Origin: Ostreibacterium oceani
GTDB lineage: Bacteria; Pseudomonadota; Gammaproteobacteria; Cardiobacteriales; Ostreibacteriaceae
Length of the DNA stretch: 64,000 nucleotides
Direction of reading: 5' to 3'
Assembly (NCBI RefSeq): GCF_009362845.1
Contig: NZ_WHNW01000002.1
Location: 62,001-126,000, forward strand
Part shown: one piece after another, positions 1 through 64,000 of the stretch
How the letters are laid out: each line of letters begins with the position of its first letter
How positions within the stretch are numbered: position 1 is the first letter of the stretch
Translations under genes and position numbers: made by a program
The notes under the pieces: generated by a model
Database searches by the model: none
What the model was told of the DNA's origin: nothing
What the model saw: the letters and a program-made list of their open reading frames with translations, nothing else

Positions 1-721
1 TGACCAAGCCGTTAAAACGCTAAGCGCGGCGCTTGCCCAGCAAATGAGCGAACCTTTGCAAGCCAGATTAAGCACGCCTTGCGAGCATGAGGAACACGAT
101 TTATCCTTTGCCGCGGTTTCTGAGCGCAGCTACCGCAATGCGTGTTTGCAACTGTTATCGTATGCGGGCGATACCGACAGCATTGCACGCGCGAAAAACG
201 CCTACGACCAAGCCCAAGGCATGACTAATCGCCTCGCCGCCTTAGAAGCACTTAACCAAACCCAAAGCCCCGAACGCGAAGCTGCCCTTAGCGATTTTTA
301 TCAACGCTTTGAATCCGACCCACAAGCGCTAGATAAATGGTTTGCGGTACACGCCAGCGCCGATTTCCCTAATACCATCGACACCGTGAAATCACTCGCC
401 ACACATCCTAAGTTTCAACTAACCAATCCCAATAAAGTCCGCGCACTTTATGGCACATTTTGTATGCGCAATTTAGCACAGTTTCACCACCCATCAGGGC
501 AAGGCTACCGCCTATTGAGTGATTTAATCGCCACGCTCGATACGATTAACCCTAGCCTTGCAGCGCGCATGGCATCACCACTCACACAATGGCAGCGCTT
601 TGACGACGCACGTCAAGACTTAATGAAAACGGCGTTAACGACCTTGGTTAACCTGCAACCCATTTCTGATGACTTGTATGAAATTATCAGCAAATCACTG
701 GCAGTGGAGCAATCCGCCTAG
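1..721 (+). CDS. pepN: Aminopeptidase N (PepN), C-terminal part
   Basis: The reading frame is already open at the window edge; codons begin at position 2, so only the last roughly 240 residues are present. The visible part is the all-helical C-terminal domain of M1-family aminopeptidase N, a cytosolic zinc enzyme that removes N-terminal residues from peptides. It matches the end of E. coli PepN as I know it: a segment beginning NPNKVRALYGTF, then FHHPSGQGYRLL, then RMASPLTQWQRFDDARQ, and a closing DLYEIISKSLA. The catalytic HEXXH motif lies upstream and is not visible. The ATG at 44 is internal and not a start. Nothing suggests damage. The identification is confident for the fragment; the whole protein cannot be judged. 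Confidence 0.9.
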   Translation, partial: DQAVKTLSAALAQQMSEPLQARLSTPCEHEEHDLSFAAVSERSYRNACLQLLSYAGDTDSIARAKNAYDQAQGMTNRLAALEALNQTQSPEREAALSDFYQRFESDPQALDKWFAVHASADFPNTIDTVKSLATHPKFQLTNPNKVRALYGTFCMRNLAQFHHPSGQGYRLLSDLIATLDTINPSLAARMASPLTQWQRFDDARQDLMKTALTTLVNLQPISDDLYEIISKSLAVEQSA

Positions 722-848
722 CCCAATCCGCCTAACCCAATCCTAGCAACCTGAGCAATCCTATTGGCCACTATTAACCCACTTTCCCATCAAGCCAATT
801 TCCCATTAACCCTCTTTCATTACAATTCATTAATATTGACAGTTAATA

Positions 849-878
849 TTGAAAAAACTGGCAAAAAGCGGTTATAAT
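849..878 (+). promoter_or_regulatory. Sigma-70-like promoter upstream of the secreted protein gene
   Basis: TTGAAA at 849-854 and TATAAT at 873-878 are separated by 18 bp, which would start transcription near 885, about 155 bp before the ATG at 1040. This is the only clear signal in the 318-bp gap between pepN and the next gene; the rest holds short adjacent duplications such as repeated CACTAGACAAA. A TTGACA at 836-841 is too far (31 bp) from the same -10. This rests on sequence resemblance only. Confidence 0.5.
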
Positions 879-1039
879 ACCCAGCAATTTTTAACTCTAT
901 TTAACTTAGGTCGCGCTACCATTCGGTTACGCTATTAGGTTGTATTAAGTTACGCCACCATCGGCAAACACCAGGAAAGCACTAGACAAACACTAGACAA
1001 AACCTATTGACAAACCACACTAAGCAACAGGGAAACGCA

Positions 1040-1942
1040 ATGAAAAACAACACAATCAAGCAATTACTCTCTCTTCAATGGGCAAAGCCTGCTACCCTAC
1101 TGGGGGCTTGCCTAGGCAGCCTGCTGTCAATCGCACAAGCTGATAATATTCTCGTTGTTGGTAACTCAACTGGACAAGCTACAACTGCTACCACAGGTAT
1201 CGAGGCTGCTCTGCTAGCTGATGGGCATACCGTCACTCGAATCAATTATCCTGCCCCATCTGCTGGTGCAGTCGCAACAGCACTGGGTGCCAACAACTAC
1301 GATCAAATCTATGTTTTCGAATATTGTTCTAATTGCACACACCTAGATGCCACCGATATTGCTGCGATTGCGACCTTTTGGCAAACCAAGCAGGCACTCG
1401 TTGTCGACACCAGAGCCTATACCTTTTATTCACTTGGTCCAGCGGCGACCGACCCACTCATGAACGCCTCAGAAACCGCCTTAGTGCAAAATATCGCCAG
1501 CGCCATGTCAACTGCGGGTGGTGGTGTCTATCTGGGTACCGACCACGCGACACAGTGGACGGGCATGACCAATGCAGTCCTTGGCGCGATGGGTGTCGAC
1601 CCTGTAACAGGGGCGACTAGTAATCCTGTCAACTTTGCTGACCCCAGCTCGGTATTGTTGCAAAACGTCACACCAGATGATTTGTCACTGGGAAGTATTG
1701 GAGAAGCCCCACTCGGTCCACAGCCCAATGGCATCGAGATGTTTATTCATTTCGGTCACGATGATGGTGCAGGCAACATTACCCCTTACATATCCGCTAG
1801 CTTCCCACTCAGTGGTCCTGTCGCCGCGATAAGCCACGTGCCTGTAAGCAGCCCGTGGACACTGGCATTAGCATTGGCGCTACTCGGCTGGCTGGGTCTC
1901 TCTGCCTCGCAAAGATTAAATACGAGAAAACTAAACGGGTAA
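1040..1942 (+). CDS. Secreted protein with PEP/IPTL-CTERM-like C-terminal sorting tail
   Basis: A 300-residue protein of unknown function. The ATG at 1040 is preferred over a TTG at 1007 because AGGGA lies 7 bp before it and because it gives a normal signal peptide (basic start, hydrophobic stretch, cleavage near AQA-DN). The mature part opens with a Rossmann-like strand, DNILVVGNSTGQ, and looks like a single alpha/beta domain of about 240 residues; no catalytic motif is recognisable. The end has three parts: a VPVSSPW motif, about 20 hydrophobic residues (LALALALLGWLGL), and a basic finish with R and K. That layout is what PEP-CTERM and IPTL-CTERM sorting signals have; they are recognised by exosortase-type or related membrane enzymes. 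The tail assignment is an inference because the motif is not a textbook match. It stands alone, with its own promoter. Confidence 0.6.
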   Translation: MKNNTIKQLLSLQWAKPATLLGACLGSLLSIAQADNILVVGNSTGQATTATTGIEAALLADGHTVTRINYPAPSAGAVATALGANNYDQIYVFEYCSNCTHLDATDIAAIATFWQTKQALVVDTRAYTFYSLGPAATDPLMNASETALVQNIASAMSTAGGGVYLGTDHATQWTGMTNAVLGAMGVDPVTGATSNPVNFADPSSVLLQNVTPDDLSLGSIGEAPLGPQPNGIEMFIHFGHDDGAGNITPYISASFPLSGPVAAISHVPVSSPWTLALALALLGWLGLSASQRLNTRKLNG

Positions 1943-2555
1943 CAGGTAGCGGCTAACAATTACACGAATGGGCGATTGCGCGAACGGGTGAACGGGCGAA
2001 TGGGCAGCAAGGCATAAAACATAAGGCAACATAAGGCCAAATCGCCCAGTCACGCCGTTAATCGTTAGCCATTAGCCATTAGCCATTAGATATACCCTAA
2101 CACACCCACCCCTACAAACAAATACCCCCCGTCCCAAACCGTCGACACACAATCTTTGTGTCAACAAAATAGCTCGACAATAAATTTAAATTGATAGCTA
2201 CTATTTAGTTTGCTTAATTTGTGATATATTGATGCCTATCTTGGCAGAGACTAGGTAAAGATTCGTCAAGGGGTAAGGATTAGGCAAGGACTAGGCAGGC
2301 AAAAACTAAGCAAGGGGCATCATAGAACAGCGTGCTATAAAAGCGCGCACCATAACGCAGTATAAAACCGCCACTCCCTTATTTTTCCTCATCTCGTCCT
2401 ATTTCATCTTATTTCACCCTACCCTCCCTATCTCGCCCTATCTCGCCAAAGAAACAATGACTAAACAGTGACTAAACGGTTACTACAATAAAACAACATT
2501 AAACAAAACCATTAACAAAACCATTTAACAACAGCCAACATTTAAGGAGTTTCTG
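1943..2555. other. Long intergenic region with short duplications
   Basis: No gene is supportable here. The stretch contains ATTAGCC three times in tandem (2064-2084), an imperfect GACAC/GTGTC inverted repeat near 2143-2162, AT-rich promoter-like sequence around 2190-2230 without a well-spaced -35/-10 pair, repeats of CTAGGCAAGG type near 2245-2320, and a pyrimidine-rich run near 2375-2450. AAGGAG with a short spacer (about 2544) serves the next gene. It presumably carries the promoter of the TRAP transporter operon. Confidence 0.5.
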
Positions 2556-3572
2556 ATGAAATTAAAGACCCTACTCATCGCATCTGTCTCATCGCTAATG
2601 TCATCACTGGTGCTTAGCACAGGCGCAATCGCCCAAGAAAACAAAAACTACCTACTCGCAACCGCATCAACGGGTGGCACTTACTACCCTGTCGGCGTGG
2701 CGCTATCCACACTAACCAAAGTCAAACTCGAGCCCAAACATAAACTAGGCATGTCAGCAATCAGCTCGGCAGGCTCTGGCGAGAATATCAAACTGTTGCG
2801 TGACAACCAAGTCCAATTTGCCATATTACAAGGTCTATACGGCTACTACGCAGCCACAGGCACAGGCCCACTAGAGAGCGCAGGCAAGCAAGAAAACTTA
2901 CGTGCGGTATCCATGCTATGGCAAAACGTCGAGCACTTTGCCGTCAGCAAAGCGGACGCCCAAACAGGAACGGTTGAGGACTTTGTCGCCTTAAAAGGCA
3001 AAAAAATGGGCATGGGATCGCAAAATTCTGGCACCTTTGGTTCAAACAAGACACTATTAGCAGGACTTGGCATCGATATCGATAACGATTACGACCTGTT
3101 TTATGGCGGCTATGGCCCCACGGCAGAAGCCTTACAAAACGGTCAAATTGCAGGTCTAGGTATCCCTGCTGGCGCCCCTGCTGGTGCTATCACCCAGCTC
3201 ATGGCATCCGCGTCTGACAAGGTTGCCATACTTGACGTGACCGATGAACAAATCGAAAAAATGGATGGTGGCAAACAGCTTTGGACACGTTACACCATCG
3301 CTGAAGGCACTTACCCTAACCAAGAAAAGCCCATCCAAACGATTGCCCAACCTAACATCCTCGCAGTCAATGCAGATATCCCAGAGGAAGATGTGTACTT
3401 AATTACTAAGGCCATGTATGAAAACCTAGCCTTTTTAAACAGTATACACCCAGCAACCAAAGCCATGAATATCGAAAGTGCGTTAGCAGGGCTGCCCCTT
3501 CCGCTACACCCTGGCGCAGTAAAATACTACCAAGAGGTTGGCGTGAGCATCCCAGCACACTTGATGCCCTAA
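2556..3572 (+). CDS. TAXI-family TRAP transporter solute-binding protein
   Basis: A periplasmic ligand-binding protein of 338 residues, the usual size for the TAXI (TRAP-associated extracytoplasmic immunogenic) family. A signal peptide of about 26 residues ends at AIAQ-EN. The mature chain begins with the family's typical LLATASTGGTYYPVG segment. It continues with the SAISSAGSGENIKLL and QFAILQG segments and later KKMGMGSQNSGTFG, all characteristic of TAXI proteins. AAGGAG lies just upstream of the ATG. It captures a small organic solute, in known cases often C4-C5 acids or glutamate, and passes it to the fused permease encoded 172 bp downstream. The ligand cannot be read from sequence. The 2-hydroxyglutarate oxidase in the same cluster hints at a C5 hydroxy- or keto-acid. 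Family assignment is confident. Confidence 0.93.
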   Translation: MKLKTLLIASVSSLMSSLVLSTGAIAQENKNYLLATASTGGTYYPVGVALSTLTKVKLEPKHKLGMSAISSAGSGENIKLLRDNQVQFAILQGLYGYYAATGTGPLESAGKQENLRAVSMLWQNVEHFAVSKADAQTGTVEDFVALKGKKMGMGSQNSGTFGSNKTLLAGLGIDIDNDYDLFYGGYGPTAEALQNGQIAGLGIPAGAPAGAITQLMASASDKVAILDVTDEQIEKMDGGKQLWTRYTIAEGTYPNQEKPIQTIAQPNILAVNADIPEEDVYLITKAMYENLAFLNSIHPATKAMNIESALAGLPLPLHPGAVKYYQEVGVSIPAHLMP

Positions 3573-3588
3573 TCCACTAACCCCCCAT

Positions 3589-3613
3589 AGAGAGGCGCCG
3601 TTGGCGCCTCTCT
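3589..3613 (+). terminator. Strong hairpin between binding protein and permease genes
   Basis: AGAGAGGCGCC and GGCGCCTCTCT form a perfect 11-bp stem around a GTT loop, 17 bp after the stop codon of the binding protein gene. There is no long T-run after it (TTGCT), so full termination is doubtful. A stem of this kind after a binding-protein gene commonly protects the upstream mRNA or attenuates the downstream permease. That role is inferred. Confidence 0.6.
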
Positions 3614-3745
3614 TGCTATGCATCTTATGCTTCTGCTATGCGTCTACTATACTTCTACTATGCGCTTGCTACGAATTAAAAATAACACCCGACGACCGAG
3701 TACCACGCCAACTTCCTTTGACCAAAAATTTCGGAATATACCCTA

Positions 3746-5953
3746 ATGTCAAACCAACCTGCAAACCAACAACCCACAAACACACAGCCCAAAAGCACAC
3801 AACCCTTATTTACATTTAATCAACTATTTGTAACCAACCAAGCAGGACGCCGCTCACTAACGGGCATCAGCGCGTGGGCAGCCATTGTTTTGTGTATTGT
3901 CATTGCGATTTTTCACCTCTATGTCGCATTCATTCCTGCGGTTGCCGAACTCACGCGCAATGCGCTACACTTTGCGGGTTTTGTCGTCCTATGCGCCATG
4001 ACGTACCCTTTAACCAAACACAGCAGCCAAAGCAAATCACTCTTTGCCGTTGACTTAATCATTGGTTTTACCGTCGCGGTGGCGGCCATCTATCTTGCCT
4101 TTGCCGAAACGGCCATTTATGCACGTGACCTAAACCTATCCACCCTCGATTGGATTGCAGGCATTACCGTCATTATCGGCGCGATTGAAATGACACGGCG
4201 AGCGACTGGTTTGATTATCCCGATACTGATTATCCTCGCACTGTCTTATGTTTCATGGCTAGGACCTAATATCAGTGGCGTATTTAACTTTCCTGGTTTA
4301 AACGCAGAAAACGTGTTATTCCGCTCAATTTACGGCGATGATGCACTATTTGGTACCATCGCCAAAATCTCATCGACCTATGTGTTTTTGTTTATTTTAT
4401 TTGGTGCGTTTTTGCTTCGCTCAGGCGCCGGGGACTTTGTCGTCGATATTTCACGTGCCGTGGCAGGTCGATTTGTTGGCGGTCCGGGTTTGGTCGCTGT
4501 GATTGCATCAGGGTTGACTGGCACAATTTCTGGCTCGGCCATTGCCAATACCGCATCAACAGGGGTCATCACCATTCCGATGATGAAACGCGCTGGTTTT
4601 CCAAAAACGTTCGCTGCTGCGGTCGAAGCAGCTTCATCAACTGGCGGACAGCTCATGCCGCCCATCATGGGCGCGGGCGCCTTTGTCATGGCAAGCTATA
4701 CGCAATTACCCTATGAGAAAATCGTTGCCGTGGCGGCACTGCCTGCGTTGTTATATTTTTTATCGGTGGCATTTTTTGTCAGAATCGAAGCAAAAAAACA
4801 AGGCATGACCACTAGCGAACAAACCGAATACTCAGCTTGGCAAGCCATTAAACACCAAGGCGCGAGTTTTATTATTCCTATTGCCTTACTGATTACACTG
4901 CTTGTTACAGGCTATACCGCAACTTATGCGGCGGTTTTTAGTATTATTGCCGTGATTGTATCAAGCTGGCTAACCAAAACACCGATGGGGCCCAAAGCCA
5001 TTTTAGAGGCGCTGGCGCTAGGCAGCAAAAACATGATTATGACAGGGGTACTGCTCTGCGCCGTCGGTCTCGTCGTTAACGTTATTGCGACCGCCGGTAT
5101 TGGTAACACGTTTTCACTGATGATTAGCGGATGGGCTGACGGTAATATCTTAATTGCCATTGTCCTGATTGGGCTGGCTTCGTTAGTGCTCGGCATGGGG
5201 CTACCTGTCACCGCTGCTTACATCGTCCTTGCCACCCTTTCTGCGCCTGCACTGGCCAACATGATTAGCGATGCCTATTTACTCAACATGGTGGTCCAAG
5301 GCGACGTCCCCGAATCGGCGCGCGCGCTATTTATGCTCGCTAACCCAGATGCCATCACTGCATTGGCTAGCCCGATGAACAAAGCCGAAGCCAGTGCATT
5401 TTTGGCCGCTATTCCTGTCGATTTAGTCGGCGCAATTCGAGAACAAGTCATCCCAGCCGACGTTATCACCACCGCTATTTTATCTGCACATATGATTATC
5501 TTTTGGTTAAGCCAAGACTCTAACGTAACACCACCCGTTTGTTTGGCGTCATTTACCGCGGCTGCCATCGCAAAATCTCCACCCATGATGACGGGTTTTT
5601 ATAGCTGGAAAGTCGCCAAAGGACTCTATATTGTCCCCATTTTATTCGCCTACACGCCAATTTTATCGGGTGATTGGGGCGCGGCCTTTACCACGTTTTG
5701 CTTTGCTATTTTTGGCATTTATGCCATCGCCGCCGCACTCGAAGGGCACATGGAAAACAAACTCGCATTATGGTTACGCCCTTTGGTACTGATAGCGGGC
5801 GCGCTTTGTTTATGGCCCAATCTCACCTATAATTTTATCGGCGTTGGATTAGTCGTGGGCATTTTCTTATTGAACCTAAAACAAACACAGAAAACGCAAC
5901 AAATGCCATCCTCAGCCGAGACCGACCAGATAACCCTTGAAAAACGCCTTTAA
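3746..5953 (+). CDS. TRAP transporter permease, fused small and large subunits (DctQM type)
   Basis: A 735-residue inner-membrane protein, the size of the 4TM/12TM fusion permeases that pair with TAXI binding proteins. The N-terminal quarter has about four to five membrane segments (DctQ-like). The remainder is the DctM-like transport domain with many segments and the family's glycine-rich stretches, for example around residues 255-275 (GLTGTISGSAIANTAST) and 287-305 (AAVEAASSTGGQLMPP). It would use the sodium or proton gradient to import the solute delivered by the preceding binding protein. The first 28 residues are Gln/Thr/Pro-rich and probably disordered. It starts at ATG 3746 with only a weak upstream GGA. 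The oxidase gene follows 32 bp after the stop, so the two are very likely cotranscribed. Confidence 0.92.
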   Translation: MSNQPANQQPTNTQPKSTQPLFTFNQLFVTNQAGRRSLTGISAWAAIVLCIVIAIFHLYVAFIPAVAELTRNALHFAGFVVLCAMTYPLTKHSSQSKSLFAVDLIIGFTVAVAAIYLAFAETAIYARDLNLSTLDWIAGITVIIGAIEMTRRATGLIIPILIILALSYVSWLGPNISGVFNFPGLNAENVLFRSIYGDDALFGTIAKISSTYVFLFILFGAFLLRSGAGDFVVDISRAVAGRFVGGPGLVAVIASGLTGTISGSAIANTASTGVITIPMMKRAGFPKTFAAAVEAASSTGGQLMPPIMGAGAFVMASYTQLPYEKIVAVAALPALLYFLSVAFFVRIEAKKQGMTTSEQTEYSAWQAIKHQGASFIIPIALLITLLVTGYTATYAAVFSIIAVIVSSWLTKTPMGPKAILEALALGSKNMIMTGVLLCAVGLVVNVIATAGIGNTFSLMISGWADGNILIAIVLIGLASLVLGMGLPVTAAYIVLATLSAPALANMISDAYLLNMVVQGDVPESARALFMLANPDAITALASPMNKAEASAFLAAIPVDLVGAIREQVIPADVITTAILSAHMIIFWLSQDSNVTPPVCLASFTAAAIAKSPPMMTGFYSWKVAKGLYIVPILFAYTPILSGDWGAAFTTFCFAIFGIYAIAAALEGHMENKLALWLRPLVLIAGALCLWPNLTYNFIGVGLVVGIFLLNLKQTQKTQQMPSSAETDQITLEKRL

Positions 5954-5985
5954 AAACAACTTTAAAAACACCTTGAGACGAATTG

Positions 5986-7182
5986 ATGATACAGACCTGT
6001 GACTTTTTGGTGATTGGCGCAGGGATTGTTGGCTTATCAACTGCTTATCATTTGCAAAAAGCCACCAACGCCAAAGTCATCGTCATCGAAAAAGAAAACG
6101 CACCCGCACAACACCAATCCAGCCACAACAGCGGCGTGGTTCATGCAGGTGTTTACTACGCGCCTGGTAGCTTAAAAGCGAAATTTTGCAAAATTGGCGT
6201 AGAAAAAACACAGGCATTTTGCATGCAACACCAACTGCCTTATGAAAAAACGGGCAAGTTAATTGTCGCAACCGATGAACAGGAATTACCCCATTTACAA
6301 GCGCTTTATCGCCGCGCACAAGAAAACGGCATCCCCATTCATGCCTTAGATGCCAAACAAACCCGCGAATTAGCACCAAATATCTCAGCCATCAGTGCGT
6401 TATTATCCCCCAGCACGGCAATTACCGATTACCAAAAAATCTGCGAACAACTCGCACAATGTATTCGTGATAATGGCGGTGCTATTCATTATTCAAATCC
6501 TTTTACCCAAGCAACAGAATACGCCAGCTATGTTGACGTTCGCACACCGTCTATGCAATTCCAAGCTGCTAAAGCCATCGCCTGCACAGGGCTTTACGCA
6601 GACCGCGTGGCCAAAGCCTTTGGCGCACCCGTTGATTTCCAAATCATGCCGTTTCGTGGTGAATTTTATGAAGTCCTCAATCAACCCAGCGACTTCGTCC
6701 GCCATCTCATTTATCCTGTCCCTGACCCTGAACGCCCTTTTCTTGGTGTGCACATTACCAAAAAAATCAATGGCAAATTCACCGTAGGCCCTAATGCCGT
6801 CCTTGCCTCAAGCCGTGAAGGTTACCGCATTACCGATATTAATCCCAGCGATATGTGGCAATCGCTACGCTATGCTGGATTTTGGCATATGCTACGGAAA
6901 AATGCAAAGCCTGCCATAACAGAGCTGTATAGCGCACTGTCAAAAACAGCCTACCTCAAACGAGTTCAACGGTATAGCCCCAGCATTCGGCGCCAAGATT
7001 TACGCCCCTACCCCGCGGGAGTCAGGGCACAAGCCATCGACAAATCGGGGAATCTCATCGATGATTTTAAATTTATAGAAACCGCACGGACTTTACACGT
7101 ATGTAACGCCCCATCGCCCGCGGCAACGGCTTTTTATCCCATCGGGGAATACATCACCCAAAAAATCACCCAAACGGGTTGA
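5986..7182 (+). CDS. lhgO: L-2-hydroxyglutarate oxidase/dehydrogenase (LhgO-like)
   Basis: An FAD-dependent oxidoreductase of 398 residues. LhgO oxidises L-2-hydroxyglutarate to 2-oxoglutarate and feeds electrons to the quinone pool. The N terminus has the FAD-binding GAGIVGLSTAYHL motif. It is followed by the LhgO-typical HNSGVVHAGVYYAPGSLKAKFC segment (about residues 45-66), then a G-K-L-I-V-A strand and a C-terminal FAD-binding end (NAPSPAATAFYPIGEYI). The ATG at 5986 follows GAGACG; a TTG at 5983 is in frame but less likely. It lies 32 bp after the TRAP permease, which suggests the imported solute is L-2-hydroxyglutarate or something converted to it. Family fit is strong. Known LhgO proteins elsewhere sit in csiD-lhgO-gab operons, which is not the case here. 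Confidence 0.87.
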   Translation: MIQTCDFLVIGAGIVGLSTAYHLQKATNAKVIVIEKENAPAQHQSSHNSGVVHAGVYYAPGSLKAKFCKIGVEKTQAFCMQHQLPYEKTGKLIVATDEQELPHLQALYRRAQENGIPIHALDAKQTRELAPNISAISALLSPSTAITDYQKICEQLAQCIRDNGGAIHYSNPFTQATEYASYVDVRTPSMQFQAAKAIACTGLYADRVAKAFGAPVDFQIMPFRGEFYEVLNQPSDFVRHLIYPVPDPERPFLGVHITKKINGKFTVGPNAVLASSREGYRITDINPSDMWQSLRYAGFWHMLRKNAKPAITELYSALSKTAYLKRVQRYSPSIRRQDLRPYPAGVRAQAIDKSGNLIDDFKFIETARTLHVCNAPSPAATAFYPIGEYITQKITQTG

Positions 7183-7247
7183 CGCCACTAAATACCTACT
7201 AAAAAGCCACCAAACATACACCAAACCCCCACTAAACAACATAAAAA

Positions 7248-7287
7248 GCAAACACAAAAGCCCCGCTTGCGGGGCTTTTGTGTTTGC
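7248..7287. terminator. Bidirectional terminator between lhgO and ilvC
   Basis: A perfect 19-bp inverted repeat (stem GCAAACACAAAAGCCCCGC, two-base TT centre) has A-rich sequence on one side and CTTTTGTGTTTGC on the other. It sits between the convergent lhgO and ilvC genes and can serve both directions. Confidence 0.88.
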
Positions 7288-7311
7288 CAAAAATAGTGCG
7301 GAAGCTTTTCG

Positions 7312-7356
7312 CCTAAGACGTTTTTTCCTAAGATGTTTTTTGTCTAAGGCGTTTTG
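7312..7356. repeat. Three 15-bp direct repeats downstream of ilvC
   Basis: CCTAAGACGTTTTTT (7312), CCTAAGATGTTTTTT (7327) and GTCTAAGGCGTTTTG (7342) are imperfect tandem copies ending 18 bp before the ilvC stop codon position. A fourth degenerate copy may run into the ilvC 3' end. No function is evident. Confidence 0.6.
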
Positions 7357-7374
7357 CCTTGGCTTGTTTCTGCC

Positions 7375-8421
<1,047 letters not shown>

Positions 8422-8568
8422 TTATTATTATCATTTAATTTCAATTTTACTGCCGTTTCACTGCCATTGGCTTAGCGTTTATATTTACAGCCTAAACTTT
8501 TATATAGCTTTTCGTATAGCCGTGCGTATAATTACAAACCCTACAGCCCAACCGACAACCCGAGGCGG

Positions 8569-9060
8569 CTAAACATGCAGCGTATTATTTCCACGCGCCA
8601 GCCCACAGACACCCGTGCGCGCGACTTCGAGGATTTTTTCATGCTCTAGCACATTTAACAGGGCATCTAATTTTTTACTCTTGCCTGTTGCCTCTATTGT
8701 CATTGTGCGAGATGAGACGTCTAAAATTCGACAGCGAAACACATCGGCAATTTGGATGATTTCAGAACGATTACTGCCTGTCACCGCTAGCTTAACCAGC
8801 ATTAATTCGCGCTCAACATGATCCACATCATTCAAATCAATCAATTTAACAACATCAATCAGTTTATTCAGTTGTTTAACAATTTGTTCGATGATTTTAT
8901 CCGAACCACTGCTCACCAACGTAATACGAGACAGTGATTCATCCTCTGTCGGCGCAACGGTCAAGCTCTCAATATTAAAATCACGCGCTGAAAACAGACC
9001 AACCACCCGCGACAACGCGCCTGCTTCATTTTCGATTAAAATGGAAATAATATGACGCAT
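8569..9060 (-). CDS. ilvH: Acetolactate synthase small (regulatory) subunit
   Basis: A 163-residue regulatory subunit of acetohydroxyacid synthase III. An N-terminal ACT domain (MRHIISILIENEAGALSRVVG) binds valine for feedback inhibition; the C-terminal half begins near residue 80 (ELMLVKLAV) and stabilises and activates the large subunit. The start codon overlaps the ilvI stop by one base (TAATG), so translation is almost certainly coupled and subunits are made together. Length and sequence are normal for IlvH. Confidence 0.97.
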   Translation of the reverse strand: MRHIISILIENEAGALSRVVGLFSARDFNIESLTVAPTEDESLSRITLVSSGSDKIIEQIVKQLNKLIDVVKLIDLNDVDHVERELMLVKLAVTGSNRSEIIQIADVFRCRILDVSSRTMTIEATGKSKKLDALLNVLEHEKILEVARTGVCGLARGNNTLHV

Positions 9061-10832
9061 TAGACTAGTTTTCTCCCATCTTCGTTCGTAGATTTCATTT
9101 CATCACGACCATATAATAGCATTTCATGGTGGCCAGCACCCGATGGAATCATCGGAAATACATTTTCATTTTGATCCGTAATAAAATCCAAAAATACCGT
9201 GCGATCTTTGAGCGCGATGGCTTCTTTGAGTGCGCCCTCAACATCACTGGGGCGTTCGATTTTCATGCCAACGTGCCCATACGACTCCGCTAATTTAACA
9301 AAATCGGGCAGTGCGTCCATATAAGACATCGAATAACGCTTATCATAAAAGAATTCTTGCCATTGCCTTACCATGCCGAGGTACATATTATTCAAACAAA
9401 TAATATTGGTCGGCACATGGTATTGCAGTGCTGTTGACATTTCTTGGAGCATCATTTGGATAGAGCCTTCACCCGTGACGCAAAAAACTTCCTCGTCTGG
9501 ACAAGCCAATTTCGCACCGATTGCGGCAGGGTAACCAAAGCCCATTGTGCCCAAGCCACCTGAGTTAATCCATTTGCGTGGTGACTGAAACCCATAATAC
9601 TGTGCTGCCCACATTTGGTGCTGCCCAACATCTGAAGTCACAATCGCATTGCCGCCCGTTAATCGATGCAGTACTTGCATGACATACTGTGGCTTAATCA
9701 CGGTGTCAGAATTGTCATAGTAGAGACTATCGACGGCTTGCCATTCACGAATTTGCTGCCACCAATTGCTATAATCTGGCGTCTCTGCGCTGGCATTCAT
9801 CGCTTCTAAGAATTTTTCTAATACAACCCGCACATCGCCAACGATAGGCACATCAACTTTGATGATTTTTGAAATCGAACTGGGGTCCACATCAATGTGG
9901 ATGATTTTGGCATGCGGACAGAATTTTTCAATTTTCCCCGTAATACGATCGTCAAACCGCGCACCGACAGCAAACAACACATCACAATGGTGCATTGCCA
10001 TATTGGCTTCGTAAGTCCCATGCATCCCTAGCATACCTAAAAAATTAGGGCTGTCGGCCGCCTCTGAGCCTAAGCCCATCAACGTATTGGTGATTGGTAA
10101 TTGGTAGCGTTTTATCACTTGGCGCATTAAGTCAGACGCATTACCTTGCACCACGCCACCACCCGTATAAACCATTGGACGCTTCGCTGTTTTAAGCAAT
10201 TCAACCGCCTTAACGATTTGTTTTCGGTGGCCTTGTGTATTGGGATTATACGAGCGCATTTCAACGCGATCAGGATAATCAAACACCCCTTCTGCACCAC
10301 TGACGTCCTTGGGCAAATCAATATGCACTGGACCAGGGCGCCCTGTGGTTGCTATATGAAACGCTTTTTTCATGGTTTCGGGCAATTCACGGATGTCTTT
10401 TACTAGATAGCTATGCTTGACACAGGGTCGCGTGATACCGATTGCATCGACTTCTTGAAAGGCATCGGTGCCAATCAACTGGGATGGCACTTGACCCGAT
10501 ATGACAATCATTGGCACTGAGTCCATATAAGCAGTGGCAATGCCTGTAATGGCATTGGTAATCCCAGGGCCTGATGTCACTAACGCCACGCCAGGCTTTC
10601 CTGTCGCTCGCGCATAGCCGTCGGCTGCATGCGTCGCTGCTTGCTCATGCCGCACAAGGATATGCTCGACAGCGTCTTGCTTAAACAGCTCGTCATAGAC
10701 ATGCAAAATCGCCCCGCCAGGGTAACCAAATACATACTTGACCCCCTCCAACTGCAAGGAGCGAACGACCATTTCGGCGCCCGTCATAACTAACTTTTGA
10801 GTTTGATTTTCAGACATATGATTTTCAGACAT
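9060..10832 (-). CDS. ilvI: Acetolactate synthase large (catalytic) subunit
   Basis: A 590-residue thiamine-diphosphate enzyme that condenses pyruvate with pyruvate or 2-oxobutyrate, the first committed step of branched-chain amino acid synthesis. The catalytic Glu is in VRHEQAATHAADGYAR near residue 60. The TPP/Mg2+ site begins GEGSIQMMLQEMSTA and ends CLNN. The N terminus contains a small duplication, MSENHMSENQ, giving two possible ATG starts (10832 and 10817); neither has a strong ribosome site, and the first is used here. A good promoter lies 46 bp upstream. The gene is coupled to ilvH. Confidence 0.97.
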   Translation of the reverse strand: MSENHMSENQTQKLVMTGAEMVVRSLQLEGVKYVFGYPGGAILHVYDELFKQDAVEHILVRHEQAATHAADGYARATGKPGVALVTSGPGITNAITGIATAYMDSVPMIVISGQVPSQLIGTDAFQEVDAIGITRPCVKHSYLVKDIRELPETMKKAFHIATTGRPGPVHIDLPKDVSGAEGVFDYPDRVEMRSYNPNTQGHRKQIVKAVELLKTAKRPMVYTGGGVVQGNASDLMRQVIKRYQLPITNTLMGLGSEAADSPNFLGMLGMHGTYEANMAMHHCDVLFAVGARFDDRITGKIEKFCPHAKIIHIDVDPSSISKIIKVDVPIVGDVRVVLEKFLEAMNASAETPDYSNWWQQIREWQAVDSLYYDNSDTVIKPQYVMQVLHRLTGGNAIVTSDVGQHQMWAAQYYGFQSPRKWINSGGLGTMGFGYPAAIGAKLACPDEEVFCVTGEGSIQMMLQEMSTALQYHVPTNIICLNNMYLGMVRQWQEFFYDKRYSMSYMDALPDFVKLAESYGHVGMKIERPSDVEGALKEAIALKDRTVFLDFITDQNENVFPMIPSGAGHHEMLLYGRDEMKSTNEDGRKLV

Positions 10833-10877
10833 CTCGATTAATGGATTATGGATTTAGCAAAAAGCGTCAAAAATGTG

Positions 10878-10906
10878 ACAATAGCAAGCCATTTGCCTTA
10901 GGTCAA
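10878..10906 (-). promoter_or_regulatory. Sigma-70-like promoter of ilvIH
   Basis: Read on the minus strand, TTGACC and TATTGT are separated by exactly 17 bp, placing the transcription start about 40 bp before the ilvI start codon. No leader peptide rich in branched-chain codons is visible in such a short leader. This is the best promoter-like sequence in the 211-bp space between zapD and ilvI. Confidence 0.6.
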
Positions 10907-11059
10907 GTGTTTATCGTGGCTTTTAGCGTTTCGGTATCATTTTTTTATAATTTTTCACACCAGCAAGCCTAATCAACTGCCACCAATTGCCACCAAAACC
11001 TCCCATAACATCCCATAACTCCCAATAAACTGGGCAACGACACACGGGATAACAACACA

Positions 11060-11848
11060 CTATAACACACAGGTTTGCAAACTAAACCGAACATTTTTCT
11101 CTGTTTGCTTTGGCCGAGTATCTGCCTGTATTTGCTCCATAAACCTTATAGCAAATCGATGCTTACCACCACTAATCCGCGGATAGACGTTATAGTTTTC
11201 ATCTACGCGCACGCGCAGTAATTGGTGCATATGTAATCGACTATCGATGGTTTTAAGGTAGATACCGTTTTCTGCAATCATCACTTCGGGCGAGGCACTA
11301 TCACGAATTAAAGACAACAAAAAATCAATCGCGCGTTTAAACGGCATAAAATCATCCAGCCATTTTTGGATTTGCTTTTCACGATGTGATTCCGCTTGCA
11401 ACAACCAGTATTGCAGCTCTGGTATCTCAAACAAATAGCTGCCTGTATCATGAATATTGCGCTGTTTAATAATATTTAAAAACTCAATATTACGGATACG
11501 GTCAATGTGTTTTGAGTCCAACCCATGCAAAATATCAGCACAAGTTTGTAGCTCAATCAAGGTGCCATCAATTTTTTCTGCGTTCGCGTTTTCTTCGCGT
11601 AGTAATTGCACCAACATACTACGAATGCGCTCTAACTCTTTTAAAATCTCAGACCGCAATTCATAGCGGTTGGTCAAGTTTAGCAAGGCAAAGAGGGCAT
11701 CCAAACACATTTGCGTCTCGTATTGATTACGCGCCTGTTTGTGGCGAATGGCCTGCAAAAAAATAATCTCCAGCCGCAATAGCAACCGCACACGCTCATT
11801 GAGTGGCTGTTCGTAAACTTGGCTAATGCTTTGCGTCAACTCTGTCAT
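11060..11848 (-). CDS. zapD: Cell division protein ZapD
   Basis: A 262-residue cytosolic protein (the DUF1342 family) that cross-links FtsZ filaments and helps Z-ring assembly. Recognisable family segments are YEQPLNERVRLLLRLE at the start, RSEILKELERIRSML, YLFEIPELQYWL and the closing YPRISGGKHRFAIRFM. The start is set at ATG 11848 because AAGG sits 7 bp before it and it matches the family N terminus; an in-frame TTG at 11917 would add 23 unrelated residues. It lies 93 bp downstream of xseA. In many gammaproteobacteria zapD is next to coaE and yacG; those genes are not here. Confidence 0.93.
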   Translation of the reverse strand: MTELTQSISQVYEQPLNERVRLLLRLEIIFLQAIRHKQARNQYETQMCLDALFALLNLTNRYELRSEILKELERIRSMLVQLLREENANAEKIDGTLIELQTCADILHGLDSKHIDRIRNIEFLNIIKQRNIHDTGSYLFEIPELQYWLLQAESHREKQIQKWLDDFMPFKRAIDFLLSLIRDSASPEVMIAENGIYLKTIDSRLHMHQLLRVRVDENYNVYPRISGGKHRFAIRFMEQIQADTRPKQTEKNVRFSLQTCVL

Positions 11849-11941
11849 TTTTACCTTACTATTATCAATGCTGCTATTATCAATACGCTTATCATTATAA
11901 GCCGTAACTGCTGGCAAAACAATGTGATTATTGCTTTGTGA

Positions 11942-13456
11942 TTATTGCTTTATCTCTCGTTGGTTCACTTTTATTTGCTGAACCATCACATCGGCTTGCC
12001 CATCGGCAAACCGCAGTCTAAGCTTAGCACCTGTTGCCAGCGTGTTGGCCCGATCAATGACTTGGTTTTGCTCATCAAACGCAATGACAAACCCCCTATC
12101 CAACATGCCTTGCGGTGATAAAAGCTGTAGCCGTGCATTCAGCTGAGACAATCGATTTGATTCTTGAGATGCGCGCTGGTTAAACTGCTGTAGTCGATAG
12201 GTCAGTTGTGATAAGTGTTGACGGGGCGGTATCAGCAGCTGTGATTGCTGGCGTACTAATCGTTGCGTCAAGCCTTGCAATTGATGCCTTAAACGCACCA
12301 ATTGCTGATTTGGTGATTGCGTCGCCAATCGTTTGCGCAAATACGCCAATTGATTACGCTGCATAGTTACATACTGATTTTGCTGACGAGTCAGGCGGTT
12401 TGCCAGCTCATCAAGGCGCTGGCTATTTTGTTGATGCTGGCGTAGTGGGTGCTTTTGCATCAGCCGTCGCTTCACCTCGATTAGGCGTCGTTGCTGCTGG
12501 TGTATTGTCTCATCTAGCAAACGATATAGTCGCGACTCGGTTTGCTTTAACAGCGTCAGTAACGCAACACGGTCCGGGCTGACCACCTCGGCAGCACCCG
12601 TTGGTGTCGGTGCGCGATAATCGCTGACAAAATCGGCAATGGTAAAGTCGGTCTCATGGCCTACGCCCGTTACGACGGGTATTTGGCTATTGACGATGGC
12701 GTAGGCAACGGCTTCATCATTGAATGCCTGTAAATCCTCTAACGACCCACCGCCACGCACTAGCAAAATAATGCAGTTATCAGCATGGCGGTCATCCTGG
12801 CAGTTATCTTGGCAGGCATCGTAGTTAGCTTGTGCCAATGCCTTAACGATTTGTTGGCTGGCATGCTCACCTTGCACCAAGGTCGGATAAACCTTGACAG
12901 GGATAAACGGTGCACGCCGCGCTAGCGTAGTCAGCACATCGCGGATTGCCGCCCCCGTTTCGGATGTCACCAATGCAATCTGTGCCGGCCAAGTCGGTAA
13001 CGCTTTTTTGTAGGATGCGGCGGTAACGCCTTCAGCATCTAGCTTAGCCTTGAGCGCAGCAAATGCCTTAGCCAACGCACCAAACCCAGCTGGCTCAACA
13101 TCGTGGACGATGAGTTGGTATTGCCCACGCGGTTGGTAGACACTGACACTCGCCTTGACAGTCACTTTGTCGCCATTGGATAGCGCCGACAGCACGGGTC
13201 TAGCAATGCGGTTGGCTTGACCTTTAAATAACGCACAGCTCACCGACGCACGACTGTCTTTGAGCGAAAAATAACGGTGTCCGCTGGCGACCAATGAAAA
13301 ATTTGAGACCTCACCCTCAATCCACAAAAATCCTGGCAATGCGGATTCCAGCGTGTCAGAAATCATGGCATTCAATTCGGTAACCGTTAACGCCACCTCT
13401 TGGTACGTCGAAGGAGAAAGACAAGGAGTATCCATCGTTGAAAAAGCCGCTGCCAT
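11942..13456 (-). CDS. xseA: Exodeoxyribonuclease VII large subunit
   Basis: About 504 residues, forming the catalytic subunit of a single-strand-specific exonuclease with XseB (not in the window). The N-terminal OB-fold is visible (LTVTELNAMI, then FLWIEGEVSNFSLVASGHRYFSLKD). It is followed by the nuclease domain with VTSETGAAIRDVLTTL, ILLVRGGGSLEDLQAFNDE and TGVGHETDFTIADFVSD. After that comes a long Gln/Arg/Leu-rich coiled coil (about residues 330-460) that carries XseB copies. The ATG at 13456, 10 bp after the upstream stop codon, is used; ATG 13435 is closer to the E. coli start, and a TTG at 13543 would overlap the preceding gene. None has a clear ribosome site. Confidence 0.95.
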   Translation of the reverse strand: MAAAFSTMDTPCLSPSTYQEVALTVTELNAMISDTLESALPGFLWIEGEVSNFSLVASGHRYFSLKDSRASVSCALFKGQANRIARPVLSALSNGDKVTVKASVSVYQPRGQYQLIVHDVEPAGFGALAKAFAALKAKLDAEGVTAASYKKALPTWPAQIALVTSETGAAIRDVLTTLARRAPFIPVKVYPTLVQGEHASQQIVKALAQANYDACQDNCQDDRHADNCIILLVRGGGSLEDLQAFNDEAVAYAIVNSQIPVVTGVGHETDFTIADFVSDYRAPTPTGAAEVVSPDRVALLTLLKQTESRLYRLLDETIHQQQRRLIEVKRRLMQKHPLRQHQQNSQRLDELANRLTRQQNQYVTMQRNQLAYLRKRLATQSPNQQLVRLRHQLQGLTQRLVRQQSQLLIPPRQHLSQLTYRLQQFNQRASQESNRLSQLNARLQLLSPQGMLDRGFVIAFDEQNQVIDRANTLATGAKLRLRFADGQADVMVQQIKVNQREIKQ

Positions 13457-13466
13457 GATATCAGCG

Positions 13467-13796
13467 TCAGTCGTTTTTTGCGTGGGGTTGATGGCAATGC
13501 GCACAGTCACTCGGGCGTAAAAACATCGCCCTAACTGTGGCAAAAAATGGCTTACCGCAATGCGGACACAGGATTTTCGCCATAAATTTATTGAGTGTCA
13601 AAAGCATAGGAATAAAAAGCAACAACACGATCACTGCCATGACGAGCAGCACCAACGGTACTGCCATCGATTGTGATAACGCTGAAAAAAAGTGGGTCAT
13701 AAAAAAAACAGCAAACCCGAGCATCAACACCACACAAATCACCGCCAATGGACGCGCCATATCTACCGTCATTTCAGTTTGATTACTGTCTGTCAT
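13467..13796 (-). CDS. Small membrane protein with C-terminal zinc ribbon
   Basis: A 109-residue protein not assigned to a named family. After a short polar start it has two membrane segments (about residues 15-35 and 43-66). A cytosolic tail follows with CPHCGKPF and CAHC about 20 residues apart, a four-cysteine pattern typical of a small zinc ribbon. The fold points to a membrane-anchored zinc-binding protein; the job is unknown. It lies between trpS (78 bp upstream) and xseA (10 bp downstream) and is probably cotranscribed with both. Its leader contains three tandem 8-bp repeats. Confidence 0.7.
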   Translation of the reverse strand: MTDSNQTEMTVDMARPLAVICVVLMLGFAVFFMTHFFSALSQSMAVPLVLLVMAVIVLLLFIPMLLTLNKFMAKILCPHCGKPFFATVRAMFLRPSDCAHCHQPHAKND

Positions 13797-13813
13797 CTTT
13801 ATCTTTTTACTCG

Positions 13814-13837
13814 CTTATCTGCTTATCTGCTTATCTG
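13814..13837. repeat. 8-bp tandem repeat in the leader of the zinc-ribbon gene
   Basis: CTTATCTG occurs three times in a row (CAGATAAG on the coding minus strand), followed by a degenerate fourth unit. It lies 18 bp before the start codon at 13796. Confidence 0.75.
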
Positions 13838-13874
13838 CTTACCCGCAAAGCACAGCCGTTAAAACAACAAGCCG

Positions 13875-14897
13875 CTAAAACAATCGGCGAATCCCGATTG
13901 CTTGACGGACTTCTTGCAACAACATACGGCTCATCGGACGCACACGATCAGCCCCCGCTTTTAATACGGCTTCAATATACTCGGGACGCTGCATCAGCGC
14001 ATCGTATTTTTCACGCATTGGCGCAATTTCGTGATTAATGGTTTCAAATAATAATTGCTTCATATCGCCCCAGCTAATGCCCTCGGCATAGCGCAGGCGC
14101 AAATCAGCGACAGCAGCAGCATCGGCAAATGCTTGGTATAAGTGAAATAGTGTTGATGTATCAGGGTCTTTGGGTTCACCCGGTGCTTGTGAGTTGGTTT
14201 GGATTTTCATAATCAATTGACGCAACTGCTTTTCAGGGACAAATAACGGAATGGTATTGTCATAACTTTTAGACATTTTACGCCCGTCAAGCCCTTCAAG
14301 TAATTGCGTTGATTCATTCACCACTGCTTTGGGCAACGGGAATACTTCGCCAAACGTATGGTTGAATTTCTGTGCAATATCTCTTGTCATTTCGATATGC
14401 TGGATTTGGTCTTTACCCACGGGCACGTGGGTTGATTTAAATATCAAAATATCAGCGCTCATCAAAATAGGATAGCCAAACAATCCCATCGTCACGCCGT
14501 GGTCTAGCTCTTGCTGGCCTTTGGCTTTATTCTCATCTACCGCCGCTTTGTAGGCATGGGCGCGATTCATCAACCCTTTGTTAGCCACACAATTAAGCAC
14601 CCAAGTTAGCTCCATTGTCTCGGGCACATCTGATTGGCGATAAAAGTTGGATTTTGCCGGGTCTAGCCCACAAGCCAACCACGTCGCCGCAATTTCCAGA
14701 GTCGCCTGCTGAATTCTAGCAGGTTCATGGCATTTAATAATACCGTGATAATCTGCCAAAAAGAAAAAACTCTCATCGCCACGGGTTTGTGTGCTTTCGA
14801 TTGCGGGACGAATCGCGCCAACATAATTGCCCAAATGCGGGGTACCTGTGGTCGTAATGCCCGTTAAAATACGTTTTTTAGTCATCGGGGTTGTCAT
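13875..14897 (-). CDS. trpS: Tryptophanyl-tRNA synthetase
   Basis: A class I aminoacyl-tRNA synthetase of 340 residues that charges tRNA-Trp. The HIGH-type motif is seen as TGTPHLGNYVG near residue 17, and the KMSKS loop as GRKMSKSYDNT near residue 205. The DHGVTMGLFGYPILMSADIL segment is typical of TrpRS. Two ATGs (14897, 14885) are possible starts; the first is used. The C terminus (ADRVRPMSRMLLQEVRQAIG) is complete. Confidence 0.97.
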   Translation of the reverse strand: MTTPMTKKRILTGITTTGTPHLGNYVGAIRPAIESTQTRGDESFFFLADYHGIIKCHEPARIQQATLEIAATWLACGLDPAKSNFYRQSDVPETMELTWVLNCVANKGLMNRAHAYKAAVDENKAKGQQELDHGVTMGLFGYPILMSADILIFKSTHVPVGKDQIQHIEMTRDIAQKFNHTFGEVFPLPKAVVNESTQLLEGLDGRKMSKSYDNTIPLFVPEKQLRQLIMKIQTNSQAPGEPKDPDTSTLFHLYQAFADAAAVADLRLRYAEGISWGDMKQLLFETINHEIAPMREKYDALMQRPEYIEAVLKAGADRVRPMSRMLLQEVRQAIGIRRLF

Positions 14898-15038
14898 CAG
14901 TTTTAAAATTACTCATTGCTAAAAGCGCCTATTATACGCATCATTGCGGTTTTTTGTGTCATTTCAGTCTATTTTTCATTTGTCAGTCGCTCGCATTATC
15001 GACCGCTCGCATTATCGACCTATCGTGCAAAACATGCG

Positions 15039-15662
15039 CTACAAAAACGCGTTCACCTCGCCTTGCCCTTGCCTAATCAGCACTGGCGGCATGCCATCTG
15101 ACATATCCAATACCGTGGTCGGTGCGAAATTTGTACCACCACCATCAATAATCAAATCCACTTGGTGCGCAATTTTCTCGTAAATATCTTCGGCAAATAA
15201 TTCTGATATCTCGGCATCAGGCAAAATCAACGTCGTTGATAACAAGGGGCCATCAAATGCAGTCAATAAGGTTTGGACAATCGGGTGATTAGGCACGCGG
15301 ATACCGATTGTCTTGCGGCGATTACCAAACAGTCGCTTAGGTAACTCTACGCTTGCTTGCAAAATAAAGGTATAGGGCCCTGGCGTCGCCGTCTTTAACA
15401 GACGATACTGCGCATTATCGAGTTTGGCGTATTGCGATATCATCGACAAATCCGCACAAAGTAGCGAAAAATAATGGTTTTTTTCCAGCTGACGAATGGC
15501 TGCCATCCGATCTTGGCCTTTTTTATTATCGACAGTCGTTGCCAGCGCATACCCTGAATCTGTGGGCAATACGATGACGCCTTGGTCATTGAGTACGTCA
15601 ACCGCTTGGTTGATTAGGCGCTGCTGCGGGGTTTCAGGGTGGATATAAATAACTCGTGACAT
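15039..15662 (-). CDS. yciO: YciO-type Sua5/YrdC family protein
   Basis: A 207-residue protein with the YrdC-like RNA- and nucleotide-binding fold. It is closest to the YciO branch of this family by the opening IHPETPQQRLINQAVDVL, then GVIVLPTDSGYAL, RLLKTATPGPYTFIL, RKTIGIRVPNHPI and LLSTTLILP. The related TsaC/Sua5 proteins make threonylcarbamoyl-adenylate for tRNA t6A37. YciO has been considered a weaker or different paralogue, so the precise reaction is uncertain. It is encoded alone, 141 bp upstream of trpS in the direction of transcription. Confidence 0.88.
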   Translation of the reverse strand: MSRVIYIHPETPQQRLINQAVDVLNDQGVIVLPTDSGYALATTVDNKKGQDRMAAIRQLEKNHYFSLLCADLSMISQYAKLDNAQYRLLKTATPGPYTFILQASVELPKRLFGNRRKTIGIRVPNHPIVQTLLTAFDGPLLSTTLILPDAEISELFAEDIYEKIAHQVDLIIDGGGTNFAPTTVLDMSDGMPPVLIRQGQGEVNAFL

Positions 15663-15951
15663 AGACAGGTAACATTTTGAAAATAATTAAAATAAACAGG
15701 ATAACAGCAGACATAGACCCGATTGACTGCATCAATGCGAATGTGGCGGCATCAATGGGCATCAATGGGCAGTTAATGGACAATTAATAGGCTGCTAATC
15801 AACGCTCGGAGCCCCAGCCCAGCCATCAGCCATCACTACTAACCATCGCTATTATACCTGATAACAGCTTGCCCTGAGAGTTAATTCATCGCTTTATGGT
15901 AAACAGCCGATATACAGACAAATAACTCGGACGAATAACTCAGGCGAATAA

Positions 15952-16806
15952 CTAGGGCAAGTAGCTCAACATAATGCCCAAAAAAATCAGCACGCCAACC
16001 CATTGGTTATTCAAAAACGCGGCAAAAAACGCTTCACCCGTTTGCTGCTGATACAACTGCATTTGATAACAAAAACACCCCGCCGCCAGCAATAACCCCA
16101 GATAATAATAACCCGCCATTTGATTGATTAATCCGATGATTGCCATTAATCCCAAAAAAACCCCCATCAGCACGAGCAATATCGTTTTTGTCTGCCGACC
16201 AAACCACCGCGCGCTTGATTTGACGCCAATTTTTGCGTCGTCTGGCGCATCAACCAAGGCATAAAGTGTATCATAAATCAGCGTCCAACAGATAGATGCC
16301 AGCATCAACAGCCAAGCTGAGACAGGCAGACGCCCCAAAATCGTGATATACACCATCAAAATCGCGCACGAAAATGCCATCCCAAGGACTAATTGTGGGC
16401 AATCAAAAAATCGTTTTGTCAATGGATACAACAACACGAGCATGACCGTGATTACCGCAGGCAACATCGCACGAGCGGGTAACAACAATAACAGAAAAAA
16501 GGCAATGAGCAGTAAACCAGCAAAGACAATCAACGCCCCTCGCGCGCTGATTATGCCTTGGACCAACGGGCGTTGCTGTGTTCGCTGTACATGCCCATCT
16601 ATCTTTCGGTCGGCAAAATCATTAATCACACAACCTGCGCTGCGCATGACCCAAGCACCTACTAAAAAAATCACGGTATAAAATGCCGACGGGCTGCCGT
16701 CTGCAGCCAGCCACAACGCCCATAGCATCGGCATTGCAAGCAACACCGTACCAATTGGTCTATCGGCACGCATCAGCTGAATAATAGCGGTTAGGGTTGG
16801 CTTCAT
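15952..16806 (-). CDS. ubiA: 4-Hydroxybenzoate polyprenyltransferase
   Basis: A 284-residue integral membrane enzyme that attaches the polyprenyl tail to 4-hydroxybenzoate in ubiquinone synthesis. The first Asp-rich prenyl-diphosphate motif is CVINDFADRKIDGHVQRT near residue 60-77, and the second is YDTLYALVDAPDDAKIGVKS near residue 180-200. Around eight or nine membrane segments are predicted by eye, normal for UbiA. The ATG at 16806 shares its first base with the end of a five-copy TCAATAA tandem repeat, and there is no ribosome-binding sequence. Copy-number change of that repeat would alter the leader directly before the start codon. Confidence 0.95.
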   Translation of the reverse strand: MKPTLTAIIQLMRADRPIGTVLLAMPMLWALWLAADGSPSAFYTVIFLVGAWVMRSAGCVINDFADRKIDGHVQRTQQRPLVQGIISARGALIVFAGLLLIAFFLLLLLPARAMLPAVITVMLVLLYPLTKRFFDCPQLVLGMAFSCAILMVYITILGRLPVSAWLLMLASICWTLIYDTLYALVDAPDDAKIGVKSSARWFGRQTKTILLVLMGVFLGLMAIIGLINQMAGYYYLGLLLAAGCFCYQMQLYQQQTGEAFFAAFLNNQWVGVLIFLGIMLSYLP

Positions 16807-16840
16807 TATTGATTATTGATTATTGATTATTGATTATTGA
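16807..16840. repeat. 7-bp tandem repeat abutting the ubiA start codon
   Basis: Five copies of TCAATAA (minus strand) run up to the ubiA ATG, whose A completes the last unit. On the plus strand this reads TTATTGA repeated. Such simple repeats are prone to slippage. The location occupies the ribosome-binding position. Confidence 0.85.
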
Positions 16841-17016
16841 TTCAATTGCAACAGGACAACAGAGCAACAGGATTCACGCAAAGCAGCTCATTTCAGTTGC
16901 CCCGCTTAATGCCGTGGCATAGGGTATCAAGCGAAGGGGCATTCTTGTTGGGGTATCGTTGTTGATGCACCGTTGAACTTACCGTTGAACTTATCGCTTA
17001 CCGTCGATTACGTTAA

Positions 17017-17454
17017 TCACCTAGCAATACGCCAGCTTTCGCTTTGCATACACCGTTTAAAACGCAGTCGGTACAAATCCTTTTCATCCAGTGAGTTTAA
17101 TGCGCTTTTTTCTAATTTCAAATCACCAATACTGTCAAAATATTTATCGGTGGCATAATTACAAATTTTTCTATCAATTTTAAATAGGCGTTTGATTTTT
17201 TTGCTGGTGGTGCCTTGGTACTGAAACACCATGCCATGCGCCTTGCCAGTGAATGATTTGACTGCTGCTAGTTGTTTGCTCTCGGCCTCTGCCCCCACGA
17301 TTTGTGACGATTTATCGCGCTTAAATTCATAGTCTTTTTGCGATAAACTGCCGTTATTTAGCATTTCCTGTATCAGACCAAAGCCCACCGCTTGACTGTA
17401 AGTTGCAAACCAGACTGTCAATAAAAATAATACGTACTTGCCTCGATTTTTCAT
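17017..17454 (-). CDS. Hypothetical secreted protein downstream of purA
   Basis: A 145-residue protein of unknown function. Residues 1-22 form a good signal peptide with cleavage near YSQA-VG. The mature part is basic and contains QEMLNNGSLSQKDYEFKRDK, which resembles the short helical SHOCT-type segment, then a Lys/Arg-rich central part and two cysteines (in KICNYA and KRCMQS) that could form a disulfide. GAGG lies upstream of the ATG. It begins 39 bp after purA on the same strand and may be transcribed with it. I recognise no family. Confidence 0.6.
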   Translation of the reverse strand: MKNRGKYVLFLLTVWFATYSQAVGFGLIQEMLNNGSLSQKDYEFKRDKSSQIVGAEAESKQLAAVKSFTGKAHGMVFQYQGTTSKKIKRLFKIDRKICNYATDKYFDSIGDLKLEKSALNSLDEKDLYRLRFKRCMQSESWRIAR

Positions 17455-17493
17455 CCGTTGTTACCTCACCTATTGTCCCAGATTAATAATCCA

Positions 17494-18804
<1,311 letters not shown>

Positions 18805-19998
18805 TTAATAAGAACACTCAACGACAGCAAATTCATCGCGGTCTTGAGTAATAATTTTGTGCGTACACCGCTGATTTGACAGCACGCCATCAGCGAACAC
18901 TTGAATCACGATATCCGTTTTTCGTAGTTGACTCACGTATTGATTTAATGTCGGACTATCTGGCAAATCACAACAAATAACCCGCTGCGTTGCAGGCTGG
19001 CGTGGCACGACACGCGTCAACAAATTCAAATTACAACTAAACCCTGTCGCAGGGCGATTTTGATAACTGCAATCAAAGCCATCGCCGACGCCATTATAAC
19101 GACCACCACGGGCAATCGATTGCCACAATCCATTAACATAAGCAGCAAAAATAATGCCGTTATGGTAGCCGTAGCCATGCACATCGCTCAAATCAATATG
19201 TAACTGTAGCGTTGGATGTCGTACGCGCAGCGCTGCACTAATCTGCTGCAGCTTATCTAATTCAGCCAAAACAGACGGATATTCTGCATAGATTTCACGC
19301 GCGGTCGCCAAAATATTAGCACCACCGTGCAAATCAATCAACTGGGTCAAGCACTGTGTTTGTTGGTTTGACAGCCGACACTGTTTAGCCAAATCATTGA
19401 GCGCCGCGCCATCTTTGCGTGACCACGCTTGAAAAAACCCACCGTACAGGCTTTCAGGGACATGCAGCGCGCGTAATAATTCGACTGGCACATCGACATT
19501 ACCCAAGCTCATCACAAAATCACGTAACGCGATTTCATGTAAATAATCAATCAGCAAGCTGATAATCTCACTATCGGCTTCGATATGGTTGCTGCCAAAT
19601 AACTCGACACCTGCCACACTGGGGTTGCGGTGCCGTCCGTGCCCTGTTGGCAGGCTTTTTACCACTTCGCCGACATACGCATAGCGCGCAATTTGCTGGG
19701 TGCGCAAATAATGCGCGTCAATACGGGCAATTTGCGGGGTGATATCGGCACGTATCGCCAGTTGTTTGCCTGTTTTTTGGTCTTTGAATTGCAAGGTTTG
19801 CTCGAGCAAATCACCCTGCGGGTTGACCTCGACAAACGTATCAATATACTCCAGCATGGGGGGACGTAACGGTTGGTACCCCCAATGCGCGAATGTCGAT
19901 AGCGCGACTTGCTCCAGACGATTTAGCGTAGCGGCATCTGTTGGCAAATATTCAACCACCCCTTCGGGCAGCATCCATGCACGAAAATCACTGCCCAT
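18805..19998 (-). CDS. hisZ: ATP phosphoribosyltransferase regulatory subunit
   Basis: A 397-residue paralogue of histidyl-tRNA synthetase. HisZ partners with the short form of HisG to make and regulate ATP phosphoribosyltransferase, the first step of histidine synthesis. The catalytic-core-like part runs from the start (MLPEGVVEYLPTDAATL) through QFKDQKTGKQLAIRADITPQIARIDA to RGGRYNGVGDGF near residue 300. There is no tRNA anticodon-binding domain. It begins 2 bp after hflC, so it is part of the same transcript. A gene with hisZ implies that this organism has a short-form HisG elsewhere. Confidence 0.92.
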   Translation of the reverse strand: MGSDFRAWMLPEGVVEYLPTDAATLNRLEQVALSTFAHWGYQPLRPPMLEYIDTFVEVNPQGDLLEQTLQFKDQKTGKQLAIRADITPQIARIDAHYLRTQQIARYAYVGEVVKSLPTGHGRHRNPSVAGVELFGSNHIEADSEIISLLIDYLHEIALRDFVMSLGNVDVPVELLRALHVPESLYGGFFQAWSRKDGAALNDLAKQCRLSNQQTQCLTQLIDLHGGANILATAREIYAEYPSVLAELDKLQQISAALRVRHPTLQLHIDLSDVHGYGYHNGIIFAAYVNGLWQSIARGGRYNGVGDGFDCSYQNRPATGFSCNLNLLTRVVPRQPATQRVICCDLPDSPTLNQYVSQLRKTDIVIQVFADGVLSNQRCTHKIITQDRDEFAVVECSY

Positions 19999-20000
19999 GC

Positions 20001-20864
20001 TTACTCTTTGTTTTTAAGGAAATTAAAGAATTCCGAGTCAGGTGAAGTAACAAACGTATCTGACTTATTATTAAAGGCCGCTTGGTAAGCCTCTAAGCTT
20101 TTCTGAAAGCGATAAAATGATTCGTCCTGAGAGAATGAATCGGCATACACTTTTGTTGCTTCTGCATCGCCTTGACCACGGATAATTTGCGCATCGCGGT
20201 TGGCATTGGCCAGAATAATATTGGCTTCTCTGTCCGTTTGGGCGCGGATAATGACCTCGCGCTCTCGACCTTCGGCGCGAATACTGTTGGACACGCGCTC
20301 ACGTTCGGCGCGCATACGGTCAAATATATTGCCTTTGATTTGATCAGAAAACTCCACACGCTTGACCCGCACATCGACGACTTGCATCCCTTGTGACCCG
20401 ACCTCGCCTGACAATGTGTCGGTAATTGACTGCATGATTTCTTCTCGATCACCCGCGACGACTTCTTTCACGGTCCGTCTGGCAAACTCACCCCGCAGCT
20501 GGTTGTTGGCAATTTGTTCGATAATACTCTCTGCCCGTGGCTTAGCGCCCCGCGTTGCGACCCAGTATTTTTGCGTATCAACGATTCGCCACTCAATAAA
20601 ATAGTCCACGATGAGTTCTTTTTTCTCTGCGGTAAAAAAGGCCTCAGATGGCGCATCCAATGTCTGCAAGCGCGCATCAAAGCGGATGACGCTTTCAATC
20701 CCCGGTATTTTAAAGTGTAACCCAGGCTCAATGTCATTGGCCGTAATTTCACCCACTCGCGTTTTAATCGCCGTATGCCCTTCGCGAACGATAAACACAC
20801 TAGACAATAATAAAAGGAAAATAACGGCCAGCCCCACGACTAACCAAGTCAAATTAATCTTCAT
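20001..20864 (-). CDS. hflC: HflC, FtsH-modulating membrane protein
   Basis: A 287-residue SPFH/prohibitin-family protein. It has one N-terminal membrane anchor (residues 6-26), a periplasmic SPFH domain beginning REGHTAIKTRVGEI, and a helical tail (RMRAERERVSNSIRAEGRER, then IRGQGDAEATKVYADSFSQD). With HflK it forms the large cage that surrounds the FtsH protease and tunes degradation of membrane proteins. The start codon overlaps the hflK stop (ATGA), indicating coupled translation and equal production. Confidence 0.96.
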   Translation of the reverse strand: MKINLTWLVVGLAVIFLLLLSSVFIVREGHTAIKTRVGEITANDIEPGLHFKIPGIESVIRFDARLQTLDAPSEAFFTAEKKELIVDYFIEWRIVDTQKYWVATRGAKPRAESIIEQIANNQLRGEFARRTVKEVVAGDREEIMQSITDTLSGEVGSQGMQVVDVRVKRVEFSDQIKGNIFDRMRAERERVSNSIRAEGREREVIIRAQTDREANIILANANRDAQIIRGQGDAEATKVYADSFSQDESFYRFQKSLEAYQAAFNNKSDTFVTSPDSEFFNFLKNKE

Positions 20865-22030
20865 CGTGTTAACCTCTGCTGTGTGCTTTGATTGGTCGGT
20901 TTTTTCTCCTGCGCGGCATCTTTATCGTCTTGAATCAACTGGTTCAAGGTATGACGGGGCGCATTCACTGGCACAGGGGCTTCTGTTTTGCCTTGGGCAT
21001 CACCAACGGGCAAATACAAAATCGGGGCATTTTCACCCGTATCGACAATCACATTATTCACGCGGCTATAAACCGACTGCAACGTCTCAATGTACATGCG
21101 GTCGCGTGTAATTTCAGGTGCCATTCGATAATTCGTCAAAATATCATTAAACCGAGTCGTTTCCCCCGTTGCTCTGGCGATGACTTCGGCTTTGTGCGTT
21201 TCGGCACGTTCGGTGATTTCTTTGGCTTGGGCGCGCGCCAACGGAATTTGTTGATTGCGGTAGGCTTGTGCTTGCAGCACATAACGCTCGGCATCTTCAC
21301 GGGCTTTGACCGCATCATCAAAAGCCGCCTGCACCTCGTCTGGGGCTTTGGCGTCTCGCAGCTCAACCCGCTCGACCAAAATACCCGACTGGTAGCGCTC
21401 TAGCGTATCAACCAAATTTTGCTTAACCAGCGCAGGCCACTCGCTACGCCCTTCGGTCAAGACATAATCCACGTTATTAGCCCCCACGACCTCACGTACC
21501 GAAGACGCGAGTGCCTCTTCTAATACCCGCTCGGGACCATTCAAGTTAAACAAGAAATCCTCGGCGTTACCCACGCGATACTGAACCGCCAAACTGACTT
21601 CGACGATATTTTCGTCCGAGGTCAGAATTTGCCGTCTCGAATTCCCCGATGCGTCACCGGTATCGATGGTTTTTAAACTACCGACATCGACTTTATTGAC
21701 TTTACCGATAGGATAAGGTTTATGAAAGTTAATCCCTGGTTGTACGGCGGTCTCTGTGTGTTTGCCAAACGTTAATTCAACGCCGTGAAAACCCTCTTGC
21801 AGAATATAAATCCCCGACGCACCCCATAACAACACAGCAACGCCCAAAATTGGCGCAATGGCTTTTTTGGGAATATGGAGCTCGGATTTGCCATTGGGTT
21901 TATTGCCATCAGGCTGATTATTGTTACCACCACCTAAGAAGCTTTCTTTTAATTTATTCAAAATACCACTGAGTTCATTACCTTCAGTATTTTTAGGGCG
22001 ATTTCCCCACGGGTCATTATCTTGACTCAT
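20861..22030 (-). CDS. hflK: HflK, FtsH-modulating membrane protein
   Basis: A 389-residue partner of HflC. The cytosolic N-terminal part is Gly/Asn-rich (DNDPWGNRPKN, then GGGNNNQPDGNKPNGK), followed by a membrane segment at about residues 55-72 and an SPFH domain (GFHGVELTFGKHTE, then VNKVDVGSLKTIDT). The long Glu/Arg/Ala-rich helix (around residues 230-290) forms the cage wall. It is encoded between hflX (34 bp upstream) and hflC (4-bp overlap). Confidence 0.96.
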   Translation of the reverse strand: MSQDNDPWGNRPKNTEGNELSGILNKLKESFLGGGNNNQPDGNKPNGKSELHIPKKAIAPILGVAVLLWGASGIYILQEGFHGVELTFGKHTETAVQPGINFHKPYPIGKVNKVDVGSLKTIDTGDASGNSRRQILTSDENIVEVSLAVQYRVGNAEDFLFNLNGPERVLEEALASSVREVVGANNVDYVLTEGRSEWPALVKQNLVDTLERYQSGILVERVELRDAKAPDEVQAAFDDAVKAREDAERYVLQAQAYRNQQIPLARAQAKEITERAETHKAEVIARATGETTRFNDILTNYRMAPEITRDRMYIETLQSVYSRVNNVIVDTGENAPILYLPVGDAQGKTEAPVPVNAPRHTLNQLIQDDKDAAQEKKPTNQSTQQRLTR

Positions 22031-22064
22031 TACGTTCCTCGGTTAGAAATTATGTGTGTCTATT

Positions 22065-23390
22065 TTAGCGGTCTGACGATGACATGCAAGCATTGTCGGT
22101 TGCAGTTGCATTAAATTCATCTAATACTTGCCAAATTTCTGAGAATTCTTGTCTCAGCGACTCGATTTGTGTCATCGACAACGTGACGCACAGCATCATA
22201 TTACCTGCCTCGTCTATTTGCTCAGATTCAACCTCGCCCAAGGCATACAACCGCGCCCTTAACGCCGCATCCGCAGGCGTGATTTTCAGCACCAAACGGC
22301 TCGTTTTGCCGTATAAATGCGCCCTAACCGCTGCCGCCAGCTCGGATAACCCTGCTTTGGTCAACGAAGACACAAACGCAGCTTTGACCTCGCCGCCATT
22401 TTCGATGATTTGTGCGGGCTGCCCCGTTAAATCAATCTTATTATACACGCGAATCATAGGCACATCGTCTGCGCCAATCGTCTTTAAGATGTCTCGCACA
22501 TGGATTTCGTGTTCAATATGGCGGTCATCGGCGGCATCAATCACATGCAATAACAAATCGGCTTCGACGGTTTCTTGTAGTGTAGATTTAAACGCCGCCA
22601 CCAATTCGTGCGGCAAATGACTAACAAACCCAACCGTATCCGTCATCAACACAGGGGCTTTGTCGATGGGGATTAGCTGGCGGATGGTGGTATCTAAGGT
22701 GGCAAATAATTGGTCTTTGGCATACACCTTGGCATCAGTCAGCGCATTAAATAGCGTTGACTTGCCCGCGTTGGTGTAGCCGACAACGGCAACCGTGGGA
22801 AATTGCTTGCGCTTGCGCCCCGAGCGAACCAATTCACGCTGCGAACCGACTTTTTCTAAGCGTTTTTCGATTTGTTTGATTCGCGCATTTAACAATCGGC
22901 GGTCTGTTTCGAGCTGGGTCTCGCCTGGCCCGCGCAACCCAATACCGCCTTTTTGGCGCTCTAGGTGCGTCCAACCTCGGATTAAGCGCGTTGATAGATG
23001 CTTTAGCTGGGCTAATTCGACTTGTAGCTTACCTTCGTGTGAGCGCGCCCGTTGGGCAAATATATCCAAAATCAACCCCGTCCGATCCAGCACACGGCAT
23101 TGCAACAAGGCTTCTAAATTTCGCTCTTGGGAAGGCGATAACGTCGCATTAAATAACACCAGTTCAACGTCATTGGCGACGACCATTGCCTGTAGTTCTT
23201 CGGCTTTGCCTTTGCCGATAAGGTATTTGGCATTGGCGATTTTTCGGGTAACAGGTACCGAGTCTAGTATCTCAGCCCCTGCTGACAAGGCGAGTTCAGC
23301 GAATTCGTTGCGGTCTGATTCACTTAATAAAAATTCTAGCGAAACCTGAACCAGTAACGCACGTTCTCCTGATTGCGGTCGATCAAACAC
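22065..23390 (-). CDS. hflX: GTPase HflX
   Basis: A ribosome-associated GTPase that splits stalled or heat-damaged ribosomes. The N-terminal HflX domain has LSPSQERNLEALLQCRVLDR and QLKHLSTRLIRGWTHLERQK. The G domain has the P-loop GYTNAGKSTLFN, the G3 motif DTVGFVSHLPHE and the G4 motif NKID. The start is unclear: a GTG at 23390 matches the start of E. coli HflX (FDRxxxGE), giving about 441 residues, while a TTG at 23438 would add 16 unrelated residues. Neither has a convincing ribosome site. It follows hfq closely, as in most gammaproteobacteria. Confidence 0.95.
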   Translation of the reverse strand: MFDRPQSGERALLVQVSLEFLLSESDRNEFAELALSAGAEILDSVPVTRKIANAKYLIGKGKAEELQAMVVANDVELVLFNATLSPSQERNLEALLQCRVLDRTGLILDIFAQRARSHEGKLQVELAQLKHLSTRLIRGWTHLERQKGGIGLRGPGETQLETDRRLLNARIKQIEKRLEKVGSQRELVRSGRKRKQFPTVAVVGYTNAGKSTLFNALTDAKVYAKDQLFATLDTTIRQLIPIDKAPVLMTDTVGFVSHLPHELVAAFKSTLQETVEADLLLHVIDAADDRHIEHEIHVRDILKTIGADDVPMIRVYNKIDLTGQPAQIIENGGEVKAAFVSSLTKAGLSELAAAVRAHLYGKTSRLVLKITPADAALRARLYALGEVESEQIDEAGNMMLCVTLSMTQIESLRQEFSEIWQVLDEFNATATDNACMSSSDR

Positions 23391-23455
23391 TAATGATCTA
23401 AACCGCGTAGTGCCGCCATCCGAACGACTGCCAGGCAAAACACCGACAACACCAC

Positions 23456-23719
23456 TTAGTGCGACTCAGACGTTGGCGCATCTGCCTTGTCAGCCGACTC
23501 ATTCTCACGCGGGATTCGCACCGCGTGTGCAGGCACTATCGTCGAGATGGCGTGCTTGTATATCATTTGGCTGGTATTATTCCTAAGCAGGATAACAAAC
23601 TGATCAAATGATTCAATTTGTCCCTGAAGCTTGATGCCATTCATCAAAAAAATTGCGACTGGCGTGCGCTCTTTGCGTAGCGCGTTGAGATAAGGGTCTT
23701 GTAAAGACTGTGTTGCCAT
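23456..23719 (-). CDS. hfq: RNA chaperone Hfq
   Basis: An 87-residue Sm-like protein that forms a hexamer pairing small RNAs with mRNAs. Sm1 and Sm2 signatures are plain: [38 protein letters not shown] and [14 protein letters not shown]. The C-terminal tail is short (about 17 residues, Glu/Asp/Ser-rich) compared with the longer E. coli tail. It lies 34 bp downstream of uvrB instead of the usual miaA. Confidence 0.97.
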
Positions 23720-23753
23720 CTAGGTCACCTTTATAGTAGTAGTTAATTATGAC

Positions 23754-25775
23754 TCAGTACATATTATCTCGAATATTTTTGATTTTGTCACGGATATTTG
23801 CTGCTGCTTCAAATTCTAGATTGGCTGCGTGGGTTTTCATCGTTTTTTCTAGCGCTTCAATTGCCTTGATGGCTTCGTTAAAGGGTAACGGCGGCAGCGG
23901 CTGCCCTTGTTCGTCTGTGCCTTGTCCGCGCTTGTTGCGCAAGGACTTACTCCCCACAAAACCACCCACCAAACTCTCAGCGACGGCTTTTTTAATACTG
24001 GTTGGCGTAATGCCGTGGGCTTCGTTATGGGCTATCTGTTTTTGGCGCCGCCGCGCCGTTTCATCAATTGCAAACTGCATGGATTTGGTGATTTTATCGC
24101 CGTACATAATAGCACGACCATTGACATGCCGTGCCGCACGACCAATCGTCTGGACCAACGCTTTTTCACCGCGCAAAAACCCCTCTTTGTCGGCATCTAA
24201 TATCGCCACCAAAGACACCTCGGGCAAATCCAGCCCTTCACGCAATAGGTTAATCCCGACCAATACATCAAACACCCCACGCCGCAAATCGTGGATAATT
24301 TCGGTGCGCTCCACCGTGTCAATATCTGAGTGCAAATACCGCACACGCACCCCATGTTCGTCCAAATATTCGGTCAAATTCTCTGCCATTTTTTTGGTCA
24401 ACGTAGTGACTAACACGCGCTCGCCTTGGTCGATAACGGCTGGAATTTCTGATAGCAAATCATCGACTTGGTGCGTGGCAGGCCTGACCTCGACTTGTGG
24501 ATCTAATAGCCCCGTTGGGCGGACAATTTGCTCGGCAATTTGCCCCGAATGCGTCAGCTCATAATCGCCTGGCGTTGCCGAGACATAGATGGTCTGTGGT
24601 GCCATGGCTTCGAATTCTTCAAAGCGTAATGGCCGATTATCTAGCGCCGATGGCAGGCGAAATCCATAATTTACTAGCGTTTCTTTGCGCGAACGATCAC
24701 CGCGATACATGCCATTGAGCTGACCAATCGTGACGTGGCTTTCGTCAATGAATAACAACGCATTGGCAGGCAAATAATCGTACAACGTCGGTGGTGGCTG
24801 CCCTGCTGCCCGCCCTGACAAATACCGCGAATAATTCTCAATCCCCGTGCAATAACCCAATTCGTTCATCATCTCAATATCAAACAGGGTGCGCTGCTCT
24901 AGCCGCTGCGCCTCGACCAGTTTGTTTTCCTGAGTTAGCGTGGCTAGTCGTGATTTTAGCTCGACTTTGATGGATTTAACGGCGTCGTCAATTGTAGATT
25001 TGGGGGTGGCATAGTGGGTTTTGGGGTAAATCGTCACGCGCGGCACGCGCCCCAGATACTCACCTGTCAGCGGATCAAAATAGCGAATGGATTCGATTTG
25101 GTCATCGAATAATTCGATACGCACCGCTTCCCACTCTGATTCGGCAGGGCGAATATCAATCACGTCACCGCGTACGCGAAAGGTCGCCCGCTCTAGGGCT
25201 ATGTCATTGCGCGCATATTGTAACTGTGCCAACCGCCGCAGTAATTCGCGTTGGTTAATCGCATCGCCCTCGACCAAATGCACCACCATTTTGAGATACG
25301 CCTCAGGGTCGCCCAGTCCATAAATACACGACACAGACGACACAATAATCGTGTCTTGGCGCTCTAGGATGGATTTGGTCGCCGATAGGCGCATTTGTTC
25401 GATTTGCTCGTTAATCGACGCGTCTTTTTCAATAAACGTATCCGACGAAGGCACGTACGCTTCGGGCTGATAATAATCATAATACGAGACAAAATACTCC
25501 ACCGAGTTATGCGGAAAAAACGCCTTCATCTCGGCATAAAGCTGCGCCGCCAGTATTTTGTTTTGCGCGAGTATTAGCGCGGGGCGGTTGGTGCTGGCAA
25601 TGAGACTCGCCATCGTAAAGGTCTTGCCCGAACCCGTCACCCCCAGCAGGGTTTGTTGCGCCAACCCTGCCTCTAACCCATTTAGCAAGGTCTTAATAGC
25701 CGTCGGCTGATCACCACTGGGTGCATAGTCAGTGATTAATTCAAACGGGCGTTGGTCAATCGAAAATTGGGGCAT
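23754..25775 (-). CDS. uvrB: Excinuclease ABC subunit B
   Basis: A 673-residue helicase-like DNA damage-recognition subunit of nucleotide excision repair. The Walker A motif is [12 protein letters not shown] near residue 45, followed by the beta-hairpin region with [12 protein letters not shown] near residue 95. Further motifs are [18 protein letters not shown], the C-terminal helicase motif [19 protein letters not shown] and a final UVR domain ([23 protein letters not shown] split across the last 40 residues) that contacts UvrC. No LexA-type box is visible upstream. The 271-bp region between it and the next gene holds no other clear feature. Confidence 0.97.
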
Positions 25776-26046
25776 CAGGTATCAGATTATGGGGGTTATT
25801 ATGAGGATTGGTTGTTATGAATCTGCTGATTATCGCAGTTATCGGATGAAAAAACAAAACTATCACAACGCAGATTCAAAATAAAGCCGCCGCTCACCCC
25901 AAAAAATCACCATTTAATTGTCACAGCAATAATGCGATAGGAAATAAAATCAAAAACTAACGACAACTAACAATCAATAGGGCAATGAATACTGACTTAT
26001 AGCATCAACGCCCCATCAGATAAGCCATTGTAAGTCGTGATAAAAA

Positions 26047-26709
26047 TCACTCAGATAAATCTATCGGTGGTATCTCAACCCCTTCCAATAACCGCCTAAA
26101 TGCAGCGCTATCAATCCGCACCATATTCGTCATTTCGCTGATTCTATTAGTGTAATAAGGGGCACTATACGCAAAAAAGCATAAGTCTTCCGCCTCATTT
26201 GTTAAATCGAGTACTTTGTAACGACGCCCTTCGCCAAGACGCACGTCGACCACATCAATTTCAAAGAAAACGATATTCTCTGGCACTAATACGCGATCAA
26301 AATCAATTGGGGGTGTCACTACATCAGCTAATTCTGAATGGGACAGTGAGCGAACAAGCATAGTAGGGTTTGGTGCCAAATGATAACCAAATGACGCAGT
26401 GAACTTGAACTCAGGCATACCCCGCATCGCGCTTCTCTTTTTTAGTGCAAATAGGTCTTCTTGATCCACCGAACACTCAAAGAATGCTGCATCAAAATAT
26501 CGAGAAAAAAATCTCTTTGAAAGGTCCAGCTCGGTACTGACCTGAAAGGACACGTAATGTCGGTTAGGACTAAAACTACGGCGAGGGGCATCAGCCTCAA
26601 TTAAATGTAGCCCTTCAACTCGAAGGTCATTAGATATCTTGGTCGCACAGCCTACTGTTGCGGTGGATAATAACAATACGACCAACCCTCTGAATAATAA
26701 TTGTTTCAT
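26047..26709 (-). CDS. Putative lipoprotein, candidate immunity protein
   Basis: A 220-residue protein with a lipoprotein-type signal. The hydrophobic stretch LVVLLLSTATVGC is followed by CATKIS; the lipobox is TVGC, somewhat atypical at -3. The ATG at 26709 is preferred because AGGAG lies 10 bp before it; a GTG at 26718 is too close to that site. The mature part has no recognised domain. It begins 39 bp after the toxin-like gene on the same strand. For phospholipase-type antibacterial toxins, cognate immunity proteins are often periplasmic lipoproteins, so an immunity role is a reasonable inference from position and localisation. No sequence match is claimed. Confidence 0.55.
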   Translation of the reverse strand: MKQLLFRGLVVLLLSTATVGCATKISNDLRVEGLHLIEADAPRRSFSPNRHYVSFQVSTELDLSKRFFSRYFDAAFFECSVDQEDLFALKKRSAMRGMPEFKFTASFGYHLAPNPTMLVRSLSHSELADVVTPPIDFDRVLVPENIVFFEIDVVDVRLGEGRRYKVLDLTNEAEDLCFFAYSAPYYTNRISEMTNMVRIDSAAFRRLLEGVEIPPIDLSE

Positions 26710-26748
26710 TTCATTCACTCTCCTATCTGTATAACGCTATCGCATTCA

Positions 26749-27525
26749 TTATGGATCAACACGCCAAATATCAAACCCGCTCACAGGTTGAAAGCTATGA
26801 TTAGCGGGATTACAATAAATGCCGCATATGACTGCGTGATTAGCATTGCTCCGATAAAAATTATCAGCATAGCCCAAGGGGGCATTGTTGTAACTACGCC
26901 CCACCGTGCCGATAAAATCAGCAGGACTGCTAAATAGCGTACCAGTTGAATCTAAATTAGTCCAGATAACTGCGTTATTGGCAACAGCCTGCAAATCAGG
27001 GCGCGTCCATCCTACGGCATCTACTGTGATTAACTGATGAACTTGCATCCCATCAGCGACCAAGTTCATGGTTTCATCAGCACCCCAGCTATGGGCAACA
27101 ACCGTAACACGCCCTTCATATTGACCGACTAACTCGGGCAAGCGGTCACTGACATCGTGCCACTCAACATACTCATTAAAGAACTTTTCTTCATAAAGTC
27201 CCTTAACTGGGCCGACCCAATCATCAAGCAAACCACCCACACCAATGACTTTATCACCAGCATCAATGTCAGGTTTTGGCTTCTTTGGTGTTTGTGAACG
27301 CCTAGACTTATTCTGCTGCAGGTCATTCACTGCAAACATCATCATCCCAGTAATCGCGCCGTTAGCGAATTTACCGCCTGCGATTTTCGAGGTCGTCCCA
27401 CCAATTAAGGCAGAAGCCACATATCCCGCACCTGGCATGGCTTTTTCTAGCTTACTCGCCACAGGCCCCGCGAGCTTACCAATAAACGCACTCGCAAAAC
27501 TCGCCCCAAAGTCACCACCGCCCAC
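26749..27525 (-). CDS. Orphan polymorphic-toxin C-terminal tip with lipase-like alpha/beta-hydrolase domain
   Basis: Open in frame from just after a TAG at 27612-27610, with a GTG at 27525 (AGGGG 10 bp before) as the first usable start; 258 residues from there. Residues 1-70, plus the untranslated in-frame stretch before them, resemble the pretoxin region of filamentous haemagglutinin/RHS-type toxins: repeated AHGF, GGDFGASF and IGGTTSKIAGGKFANGAITG. After a Lys/Pro linker (72-90) comes an alpha/beta-hydrolase-like domain with nucleophile elbow AHSWGA (Ser146), a candidate acid in ITVDAVG (Asp169) and a candidate His230 (NANHAVI). The large N-terminal secretion part is missing, so this is a displaced tip module or a remnant. 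Lipase activity is inferred from the motif only. Confidence 0.65.
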   Translation of the reverse strand: MGGGDFGASFASAFIGKLAGPVASKLEKAMPGAGYVASALIGGTTSKIAGGKFANGAITGMMMFAVNDLQQNKSRRSQTPKKPKPDIDAGDKVIGVGGLLDDWVGPVKGLYEEKFFNEYVEWHDVSDRLPELVGQYEGRVTVVAHSWGADETMNLVADGMQVHQLITVDAVGWTRPDLQAVANNAVIWTNLDSTGTLFSSPADFIGTVGRSYNNAPLGYADNFYRSNANHAVICGIYCNPANHSFQPVSGFDIWRVDP

Positions 27526-27609
27526 ATGACCAATCGCCCCTTGGGTAAACCCATGCGCGAACGCCGCCGCGATCCTATCGGGTATCCCCGTCAGTCCATC
27601 AAAGTAAAG

Positions 27610-28212
27610 CTAAATATCAGGACACCCAACACTCATGTTTTTTATACTTGGCCAGCTAAAATAAGAAGTGACAGAGTAGCATTCTTCGCGCTTATTAATG
27701 CGCAATAATATTGTCGTAACACCTTGTGTCACTTCAATTGACTGAGCAGAGCAATTGTTCGCAATACAATTTTTAATTGCATCATTATGCCGCAAATTAT
27801 TTTCAATGACTCTAGCGTCGCTGGAACTAACTAATATCATCACTCCATAAATAACGATTGGAAATAAATCAAACAATGTTTTTAATGACACAGAATATCT
27901 TCGCGTAATAATGCTTGTCCTTAAAAAATAAAACATCCCGTAAATCAAATTCACTAAAATCCAAAAAAACATACAGAAAAAAAACAAATTATCAGCCAAG
28001 GCATAATCTATAACTAGATAAATGAAGAGACTAACAATAAACACAACATGATAAACTAGCCTATACGTTATAAAATCTCTGGCTAAATCCAGCAAAAAAT
28101 AAGCCATAAAAACTATAACAACAATTGGGTAAAATATGGCGGACCAACTCTGACTGATACCATACCCAATTAGTAAGACAGGAATTATAAGAACAAGCCA
28201 TTTATTTTGCAT
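27610..28212 (-). CDS. AT-rich multi-pass membrane protein, unknown
   Basis: A 200-residue protein with about four to five hydrophobic segments between residues 5 and 135 and a polar C-terminal domain of about 60 residues holding four cysteines (DAIKNCIANNCSAQ, EECYSV, VGCPDI). The DNA is visibly richer in A and T than its neighbours, a sign of transfer. Its stop codon TAG at 27612-27610 is in the same frame as the toxin-tip sequence that follows. In polymorphic-toxin loci an immunity gene is often followed directly by an orphan toxin tip, so this could be the immunity protein of a lost toxin. No family is recognised. The ATG at 28212 is used. Confidence 0.55.
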   Translation of the reverse strand: MQNKWLVLIIPVLLIGYGISQSWSAIFYPIVVIVFMAYFLLDLARDFITYRLVYHVVFIVSLFIYLVIDYALADNLFFFCMFFWILVNLIYGMFYFLRTSIITRRYSVSLKTLFDLFPIVIYGVMILVSSSDARVIENNLRHNDAIKNCIANNCSAQSIEVTQGVTTILLRINKREECYSVTSYFSWPSIKNMSVGCPDI

Positions 28213-28284
28213 CAAAGTCCACAGTATCGAAAATCTGTTTTAGTATCATCTCAATCGATAACGCCACCATTCATCTTGCCCTTG

Positions 28285-28746
28285 TCACATATCATCCATT
28301 CGGTTAGCGCCTTGCACTACCTGTCTGATATGCTGTGATTGCACCTGGGTTAAATCAACCAATAGCGCATGGCCTGATGTTTGGTTGGCTTTTTCGCTTA
28401 GCATGTTATAAAAATGAATCACGTGGTTAGTCTGTTCGATATATTTATCCAAAATCGCACGGCTATCAAGCGATGCATACTCCGCTTGGCAGCCGTGTTC
28501 GTGGCCGCTCAGCGGAGATTTTTCAAAATATTCATACACCCAGCTATTCAGCGCATTGCCAAAATCCGCGCCGAGATAGCCTTGTAAAATATTCGATAAG
28601 GCGAGCTCATGGCCTGCGATATAGTGGAGCAACATTTGTGCACGTGCGTCACTATTCTGTACTGCACAGGCTTGCATGCAGTTCGCAAGCTGCAAATGGT
28701 ATTCGTGTGTCCAATCGACAAATTGACTGATGGTCTCTACTTTCAT
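28285..28746 (-). CDS. Small four-helix-type protein, unknown function
   Basis: A 153-residue cytosolic protein. AAGGAG precedes the ATG at 28746 by 9 bp; longer in-frame extensions run through repeat DNA and are not credible. It appears all-helical with a regular spread of His and Glu (HEYHLQLANCMQAC, LLHYIAGHELALS, HEHGC, HVIHFYNML, QSQHIRQV). This pattern suggests a ferritin-like or other four-helix bundle, possibly metal-binding, but I cannot place it in a family. It is encoded upstream of the toxin island and may or may not belong to it. Confidence 0.55.
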   Translation of the reverse strand: MKVETISQFVDWTHEYHLQLANCMQACAVQNSDARAQMLLHYIAGHELALSNILQGYLGADFGNALNSWVYEYFEKSPLSGHEHGCQAEYASLDSRAILDKYIEQTNHVIHFYNMLSEKANQTSGHALLVDLTQVQSQHIRQVVQGANRMDDM

Positions 28747-28822
28747 TTTTTTTTGCTCCTTGATTTTGGGTGGTTTTGGGTGGTTTTTGATGGCTCTGGG
28801 TGTTGTTAACAGCCAGAGACAA

Positions 28823-28905
28823 CGCCCACTGAAAAACGCCCAATGAAAAACGCCCAATGAAAAACGCCCACTGGCGTGTCGGATTGTGTCGGATTATGTC
28901 GGATT
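28823..28905. repeat. Two tandem repeat arrays upstream of the small helical protein
   Basis: CGCCCAMTGAAAAA (M = A or C), 14 bp, occurs at 28823, 28837, 28851 and partly at 28865. It is followed by a 10-bp unit GTGTCGGATT at 28876 and 28886, with ATGTCGGATT at 28896. They lie within the 353-bp gap before tRNA-Asn, which otherwise contains the tRNA promoter and no gene. Confidence 0.8.
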
Positions 28906-29059
28906 AGCTGGTGAGAAAGCCTTTACACCAAAAAATCGCACCGAAAAACTTAAGACTTCCAACATAGCATAATTTGTTGCTAGTTGCTAGTTTCTAGCGC
29001 TTAGACAACACTGCCTACCACCCTTTTACTGGGTTTGTGATAATTTTCTGACAATTTTG

Positions 29060-29088
29060 TTGACGCACCTAAGAGAGTCTTATAAAAT
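29060..29088 (+). promoter_or_regulatory. Promoter of tRNA-Asn
   Basis: TTGACG at 29060 and TAAAAT at 29083 are 17 bp apart (an overlapping TATAAA is also present), followed by CTCGC, and the tRNA begins 11 bp after the -10. This spacing is typical of a strong stable-RNA promoter. Confidence 0.7.
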
Positions 29089-29099
29089 ACCTCGCACTT

Positions 29100-29175
29100 T
29101 CCCCGATAGCTCAGTTGGTAGAGCAGAAGACTGTTAATCTTTTGGTCGGCGGTTCAAGTCCGTCTCGGGGAGCCA
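29100..29175 (+). tRNA. tRNA-Asn (anticodon GTT)
   Basis: A 76-base tRNA. The acceptor arms TCCCCGA and TCGGGGA pair over 7 bp, with discriminator G and encoded CCA. The D-loop segment is AGCTCAGTTGGTAGAGC, the anticodon loop CTGTTAA presents GTT, and the T arm contains GGTTCAAGTCC. The encoded CCA and intact arms indicate a functional gene. Confidence 0.97.
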
Positions 29176-29183
29176 AACACCAA

Positions 29184-29212
29184 ACAGCCTGCATACGCAG
29201 GCTGTTTTTATT
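29184..29212 (+). terminator. Rho-independent terminator after tRNA-Asn
   Basis: ACAGCCTGC and GCAGGCTGT form a 9-bp stem with a four-base loop (ATAC), followed by TTTTATTT. It starts 9 bp after the tRNA. Confidence 0.88.
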
Positions 29213-29373
29213 TCTACCGCCAGCAGTCACTTACCCTCTGCAATCACTTCTCCAGCAATCACTTCTTTGTGACTGCGTCTTTATCGATAACTTACCCCGC
29301 CACATTTATTTTTTGTAAAAATCGTCGTTTTTGTTATCGACAACCCGACTAAATTACGGTAAATTAATATTTG

Positions 29374-29607
29374 AGCACTGGTGTGATAACACTTAATAGG
29401 GAATGTGGTTTAAAACCAAACTGCCCCCGCAACTGTGAGAACATATTAGGCAAAAGTACATCACTGATGTTATTGGATTAGCAACCTCGGGCAATACGCC
29501 AACGCGTAATCGCAACCACGTAATCGCCCACACGTAACCGCTAAAACAAAACCCATTGGGAAGATTGCTTTGATACTGCCGTTCAAGTCAGGAGACCTGC
29601 CAGCTGC
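29374..29607 (+). promoter_or_regulatory. Cobalamin riboswitch controlling btuB
   Basis: The AdoCbl-class core is readable: TAATAGGGAA (about 29393), then ACTGCCCCCGCAACTGTGAG (about 29420-29439), CCATTGGGAAGA (about 29553), and the B12 box AGTCAGGAGACCTGCC (29586-29601). Boundaries are approximate. It precedes btuB and is followed by a terminator-like hairpin, so it should reduce btuB expression when intracellular cobalamin is high. The spacer between core and B12 box contains several ACGYNTAATCGC-like repeats (29500-29540), making the variable arm long. Confidence 0.95.
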
Positions 29608-29671
29608 CCGCCTAGTGATTTGTACGGGGTGTGCAAAATCTTAGCGCAATGCGTTAGGGCGGATTTGCCCG

Positions 29672-29700
29672 TGCCTAGCGACTAGGCATGGTTTTATTTT
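29672..29700 (+). terminator. Expression-platform hairpin of the B12 riboswitch
   Basis: TGCCTAG-CGA-CTAGGCA (29672-29688) forms a 7-bp stem followed by TGGTTTTATTTT, ending 26 bp before the btuB start codon. It is the obvious candidate for the terminator switched by the upstream riboswitch. Pairing to an antiterminator was not worked out. Confidence 0.7.
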
Positions 29701-29726
29701 GTATCCATAAAAGTACGGAGAAAATC

Positions 29727-31751
29727 ATGCAAAAAATCATTCCTCTTGATTTGGTGTTATCACTTTCAACCCTAACCACATTAACCCTTACCGCAGTAAC
29801 CCTAACCGCAGTAACCGCTTTACCAGCAACGGCGGATGAAACCAACCCGCAACAACTCGATGACATCTACGTCACCACCGCCTACAAAGCCCCTGCACAG
29901 TGGGACAATACAGGCTCCTCAGTAACGGTGCTAACGCCTGAAGATTTCGACCAGTTAAACGCGGTCGATGTTCTCGATGTCATTAAATCAGTCCCTGGCG
30001 TCAGCATCACACAAAGCGGCGGTCGTGGTACGCTTTCCAGTGTATTTATGCGCGGCGCAGACTCCGATCAGACCTTGGTGATTATTGATGGCATCAAGGT
30101 CAATAACCCTGGGGCAAATGGCGCGTATAACTTTGGCACCCTATCATTAAACGATGTTGAGCGCATAGAAGTCCTACGCGGCGAGCAATCTGCGCTGTGG
30201 GGTTCTGAGGCAATTGGTGGCGTCATCAGCATCCAAACCACCACAGGCAAAAACGCTGACAAACCATTCAATGCCAAAGTCAAACTCGGCGGCGGGTCTA
30301 ATGCCACCGCTGAAAGCAACGTCAGCTTATACGGCAAAGAAGGGGCTTTTTACTACGCCATCAATGCCAATAAAACACGCACCAACGGCATCTCTGCCGC
30401 CAGCGAAAACACCTTTCATTACACCAATGACCAAGGCACGCAGATTATCTCAGGCGGCGCATCCGAAGACGATAGCTACCAAAGCGGTAGCGGCTCAATC
30501 CGCTTGGGCGCTGATTTTGAACGCGCTGGCATCGAGGTGCTAATGCGACACACGAGCATTACCAGTCATTACGACAACGGCCCACTCATCCGCGAAGCAG
30601 GCGATACCAATTTTGATTTCAGCCAAGAAAACGATGGCAACCCCAGTACCAAAACCAACGAAAACCTCATCAAACTCGAAGGCTTTGTCGGCAACCCTGA
30701 CGACCGCATCCACCAACGCGCTTATATCAGCCACATGAGCAACAACAGCTATTTCTCAGGCCGATTTGGTGACAGCATTAACAACGCTGACAAACGCAAT
30801 CTCGGCTACCAGCTTGATGTTAACTTTGACCAAGACGGTGCGGCCGAACAAGCTATCAGCGCCTACCTCGAATACACCAAAGACAAAATGGATGGGTTTA
30901 ACGGTAACAACAGCCTCAGCCAAAACAGCGCCGCGGTTGAATATCGCTGGTTTCATGACAATGACCATGCCTTTTCGGCAGGCCTTCGCTATGATGACAA
31001 TGACCTATTCAAAGACGACACCACTTTTCGTCTCGCCGGTGGCTTTCGCATCAATGACCTGACACGCCTACACGCCAGCATTGGTACGGGCATCAAAAAT
31101 CCCACACTAATCGACCTATATGGCTTTGGCGGCGGCTTTCAAGGCAACCCCAATTTAAAACCCGAAAAAAGCTTAGGCGGCGAATTGGGCGTGACACTGA
31201 CGACCACTGATGATCGCCATCGTGTTAATTTTACGTATTTTAACCGCCGCCTAGACGATGCGATTTCAGCCCGTTCGGTGCAAGACGCAAACGGTGACTT
31301 TACGCGCGAAGCCTTTAACATCGATGGCAAAACCCGTGTTGATGGATTTGAAGCCGGCTACCAAGGCGAACTAACAGATAAACTCACTTTATCAGCCAAT
31401 TACACCTACACCAACAGCGAAGACCCCGATGGTAACGCGCTTATTCGTCGCCCCAAACACCAAGCAAGCAGCGGCCTAAACTACCAAATCAATGACCAGT
31501 GGCAAGCCCATGCAGACGTCACACATGTTGGCAAACGCGACGATGCCTATTTTGACAACAACACGTTCCAGCAAGTCGGCGTGGAATTGCCCAGCTACAC
31601 GGTATTTAACCTCGGTACGCGCTACACGCTTAACAAACACCATACGCTATACCTCAACGCCAACAATATTTTCGATGAAAATTACGAAAATACCATCGGC
31701 TTTGGGCAGCCTGAGCGCAATTTCTTTATCGGCTATCAAGGCCAATGGTAA
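29727..31751 (+). CDS. btuB: TonB-dependent vitamin B12 receptor
   Basis: A 674-residue outer-membrane beta-barrel that takes up cobalamin using energy from TonB-ExbBD. Signal peptide about residues 1-36, ending at ATADE. The TonB box is LDDIYVTTA (about residues 43-51). A plug domain follows with VLDVIKSVPGVSITQSGG, RGADSDQTLVIIDGIKVNN and VERIEVLRGEQSALWGSEAIGGVI. The barrel ends with a terminal aromatic residue (GYQGQW). GGAG lies 7 bp before the ATG at 29727; an ATG at 29688 falls in the terminator hairpin and is rejected. The B12 riboswitch and the btuF-C-D genes downstream fix the substrate. The signal peptide contains a small LTAVTLTAVT duplication. Confidence 0.94.
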   Translation: MQKIIPLDLVLSLSTLTTLTLTAVTLTAVTALPATADETNPQQLDDIYVTTAYKAPAQWDNTGSSVTVLTPEDFDQLNAVDVLDVIKSVPGVSITQSGGRGTLSSVFMRGADSDQTLVIIDGIKVNNPGANGAYNFGTLSLNDVERIEVLRGEQSALWGSEAIGGVISIQTTTGKNADKPFNAKVKLGGGSNATAESNVSLYGKEGAFYYAINANKTRTNGISAASENTFHYTNDQGTQIISGGASEDDSYQSGSGSIRLGADFERAGIEVLMRHTSITSHYDNGPLIREAGDTNFDFSQENDGNPSTKTNENLIKLEGFVGNPDDRIHQRAYISHMSNNSYFSGRFGDSINNADKRNLGYQLDVNFDQDGAAEQAISAYLEYTKDKMDGFNGNNSLSQNSAAVEYRWFHDNDHAFSAGLRYDDNDLFKDDTTFRLAGGFRINDLTRLHASIGTGIKNPTLIDLYGFGGGFQGNPNLKPEKSLGGELGVTLTTTDDRHRVNFTYFNRRLDDAISARSVQDANGDFTREAFNIDGKTRVDGFEAGYQGELTDKLTLSANYTYTNSEDPDGNALIRRPKHQASSGLNYQINDQWQAHADVTHVGKRDDAYFDNNTFQQVGVELPSYTVFNLGTRYTLNKHHTLYLNANNIFDENYENTIGFGQPERNFFIGYQGQW

Positions 31752-31875
31752 GCCCATCGCTAAGCGCAGCGGTAAACTTATCGGTAAGCGCAGCGCTAAG
31801 CCCAGCGGCAGGAAAAATAACAAAAAAATCGGCATTCACACAAAATGAACAAAATGTAATGCTATTGTTACCGAG

Positions 31876-33000
31876 ATGATACAAATTTATCCTGCCTTTG
31901 ATGCTATGCTTATCACAAGTCACCACAGACGACCTATTCGGGTTTCCTGGGGCGGCTTAAAACAAAGCAATCCGAAAAAAGCCACTAGGCGTGCAAGCGT
32001 CTGGTGGCTTCTTATTTCACGCCTGTTTAGCCCTAGGGTAGCGCCTAGACTGGCGACTAGGTTATTCTTTAGGCTATTGCTCAGGTTATTGCTCAGGTTA
32101 TGCCTCTTTTTCAGTCTCACCAGCAGCTTTACCAGTGTAGCTGCGCAAGACAGCCCCCAACGCTTTGTTTCGCTCTCTTTATGTAGCGATCGGTTATTGA
32201 TTGAAATCGCTAACGAAGCGTCCATTGCCGCATTATCCACCTACTCGACACGACCCGATTTAATGTTAGACCGAGTTAATCGCACCCACCCGACGGTCAA
32301 ACCGCAAATCAATGACTTGCTCCCCTATGCCGATGCGACTTTTTTAATCAATGAAACTTTTTACCCCCAGCTTACCAGACAATTGCGCACGCTCAACTTT
32401 CATGTCATTGCGCTAAATGACAGCACCACATCGCCCGAAGCGCTCATTGAACACATCAACACCCTAGGCAATATCACCAACAATCCAAGCCAGTCTCGCG
32501 CCTTGGTTGCCAAAATCAAGGCATTAGAAGACGCCCTGCCAGCGCTTCCGCACGATACGGCATTAGTGATTGGTTATGGCGGGCTCATGGCAGCACTGCC
32601 TCAGTACCAACCATTTTTGGACTTGCTTAATCTCGCACCGAGCACCGCAACTCAAGCTAACCGACGCCAACAAATTAGCATTGAAAACTTGCTGGCAAAC
32701 CCAGTCAATAATCTAATTTTCCTCACCCATCAAAGCCACTACAGCCGCGCCAATGCCTTTGCTGACAATCCCGTGCTGCAACAATTATCGGCAAGCGCTT
32801 TTACCATAAAACTGGCCACAAAATACTTAAGCTGCTATGACCATGGCATTTGGCTAGGCGCAACCCAAGTCGCCGCCGCGCGCGCCGATTTTCTCAAAGC
32901 CAGAGACACAGAAAAACATCAGGACAGTCCCCAGAACAAGGCGCACACCGCAAAAACCAGGCAACCCATTCAACCCCAACAACATAGGTCGTCGCAATGA
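31876..33000 (+). CDS. btuF: Periplasmic cobalamin-binding protein, BtuF-like
   Basis: ABC-transporter binding protein of the helical-backbone (BtuF/FepB) type. The conserved part starts about residue 90 with QRFVSLSLCSDRLLIEIAN. It contains IAALSTYSTRPD, ADATFLINETFYPQLTRQL and, near the end, CYDHGIWLGATQVAAARADF. It would bind B12 in the periplasm and dock on BtuC. The start is unsettled: the ATG at 31876 gives 374 residues but an unusual 70-residue basic leader, spans a terminator-like hairpin and has no ribosome site. A TTG start near 32076 would give a normal signal peptide (LRLLLRLCLFF, cleavage near VAAQ). The last 35 residues are Gln/Lys-rich and unrelated to the family. The stop overlaps btuC (ATGA). 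Confidence 0.8.
   Translation: MIQIYPAFDAMLITSHHRRPIRVSWGGLKQSNPKKATRRASVWWLLISRLFSPRVAPRLATRLFFRLLLRLLLRLCLFFSLTSSFTSVAAQDSPQRFVSLSLCSDRLLIEIANEASIAALSTYSTRPDLMLDRVNRTHPTVKPQINDLLPYADATFLINETFYPQLTRQLRTLNFHVIALNDSTTSPEALIEHINTLGNITNNPSQSRALVAKIKALEDALPALPHDTALVIGYGGLMAALPQYQPFLDLLNLAPSTATQANRRQQISIENLLANPVNNLIFLTHQSHYSRANAFADNPVLQQLSASAFTIKLATKYLSCYDHGIWLGATQVAAARADFLKARDTEKHQDSPQNKAHTAKTRQPIQPQQHRSSQ
31981..32018 (+). terminator. Terminator-like hairpin inside the 5' part of the btuF reading frame
   Basis: GCCACTAGGCG and CGTCTGGTGGC pair over 11 bp (two G-T wobbles) around a TGCAAG loop. They are preceded by AAAAAA and followed by TTCTTATTTC. It stands between btuB and the conserved part of btuF, so it may end the btuB transcript or attenuate btuFCD. 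Confidence 0.55.
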
Positions 33001-33977
33001 AATTAGCGCGCTTGCCGTTTAATCTTGTGCTAACGCTCATCTTGTTAGTGCTTGTTTATGTCGGACTGACGCTAGGCATTGAGGCATTCAGCGTGATTGA
33101 AACCCCCGACGGTAACCAGCTGGACCTAAAACACCTCGTTATTTTTGAGGTTCGCTTGCCGCGTTTGTGCTTAGCGATGCTTTGTGGCGCTTGTCTTGCT
33201 ATTACGGGTAACGCCATGCAAGGCATTTTTCAAAACCCACTGGCTAGCCCTGGCTTATTGGGCAGCGCCAGTGGCGCCAGTACGGCTAGCGTATTATTAC
33301 TGTATTATGCACAAACCAGTACATTCGTGCTGTTGGGCGGCGGTGTCTTGGGTGCCAGTGTTGCATTTTTCGTGGTTTATTTGATTGCTTATCAACGCGG
33401 CCCAGCCATGTTAATTTTAGCGGGTGTCGCGGTCAACGCCTTGCTCGCTGCCACCACCACGTTGCTCTTATCCAATGCCAAAAATCCCTGGGCACTGGCA
33501 GAGCTCTATCACTGGCTGCAAGGTTCGCTCACGCTGGCAAATTTTGACGATATGCGCTTATCCATGCCCTTTGTCATTGCGGGATTATGGTTGATTTTTA
33601 GCCAACGCCGCTACATTGACGCACTGACCTTTGGCGAAGAAACAGCCAAAACCATGGGCATACGCTCTCGGCATGCGTTATTACTTAATGCCTTTGGCGT
33701 TTCGCTCATTTTAGGCGCCGTCATTCCGCAAACGGGTGTCATTGGATTTATTGGCTTAGTCGCCCCCCATTTAGCGCGTATGCTGCTCAAAACACGCCCG
33801 TCACAACTCTATCTAACCAGTGCGCTACTCGGTGCGATATTGCTACTCATTGCCGATTTACTTGTTTGGCACGTCCCCTTATTCGACGGCGTATTTGTCG
33901 GCACATTGACCTCGATTATTGGTGCGCCGTTTTTAGTCTGGATTCTCTATCAATACCAAACCAAAAGACACACATGA
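32997..33977 (+). CDS. btuC: Vitamin B12 ABC transporter permease
   Basis: A 326-residue membrane protein of the FecCD/BtuC family with about ten membrane segments. Family hallmarks: LRLPRLCLAMLCGACLAITGNAMQGIFQNPLASPGLLG type sequence around residues 50-90 (seen as RLPRLCLAML and GNAMQGIFQNPLASPGLLG), and IPQTGVIGFIGLVAPHLARML near residue 245. It pairs with BtuD, which is encoded with a 4-bp overlap, and with the preceding binding protein. Substrate assignment rests on the riboswitch and btuB context, since iron-siderophore permeases look alike. Confidence 0.9.
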   Translation: MKLARLPFNLVLTLILLVLVYVGLTLGIEAFSVIETPDGNQLDLKHLVIFEVRLPRLCLAMLCGACLAITGNAMQGIFQNPLASPGLLGSASGASTASVLLLYYAQTSTFVLLGGGVLGASVAFFVVYLIAYQRGPAMLILAGVAVNALLAATTTLLLSNAKNPWALAELYHWLQGSLTLANFDDMRLSMPFVIAGLWLIFSQRRYIDALTFGEETAKTMGIRSRHALLLNAFGVSLILGAVIPQTGVIGFIGLVAPHLARMLLKTRPSQLYLTSALLGAILLLIADLLVWHVPLFDGVFVGTLTSIIGAPFLVWILYQYQTKRHT

Positions 33978-34708
33978 TACGTACTGAATCGCTGTCGCTA
34001 AACAACCGCTTGCACGACATCACCCTCACGCTACCCGACTGCGGTCTGATCGGCATTATCGGCCCGAATGGCGCAGGCAAGTCTAGCCTGCTCAAATGCT
34101 TTGCTGGCATCGCCCAACCCGATAGCGGCACGGTTTTTATCAATGGTGAATCGTTACTCAAGCTAGACTATCTCGCGCGTGGACAGCGTATTGCCTATCT
34201 CGCACAAAACACCCCGATTGCTTGGGATATGCCCGTGTATGAGACGCTTGCACTGGGGCTAATCGACAAACTGCCCGCACCGCTGCAACAGCAAAAGGTT
34301 CAAACCATTGCAGCGACTTTTGCATTGACACCCCATCTCGACACCTCCATTTTTCAGCTATCTGGTGGCGAGCTCGCCCGTGTGCACTTAGCCAGAGCAC
34401 TGATCAAAGATGCCCCCATTTTATTAGCCGATGAACCCATTGCCGCATTAGACCCTTATTATCAGATGGATATGATGCAGCTCTTGACCGACTTGGCGAC
34501 CAAACAATTGTGTGTCATCGTGCTACATGATTTGGCATTGGCGTATCGCTTTTGTCAACATATCATCCTGATGGATAAAGGCCAAATGACTGCCTACGAT
34601 GCAACGCAAAATGTCATTGTTAATGAGAATTTACGCACAGTATTTAAAATATCTGCTACAATCGATAAACAAACCAACAGCCTTTACAACCTAAAAAAAC
34701 ACCCATGA
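33974..34708 (+). CDS. btuD: Vitamin B12 ABC transporter ATPase
   Basis: A 244-residue ATP-binding subunit. Walker A is GPNGAGKSSLL near residue 32-41, Q-loop AYLAQNTPI, signature LSGGELARVHLARAL near residue 130, Walker B ILLADEPIAALDP, and the switch histidine in VIVLHDLALAYRF. The ATG at 33974 overlaps the btuC stop; longer in-frame extensions lie within btuC and are rejected. Its own stop overlaps the start of the S41 peptidase gene (ATGA), so four genes in a row are translationally linked. Confidence 0.93.
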   Translation: MIRTESLSLNNRLHDITLTLPDCGLIGIIGPNGAGKSSLLKCFAGIAQPDSGTVFINGESLLKLDYLARGQRIAYLAQNTPIAWDMPVYETLALGLIDKLPAPLQQQKVQTIAATFALTPHLDTSIFQLSGGELARVHLARALIKDAPILLADEPIAALDPYYQMDMMQLLTDLATKQLCVIVLHDLALAYRFCQHIILMDKGQMTAYDATQNVIVNENLRTVFKISATIDKQTNSLYNLKKHP

Positions 34709-35946
34709 AAAAATTATTTGCTGTCTTAATACTGATTCACCTCACCTATACCGCCGCTGCCAAAACCGAGAGTAACGTGCCCGTCGATGAAATCCGTAAT
34801 TTTATCGATATTTACAATGTCATTCGTAATGACTATGTCGAAGAAAAAGACGGTAAAACCTTATTAGATTATGCCATCGAAGGTATGCTCAGCGGATTAG
34901 ATCCGCATTCGGTTTATTTTAAGCAATCAGAATTGGACAACTTCAACGACAGTACGCAAGGGACTTTTTTTGGTTTTGGGGTACAACTCGATATGCAAAA
35001 TGGCAAACTCATCATCATTGCCCCCATTCCAGGCAGCCCCGCCGATGAAGCCGGCCTCAAAGCACGCGACCAAATTATCAAAATTGATGACCAAGTCATT
35101 GAAAACCTCTCACTACCTGAGGTAATGACGCTACTAAAAGAAACCGACACAGTCACCTTTACCGTGCAGCGCCGCGAGGAAAAACCCAAAACGTACACCG
35201 TCACCAAATCAACGGTCGAAATACCCAGCGTCAACAGCAAATTACTCGAAGCTGGCTACGGCTATTTGCAAATCACCCAGTTCCAACAAAAAACCGATCA
35301 AATGTTTGCGCGCCAATTGCAGTCGCTACTCGATGAAGACATCAACGGACTAATCGTTGACTTACGTAACAATCCAGGCGGCTTAGTACATGTTGCGACT
35401 AACATTGCGGATCAATTTTTAGACGCTGGCTTAATCGTTAGCACCAAAAATGAAAACACGGGCGTTGAGGACAAAATCCACGCCACCAAAAATGTCATGG
35501 CAGAGGATATGCCATTGGTTATTTTGATAAACGAAGGCAGCGCCTCCGCCTCTGAATTACTCGCTGGCGCATTACAAAGCCATAAGCGCGCCATTGTGGT
35601 CGGCCAACCAAGCTTTGGCAAAGGCTCGGTGCAAAACGTTATCACACTCAGCAACGGAGATGCCATCAAACTAACCACAGGGCGTTACTACACGCCAAAC
35701 GGCGAGTCCATTCAGGCCAAAGGCATTACCCCAGACATCCAACTCAGCCAATTAACCGTCAGCGAAGCTGAAATTGATTTACTCAGCTATAGCGAAGCGG
35801 ACATCAAGGGCCATTTGCCGCCACAACAACGAGACGACGCCAACAGCAATCGCTCGCAAGAAGCATCTGAAAAAACGTTGGCTAAAAATGATTTACAGTT
35901 ATTTGAAGCGCTCAATATACTAAAAGTCTTGGTGCTCACCCAGTAA
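34705..35946 (+). CDS. S41 family C-terminal processing peptidase
   Basis: A 413-residue periplasmic serine protease of the Ctp/Prc family. A signal peptide (MKKLFAVLIL to TAAA), then a helical region, a PDZ domain (about 85-165, with FFGFGVQLDMQNGKLIIIAP and GSPADEAGLKARDQIIKID), then the protease core. The Ser-Lys dyad is visible: GSASASEL with Ser281 and PSFGKGSVQ with Lys306, 25 residues apart as in Prc. The tail after residue 375 is low-complexity and Gln/Ser/Asn-rich. These proteases trim envelope proteins and murein hydrolases. The ATGA overlap with btuD is unusual; in relatives ctp genes are often near envC and gpmM. Confidence 0.92.
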   Translation: MKKLFAVLILIHLTYTAAAKTESNVPVDEIRNFIDIYNVIRNDYVEEKDGKTLLDYAIEGMLSGLDPHSVYFKQSELDNFNDSTQGTFFGFGVQLDMQNGKLIIIAPIPGSPADEAGLKARDQIIKIDDQVIENLSLPEVMTLLKETDTVTFTVQRREEKPKTYTVTKSTVEIPSVNSKLLEAGYGYLQITQFQQKTDQMFARQLQSLLDEDINGLIVDLRNNPGGLVHVATNIADQFLDAGLIVSTKNENTGVEDKIHATKNVMAEDMPLVILINEGSASASELLAGALQSHKRAIVVGQPSFGKGSVQNVITLSNGDAIKLTTGRYYTPNGESIQAKGITPDIQLSQLTVSEAEIDLLSYSEADIKGHLPPQQRDDANSNRSQEASEKTLAKNDLQLFEALNILKVLVLTQ

Positions 35947-35995
35947 CCCCTAAGACACGGCAACGCGACGCTAAACCACGCAAGGCGCATTTTGC

Positions 35996-37063
35996 ATGCG
36001 AAAAATCATTCACATTGACATGGATGCTTTTTTTGCCTCGGTAGAACAACGCAACCAACCTGCCCTACACGGTCAACCCATCGCCGTCGGTGGCGACCCA
36101 AAAAAGCGGGGCGTGGTCGCAACAGCGAGCTACGAAGCCCGTGCGTTTGGCGTGCATTCCGCCATGCCAATGGCAACGGCAATCAAACGCTGTCCTGCGC
36201 TGATTGTTGTGCCATCGAATATCGCCGAATATCGCCGTGTTGCCATGCAAATTCGTGACATTTTTGCCCGATTTAGTGACTTGATTGAGCCGATATCCAT
36301 TGACGAAGCTTACCTAGACGTCACCCACAACGATGATTTTTCAGGCTCTGCAACACGGGTTGCACAGGCTATCCTAAATACCATCAGCGAAGAAACACAA
36401 CTCACCGCATCGGCGGGCGTATCGTATTGTAAATTTTTAGCCAAGTATGCCTCCAACGTCAACAAACCAAATGGCATTTACACCATCACCCCAGCCAATG
36501 CCAGACAAATCATCGACCAGATGCCCATCGGAAAATTTCATGGCATTGGCCCTGCAACCGAAAAAAAACTCCAACAACTCGCGATAAAAACGGGGTTTGA
36601 TTTACGTCACGCAAGCCTAGATGCCCTAACCCAATTGCTGGGCAAAAATGCACGGTTTTACTACGAGTTAGCGCAAGGCAAAGACAATCGCGAAGTGCGT
36701 GCCGAGCGGATACGCAAATCCTATGGTAGCGAAACCACCTTTGCCAACGATTTAACCGCGCCGACGCAGTTAGCACAGGAATTAAGCCATTTGTTAAATA
36801 CCACTTGGACTAGTTTAGCCAAGCACCAACTCACCCCTAAAACACTAACCATTAAAATCAAATACCAAGATTTTTCCCTACACACTCGCCGCTTGACCGA
36901 GCCCGCAGGAATAGACTCGCAACAATCTGCCCATATCATTGCCCAGCACCTACTAACTCGCCAACCCATCCTGCAACCCGTGCGCCTATTGGGCGTGAGT
37001 TTTTCTAATTTTTTATCGACCCACGTCGCCCACCAAACAAAACAATTACGTTTATTTTCCTAG
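35996..37063 (+). CDS. dinB: DNA polymerase IV
   Basis: A 355-residue Y-family translesion DNA polymerase. The catalytic motifs are HIDMDAFFASVEQR at the N terminus, ATASYEARAFGVHSAMP near residue 43, and EPISIDEAYLDVT near residue 98-110 with the catalytic Asp-Glu pair. The thumb (KFHGIGPATEKKLQQL) and little-finger domains follow. It ends QLRLF, resembling the clamp-binding C-terminal peptide. No LexA-type box is seen in the 49-bp gap before it. Confidence 0.96.
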   Translation: MRKIIHIDMDAFFASVEQRNQPALHGQPIAVGGDPKKRGVVATASYEARAFGVHSAMPMATAIKRCPALIVVPSNIAEYRRVAMQIRDIFARFSDLIEPISIDEAYLDVTHNDDFSGSATRVAQAILNTISEETQLTASAGVSYCKFLAKYASNVNKPNGIYTITPANARQIIDQMPIGKFHGIGPATEKKLQQLAIKTGFDLRHASLDALTQLLGKNARFYYELAQGKDNREVRAERIRKSYGSETTFANDLTAPTQLAQELSHLLNTTWTSLAKHQLTPKTLTIKIKYQDFSLHTRRLTEPAGIDSQQSAHIIAQHLLTRQPILQPVRLLGVSFSNFLSTHVAHQTKQLRLFS

Positions 37064-37226
37064 CCCCCAGCCTGCCCGCGCGGTTATTTCGGCACAATGA
37101 TTTCTTTGCGCTTTGCTATGAGGTTTGCTACGACCTTTATTATCTCTATCAACTATCATAAAAGTGTCATCATTCATTGCTATAGTGGCTTCAATAGTCA
37201 TAATTGACGCAACGGCAACGGTAACA

Positions 37227-39107
37227 ATGATTGATGTAAAACAACTACTGCACAGTAAAATTCCAGAAAAATGGCACAACACCTGGCTAATCAACGCAGC
37301 CGCCTATGCCCTGAAAAAAATCATCAAGCAAACAGAAATCAACCAATTTTTGCGCGAATCTCAGCACCTAAAAGGGTTTGATTTTATTGATGCCATATTA
37401 GATTATTTTCAATTTAGCTACCAAGTAAGCGAACGCGACAAGTCTTGTTTGCCTAGCGCTGGACGTTGCGTAATTGTTGCCAACCATCCATTGGGCGCAT
37501 TGGATAGTTTGGCGTTATTGCATTGGGTTTGTCAGGTTCGTCCTGATGTCAAAATCCTTGCCAACGACATGCTATCAACGTTTGACGCGCTAAGTCCGTA
37601 TTTACTCCCCGTCAATAACTTCAAAACCCGCCACGCAGCTGGGCGCATGAGTGCTATTCATGACGCACTCACCGAAGAAATGGCGGTCATTATTTTCCCT
37701 GCAGGTGAAGTCTCTCGGACGCGCTGGACACGAATACGCGATGGCGCTTGGCACAAAGGATTTTACCATTTTGCCAAACGTGCTAACGCCCCTATCGTGC
37801 CCGTTTATATTCAGGGGAAAAATACCTTTTGGTTTTATTTATGGGCGAAAATCAACCGCCAGTTAGCCATGATTTTACTCCCCCGCCAAATGTGGCATCA
37901 ACGCAAAAAAGTCATTACACTGCGTGTTGGCTCAGCATTGCCCATTGACTTACTCACTCAACTCCCATTTAACGACAAGCAGATTATCACCATGGTCCGT
38001 AAGCACGTTTATAAACTGGCAAAAAACAGCAAAGGACTCTTTCAATTACCCGACCCAGTCGCACACCCAGAAAGGCGCAAGGACTTGCGCCTTTCTATCA
38101 ATCATTGTCAAACACTGGGGCAAGACAGCAATGAAAATACCATACTACTTTATGAGCCACAGAAAAATTCCCCCTTATTGAGAGAGCTAGGACGACTTCG
38201 CGAGATGACCTTTAGACAAGTCGGAGAAGGCTCGCAAAAACGCCGTGACCTAGATCATTATGATGCCAACTACCAACATTTGATTATTTGGAATGACCAT
38301 GACTTAGAAATCATGGGGGCTTACCGTGTTTTTCCGACTAAAAACTGCCTCGCAAACGCAACAAGCAACGCAACAAGCAAAACAACGAACACCACCGCAA
38401 CGCGCATTGATATTTCGGCACTTTACACCAGCAGTTTATTTGATTTTCATGGTGATTTAAATTGGTTAGCAAATGGATTAGAGTTGGGGCGCAGTTTTGT
38501 CCAACCAAAATACTGGGGCACGCGTAGCTTGGACAACCTTTGGCAAGGCATCGGCGCCTATTGTGCCAAACATCCCGACATTCGCTATTTATTTGGCACG
38601 GTGAGCATTAGCGCCAGCTATCCAAGCACTGCGATCGATTATTTGGTGGCCTATTACCGCCACTATTACCCGCGAAGACAATTTGATATCCAATCAAAAA
38701 ATCCCTACCGATTAAGTGCTGAGAGCCAACAACACTTTGACCGACTATTTGCTAATCAAACCAGAGACGCTGCCTATATCCACATGAAAAATCACCTGCG
38801 AGAAATGCATTTGGTCGTGCCGACTCTATTCAAACATTACGCCGCGCTTTGTGAGGCCAAAGGCGTTGTATTTACCGATTTTGGTGTTGATGATCGCTTT
38901 AATGGCTGCGTTGACGGGTTTGTTATTGTCGATTTACATCACATCAAACCCAGCAAGCACAAACGCTACCTCGCAGGGTATGAAGAAGGGTATCTCGCAG
39001 GATATCACGAAGCGCATCTCCGACCGCAACCATCCATCATGCCGTTATCTACCGACATAACCCCTACCGACATAACCCGCCAGTATGAGCAAATCGCTCG
39101 GGATTGA
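37227..39107 (+). CDS. olsF: Bifunctional acyltransferase resembling ornithine-lipid synthase OlsF
   Basis: About 626 residues with two domains. Residues 60-280 form a lysophospholipid acyltransferase-type domain: VANHPLGALD (His87, Asp93, one residue wider than the classic HX4D spacing), IIFPAGEVSR, and APIVPVYIQGKNTFWFY. Residues 300-600 form a hemolysin/OlsB-type N-acyltransferase (GNAT-like): LLRELGRLREMTFRQVGEG, IIWNDHDLEIMGAYRVFP, and ELGRSFVQPKYWGTRSLDNLWQGI. OlsF fusions make ornithine lipids, which are phosphorus-free membrane lipids, by combining OlsA- and OlsB-type steps. The start at ATG 37227 is chosen over a TTG at 37125, whose extension is Ile/Val-rich and unlike the family. 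The 3' end overlaps the convergent oxidoreductase gene by 44 bp. Confidence 0.78.
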   Translation: MIDVKQLLHSKIPEKWHNTWLINAAAYALKKIIKQTEINQFLRESQHLKGFDFIDAILDYFQFSYQVSERDKSCLPSAGRCVIVANHPLGALDSLALLHWVCQVRPDVKILANDMLSTFDALSPYLLPVNNFKTRHAAGRMSAIHDALTEEMAVIIFPAGEVSRTRWTRIRDGAWHKGFYHFAKRANAPIVPVYIQGKNTFWFYLWAKINRQLAMILLPRQMWHQRKKVITLRVGSALPIDLLTQLPFNDKQIITMVRKHVYKLAKNSKGLFQLPDPVAHPERRKDLRLSINHCQTLGQDSNENTILLYEPQKNSPLLRELGRLREMTFRQVGEGSQKRRDLDHYDANYQHLIIWNDHDLEIMGAYRVFPTKNCLANATSNATSKTTNTTATRIDISALYTSSLFDFHGDLNWLANGLELGRSFVQPKYWGTRSLDNLWQGIGAYCAKHPDIRYLFGTVSISASYPSTAIDYLVAYYRHYYPRRQFDIQSKNPYRLSAESQQHFDRLFANQTRDAAYIHMKNHLREMHLVVPTLFKHYAALCEAKGVVFTDFGVDDRFNGCVDGFVIVDLHHIKPSKHKRYLAGYEEGYLAGYHEAHLRPQPSIMPLSTDITPTDITRQYEQIARD

Positions 39108-40404
39108 GCAATGACCAATCCACATCCAAGCTACCCAAACTATCCTGACTATCGGACGAAGCGCCACTATTACCGTCAATTAATTGCGTCACCCGCTCCG
39201 CCGTTGCAAGGCTATTGGTCATTCCCAAGCTGCCATGCCCAGTTGCAATCACTACGTTATCAAATCGGCTACTGCGACCAATTAATGGCAAATCATCAGG
39301 CGTTGCGGGGCGAAAACCACACCAATCTTGAATACGTGTCACTGGATGACTCAAGGTAAAATACTGTGCAGCACCCTGTACAATCGCATCAATTCGGCGC
39401 GAATCTAGCGTGGCATCAAACCCTGCCAGCTCATAATGACTGGTTAGCCGAAGCCATTGCCCCATTGGGGTGACTGCGATATGCTTTTCCGCGAGTAGCA
39501 AGGGCAAATCAACGTCCTGCGGGTTACGTGCTAGTGTCACGCTATAGCCCTTGGCAGGCTGTATGGGTAGATGAATACCCAACTGTTGGGCAATCTGCCC
39601 CGACCATGCACCACCTGCAAGCACCACCGTGTGCGCTTGGATATCGCCTTGCGAGGTAATAATCTGATTAATCCGTTGGTGCCTAGTTTTAAACCCTAGC
39701 ACTTGACAATCACGCATAAATGTCACGCCCAGTTTCTGTGCCAATTCAACCAATGTCTTAAGTAACTTAACTGGATTAACCTGCGCATAATGCGGACAAT
39801 AAAGCCCGTATTGAACAGCAGGATTTACCTGCGGTAGCCTTTCTCGAATTTGTTGCGGGGTTAAGGCTTCAACGGTGACGCCATAACGGCTTAAACGCCT
39901 CGCCGTATCACGTTCTGCCGCGTAGGCTTTGGCATCCATAAATAAGCTTATGCGTCCTTTATACGCAAAATCAACAGCTACCGCATGTTGTTGATGCAAC
40001 GCTTCTAGTCGTTCGATTGTTTTTTTACCCATCGCTAATAGTAACGGGATGGCTTGCTCCACTTGCGTTTGGTTGCAGGCCCGTCCGAACTGCCATAACC
40101 AACGCAGTAGCGCTGGGTCTAAGCGCGGCTTGATACGTAAGGGGGCATCGCGTTCAAACAGCCATTTAAGCCCTTGCAATGGTACACCAGGCGCCGCCAT
40201 AGGAATAGAGAATCCATGCGACAGCCATCCTGCATTACCATAAGAAGCAGCGTTGCCATGGGACGCCCCACACCCTAACTGATTTTTCTCCAATACGGTC
40301 ACTCGATAGCCTTGCTCAGCCAAATAATAAGCGGATGCAACGCCGATGATGCCACCGCCAATAACGATGACATCGCCGCTATTTCCTTTGTCTATTAGGT
40401 TCAT
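39064..40404 (-). CDS. FAD-dependent D-amino acid dehydrogenase-like oxidoreductase (DadA-like)
   Basis: A 446-residue enzyme of the DAO/DadA family. Dinucleotide-binding VIVIGGGIIGVASAYYLAEQG is near residue 12-32, followed by CGASHGNAASYGNAGWL, a family-typical segment. Near the C terminus are WCGFRPATPDDLPLIGRS and VVIATGHGSLGMTNSLATA, which complete the FAD site. DadA oxidises D-amino acids to keto acids and passes electrons to the respiratory chain; hydroxyproline or other imino acids are alternative substrates for relatives, so the exact substrate is open. The C-terminal coding end extends 44 bp into the opposite-strand olsF-like gene. Confidence 0.85.
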   Translation of the reverse strand: MNLIDKGNSGDVIVIGGGIIGVASAYYLAEQGYRVTVLEKNQLGCGASHGNAASYGNAGWLSHGFSIPMAAPGVPLQGLKWLFERDAPLRIKPRLDPALLRWLWQFGRACNQTQVEQAIPLLLAMGKKTIERLEALHQQHAVAVDFAYKGRISLFMDAKAYAAERDTARRLSRYGVTVEALTPQQIRERLPQVNPAVQYGLYCPHYAQVNPVKLLKTLVELAQKLGVTFMRDCQVLGFKTRHQRINQIITSQGDIQAHTVVLAGGAWSGQIAQQLGIHLPIQPAKGYSVTLARNPQDVDLPLLLAEKHIAVTPMGQWLRLTSHYELAGFDATLDSRRIDAIVQGAAQYFTLSHPVTRIQDWCGFRPATPDDLPLIGRSSRFDNVVIATGHGSLGMTNSLATAERVTQLIDGNSGASSDSQDSLGSLDVDWSLLNPERFAHTGGLCR

Positions 40405-40698
40405 TTTATTTGATTCATTCGTTCGTTTTGAGTACTTTCATCGCACAATGTTAAACCATCGGCACAACTAAGCTAAAATGCCTAAATAGTTAACCGTCGC
40501 TACCTAAAAAAACTAAACAGATTACCTAGCCCTACACCTTGTCCTATTATACGCCCGAAGTGCTCATATAACTACAACACATAGCAAAAAAATCGTGTCA
40601 TACTTTTAATGAATTTACACAATTATCGATAGCGTTTAGGTGTCATTTCAGTTATAATACCGAACCAATGTGCAAACGTGAAATGCAGGGTTAATCCA

Positions 40699-41841
40699 TT
40701 GAATAAAATAAAAAATACCGCTATACTAGCACTTGCAAACGGAACTGTATTTAAGGGAACGTCCATTGGCGCAAAAGGCCATCGTGTCGGGGAAGTCGTT
40801 TTTAACACATCAATGACGGGTTACCAAGAAATCCTCACCGACCCGTCCTATGCCCAGCAAATTATCACCCTAACTTACCCCCACATCGGTAACGTTGGGA
40901 CAAATCCACTAGACTCAGAGGCCAATACGACCCACGCAACGGGCTTGGTTGTCCGCGATGCGTCGATTACGACCAGCTCATGGCGTGCAGAGCAACCCTT
41001 GTCTGATTTTTTAGTGCACCATCGTGTGGTCGCTATTGCTGATATTGACACCCGCAAGCTCACCAGAATGTTACGCGATAACGGCGCGCAAAATGGCTGC
41101 ATCATGGCTGGCGATATCGATGTCGACAAAGCCATTGCACTAGCGCAAGGGTTTGGCGGACTAAAAAACACGGATTTAGCGCAACAAGTCAGCACCCAAC
41201 AGCCTTACGAATGGCTAGATGGTAAAGAGTGGGAACTTGCTAGCAATGACTACCCCAAGCGCAGCAGCACTCAATTTCATGTCGTTGCCTATGACTTTGG
41301 CATTAAACACAACATTTTGCGCAAACTCGCGTCACGCGGCTGTAAAATAACGGTCGTCCCTGCAAAGACTTCTGCTGCGGATGTGATGGCACTGCGTCCC
41401 GATGGCATTTTCTTATCCAACGGCCCTGGCGACCCAGCGCCGTGTCAATATGCAATTGATGCCGCCAAAACGTTTATTGACAACAAGACCCCCTTGTTCG
41501 GCATCTGTTTGGGCATGCAAATTCTGTCGCTTGCGGTTGGCGCCCAAACACAAAAAATGAAATTCGGTCACCACGGCGCTAACCATCCCGTCAAAGACAC
41601 CCGTGATAACCGTGTTTATATCACCAGCCAAAATCACGGCTTTGCCGTTGATGAAAAAACCCTGCCAGAGACGGTTAATGTCACACACCGTTCGTTATTT
41701 GATGGCAGCTTACAGGGTATCGAGTTAACTAACTCGCCAGCGTTTGGTTTTCAAGGCCACCCCGAAGCAAGCCCAGGCCCGCAGGATATCGACGCCCTAT
41801 TTGACCACTTTATTGCGTTAATGCAAGCGCATCACTCTTAA
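40699..41841 (+). CDS. carA: Carbamoyl-phosphate synthase small (glutaminase) subunit
   Basis: A 380-residue subunit that hydrolyses glutamine and sends ammonia to CarB, for arginine and pyrimidine synthesis. Motifs: [31 protein letters not shown], catalytic Cys in FGICLGMQ, and the His/Glu pair in [13 protein letters not shown] at 40699 is the likely start: AGGG lies 9 bp before it and it gives the same N-terminal length as E. coli CarA. A GTG at 40678 would add seven residues. TATAAT at 40653-40658 is a possible -10, without a good -35. No ATG exists at the right place. Confidence 0.95.
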
Positions 41842-41869
41842 CCCTTTGTAGCCTAAACAGATAAAAATC

Positions 41870-44800
41870 ATGCCAAAACGTACTGACATTCAGAGCATCC
41901 TAATCATCGGCGCAGGTCCAATCGTCATTGGGCAAGCGTGTGAATTTGACTATTCAGGCGCTCAAGCCTGCAAAGCACTACGCGAAGAAGGATACCGCGT
42001 CATCTTGGTTAATTCTAACCCTGCGACGATCATGACGGATCCCGACATGGCCGATGCGACCTACATCGAACCCATCCGCTGGCAGACTTTACGTGAAGTC
42101 ATCAAAGCAGAACGCCCTGATGCCATCCTCCCAACAATGGGCGGACAAACCGCACTAAACTGCGCATTAGATTTAGCCAAACACAACGTGTTAGCTGAGT
42201 ACAACGTACAGCTTATCGGCGCCTCAGTCGATGCGATTAACACGGCTGAAGATCGTGATTTATTTAAAACCGCGATGACTGAGATCGGCTTGGGCTCGGC
42301 AAAATCCGCCGTTGTTCACAGCTTATCTGAGGCGCTGACCGTGCAAAAACAATTCGGCTTTCCGATTGTGATGCGTCCTTCGTTTACGTTAGGCGGCGCT
42401 GGCGGTGGGATTGCTTACAACCAAGAAGAATTTATTCGAATTGTCGAGCACGGGCTTGAATTATCGCCGACCACAGAAATTTTACTCGAAGAGTCCTTGC
42501 TCGGCTGGAAAGAATACGAAATGGAAGTCGTTCGCGACAAAGCCGACAATGCCATTATTGTCTGCGCCATAGAGAATTTCGATCCAATGGGTGTGCATAC
42601 AGGCGACTCAATCACCGTTGCCCCTGCACAAACCTTAACGGATAAAGAATACCAGCTCATGCGCGATGCCTCTATCGCTATTTTGCGCAAAATCGGGGTC
42701 GAAACAGGTGGCTCTAATGTGCAATTCGCCGTCAACCCAACCGATGGCCGTCTGATTGTTATCGAAATGAACCCTCGCGTTTCGCGCTCTTCTGCGCTGG
42801 CTTCTAAGGCCACGGGGTTCCCCATCGCCAAAATCGCCGCCAAACTTGCGGTCGGATTTACACTAGATGAGCTCAAAAACGAAATCACAGGTGGACAAAC
42901 GCCTGCCTCATTCGAGCCAAGCATCGATTACGTCGTCACCAAAATACCACGATTTAATTTTGAAAAATTCCCACAGACTACCAACCGTCTAACGACACAA
43001 ATGCGCTCTGTCGGCGAAGTCATGGCGATTGGCAGAACGATGACTGAGTCGTTACAAAAAGCACTCAGAAGCTTAGAAACCGATGTATCGGGGCTTGACG
43101 AGCCGCGTGAGCAATTGACTGGCGATGCCCTGCGCAATGAAATTGGCAACCCCAGCCCAGAACGGATTTTTTACGTTGCTGATGCCATGCGCCAAGGCTA
43201 TACCATCCAGCAATTACACGAAATCACCAGTATCGACCCGTGGTTTTTAGCACAGCTTGATCTGCTCATTCATTTAGAAAACGACATCAGTGAGTCGGGC
43301 ATAGAATCGCTTGCTGACAAAGCAACTTTCTTAACTTACAAACGCCATGGGTTTTCGGACAGCCGCTTGGCGACTTTGTGTCATGTCAGCCAACAAGAAA
43401 TAACCACACTACGCCATCAATTAAGACTGCATCCAGTCTATAAGCGCGTCGATACCTGTGCAGCTGAGTTCGCAACCAGTACGGCTTATCTCTATGCAAC
43501 CTACGAAGAGGAATGCGAAGCCAACCCAACGCAAAACAAAAAAATCTTAATCCTAGGTGGCGGGCCAAACCGTATAGGGCAAGGCATCGAATTTGATTAC
43601 TGCTGCGTACATGCCTCGTTAGCCCTACGCCAAGCAGGCTTTGAGACCATTATGGTTAACTGCAACCCAGAGACGGTGTCAACCGATTACGACACATCTA
43701 ATCGCCTATATTTTGAACCACTCACACTAGAAGACGTATTAGAAATTGTACGCATTGAAAACCCAGTTGGTGTCATTGTTCAGTATGGCGGTCAGACCCC
43801 GTTAAAGCTTGCCAAAGCACTAGAACAAGCAGGTGTGCCCATTATCGGCACTAGTCCTGACGCTATCGACATGGCAGAAGACCGTGAACGTTTTCAACAA
43901 ATGCTTAGCAAACTAGGGCTTAAACAACCGCCTAATCGCATTGCCAGTTCTGTCGAAGACGCCAAAACCGCAGCCCACGACATTGGCTATCCGTTGGTGG
44001 TACGACCATCTTATGTTTTGGGCGGTCGGGCAATGGAAATTGTCTATGACGAAACCAGTCTAGCACGTTATATGGAAACAGCCATTCGCAATGCTGCCAG
44101 CCTGCCCATTTTGTTAGACCGCTTTTTAAACGACGCTATCGAAGTCGATATCGATGCGATTTGTGACGGACAGCAAGTCTTAATCGGTGGCATTATGGAG
44201 CATATCGAAGAAGCAGGCGTGCATTCGGGAGACTCCGCTTGTTCATTGCCGCCGTACTCTTTATCGCTCACCCTGCAAGAACAAATGAGCGAACAAGTCA
44301 AAGCCATGGCCTTAGAAATTGGCGTGGTTGGTGCAATGAACGTCCAATTTGCCGTCAAAGAAGACACCATCTATGTATTAGAAGTCAATCCACGTGCATC
44401 GCGCACTTTGCCTTATGTATCCAAAGCCGTTGGCAAACCGCTTGCCAAAATCGGCGCACGTGTTATGGCAGGTGAATCACTCGCCGACATTGGTATCACA
44501 AAAATCAAAACGCCAGGGCATTTCTCTGTCAAAGAAGCCGTTTTTCCGTTTATCAAATTCCCTGATGTCGACCCCTTGCTCGGCCCTGAAATGAAATCCA
44601 CTGGCGAAGTGATGGGGGTTGGCACCAGTTTTGCCAAAGCTTACGCCAGGGCCATTTTAGGCGCAGGAGAAAAGCTACCTGAAAAAGGCGACACCGTATT
44701 TATTAGTGTACGTAACGAAGACAAGACCAAATTGATACCGATTGCCAAAAGCATCCAAGAATTGGGCTTTCATATTGTCGCTACACACGGCACTTATCAT

Positions 44801-45088
44801 ACGCTGTGCGAGCAAAATATCCCTTGCACTCGCGTCAATAAACTCGCAGAAGGTCGCCCAAACATTGTTGATTCTATCAAAAACGGGGAAATTGCTTTTG
44901 TCATCAACACAACGCAAGGTGCCCAAGCGATTACCGACTCGTATGAAATTCGCCGTGAAGCCATTATGAACAAAGTTCTCTATACCACCACCATGGCTGG
45001 CGCCCGCGCGATTGCTTTTGCACTCGCGGCTGAGAACCTTGACAAGGTCAATAAAATACAAGATTTGCATTCATTTTCATCAGACTGA
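41870..45088 (+). CDS. carB: Carbamoyl-phosphate synthase large subunit
   Basis: A 1072-residue synthetase that uses bicarbonate, ammonia from CarA and two ATPs. The duplicated ATP-grasp halves are clear. Half one starts [21 protein letters not shown] and contains [13 protein letters not shown]; half two starts [21 protein letters not shown] near residue 556 and contains [13 protein letters not shown]. The C-terminal allosteric domain starts near residue 940 ([23 protein letters not shown]). It follows carA by 28 bp and is followed by greA after 18 bp, a conserved order. Length is normal. Confidence 0.98.
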
Positions 45089-45106
45089 CAAGGAGCACAA
45101 TGTATT

Positions 45107-45586
45107 ATGCAAGAAAAATATCCCATGACAACAAAAGGTGCAGAGGCGTTACGCGCAGAGCTCGATAGGCTGAAAGCGGTCGAACGACCCCGCGTAATTA
45201 ATGCCATTGCCGAAGCGCGCGCGCACGGCGACTTAAAAGAAAACGCCGAATACCACGCCGCCCGTGAGGAACAAGGATTGGTGGAAGCGCAAATCAAAGA
45301 CATCGAATACAAACTAAGCTTGGCACAAATCATTGATGTCACCATCTTGCCCCAAAATGGCAAAGTCGTCTTCGGCACGACGGTTGTCATCGAAAATCTC
45401 GATGATGAAAAGACCATGACGTATAAAATTGTCGGACAAGACGAGGCCAATGTTAATCAAGGGCTACTGGCTTACAACACGCCCATCGCACGTGCATTGA
45501 TTGGTAATGAAGAAGGGGATGTTGTCGAAATAGAAACTCCAAGTGGCACGAAATCCTTTGAAATCTTATCCGTCAAATATGTATAA
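45107..45586 (+). CDS. greA: Transcription elongation factor GreA
   Basis: A 159-residue factor that rescues backtracked RNA polymerase. The N-terminal coiled coil carries the acidic tip in [21 protein letters not shown] (Asp and Glu near residues 42-45). The C-terminal FKBP-like domain has [10 protein letters not shown] and [23 protein letters not shown] lies 11 bp before the ATG at 45107. It continues the carAB transcript. Confidence 0.97.
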
Positions 45587-45632
45587 TACCTATAATGCCT
45601 ATAATGCGCGATAACCATTACCTGATTCGCCC

Positions 45633-46637
45633 GTGAAAACACTTAGCCAATACTTACTCGAGTTCGAACGCGATAACCCTGAGCACAAAGGGCTGCGGTT
45701 AGCGATAGAGGACATCGCCAAAGCGTGCGCCCGCATATCAGACTTAGTCGGTCGTGGCGCATTAGTTGGCATCCATGGGGATGCGGGTGAAACCAATGTG
45801 CAAGGCGAATCACAGCAACAATTGGATATTCTATCTAACCAAATCATGCTGGATATGCTCGCGTGGTCTGGTAACTGGGCGGGGCTTGCGTCTGAGGAGA
45901 TGGAAAACATCTACCACATCCCCGCACGCTACCCCAAGGGCAAATACCTCTGCGCATTTGACCCCCTAGATGGCTCAGCCAACATCGACATTAATATGCC
46001 GATTGGCACGATTTTTTCGGTGCTGCCTTATGATCGTTCGGATGCGCCCCACAATCGAGACTTTTTACGCCCAGGCAGCGAACAAATTGCTGCGGGCTAT
46101 GCGTTATATGGTGCTTGCACCATGCTAGTGTTAACACTGGGTCATGGCGTCCAGCGCTTTACCTTTGACCGCAGCATTGGTGAATTTTTTCTTACCAAAG
46201 AAAATATCCGCATTCCCGACAGCGCCAGTTTTTCGATTAATCTTTCAAACTATCGATTTTGGGAAAAGCCCATGCAGCAATATATCGATTTATGTCTAGC
46301 AGGTGACCAAGATGAATTGGCCAAAAATTACAACATGCGCTGGATGGGCTGCATGATTGCGGATTCACACAAAGCGCTGGAAAAAGGCGGTGTCTTTATG
46401 TATCCCGCCGATAATCGAGACCCAGCAAAACCTGCCAAGCTCCGTTTGCTATACGAAGTCAGCCCCATGAGTTATTTATTCGAACAAGCGGGTGGACGCG
46501 CCACAACGGGCACTGAAAATATCCTAGATATCATCCCAACCGAGCTTCACCAGCGTGTTCCTGCCATTTTGGGTAGCAAAGCCGAAGTCGACTATATCGA
46601 GGCATTACACCAAGCGGCACTGAAAAAAACAGATTAA
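45633..46637 (+). CDS. fbp: Fructose-1,6-bisphosphatase, class I
   Basis: A 334-residue gluconeogenic phosphatase. The metal and substrate site is CAFDPLDGSANIDINMPIGTIFS near residue 108-130. Preceding ASEEMENI is another family motif, and the C-terminal YEVSPMSYLFEQAGGRATTG is characteristic of class I. It starts with GTG at 45633, 46 bp after greA, with the short AATACCTATAATGCCTATAA duplication in between. Confidence 0.95.
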   Translation: MKTLSQYLLEFERDNPEHKGLRLAIEDIAKACARISDLVGRGALVGIHGDAGETNVQGESQQQLDILSNQIMLDMLAWSGNWAGLASEEMENIYHIPARYPKGKYLCAFDPLDGSANIDINMPIGTIFSVLPYDRSDAPHNRDFLRPGSEQIAAGYALYGACTMLVLTLGHGVQRFTFDRSIGEFFLTKENIRIPDSASFSINLSNYRFWEKPMQQYIDLCLAGDQDELAKNYNMRWMGCMIADSHKALEKGGVFMYPADNRDPAKPAKLRLLYEVSPMSYLFEQAGGRATTGTENILDIIPTELHQRVPAILGSKAEVDYIEALHQAALKKTD

Positions 46638-46769
46638 CCGCCAGCGGTGTTTAGAAATCTGCCAAATATGTTACAATCGGCAATCTGTCATCTCGACCGT
46701 CGACAACACATTGACAACACATTGACAATTATTCAAAAATACTTTAGCCATAAAACAGGACTTAACTCT

Positions 46770-48242
46770 ATGAAAAAAATTGGTATTATCGCCGTTGCTG
46801 GCATCATTATAATTGCTGCTGCTGCGTTTCTTTTTAAAGGGAAAATTAGCGACTCCGTCGGTAATCAATTTGAAAAACAAGCAAAAACCTTTCTAGAAAA
46901 CAACACCAACAAACCCATTTCAATTAAATCACTAGCGCAATCGCCCGAAATCACGACAGCGACCATTACCATTAATGAAGTCAAAGATACCGAGATTCGT
47001 AGCCAGCTGGATATCAGCCTTGCCATGGGGCAGAAATTTAGCCTACCGCTCAATACCGAAATCCAACGCGGTGAAATCAGCCATAATGGCAAAAGCTATG
47101 GTTTTGGCAAACTCGTCACCAAACCTGATCTATCCCAGTTTACCGATTTGCCAGCCGTTATTGATGAAAACACCTTTACCCTAGAGCAGTTTATTGACCT
47201 ACTGGGTAACGTCCATGAGGTTTACACCGTGACACCACTATCATTTAAAGACAGTGGTAGCCAAATGAATTTCGCGGGGGCAACGGTGAATATCGATACC
47301 TCATTTTTTAACCGCGCGAATGCATCGGGCGATTTTGCTGTCAGAACCTTGACGGTAAACGAAGATAACAACACCTTTATTCTCTCGCCTATCGAAGGTA
47401 GCTTTAACCTGTCTGAAAATGGCGATTACCAAGTAAGCACAGGTCCACTTTCTATCGAAATTGCAGCCATTGATGGCACAGGCGGCATTCGCGCAGAGAA
47501 AATGATTTCCACTGGCAACTATCAATCGATTGACGGGCTGAGCGTCCCGCTTAACAATGGTGAAGCCAGCATTAAAGATATCAGCATAAAAGTACCTGAT
47601 CCGATGACTGGACAAATGACCGAGATAAAATTAAGCAGCCTCGATTTTACGGGTGGTATTTATCAAAACGGTGACAATCACGTTGACATTAAATACAACG
47701 TCAAAGCCAACGCCACTGAGAATGGCATTGCATTACCACTACCCGTTTTATTGCAATCAGCGTCAATGGATTTTCAAATGAATCGCCTCGCCAATAGCGC
47801 GATAAACACCTACTTTGACACACTACTACCTATAATGTACCAGATTGAGAACAGCGCCAATGCAGAGGCTGAGGCACTAGCTGTTCTAGAAGGTCAGTTA
47901 TTACCAGCCATCCAACAAAGCGATACACAAACGATGTTAGCATTCGATATTCAGACTGACCAAGGCAAGGCGGCAATGGATGCGGATTTCGCGCTTAATG
48001 AATCAGGTAAATCAGCAAGCGTCAACGACTTGATTGCCGCACTTAAGCGTGGTGATACGGGTATCATAAACGCCAATGCCAAGGCAAACATCGCCAAATC
48101 ACTCAGCGATGCCACCGAGTTAACTAGCATGCTGCAGTTGTTTATGGGTGAATATGTGAATGAGACTGAGACCGACTATACCTTTGAAGCTGTCCTCAAA
48201 GACGGCCAGGCAACGCTTAACGGTAAACCGTTACCGCTATAA
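46770..48242 (+). CDS. DUF945 (YdgA-like) family protein
   Basis: A 490-residue membrane-anchored protein. One N-terminal hydrophobic segment (IGIIAVAGIIIIAAAAFLF) is followed by a large soluble part, probably periplasmic, rich in beta strands. The overall plan matches YdgA/DUF945: an early KTFLENN and QIQRGEISHNG-like segment, then repeated strand-rich Ser/Asn sections and a final domain (YVNETETDYTFEAVLKDGQ) that often closes the family. Function is unknown. The ATG at 46770 follows AGGA; the upstream in-frame ATG at 46647 runs through a short duplicated leader and is rejected. A terminator follows. Confidence 0.75.
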   Translation: MKKIGIIAVAGIIIIAAAAFLFKGKISDSVGNQFEKQAKTFLENNTNKPISIKSLAQSPEITTATITINEVKDTEIRSQLDISLAMGQKFSLPLNTEIQRGEISHNGKSYGFGKLVTKPDLSQFTDLPAVIDENTFTLEQFIDLLGNVHEVYTVTPLSFKDSGSQMNFAGATVNIDTSFFNRANASGDFAVRTLTVNEDNNTFILSPIEGSFNLSENGDYQVSTGPLSIEIAAIDGTGGIRAEKMISTGNYQSIDGLSVPLNNGEASIKDISIKVPDPMTGQMTEIKLSSLDFTGGIYQNGDNHVDIKYNVKANATENGIALPLPVLLQSASMDFQMNRLANSAINTYFDTLLPIMYQIENSANAEAEALAVLEGQLLPAIQQSDTQTMLAFDIQTDQGKAAMDADFALNESGKSASVNDLIAALKRGDTGIINANAKANIAKSLSDATELTSMLQLFMGEYVNETETDYTFEAVLKDGQATLNGKPLPL

Positions 48243-48271
48243 GCTACCTTTTTATCAGCTGATGTGAATTT

Positions 48272-48297
48272 AGCCCGCGCATGCGGGCTTTTTTTGT
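48272..48297 (+). terminator. Rho-independent terminator
   Basis: AGCCCGC-GCAT-GCGGGCT with eight T residues directly after, 30 bp past the DUF945 gene. Confidence 0.92.
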
Positions 48298-48481
48298 GCG
48301 AGTTAATCTGTTTAGTACTGCTACACTGAAACCATCTGCAATGAAACCGTCTGCGATAAAAACGTCTACCGTTAAAACACCAACAGGACTTGAAATCGAT
48401 TAAAGACACCCTATTTATAGGCAATAATCCATTAATCAATTAATTAATCACTATTACCTAACCAATAGGAGCAGCGTTACT

Positions 48482-50386
48482 ATGTCAACAACCGAAAAAA
48501 TGGGATTTCAAACCGAAGTCAGTCAATTACTCCATCTTGTTACACATTCACTCTACTCAAACAAAGAAATATTCTTGCGAGAACTCATCTCCAACGCATC
48601 CGATGCCATCGATAAACTTAAATTCGTTGCGCTTTCCGATAATAATCTCTACGAAAATGACAGCGACCTAAAAATCCAAATTCGCTTCGATGAAACCGCT
48701 AACACACTAACCATTAGCGATAATGGTATTGGCATGAATCGGCAAGAACTAATTGACAACCTTGGCACTATCGCCAAATCGGGCACCAAGGCATTTTTTG
48801 AACAACTCTCAGGCGATGCAGGCAAAGACTCTGAGTTAATTGGACAATTTGGGGTTGGGTTTTATTCTGCATTTATTGTTGCCGACAAAGTCACTGTCAA
48901 CACTCGAAAAGCTGGTGAAAGCGAAGCACACCAATGGGTGTCTGACGGCCATAGCGATTTTGAAATCAGCACCAGCGACAAAGCCAGTCGCGGAACAGAC
49001 ATCGTACTTCATCTCAAATCTAGCGAAACCCAATTCACCAATCGCTGGCAGTTACAGCAAATCATCACAAAATATTCCGATCACATCAGTGTACCAGTCG
49101 AGCTATGGCAAGATGCCATTGCTGAAGAAAAAGACGAAGATGGCAATATTACCGTTGCCGCCCAAGCAGGGAAATTTGAGCAAATCAATCGCGCCAAGGC
49201 ACTCTGGCTACGCAACAAATCCGATATCAGCGATGAGGAATACCAAACATTTTACAAACATATCAGCCACGATTTCCAAGATGCCGCCACGTGGACACAC
49301 AATAAAGTCGAAGGCAAACTCGAATACACGTCGTTGCTTTTTGTGCCGCAGAAAGCTCCATTTGACTTATTTCAACGCGACAGCAAACGGGGGCTAAAGT
49401 TATTCGTACAACGCGTCTTTATTATGGATGATGCCGAGCAGTTTTTGCCGCATTACCTAAGATTTATCAAAGGCGTGATTGATTCTAATGATTTACCGCT
49501 CAATGTCTCACGAGAAATCTTACAAGACGGTGCTGTCACACAATCCTTACGCAAAGCCTGTACCAAACGCGCACTGGACATGATGGGCAGGCTCGCTGAG
49601 GACAATGAAAAATACGCCAATTTTTGGCAAGAATTTGGCAACACACTCAAAGAAGGCATCGGTGAAGACTTTGCCAATCGGGAAAATCTATTCAAATTAC
49701 TGCGCTTTGCCTCTACCCAAGATGAAACGGGCAATCCAACAACCGCCCTCGCCGATTACGTGGCACGCATGCCCGAAAAACAAGAAAAAATTTACTACCT
49801 CATTGCTGACTCTCAAACGGCGGCAAAACATAGCCCGCATTTGGAAATTTTTGCTAAAAATGGAATCGAAGTCTTACTCATGTGGGAACCTATCGATGAA
49901 TGGATGATGGGGCAATTGCACGAATTTGAAGGCAAACCATTCGAAGCCATCAACCAAACCGATATCAGCGGTGAATTATTTCAAACAGAATCGGATGAGA
50001 CAGACGATAGCGATAGCGACAAAGACCAGTATCAAACACTCATTGAAAACATAAAAACCACCTTAGGCGATCACGTCGTGGACGTTCGCATCAGCAAGCG
50101 CCTCACCAAAACACCGACTTGCGTGGTACTCGAATCAGGAGCGCTATCTAACCAAATGCAGCGCATTATGAAAGCGGCTGGTCAAGCGGTACCTAAACAG
50201 CGCTATATTTTTGAAATCAACACCGACCATCCTTTGATTCAACAGCTGTCCACCGTATCTGAATCGCAGTTTGCTGATTGGGTTACGGTATTATTTGACC
50301 AGGCGCTACTGGCTGAAAATGGTAACCTTGATGATGCCGCCACCTTCATTAGCAAAATGAACGGCTTATTATTAGCAGGCGAATAA
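48482..50386 (+). CDS. htpG: Chaperone protein HtpG (bacterial Hsp90)
   Basis: A 634-residue ATP-driven chaperone. The N-terminal ATPase motifs are ELISNASDAIDKLKF, ISDNGIGMNRQELIDNLGTIAKSG and GQFGVGFYSAFIVAD. The middle domain has LFVQRVFIMDDAE, KGVIDSNDLPLNVSREILQ, and the C-terminal dimerisation part follows. AGGAG is 10 bp before the ATG. No sigma-32 promoter was confidently found in the 184-bp upstream stretch after the terminator. Confidence 0.98.
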   Translation: MSTTEKMGFQTEVSQLLHLVTHSLYSNKEIFLRELISNASDAIDKLKFVALSDNNLYENDSDLKIQIRFDETANTLTISDNGIGMNRQELIDNLGTIAKSGTKAFFEQLSGDAGKDSELIGQFGVGFYSAFIVADKVTVNTRKAGESEAHQWVSDGHSDFEISTSDKASRGTDIVLHLKSSETQFTNRWQLQQIITKYSDHISVPVELWQDAIAEEKDEDGNITVAAQAGKFEQINRAKALWLRNKSDISDEEYQTFYKHISHDFQDAATWTHNKVEGKLEYTSLLFVPQKAPFDLFQRDSKRGLKLFVQRVFIMDDAEQFLPHYLRFIKGVIDSNDLPLNVSREILQDGAVTQSLRKACTKRALDMMGRLAEDNEKYANFWQEFGNTLKEGIGEDFANRENLFKLLRFASTQDETGNPTTALADYVARMPEKQEKIYYLIADSQTAAKHSPHLEIFAKNGIEVLLMWEPIDEWMMGQLHEFEGKPFEAINQTDISGELFQTESDETDDSDSDKDQYQTLIENIKTTLGDHVVDVRISKRLTKTPTCVVLESGALSNQMQRIMKAAGQAVPKQRYIFEINTDHPLIQQLSTVSESQFADWVTVLFDQALLAENGNLDDAATFISKMNGLLLAGE

Positions 50387-50402
50387 CGACATAATCCATT
50401 CA

Positions 50403-50428
50403 CTAGCGGGCATTCACTTGCCCGCTAG
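50403..50428 (+). terminator. Hairpin after htpG
   Basis: CTAGCGGGC and GCCCGCTAG pair perfectly around an 8-base loop, 17 bp after htpG. No T-run follows, so it may act as a 3' stabiliser or a weak terminator. It is followed by two tandem copies of a 13-bp unit, CTGATCGCATTAA (50429-50454). Confidence 0.55.
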
Positions 50429-50480
50429 CTGATCGCATTAACTGATCGCATTAACTGGTCGCACACCCGCACCCAAATGA

Positions 50481-51545
<1,065 letters not shown>

Positions 51546-51655
51546 GGGTGGATTAGGTACTACATTTTCAACCCAGCGTAACATACTGATAAAAATCAAG
51601 GAAATAAACCTCACCAGTCACCGCCTTTTGATGAGGTTGATATTTATGGACTATA

Positions 51656-53164
51656 TTATTGTATCGGGTTAATTCTTTTAGTGACCAACATTAGTACAGC
51701 GGTGACAAGCACGAGCAATGTTGTTCCTAGCAATAGCGCAAAATCTTCCATATTTAAAATGCTATAAAGCGATGCATACAGCACTGATAACACAGAAAAT
51801 AATATTCCCGCCTTCTTCTTATCGCGAATGACGGCGCCAATATAGAGCGTTATCATGCTCACAATGACACCAGCTGATATTAAATAGGATAGCGAAAAAG
51901 ATAGGTGTTCTGATAAGGATAATAAGCAAAGATAAAATAAACTAACTGCCACGCCCGTAATCATATATTGAATATAGTGAATCGGGCGTTTAATCGTACG
52001 CTCAACAACAAAACAAGTCAAAAATGTCAATGAGATAAATAAAATACTATATTTTATGGCTCGATAAACCATATTATAAGTGACGACAGGTTCAAATAAA
52101 TCAACACCCGCATAAAATGATGATAGCTGGGACAGTTGGGTTGTTTTTTTTGTTGCAAGCTCATTGCTCGTATTGTCTGTTTCTCCTAAAAGGATAACTT
52201 GATTATAACTACGTGCCAGACTAGGGATATTCCAACTTGCACTAAATCCGCTATCGCCAATATTCCTTGTTTTCGGCAAGGTGTCACCTGTAAAGCTTGG
52301 GTGCGGCCATTTGGATTGCATATTGACAGTGGTATTTCTTCCCCAAGGTAAAAAACTCAAGCTACGGCTACCATTAAATTGCAAATCAAAACTAAATGTT
52401 AACGTATTAAATGGTTTTATTTCTCCCAATTTAGTATGAAAACCAGTTTTTACCACTTGCTCCATATTTGAGCCAGGCTCAAATTTTAATGAGGCTTCAT
52501 TAACTTGCAAATTGCTTATTTGTTTGATGGCGCTAGTGTCGCTTAAACCAACGACTAATTCAATCTCATCAATCACAAATCGATCAAAGCCTTTGATTTC
52601 ATCCGCTAGTTTAGGCAAGACAAATTGGCCATGAATTTTAGCGTTGGATTGATAGACTAGCGCAGGAAAAATACCGTACTGACGGACTTCATCATCAATG
52701 ATAAAATCCATATTTAAATCTTCGGGAAGCAGTATCAAATAGTGTTTTTCCTCTACCATTTTAGGTGTTTTTATTGCTTTCGTTTCCGATATAATTTGAG
52801 GTGCGTCAACGATTACGGGTACGGTCATTATGCTGCCATCTTTATCGGTGATTTTTTTTTGGACTTCTACACGATTAATGACTTCTTTTTTTTCAACGAC
52901 TTCTTTTATATCAACCATCTCTTTATTGACATAAAATGGAATTAACATCAAAGGCCCTGAAAGCGTTTGTTTATCTCCCCATGAGGACGTTATCGATTGT
53001 ACCGCTTCATTGCGATACGATACACGCTCTTGTAATGTTTCCATTACTAGTGATGTCGGCAGCAGCATAATAAAAATTATGGCGGTAATAATGACACCAC
53101 GAATCAGTAAGTCTTGTTTTCTAAACATCGATACGATGCTGGATATTTTACTCGTTTCTTGCAT
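51656..53164 (-). CDS. creD: Cell envelope integrity inner membrane protein, CreD-like
   Basis: A 502-residue inner-membrane protein. One N-terminal membrane segment precedes the YRNEAVQSITSSWGDKQTLSGPLMLIP segment typical of CreD, a large periplasmic region (about 60-330), then about five membrane segments. GAGGAA is upstream of the ATG at 53164. In E. coli creD belongs to the CreBC two-component regulon; here no creB or creC is beside it. The coding DNA looks more AT-rich than the surroundings. The exact biochemical role of the family is not established. Confidence 0.87.
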   Translation of the reverse strand: MQETSKISSIVSMFRKQDLLIRGVIITAIIFIMLLPTSLVMETLQERVSYRNEAVQSITSSWGDKQTLSGPLMLIPFYVNKEMVDIKEVVEKKEVINRVEVQKKITDKDGSIMTVPVIVDAPQIISETKAIKTPKMVEEKHYLILLPEDLNMDFIIDDEVRQYGIFPALVYQSNAKIHGQFVLPKLADEIKGFDRFVIDEIELVVGLSDTSAIKQISNLQVNEASLKFEPGSNMEQVVKTGFHTKLGEIKPFNTLTFSFDLQFNGSRSLSFLPWGRNTTVNMQSKWPHPSFTGDTLPKTRNIGDSGFSASWNIPSLARSYNQVILLGETDNTSNELATKKTTQLSQLSSFYAGVDLFEPVVTYNMVYRAIKYSILFISLTFLTCFVVERTIKRPIHYIQYMITGVAVSLFYLCLLSLSEHLSFSLSYLISAGVIVSMITLYIGAVIRDKKKAGILFSVLSVLYASLYSILNMEDFALLLGTTLLVLVTAVLMLVTKRINPIQ

Positions 53165-53537
53165 GGATTCCTCACTTAATTGATAAAAAATCTATACTAA
53201 GCCGCCAACATGTGATTCGTGTGAGGTTATGTGTGGTTTGTGTGAGGTTATGTGTGAATTCTGTGAGGACTTACATCGCTGTGATACGGCGATGTTGAAT
53301 ATATATAAATATATTAATTATATCAAATTACTATCTACGCATATCTAGACATGGTAGGTGCTACATAGAAGGATAGTCGATTATTTTTCAATCGGATGAT
53401 ACGGGCTGACTCGCTTGATAGATTCACACATTAATTTGAATGCTATTTTTTTCTGAGTAACTTGCTGTGCTTCCATATTGAGCGCGACGTCCAGTGTTCA
53501 ATAAATGTTCAACCAGTCCCAACGCAATCCTACGTAT
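53165..53537. other. Intergenic region with a 20-bp tandem duplication
   Basis: No gene is supported. From 53211 to about 53268 there is a GT-rich unit, GTGTGAGGTTATGTGTG, twice plus a partial copy. Next is an ACATCGC/GCGATGT inverted repeat around 53273-53296, then an AT-rich stretch (53297-53335). The creD promoter on the minus strand and the end of the tmpB transcript must both lie here; no convincing terminator was found. Confidence 0.5.
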
Positions 53538-54155
53538 TTATTGACGTGATTGCGCGGTTTCAAAGCAATAAGGTGGGACACGTTCACCAGCTCGAATCAC
53601 TGCTGGGTCATACGCTTTGCGAGCAAATACCCGTAACACAATAGGCTCAAAAAAGGTCAACGGCTTTGTGGGGTAATTGGGATCGAAACTCGCCTGATCC
53701 CAATGCTCACAAAAATAATCACAATCATCAAAATACCGATGCCCTGCATATTGTTGGCGTTGATTTTTATCTCCACCGACAAATTCACCGTAGTATTGTA
53801 ATTGAAAGTCTCCGTGTTTTTCAACCACCCAACGGCACTGCTCGCGAACGAATGGCGCTAAAATACTGGCCGCATACTCACTGTGATTGAGCGGTGCATA
53901 AACATCGCCAATATCATGCAGCAGAGCAGCCACAATCCAGTCGTCATCCGCGCCATCGTAATACGCCCGTGTTGCCGTCTGCAAGCTATGCGTTAGCCGT
54001 GATACTTGATAGCCTGATAGCGTTTCTTCTAACGTGCTGAGCGCCTGAATTAACCGAGCACCAGTTGCACTGGCATAGTCACTCTCTAAAGTCTCAAGCA
54101 GCGAATAGTCTTCGGCATCGCCCGTTTTCATCTGGGTAAATTTTACTGTCTTCAT
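53538..54155 (-). CDS. tmpB: HD-domain di-iron oxygenase, TmpB/PhnZ-like phosphonate C-P cleaving enzyme
   Basis: A 205-residue cytosolic protein of the HD superfamily oxygenase branch (PhnZ, TmpB, related to myo-inositol oxygenase). Metal-ligand candidates are His56 (LTHSLQTA), His80-Asp81 (LLHDIGD), His91 (LNHSEYA), His114 (EKHGDF) and Asp158 (SFDPNYP). The 24-residue His56 to His80 spacing is the same as His34 to His58 in PhnZ. The SFDPNYPTKPLTFFEPIVLRVF-type ending (residues 156-177) is typical of this branch, not of phosphohydrolases. TmpB cleaves the C-P bond of hydroxylated 2-trimethylaminoethylphosphonate, giving glycine betaine and phosphate. GGAG lies 7 bp before the ATG. The tmpA-like gene is 54 bp upstream on the same strand. 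An ordinary HD hydrolase is the alternative, but the pairing argues against it. Confidence 0.8.
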   Translation of the reverse strand: MKTVKFTQMKTGDAEDYSLLETLESDYASATGARLIQALSTLEETLSGYQVSRLTHSLQTATRAYYDGADDDWIVAALLHDIGDVYAPLNHSEYAASILAPFVREQCRWVVEKHGDFQLQYYGEFVGGDKNQRQQYAGHRYFDDCDYFCEHWDQASFDPNYPTKPLTFFEPIVLRVFARKAYDPAVIRAGERVPPYCFETAQSRQ

Positions 54156-54209
54156 GCTTTGCTCCGTTATGTATGTGGTGTATGTTGTGCGGTGTGTGGC
54201 GTTTATCGC

Positions 54210-55301
54210 CTATTGGTATTTTTTGTTTAGCAACTGATAGTGGCTTTTGGGCGCATCACGATCAATATAACAGCCTTGCACATGGCGCTTTCCTGTGGAG
54301 GGATCAAAAGCGCGTCGACCATGCAACACACGGTTATTATCAAACATCATCAACTGCCCCGTTTTGAGTTTAAACTCAATCTCATACTGCGGGTCATTTA
54401 ACAAGGCATTCAAGCGATTTCTCGCCCGCTGAAATAATTGCAGCGTCGGCTCGGGCAACAACGGCAAATCGTCTAATCTTGGGCTGTAATGAATGCCAAG
54501 CACATTGTGACTATCATCGGTTTCAATAATGGTGTGGTAGCTAATCAGCGACGTATCTGCGTCAAAAAAACGAAAACGAATCGGTACAGTCGCCAGTAAT
54601 TCATAGCCTTTGGGCTCTTCTTGGCGTAGCTGATTAAGCACCGCAAGGCTATCAACCAACGTTGATTCGCCGCCCTTAGAATCATTGTATAAGCAGTGTA
54701 ATAATTGAATACCAGGCACAGGGTCTCGATACGGATTATCTGTGTGTGGCCCAATGGCATGCGATGTATAGGCCAAATCATTTGCATTGGGTCGCGAATA
54801 CACCTCAAAATAACGACCAAAATTGGTATCCCGCACATAACCAAAACGAGTCGCAACAGCCAAAATCGATTCAGGCGCCACTGGCGTGTTATCAATAATA
54901 ATAAACCCATAGGTCAAAAAATCCTTAACTGCCTTGAAAAAGCGAGCATCGTCTTGGGATATCGTTAACCAATCATGGTTTAGATTAGGCACGGTCTTTG
55001 CTTGCCAGATAATTTTGTTGGGTTCTATCGGCTCAGGCTGGCAGTCAGCCAATAGCTTCGTAATAGAGTATTCCCCTTGATAACCATCACTAAAGCCTAT
55101 AGTTAACGTATCGCCTGATTGTTTTGCATCGGTTATTGCCAGCGTCGGTGCCAAACTGTGACTATTGAATAACCGCTGCTGCGTGTTGGCATCGACTTGA
55201 TCTGCGCTCTGCGCACGTTCTCGCAACCACAAAGCGGGCAGTGTCAGATTATCGTGCGTAGATATCGTATAAACATTATCGGCAGATTGGATAGATAACA
55301 T
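54210..55301 (-). CDS. tmpA: Fe(II)/2-oxoglutarate oxygenase, TmpA-like (gamma-butyrobetaine hydroxylase family)
   Basis: A 363-residue oxygenase. An N-terminal GBBH-type domain (LPALWLRERA, QQRLFNSHSL) leads into a TauD-like catalytic domain. The iron-binding His186-x-Asp188 is in GPHTDNPYRDPVPGIQLLHC and the distal His327 is in RVLHGRRAFDPSTGKRH, with Arg339 a likely 2-oxoglutarate contact. The CPC-type cysteines that bind zinc in true gamma-butyrobetaine hydroxylases are absent at residues 29-36. TmpA hydroxylates 2-trimethylaminoethylphosphonate next to phosphorus, preparing it for TmpB, which is encoded next. The ATG at 55301 follows AGGTGG; GTG 55310 is less likely. Transcribed divergently from a LysR gene across a 99-bp region with a perfect inverted repeat. 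Confidence 0.82.
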   Translation of the reverse strand: MLSIQSADNVYTISTHDNLTLPALWLRERAQSADQVDANTQQRLFNSHSLAPTLAITDAKQSGDTLTIGFSDGYQGEYSITKLLADCQPEPIEPNKIIWQAKTVPNLNHDWLTISQDDARFFKAVKDFLTYGFIIIDNTPVAPESILAVATRFGYVRDTNFGRYFEVYSRPNANDLAYTSHAIGPHTDNPYRDPVPGIQLLHCLYNDSKGGESTLVDSLAVLNQLRQEEPKGYELLATVPIRFRFFDADTSLISYHTIIETDDSHNVLGIHYSPRLDDLPLLPEPTLQLFQRARNRLNALLNDPQYEIEFKLKTGQLMMFDNNRVLHGRRAFDPSTGKRHVQGCYIDRDAPKSHYQLLNKKYQ

Positions 55302-55319
55302 AACGACCACCTATAAATT

Positions 55320-55343
55320 GATTTAATGAATCATCATTAAATC
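55320..55343. promoter_or_regulatory. Perfect inverted repeat between tmpA and the divergent LysR gene
   Basis: GATTTAATGA-ATCA-TCATTAAATC has two exact 10-bp arms, 19 bp before the tmpA start codon and 57 bp before the LysR start. A palindromic ACAATATTGT follows at 55351-55360. This is a good candidate operator for the LysR regulator. Confidence 0.65.
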
Positions 55344-55400
55344 ATAGAAAAAATCGCGCGACAATATTGTATTTTTTTATTTAAAACATAAAATGAGCTT

Positions 55401-56345
55401 ATGAATCGTTTGATATCCAAGCTCCCACCACTCAAGTCCTTAGTGGCATTTGAGGCCGTCTGCCGCTGTGGCTCAGTCACCGCGGCCGCCAAAGAGCTGA
55501 CCAGTTCACAGCCCAGTGTTTCCCAACACATTCGACAATTAGAAACGAATCTAGGAACCGCCTTATTTTTCAAACAAGGCAGACAGCTCAAACTAACAAC
55601 AGCGGGGCAATCGTTTTACGAACAAATTGCACCCACGCTGTGGCAAATTGCGCAAACTGCCGAAAATCTGCGCGATGTCAGCCTGCAACAAAAAACCTTA
55701 GACATTATTTGCCATACAGGGCTTGCGATGTTTTGGCTTTTGCCGCGCTTGACTGAATTACAAAATGCCATTGCGCCCATTCAATTAAACATCACACTGT
55801 CGGATAATCCAAACCAACCGATTACGCGACGTGCCAACCTCCTCATCATGCAATTCGGACCGCTATCACACCACAAAAATCAGCGTGTACTGTTTCACGA
55901 AAGTGTCAGCTTAGTCGCGGGCAGCCGCTATGCGCAAACGCATCAACTCACGCCATCAACCTCATTAGCGCAAATCGTGGACGGCATTGCTCAACAAACT
56001 ATACAGCTAATCCATATGGACAATCAAGACGGACGCTGGCTCGATTGGCGCCAGTGGCTACGTAAGCAAGGGGTTGAGCTACCTCAGACACACCAACCCG
56101 TTTACCTAGGCAATTACCACACCGTCATTACCCAAGCCCAACACAACCAAGGCCTCGCTTTAGGCTGGCATGGTATTATTGACACCTTAATCGACCAAGG
56201 TGACCTCGTTTGTGTGACGACCAAAACAACACAGCGAAAAAATTACGGCTACTACCTTGATATTGCACATTTAGATGCTACATTTCTGCCAGTTGTTTGC
56301 GCTTTACAGCAGTTTGCCACGCCTCACTTAGCCCCAACGCCTTAA
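55401..56345 (+). CDS. LysR-family transcriptional regulator, divergent to tmpA
   Basis: A 314-residue regulator. The N-terminal helix-turn-helix covers about residues 13-70 (AFEAVCRCGSVTAAAKEL, SQPSVSQHIRQLETNLGTALF), followed by the periplasmic-binding-protein-like effector domain. LysR proteins usually control the divergently transcribed neighbour and themselves, so tmpA-tmpB are the likely targets, with the phosphonate or its product as effector (inference). It lies tail to tail with a second LysR gene, 55 bp away. Confidence 0.9.
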   Translation: MNRLISKLPPLKSLVAFEAVCRCGSVTAAAKELTSSQPSVSQHIRQLETNLGTALFFKQGRQLKLTTAGQSFYEQIAPTLWQIAQTAENLRDVSLQQKTLDIICHTGLAMFWLLPRLTELQNAIAPIQLNITLSDNPNQPITRRANLLIMQFGPLSHHKNQRVLFHESVSLVAGSRYAQTHQLTPSTSLAQIVDGIAQQTIQLIHMDNQDGRWLDWRQWLRKQGVELPQTHQPVYLGNYHTVITQAQHNQGLALGWHGIIDTLIDQGDLVCVTTKTTQRKNYGYYLDIAHLDATFLPVVCALQQFATPHLAPTP

Positions 56346-56400
56346 CGCCAACGCCTTAGCCCACTCGTATCAGATCACTAAAATAAGAGAGATTCACACC

Positions 56401-57318
56401 TTAGGTGGTATGCAAGGTGGTATGCAGGGTGGCATTCACCTCAGCGCATATCGATAGCAGCCACTCGATAAATGCTTTTTCGTAAGGCTGCAATGAAAAG
56501 ACTGGCTCAATTAAGTAAAAACTGTCTCGAACAGCAAAGGGAAGCACCGCCGCCTGTTTGATTTCTCCTTTTGCTAAACCATAAGACGCCAATGCCGCTG
56601 ATAGCAGGCTGATGCCTGACCCTTGTTTAGCAAACTGGTATAGCAACGTAGATGAATCTGCCGCCATAGGAATCAAGACTGGGGACTGTTGCGCGTTAAT
56701 TGGTTGCATTCCCGCCTTAGTCAGCCACAACAACCAATTATAATGCACACCCGTTAATTCAAACAATGGATATGCTAAAAACGCGTCCAATCGCATCGGA
56801 ATATCGGGCAATTGTGGCGCGGAAACGGCCAGCGCTTGGTCGTTGAACAATCGCTCGCACGGTTCTGGCCACTGACCAATCCCGTGGCGGATTTCAATAC
56901 ATTGCCCTGTCATTTTAGGCTGGTGATGCCACCAAATCATATTCTCAAAAACAATCTGCACCTCAGGGTACTGCCGCCTAAATTCTGCAATACGCGGCGC
57001 AATAAACAGGGTTGCAAAGGCAATATCCGTTCGGATGTTGATGAATGGATGATGGCTGAATAAGCTCTGCGTTGCCGCCGCTAATTGACTAAACGATTGA
57101 TTTACAGTGGGCAAATAATGATTGCCAATAGTCGTCAACTGCAACTGCTTTGCATCACGAATAAATAACGCACAACCAAGATGATTTTCTAGGTTTTTCA
57201 CCTGCTGACTAATTGCCGACTGGGTGACATTGAGCTCTTTTGCCGCCAACGAAAAACTCCCGTGCCGTGCCGTCACTTCAAAGGCTCTTAGCCAGTTTAA
57301 TGGTGGAATATTGCGCAT
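56401..57318 (-). CDS. LysR-family transcriptional regulator (GcvA-like), divergent to the BCCT transporter
   Basis: A 305-residue regulator of the GcvA-type branch. HTH: LRAFEVTARHGSFSLAAKELNVTQSAISQQVKNLE (residues 9-43, given here only as landmark; key residues are the SLAAKEL and SAISQQV helices). Then an effector domain with FFATLFIAPRIAEFRRQYPEVQ-like start at residues 98-118. It is divergent from the BCCT transporter gene and has a palindromic T-N11-A box 29 bp before its start. The last residues (TLHTTLHTT) come from a short duplication at the 3' end. Confidence 0.9.
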   Translation of the reverse strand: MRNIPPLNWLRAFEVTARHGSFSLAAKELNVTQSAISQQVKNLENHLGCALFIRDAKQLQLTTIGNHYLPTVNQSFSQLAAATQSLFSHHPFINIRTDIAFATLFIAPRIAEFRRQYPEVQIVFENMIWWHHQPKMTGQCIEIRHGIGQWPEPCERLFNDQALAVSAPQLPDIPMRLDAFLAYPLFELTGVHYNWLLWLTKAGMQPINAQQSPVLIPMAADSSTLLYQFAKQGSGISLLSAALASYGLAKGEIKQAAVLPFAVRDSFYLIEPVFSLQPYEKAFIEWLLSICAEVNATLHTTLHTT

Positions 57319-57346
57319 GAGTTTATCGTCTCAAATTAGCTAGTGG

Positions 57347-57361
57347 ATTAGATTTTCTAAT
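57347..57361. promoter_or_regulatory. LysR-type T-N11-A palindrome in the divergent BCCT promoter region
   Basis: ATTAGA-TTT-TCTAAT is a perfect 15-bp palindrome with the T-N11-A layout used by LysR regulators. It lies between the second LysR gene and the BCCT gene. The surrounding sequence is AT-rich with promoter-like TATATATTAAT. Confidence 0.6.
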
Positions 57362-57577
57362 ATATATTAATAATAATGATAAAAGCAATAAATAAATATA
57401 GCATTTGCGTCTTATTATTTTTAAGATGGCTTCACGATCAGGCACCAATCAGGCATTATTGCTTATTAACCAATAAAACGTTTAACCACTTACGCACTTA
57501 CGTAATGATAACTCAATAGATGCATCATAAATTTACGATTTAACCCACTTAATTATAATAAAAAATAGGAGAATCAC

Positions 57578-59389
57578 ATGCTAGAAGATAATGAATTAGA
57601 TGGCTACATCCAAAAACGCGGCGTGCTCAAAGGGCTAAATGCCGAAATGGGTATTGCGGCTTTTACCATGATTATCATTTTTATCCTTTATACCATCCTA
57701 ATGGGAGACACAGCAAGCACACAATTTCTCGGGATGAAATCTTGGATTGAATCGACTTTGGGCTGGTACTATGTCGCACTAATGGTGCTCACACTCTGTA
57801 TTTGTATCGGCATCATGTTTGGACGTGCAGGTAGCATCAGACTAGGTCCCGATAATGAAAAGCCAGAATTTTCTAACTTCGCTTGGTTTTCGATGCTTTT
57901 TGGCTGCGGAACAGGTGCTGGCATGCTGTTTTTCAGCATGTCTGAACCCATGATTCACTTCGCCAGTCAGTGGAGTGGTGGTAATCCGTTTTTAAGTGCC
58001 GAAGTCAAATCGGCAGTCGCCCAATTCTTTACCTTAAAACAAGAAGCGCTAGACGCTGGATTAACGCCAGGGCAAGAAGGATTCCCTGTACCCAATGATT
58101 TGGTCGCCAAAGCCGCAACCGGTGGATTAAAAATGACCATTTTCCATTGGGGGATTATTGCATGGGCAATGTATGCAATCGTTGGGGTATCCCTCGCCTA
58201 TTTTGCCTTTAGAAAAGGGTTACCACTCTCCATTCGCTCCGCGCTATACCCGCTAATCGGCGATAAAATTTATGGTTTTTGGGGGCATCTTGTCGATATT
58301 TTAGCGGTTTTTGGCACCATTTTTGGTATTGCGACAACCTTGGGCTTAGGCGTTGATCAAATTGGCTCAGGCTTGGTTTCCATCGGTGCGATTGAAACCA
58401 AATCGCAAACCGTCACTATCGTCTCAATTGTTATCATTACCGCCATTGCCACAATCTCCGCCACCACTGGGGTTGGCAAGGGCATTAAAATCCTATCAGT
58501 CAGTAACACGTGGATTTGTATCGGGTTAATCACTTACTTTTTATTATTCAGCAATTTTAATTACTTAGTTGCCAGCACCTTGAGTGGATTAGGTGACTAT
58601 TTATCTGGCAGCATCACGATGTCAACCTGGACCGCTCGCAGCGCCGAAGAACGCGTCTGGCAAGGTGGATGGACAATCTTCTACTGGGGCTGGTGGATTG
58701 CATGGGCGGCGTTTGTCGGGTTATTTATTGCACGTATCTCGCGCGGCCGAACCATTCGTGAATTTATGCTAGGCGTAATATTCGTCCCAACGTTGGTTGG
58801 CATGGTCTGGTTTGGCGTCATTGGTTCTGCTGGCATTTATGAATCACTGTACGGCAGCGACATGAGTATTTACAATACTTCTGTACAAAACTGGGACTAT
58901 GCTGGCACGCTGTATGCCGCCTTTGATGTGCTATCACCTGGACTTACCGCAACGTTTATGAAAATAGTCGCCATTATTGTCGTCGTTGTTTTCTTTGTCA
59001 CGGCAGCTGACTCAGGCACGTTGGTCCTTGGTCGTTTGTTGTCTTTTGGTCGCCGACCACCGATTCAACAACGCGTTATCTGGGGTATTGTGTTAGGCGC
59101 TGTGACATTGATTGTTCTGCTTCTCGGCAAAGAGCAAGCTTTAAAAGCACTTCAAGCAGCATCTATTGCTGGGGCACTGCCCTTTAGCTTTGTCTTAATC
59201 ATTATGTGCTGGGGCTTGGTCAAAGGCATATTTGCCGAAGTCAATGAGATTAAAGCAGAGGAGTTGGCACTCAAGCAAAGAACGCTAGCCAATAACCCTG
59301 ACAATAGCTCTACGGCTAATCCAGTAACTAACCCCACGACTCACCCCACGACTCACCCCTCTACTAACCCAGCAGGGCAATCATCATAA
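57578..59389 (+). CDS. BCCT-family betaine/carnitine/choline-type transporter
   Basis: A 603-residue, 12-segment secondary transporter for quaternary ammonium compounds. Family landmarks: CGTGAGMLFFSMSEPMIHF near residue 110-128, and the BCCT signature region YWGWWIAWAAFVGLFIARISRGRTIREF around residues 369-396 (core WWIAWAAFVGLFIARISRGR). A later segment, FVTAADSGTLVLGRL, is also typical. The C-terminal tail ends with a Pro/Thr/His repeat (NPTTHPTTHPSTNP). AGGAG precedes the ATG. In this locus it probably brings in trimethylaminoethylphosphonate or the related betaine, an inference from the tmpA/tmpB neighbours; published Tmp clusters are not known to me to use BCCT carriers. Confidence 0.92.
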   Translation: MLEDNELDGYIQKRGVLKGLNAEMGIAAFTMIIIFILYTILMGDTASTQFLGMKSWIESTLGWYYVALMVLTLCICIGIMFGRAGSIRLGPDNEKPEFSNFAWFSMLFGCGTGAGMLFFSMSEPMIHFASQWSGGNPFLSAEVKSAVAQFFTLKQEALDAGLTPGQEGFPVPNDLVAKAATGGLKMTIFHWGIIAWAMYAIVGVSLAYFAFRKGLPLSIRSALYPLIGDKIYGFWGHLVDILAVFGTIFGIATTLGLGVDQIGSGLVSIGAIETKSQTVTIVSIVIITAIATISATTGVGKGIKILSVSNTWICIGLITYFLLFSNFNYLVASTLSGLGDYLSGSITMSTWTARSAEERVWQGGWTIFYWGWWIAWAAFVGLFIARISRGRTIREFMLGVIFVPTLVGMVWFGVIGSAGIYESLYGSDMSIYNTSVQNWDYAGTLYAAFDVLSPGLTATFMKIVAIIVVVVFFVTAADSGTLVLGRLLSFGRRPPIQQRVIWGIVLGAVTLIVLLLGKEQALKALQAASIAGALPFSFVLIIMCWGLVKGIFAEVNEIKAEELALKQRTLANNPDNSSTANPVTNPTTHPTTHPSTNPAGQSS

Positions 59390-59401
59390 CGGGCCTCTCT
59401 A

Positions 59402-59439
59402 CTGCCCACCAATCATCTAACCGATGGTTTGGTGGGCAG
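59402..59439 (+). terminator. Hairpin after the BCCT gene
   Basis: CTGCCCACCAA and TTGGTGGGCAG are perfect 11-bp arms around a 16-base loop with a small inner ATC/GAT stem, 13 bp past the stop codon. No T-run follows. Confidence 0.5.
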
Positions 59440-59444
59440 ACTAC

Positions 59445-59509
59445 TAACAATAACAATAACGATAGCAATAGCAATAACAACAACGGCAACGGCAACGGCA
59501 ACGGCAACC
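59445..59509. repeat. 6-bp tandem repeats
   Basis: A run of hexamers drifts from AACAAT through AGCAAT to AACGGC (the last repeated four times). It lies between the BCCT gene and the terminator. Confidence 0.75.
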
Positions 59510-59552
59510 ATCATTGGCCATTGGCAAAATAAAAAAATAAAATAAAAAAATA

Positions 59553-59581
59553 AAAAAGCACCGTAAAATCGGTGCTTTTTT
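59553..59581. terminator. Bidirectional terminator between BCCT and iscU genes
   Basis: AAAAAGCACCG and CGGTGCTTTTT pair perfectly around TAAAAT. A and T runs on both sides allow it to serve both converging transcripts. Confidence 0.88.
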
Positions 59582-59644
59582 ATTACGTCGGTGTAGCACA
59601 CTGGCATGCTACATCGACGCTTAGTCTAGATACAGATTATCGTG

Positions 59645-60025
59645 TTAGTTCTTTTTGCTTTGGTAGTCTTCTATCGCCGCTTTAATCGCATCTTCGGCAA
59701 GCACCGAACAATGAATTTTAACTGGCGGCAAACCTAATTCATCAGCAATGGATTTATTCGTAATGGTCGATGCTTCTTCGATGGTTTTGCCTTTGACCCA
59801 TTCAGTCAATAACGAGCTAGACGCAATCGCCGAACCACAGCCGTACGTTTTAAATTTAGCGTCAGAAATAACGCCTTCTCCATTAACCTCAATTTGTAGA
59901 CGCATCACATCACCACAAGCTGGCGCCCCAACGATACCTGTCCCAACTGTTTCAGAATCTTGGTTTAATGTCCCAACATTGCGTGGATTCTCATAATGAT
60001 CCATTACCTTGTCGCTATATGCCAT
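59645..60025 (-). CDS. iscU: Iron-sulfur cluster assembly scaffold IscU
   Basis: A 126-residue scaffold on which Fe-S clusters are built. Cluster ligands Cys37 (APACGDV, with Asp39), Cys63 (YGCGSAI) and Cys106 (IHCSVLAEDA) are present, and the chaperone-binding LPPVK is at residues 99-103. It is separated from iscR by 98 bp. The expected iscS cysteine desulfurase gene between them, and iscA-hscBA-fdx after it, are missing: a terminator follows directly. Confidence 0.95.
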   Translation of the reverse strand: MAYSDKVMDHYENPRNVGTLNQDSETVGTGIVGAPACGDVMRLQIEVNGEGVISDAKFKTYGCGSAIASSSLLTEWVKGKTIEEASTITNKSIADELGLPPVKIHCSVLAEDAIKAAIEDYQSKKN

Positions 60026-60123
60026 TTTATCCCCCGTTTTTTATTTTCAATTTACTTAATACTATTCTATTTACTTGATTATTTATCAATCATTTGTCAT
60101 GAAAATGCTACCCGATTATTCAT

Positions 60124-60645
60124 CTATGGCTTTTCCATTGCGCTAGTTTCCATCGTGTTAGCTTTATCCGCTTGCTTATCTACTTGCGACAGTTTTCTAA
60201 AATGAATCCGCTGATCTTGCTCTCGGCAAAGTCGCTTGACTTCTGCAGAAGAAACAACTTCTTGCAAAGACACATTATGCAAAAAACCATAAATCCGTTG
60301 CGACAAATCAAACCACAACTCGTGCGTGATACACTTTCGACCATCTTGACAATTTTCATGCCCAGCGCACCGTGTCGCATCAAGCTTTTCATCGACCGCA
60401 TTAATAATATCGGCTATGCTAATATCGCTAGCAGGTCGCGCCAAGCGATATCCGCCACCTGGTCCACGAACCCCTTTCACAATATCATAGCGTCGCAATC
60501 GCGCAAACAACTGCTCAAGATACGATAACGAAATGCCCTGTACCTCAGAGATTTCTGCCAAACTCACCAACTGACTTTCTTCTTGGTGCAATGCCAAATC
60601 AATCATTGCTGTCACCGCATACCGCCCTTTGGTGGATAATCGCAT
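60124..60645 (-). CDS. iscR: Fe-S cluster-sensing regulator IscR
   Basis: A 173-residue Rrf2-family repressor/activator. A winged helix ([50 protein letters not shown]) is followed by the 2Fe-2S ligands Cys93, Cys99, Cys105 and His108 ([20 protein letters not shown]). The ATG at 60645 matches the E. coli start; a TTG nine bases earlier is rejected. It normally represses its own operon when holding a cluster. A TAGTA-TTT-TACTA inverted repeat at 60682-60694 lies in the promoter region. Confidence 0.95.
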
Positions 60646-60919
60646 AACTTTCAACCTATTAACAGATAATCTTCTATTTCCTAGTATTTTACTATGTTTT
60701 TAACAAAACACCAAATAAATTTAGCCCTATTCTCATCCTAATCTCACCCTAACCGCATTAATCCTCATCGTGGCGTTAATTCATGCGTTAACTCATGCGT
60801 TAACTCATACTTTAATTTATGCCTCAATTCGAGCGCAATTCATCGCGCGATTAGGGTTATCCTGCTGCAATTCCCATGTCCATGCCAATCCCATGCTAAC
60901 CCCCATACTAATTCTCATG

Positions 60920-61357
60920 CTATTTTTGCAGCCAAAATGTCAGCGGCCCGTCATTTTCTAGCCTTACTTTCATTTCTGCTTTGAATTGCCCCGTCTGTGT
61001 TGGTATCGCGGTTGCTTTGGACAAAGCGACCACATAATCAAATAGCTGCTCACCCAGCACTGGGCAAGCAACTGGCTCGAACCCTGGGCGGTTGCCTTTA
61101 CGCGTATCCGCGGGCAAGGTAAACTGCGGCACAAGCAGCAACGCACCACCCGCCTGTTCGATATTCTCATTCAGCTTTCCTTGCGCATCTGGGAACACCC
61201 GAAATTTTTGAATTTTTGCAAATAATGCGAGTGCGTTTTTTTCCGTATCATGCTTTTCAACACCGATAAAAGCCAATATACCGCGCTCAATTGTGGCAAT
61301 TTCTTGCCCCGCCACCCAAACCGATGCGTAATTTACACGCTGAATCAATGCAATCAT
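60920..61357 (-). CDS. dtd: D-aminoacyl-tRNA deacylase
   Basis: A 145-residue proofreading enzyme that removes D-amino acids from mischarged tRNA. Motifs: MIALIQRV start, GILAFIGVEKHD, VPQFTLPADTRKGNRPGF (the usual SQFTL reads PQFTL) and the Gly-Pro motif NDGPLTFWLQ at the end. The ATG at 61357 matches the family; longer extensions are not conserved. It is divergent from pyrB across 54 bp, which contain TATAAT at 61370. The 265-bp gap between dtd and iscR holds tandem GCGTTAACTCAT-type repeats and no gene. Confidence 0.95.
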   Translation of the reverse strand: MIALIQRVNYASVWVAGQEIATIERGILAFIGVEKHDTEKNALALFAKIQKFRVFPDAQGKLNENIEQAGGALLLVPQFTLPADTRKGNRPGFEPVACPVLGEQLFDYVVALSKATAIPTQTGQFKAEMKVRLENDGPLTFWLQK

Positions 61358-61411
61358 TAAAAAACCCGCTATAATAGTAATGGACACATACGCTATTAAA
61401 ACGAAATTCTC

Positions 61412-62530
61412 ATGCATTTACAAGGTCAACATTTACAAGGTCAACATATCCTCTCCGTCGAACAATTTAGTTTAGCCGACATCAACACCCTTTTTACGAC
61501 CGCCGAAAAGCTTGAATTAGTCGCCAAAGGCGTCGTCACGACCAAAATACTGGACGGGGCAATTTTGGCAAACTTATTTTTTGAAGCCAGCACGCGGACG
61601 CGAATGAGTTTTCATAGCGCATTCGCACGTCTTGGCGGTGATATCTGTGACACGACTGGCTTTTCATTTTCGTCAATCTCCAAAGGAGAATCCTTGGCCG
61701 ATACAGCCCAGGTCATTTCAGAATATGCTGATGTCATTGTCATGCGCCATCCAGAACAAGGCGCAGTCGCTGACTTTGCACAGCATGCCACTGTCCCTGT
61801 GATTAATGGTGGCGATGGGCCTGGCGAACACCCCACGCAAGCACTACTTGATTTATATACCATCACGCGCCACTTTAACCAAACAAACCAACCTGTTGAC
61901 GGCGCAACCATTGCCCTAAGTGGTGATTTAAAGCATGGAAGAACCGTACATTCCCTCGCCAAACTACTCGCACGCTACCAACAAATCACGTTTCATTTTA
62001 TCGCCCCTGACAGCCTACAAATGCCACCTGCGATTATCGATTGGTTAGCGGCCAAAGGACATCGAGTTCATTGTTTTCCGCGCCCCGAGCAAGGACTACC
62101 CGATGCTGATGTGATTTACTGTACCCGTATCCAAAAAGAACGGTTTAACGCAGAACAGCTAGACGCAACGCCCGACGAATCGCAGCTATTTAGCATCAAC
62201 CAAACCATCATTAATCGCTATGCTAAGCCATCGGCCATCATTTTACACCCGTTACCACGGGATAGTCGCGATGGCGCGTTTGACTTATCGACGGATTTGG
62301 ACGCAGACCCTAGGCTACAGATTTTTACACAGGCTGCCAACGGCATCCCAGTCCGCATGGCACTTTTTGTGCACTGTTTAGGATTGCAAGATTTAGTGGG
62401 GCATGACTTTGCGCCAGCACCTTGGGCGCAAAGCAAATCTGCGCCCAAAAAACCTGCACCCCAAAAACCTGCACCCCAAAAACCTGCACCCCAAAAACCT
62501 GCACCCCAAAAACCCGCACCCCAGCGTTAA
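61412..62530 (+). CDS. pyrB: Aspartate carbamoyltransferase catalytic subunit with C-terminal repeat tail
   Basis: A 372-residue enzyme joining carbamoyl phosphate (made by CarAB) and aspartate, the first pyrimidine-specific step. Motifs: FFEASTRTRMSFHSA (carbamoyl-phosphate site), VIVMRHPEQG, GGDGPGEHPTQALLDLYT, LHPLPRD. The conserved enzyme ends near residue 330 (HCLGLQDLV). It is followed by about 40 extra residues that finish in five copies of PAPQK/R, encoded by a 15-bp tandem repeat. The N terminus also holds a duplication, LQGQHLQGQH. No pyrI regulatory gene and no dihydroorotase-like gene follow. Confidence 0.95.
   Translation: MHLQGQHLQGQHILSVEQFSLADINTLFTTAEKLELVAKGVVTTKILDGAILANLFFEASTRTRMSFHSAFARLGGDICDTTGFSFSSISKGESLADTAQVISEYADVIVMRHPEQGAVADFAQHATVPVINGGDGPGEHPTQALLDLYTITRHFNQTNQPVDGATIALSGDLKHGRTVHSLAKLLARYQQITFHFIAPDSLQMPPAIIDWLAAKGHRVHCFPRPEQGLPDADVIYCTRIQKERFNAEQLDATPDESQLFSINQTIINRYAKPSAIILHPLPRDSRDGAFDLSTDLDADPRLQIFTQAANGIPVRMALFVHCLGLQDLVGHDFAPAPWAQSKSAPKKPAPQKPAPQKPAPQKPAPQKPAPQR
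62452..62526 (+). repeat. 15-bp in-frame tandem repeat at the 3' end of pyrB
   Basis: CCTGCACCCCAAAAA is repeated five times (the last copy with CCC for CCT and an altered end). Because the unit is a multiple of three, copy-number changes would lengthen or shorten the PAPQK tail without a frameshift. Confidence 0.9.
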
Positions 62531-62550
62531 TAGCGCGCGGGGCATGCTAC

Positions 62551-62580
62551 AACGCCATAACACGCCATAACACGCCATAA
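62551..62580. repeat. 10-bp tandem repeat between pyrB and grxB
   Basis: MACGCCATAA (M = A or C) three times in a row, directly after pyrB. No function is evident. Confidence 0.8.
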
Positions 62581-62613
62581 CAGAAAACAGCGAAAGCGTT
62601 TCAACGCAAATTA

Positions 62614-63270
62614 TCAGACAACACTATCCGCCAATGCGCATTGGGTTGCTTGTGCCATCGCCTGCATAAATGCCGAGGCTGCCTCAGGCCAAGCAAACCC
62701 TTTAACCACTGACACACCATGCAAGCTGGCAAATAGCATAATACTCGCCAACGAGCTGGGTGAAGCCGCCAGTTTTTCAAACAGTGCAGATTGCTGTTCC
62801 AATGCGTCAAACAATGTGGCACAGTGCACATCTGTCTCAGCCAAGGCCGTATCAAAGTCACCGATTAGTGCGGTTTTTTTCTTAACAAAGTAGTCAACCG
62901 CGGACGATGTGGCAAATTCGGCATACGGTATTTTCGCCCAGCGAGGCATCGTCAGCTGATAAATCGCCAAGCGATTTGCTTGCAGAAAGCCCTCAACAGC
63001 AGCGATATCTTGGTCATCTTTAAGCACAGGCTTTTGGTGCTGACTCGATAAGTAGTCAATAATATCAAGGCTTTCACCCATATAGCGGTCAGGCGCAGTT
63101 TGCAAAATCGGCACCATTTTTTTACCGACCATCGCAATCGGTGTTTTTTCATCGTCATTGAGTAACACTTGGTATTGCATCGAAATATCATGCAACCCGA
63201 TAAACGCCAAGACGCGGATACAGTAAGGGCAGTGCTCATAATAATAAAGCGTTGGTTGAACTATCGTCAT
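62614..63270 (-). CDS. grxB: Glutaredoxin 2
   Basis: A 218-residue GST-like glutaredoxin of the GrxB type. The active site is CPYC in YYYEHCPYCIRVLAF (near residue 12-15), followed by VGKKMVPIL, MGESLDIIDYL, and an all-helical C-terminal domain. It reduces disulfides with glutathione. The ATG at 63270 is preceded by GGAGAG inside the end of the RDD gene; longer in-frame extension overlaps that gene and is rejected. The C-terminal domain is less conserved but the length is right. Confidence 0.9.
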   Translation of the reverse strand: MTIVQPTLYYYEHCPYCIRVLAFIGLHDISMQYQVLLNDDEKTPIAMVGKKMVPILQTAPDRYMGESLDIIDYLSSQHQKPVLKDDQDIAAVEGFLQANRLAIYQLTMPRWAKIPYAEFATSSAVDYFVKKKTALIGDFDTALAETDVHCATLFDALEQQSALFEKLAASPSSLASIMLFASLHGVSVVKGFAWPEAASAFMQAMAQATQCALADSVV

Positions 63271-63271
63271 G

Positions 63272-63679
63272 TTATTCTCTCCACAGCGTTGTTTTTGAAA
63301 TGATATCATGAATGCCTTTGTGGTCTGATCGAAACACCGCCCAAAAAAACGCCACACCGAATGTCAACAAGACGACAAAGAAGCGCAACAGTAGTTTATT
63401 CAGGCTTGCAGGCGGCGTATCGGCCATTAACCTAATTTTCCATACCTTCATCCCCGGTGTTTGCCCACCATGCGACCAAAACCCAACAAAATAAAATAAA
63501 ACCAAACTAAATAGCGCCAGTTGAAAAAAGAGCGATTGTCGCCCACTAACAAACTCGCCGCGATTAATCGTCACAACCAGACCAGTAAATAACATCAAAC
63601 AAGCAAAGCATAATATCCAATCGTAAAATGCGGCGCCAAGCCGACGCGATAACCTGACTGTGTTTGTATTTTTTTTCAT
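63272..63679 (-). CDS. RDD family membrane protein
   Basis: A 135-residue protein with three membrane segments. The family's Arg-Asp-Asp type motif region is LSRRLGAAFYDWILCF near the start, and a GQTPGMKVWKIRLM segment is typical. The end is SDHKGIHDIISKTTL. RDD proteins are poorly characterised, with ion or small-molecule transport suggested for some. The stop lies 1 bp before the grxB start, so the two genes form an operon. The ATG at 63679 is used. Confidence 0.88.
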   Translation of the reverse strand: MKKNTNTVRLSRRLGAAFYDWILCFACLMLFTGLVVTINRGEFVSGRQSLFFQLALFSLVLFYFVGFWSHGGQTPGMKVWKIRLMADTPPASLNKLLLRFFVVLLTFGVAFFWAVFRSDHKGIHDIISKTTLWRE

Positions 63680-63798
63680 CAATCTATTAAATTATTCGTT
63701 AATTGGTTTGCGTTTAGCGCAAAGCATTATAAAATGTGGCATAATTTAACAATAATGTCACGCAAATTATCTTAAAAAAGATAAGGTTTAATCAATAA

Positions 63799-64000
63799 AT
63801 GACTAGCAATAATACTCAAAAAAACACCTTAATTCTCGCCGTTATGTGCGGTTTAATCTCTCATGCTTACGCGACAGAGCGCTTGGGTTCAAACACTCCG
63901 TCCGACGCAGCGATTGATCGCTCAAAGATTATCCAACCTTATATTACACTCGATGGAGAAGCCAACCGCGATTTGCCGGCAAACGATTTGCCGACAAAAC
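63799..64000 (+). CDS. Secreted protein, N-terminal fragment
   Basis: An open frame from the ATG at 63799 to the window edge, 67 codons visible. AAGG lies about 13 bp upstream. Residues 1-27 look like a signal peptide (NTLILAVMCGLISHAYA-TE). The mature start (ERLGSNTPSDAAIDRSK, then YITLDGEANRDLPAND) is not recognisable; a short duplication (DLPANDLPTK) is visible. An envelope protein is likely. The 116-bp gap from the RDD gene contains promoter-like TTGCGT-N16-TAAAAT and a TTATCTT/AAGATAA hairpin. Confidence 0.6.
   Translation, partial: MTSNNTQKNTLILAVMCGLISHAYATERLGSNTPSDAAIDRSKIIQPYITLDGEANRDLPANDLPTK

Follow-up and report, generated by a model that had tools for sequence, protein, structure and literature searches.

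The window (the whole stretch of DNA analysed here, 64,000 nucleotides of Ostreibacterium oceani) carries two adjacent genes that probably encode a distinct hydroxylase/HD-oxygenase pair, acting on a trimethylammonium substrate other than a phosphonate; this reading is drawn from sequence comparisons and predicted folds. The pair belongs to a separate sister type of the two-enzyme design known from TmpA–TmpB and PhnY–PhnZ, which is widespread and apparently unstudied. The phosphate-gripping residues are replaced in both proteins, and the real target is therefore probably a betaine-like compound. An earlier note on this DNA had read the genes as a TmpA–TmpB pair that turns a phosphonate into glycine betaine. 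The general part of that reading, a 2OG hydroxylase combined with an HD di-iron oxygenase, stands on the evidence of folds and metal ligands; the specific part does not.

Organization of the locus

Both open reading frames are on the minus strand, side by side as previously described, with the oxygenase gene followed after a gap of 54 bases by the HD gene in an apparent operon. For the oxygenase (54210–55301 in that case) the earlier note used the ATG start at 55301. The features of the locus are as follows.

53538–54155, minus strand: HD-domain protein gene, 205 aa; product predicted to be a mixed-valent di-iron oxygenase, in a family apart from TmpB, PhnZ and MIOX
54210–55310, minus strand: GBBH/TmpA-like Fe(II)/2OG oxygenase gene, 366 aa from GTG; the alternative ATG at 55301 gives 363 aa
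55319–55344, no strand: perfect 11-base inverted repeat, TGATTTAATGA-N4-TCATTAAATCA, in the gap between the oxygenase gene and the divergent LysR gene
55401–56345, plus strand: LysR-type regulator, divergent from the oxygenase gene, GcvA/choline-sulfate-regulator-like
56401–57318, minus strand: second LysR-type regulator, its link to the pair uncertain
57578–59389, plus strand: BCCT-family transporter of the betaine/carnitine/choline type

The pair is probably under the control of the divergent LysR gene; the BCCT transporter is, judging from its position, a plausible importer of the substrate. The inverted repeat, matched in quality by 5 of 2000 shuffles, is a candidate operator. No comparable repeat was found in the LysR–oxygenase gap of four relatives (L050, L052, L108 and L121), and the idea of an operator conserved among relatives was rejected on these grounds.

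The Fe(II)/2OG oxygenase

All the hallmarks of the GBBH/TmpA-like Fe(II)/2OG superfamily, namely the N-terminal domain, the TauD domain, the HxD...H ligands and the 2OG arginine, are present in the oxygenase. It matches GBBH-like_N (PF06155) and TauD (PF02668, E 6.6e-47), and its iron ligands are the HTD at residues 189–191 and the distal histidine of NRVLHGR. TmpA (Z 34.2) and BBOX1 (Z 32.9) are the top folds for its AF2 model (pLDDT 83) and are close by this measure; by sequence TmpA is nearer, with E 4.6e-53 in a PDB search against 3.5e-35 for BBOX1. The earlier note was therefore right to place the protein nearer to TmpA than to BBOX1, but its membership of TmpA fails on score, tree and residues. 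Against the NCBIfam TmpA model NF049936 the oxygenase scores 355 bits, below the cut-off of 400; it likewise remains below the cut-offs of the GBBH model TIGR02409 (252 bits, cut-off 414.75) and the trimethyllysine hydroxylase model TIGR02410 (204 bits, cut-off 268).

The N-terminal zinc cysteines of gamma-butyrobetaine hydroxylases are missing from the oxygenase (WLRERAQSADQVDANTQQRL), an absence that had been taken to single out TmpA. The absence itself is confirmed. However, several non-TmpA GBBH-like relatives also have incomplete or missing cysteines, so the loss is not diagnostic of TmpA and was discarded as proof.

More informative are the substrate-binding positions. In TmpA the phosphonate is held by Asn187, Asn287 and Arg288 (PMC9296572), at the places of which the window's oxygenase has Asp178, Pro277 and Arg278, so that one of the three is kept. 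The first of these is encoded as follows.

54777–54779, minus strand: codon of oxygenase Asp178, equivalent to BBOX1 Asn191, TmpA Asn187 and TMLH Asp231

The aromatic cage for the trimethylammonium group (F, F, Y, Y), common to TmpA, BBOX1 and TMLH/TMLHE, is retained. Asp231 of TMLH is the counterpart of BBOX Asn191 and has been proposed as the residue that binds the alpha-ammonium group of trimethyllysine (PMC7764450), and the oxygenase combines an aspartate at this position with the cage, as trimethyllysine hydroxylase does. Within the window's set the position is Asp in each of the nine HD-paired oxygenases, against Asn in all 14 genuine TmpA proteins; it is also Asp in the sole bacterial protein above the trimethyllysine dioxygenase cut-off. 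Together, Asp178 and the retained cage would argue for a quaternary-ammonium compound that carries something other than a phosphonate at its far end.

The bacterial protein just mentioned (L203; G402 contig 12, 67249–68319) scores 299 bits against the cut-off of 268 and has its zinc cysteines in place. The carnitine biosynthesis pathway is described as unobserved in prokaryotes (PMC8085414).

It is very doubtful that the oxygenase is a gamma-butyrobetaine hydroxylase, with the HD protein handling a side product of carnitine breakdown. BBOX1 does share its fold and cage, and HD genes of the window's family (window-type, below) lie inside carnitine operons that hold no hydroxylase (L110–L112, L003 and L008). 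Yet the oxygenase is far under the family cut-off, lacks the zinc cysteines and has Asp178 in place of the Asn191-type carboxylate ligand, and the SAR11 locus L016 holds a separate, Asn-type GBBH-like gene alongside its pair.

The HD-domain protein

The HD protein (Pfam HD, PF01966, E 1.9e-7) has the H...HD...H...H...D ligand set of the HD di-iron oxygenases MIOX, PhnZ and TmpB; the residues concerned, H56, H80–D81, H91, H114 and D153, are invariant in 42 aligned relatives. The metal ligands that the earlier note had claimed are accordingly present in both proteins. A PDB profile search matched PhnZ and TmpB only, and the AF2 model (pLDDT 96.6) is closest to PhnZ (PDB 4MLM, 4MLN, 4N6W, 4N71), with a Foldseek E of 6e-7 and a Z of 16.1 at 3.0 Å over 154 residues. 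TmpB (Z 15.4) and MIOX (Z 10.6) follow. Chains of these three oxygenases head the ranking (Z 16.1 to 9.4), before the best other HD chain at Z 7.7, and non-oxygenase HD chains have Foldseek E values above 0.1. Structural modelling, proposed in the earlier note as a check, thus favours the hydroxylase and HD di-iron oxygenase architecture, giving TmpA/BBOX1 folds for the one protein and PhnZ/TmpB, ahead of MIOX and the hydrolases, for the other.

That the HD protein is instead a hydrolase, for example a phosphatase, lying beside the oxygenase by chance, we consider unlikely. An arginine three residues ahead of the first metal histidine, present in 81 of 82 window-type proteins, resembles the conserved arginine reported for HD phosphatases (PMC8177086); many HD relatives have no adjacent hydroxylase, and databases use names such as phosphohydrolase. 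Against this stand the fold ranking, the HxxQxA motif common to the HD protein, PhnZ and TmpB, and a recurrent tight linkage to hydroxylases of the GBBH type (9 loci) or the PhyH type (12 loci). The predicted structure supports placing the protein with the HD oxygenases and not with the hydrolases.

Among these oxygenases it is set apart by its specificity positions. Lys108 of PhnZ has a functional role. The YxxE loop of PhnZ and TmpB binds substrate (PMC8177086), and in PhnZ Glu27 contacts the amino group, His62 the hydroxyl, and Arg158 is part of the active-site chain (PMC7916636). We compared 82 window-type HD proteins with 16 of the TmpB/PhnZ type. All 16 of the latter have the Y and E of YxxE, the histidine, the arginine and a lysine four residues past the fourth metal histidine. 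Three of the corresponding codons in the window are as follows.

54009–54011, minus strand: codon of HD Tyr49, at the place of the Glu in the PhnZ/TmpB YxxE loop
53802–53804, minus strand: codon of HD Gln118, at the place of the invariant Lys of the TmpB/PhnZ type
53706–53708, minus strand: codon of HD Glu150, at the place of PhnZ Arg158

The loop reads L46-x-x-Y49 in the window's protein, and Tyr or Phe replaces the glutamate in 82 of 82 window-type proteins. The His62 position is Asp in 78 of the 82, the window's protein included; the lysine position is Gln in every one; and the Arg158 position is most often Glu (50/82) or Ala (16/82). Structural identity to PhnZ is 22–23%, two internal segments are shorter than in PhnZ, and the partner of the window's HD protein is of the GBBH type, unlike that of PhnZ.

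The identification of the HD protein as TmpB is therefore not upheld: it scores 28.9 bits against the TmpB equivalog NF049941 (cut-off 300), the four residues typical of PhnZ/TmpB (Glu, His, Lys, Arg) are lost from all, or almost all, of the 82, and a single branch with support 100 splits the 82 window-type from the 16 TmpB/PhnZ-type proteins in the HD tree. Within its own side of that branch it is nearest to rhizobial and rhodobacterial proteins, of which some are encoded within carnitine operons and others next to a PhyH hydroxylase. The window-type family occurs in 59 of 398 Pseudomonadota genomes sampled, about 1 in 7, and is known to databases only as 'HD domain-containing protein', 'phosphohydrolase' or 'inositol oxygenase family'. 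A text search of the literature found no paper on the family, nor any that deals with HD genes inside carnitine operons. The family is predicted to be a second one of the HD di-iron oxygenase kind, so far under generic names.

Phylogeny and pairing of the two proteins

In the oxygenase tree the TmpA clade has support 95/87, and the window's protein falls outside this clade of TmpB-paired oxygenases, in a separate set that holds other HD-paired oxygenases (8 rows, support 100/97; 13 rows with the sister group, 100/99). A tree uniting the HD-paired rows with the TmpA rows was rejected (p-AU 0.029). The deeper order is uncertain, because some branches are long. The phylogeny suggested in the earlier note as a check thus returned neither a grouping with gamma-butyrobetaine hydroxylases and hydrolases nor one with TmpA–TmpB, and a third was found, a separate set of HD-paired oxygenases.

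Pairing follows the same division. All 14 above-cut-off TmpA loci examined have a TmpB/PhnZ-type HD neighbour, 13 of these neighbours being 57–100% identical to genuine TmpB. A window-type HD gene directly adjoins seven oxygenases of the window's set (the window, L012, L016, L052, L108, L121 and L126) and lies within 3.5 kb of two more (L050 and L051); the order LysR–oxygenase–HD recurs in L052, L108 and L121. At L060 a window-type HD gene is paired with a different, Asn-type oxygenase. The nearest relatives of the window's HD protein and of its oxygenase are not the same, and partner genes must therefore have been exchanged between pairs. The two systems occur together in at least nine genomes: G604, G652 and G324 have a genuine TmpA–TmpB pair, and G436, G440, G452, G456, G467 and G503 a genuine TmpB, in addition to a window-type HD gene elsewhere.

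These data bear on the proposal that the window encodes a divergent TmpA–TmpB pair, converting TMAEP through (R)-OH-TMAEP to glycine betaine and phosphate, which we regard as improbable. The likeness to the pair of Leisingera caerulea (PDB 6NPB–6NPD, 6NPA) is considerable, extending to the two-gene design, the folds, the iron ligands of both enzymes and the aromatic cage. Among characterised proteins TmpA is the nearest to the oxygenase, Arg278 matches TmpA Arg288, and TmpB is one of the two folds closest to the HD protein. The genome also encodes a PhnC/PhnE/PhnE/PhnD-family transporter on another contig (L220), so phosphonate import is possible. However, the loss of Asn187 and Asn287, the exchange of the HD specificity residues, the separate clades in both trees, the presence of genuine pairs and window-type HD genes side by side in single genomes and the different neighbour genes of the relatives all speak against the conversion of the phosphonate to glycine betaine claimed earlier. 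A phosphonate is a possible but unlikely substrate.

Gene neighbourhoods of the relatives

We surveyed 89 loci with window-type HD genes, counting same-strand hydroxylases up to 1.2 kb away and other genes within 7 kb. A GBBH-type hydroxylase was present at 9 loci and a PhyH-type hydroxylase at 12, the latter recalling PhnY–PhnZ. A carnitine-dehydrogenase match was present at 7 loci, three of which are rhizobial near-copies of one case, and MttB/DMGDH-like genes at 8. By our own estimate chance would give fewer than one carnitine-dehydrogenase neighbour, assuming 14-kb stretches, genomes of a few Mb and one such gene per genome. Most loci have neither an adjacent hydroxylase of these types nor a carnitine gene, and their neighbourhoods are mixed. 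Of the neighbours that were annotated, none was recognised as a phosphonate gene.

Several clusters are suggestive of the substrate. In the SAR11 cluster L016 an aldehyde dehydrogenase, an acetoacetyl-CoA ligase, the oxygenase and the HD gene stand beside a GBBH-like gene (gamma-butyrobetaine dioxygenase-like), carnitine dehydrogenase and BKACE. L110–L112 have BKACE, the HD gene, carnitine dehydrogenase, acyl-CoA dehydrogenase and an ADP-forming CoA ligase. The plasmid locus L108 comprises LysR, oxygenase and HD genes with a choline-binding protein (above cut-off), choline dehydrogenase and aldehyde dehydrogenase.

On the same Pseudomonas aeruginosa plasmid, an 837-aa tandem CoA-transferase (L108, 3097–5610) adjoins the pair. 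Its two-domain size is that of DddD, an identity that no family model confirmed. At L067 and L068, which hold second HD copies (G295 and G185), genes for a TPP-dependent enzyme and an aminotransferase precede the HD gene, and an Asp-type GBBH-like oxygenase is nearby in which one cage Tyr is Met, so that the pair there probably uses a different substrate. A sulfonate reading of these two loci was rejected, the TPP enzyme being acetolactate synthase-like and a PDB search giving no sulfonate lead. In Pelagibacteraceae (L004, L005 and L006) a solitary window-type HD gene has purF on one side and glutathione-synthesis genes on the other, and neither a hydroxylase nor a carnitine gene is near it. 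Viral relatives likewise showed no neighbour of the partner types tested. At L048 and L049 the HD gene lies between PhyH-type and TauD-type (taurine-dioxygenase-like) oxygenases in one apparent operon.

Proposed reaction and candidate substrates

Our best reading is that the pair would cleave a C–C (or C–X) bond of a hydroxylated trimethylammonium compound. HD oxygenases catalyse, in sum, R-CH(OH)-X + O2 -> R-COOH + X-OH, as does PhnZ, and as does MIOX with X-OH a hydrated aldehyde. By analogy with its family, the oxygenase would hold the trimethylammonium group with its aromatic cage while hydroxylating a carbon near the other end, where Asp178 and Arg278, replacing the Asn/Asn/Arg clamp of TmpA, may suit a distal hydrogen-bond donor or positive charge, that of an amino acid or alcohol. 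The HD protein, with a mixed-valent di-iron centre, would then chelate the new hydroxyl and its neighbour and, with O2, cut R-CH(OH)-X to R-COO(-) and X-OH, so that a shorter betaine results. MIOX shares the HD di-iron fold and sets a precedent for C–C cleavage, but its fold is the more distant one, and it has no hydroxylase partner, its substrate being a diol already.

The leading guesses for the substrate are trimethyllysine and then homocholine or beta-alanine betaine. Trimethyllysine, tentative and at low confidence although first in order, would give gamma-butyrobetaine, glyoxylate and ammonium; from homocholine or beta-alanine betaine, glycine betaine would arise together with a one-carbon product. 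L016 would fit the former and L108 the latter two. It is conceivable, though rather unlikely, that the pair forms an O2-dependent bacterial route from trimethyllysine to gamma-butyrobetaine, in which a TMLH-like hydroxylase is followed by an HD enzyme cutting hydroxytrimethyllysine between C2 and C3. The known trimethyllysine hydroxylase pathway differs in that an aldolase follows and there is no tandem HD oxygenase. If this route exists, the HD enzyme would replace the aldolase, and possibly the aldehyde dehydrogenase too, of the eukaryotic carnitine pathway, and the SAR11 L016 cluster would lead from trimethyllysine, by way of carnitine, to glycine betaine.

Should window-type HD proteins cut hydroxylated betaines, the chemistry of HD oxygenases would extend beyond inositol and phosphonates and a step would be added to marine quaternary-amine cycling, SAR11 included. 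Counting every 2OG-oxygenase and HD pair as a phosphonate degrader over-counts them, since there are at least two pair types, and a few residues suffice to tell these apart.

The source genome

The genome holds one copy each of the HD gene and of a GBBH-family oxygenase gene; with only one such gene, gamma-butyrobetaine could not be converted to carnitine by that route, a point against our preferred reading. At L220 (G000 contig 14, 23500–43000; 6194–7339 and 9194–12751) a DmdA-like gene, which scores 406.7 bits against the DMSP demethylase cut-off of 410, lies beside the phosphonate-type PhnD-C-E-E transporter. On contig 10 (L221, G000, 7718–12059) a class III aminotransferase, a BKACE and an acetoacetyl-CoA ligase form an apparent operon.
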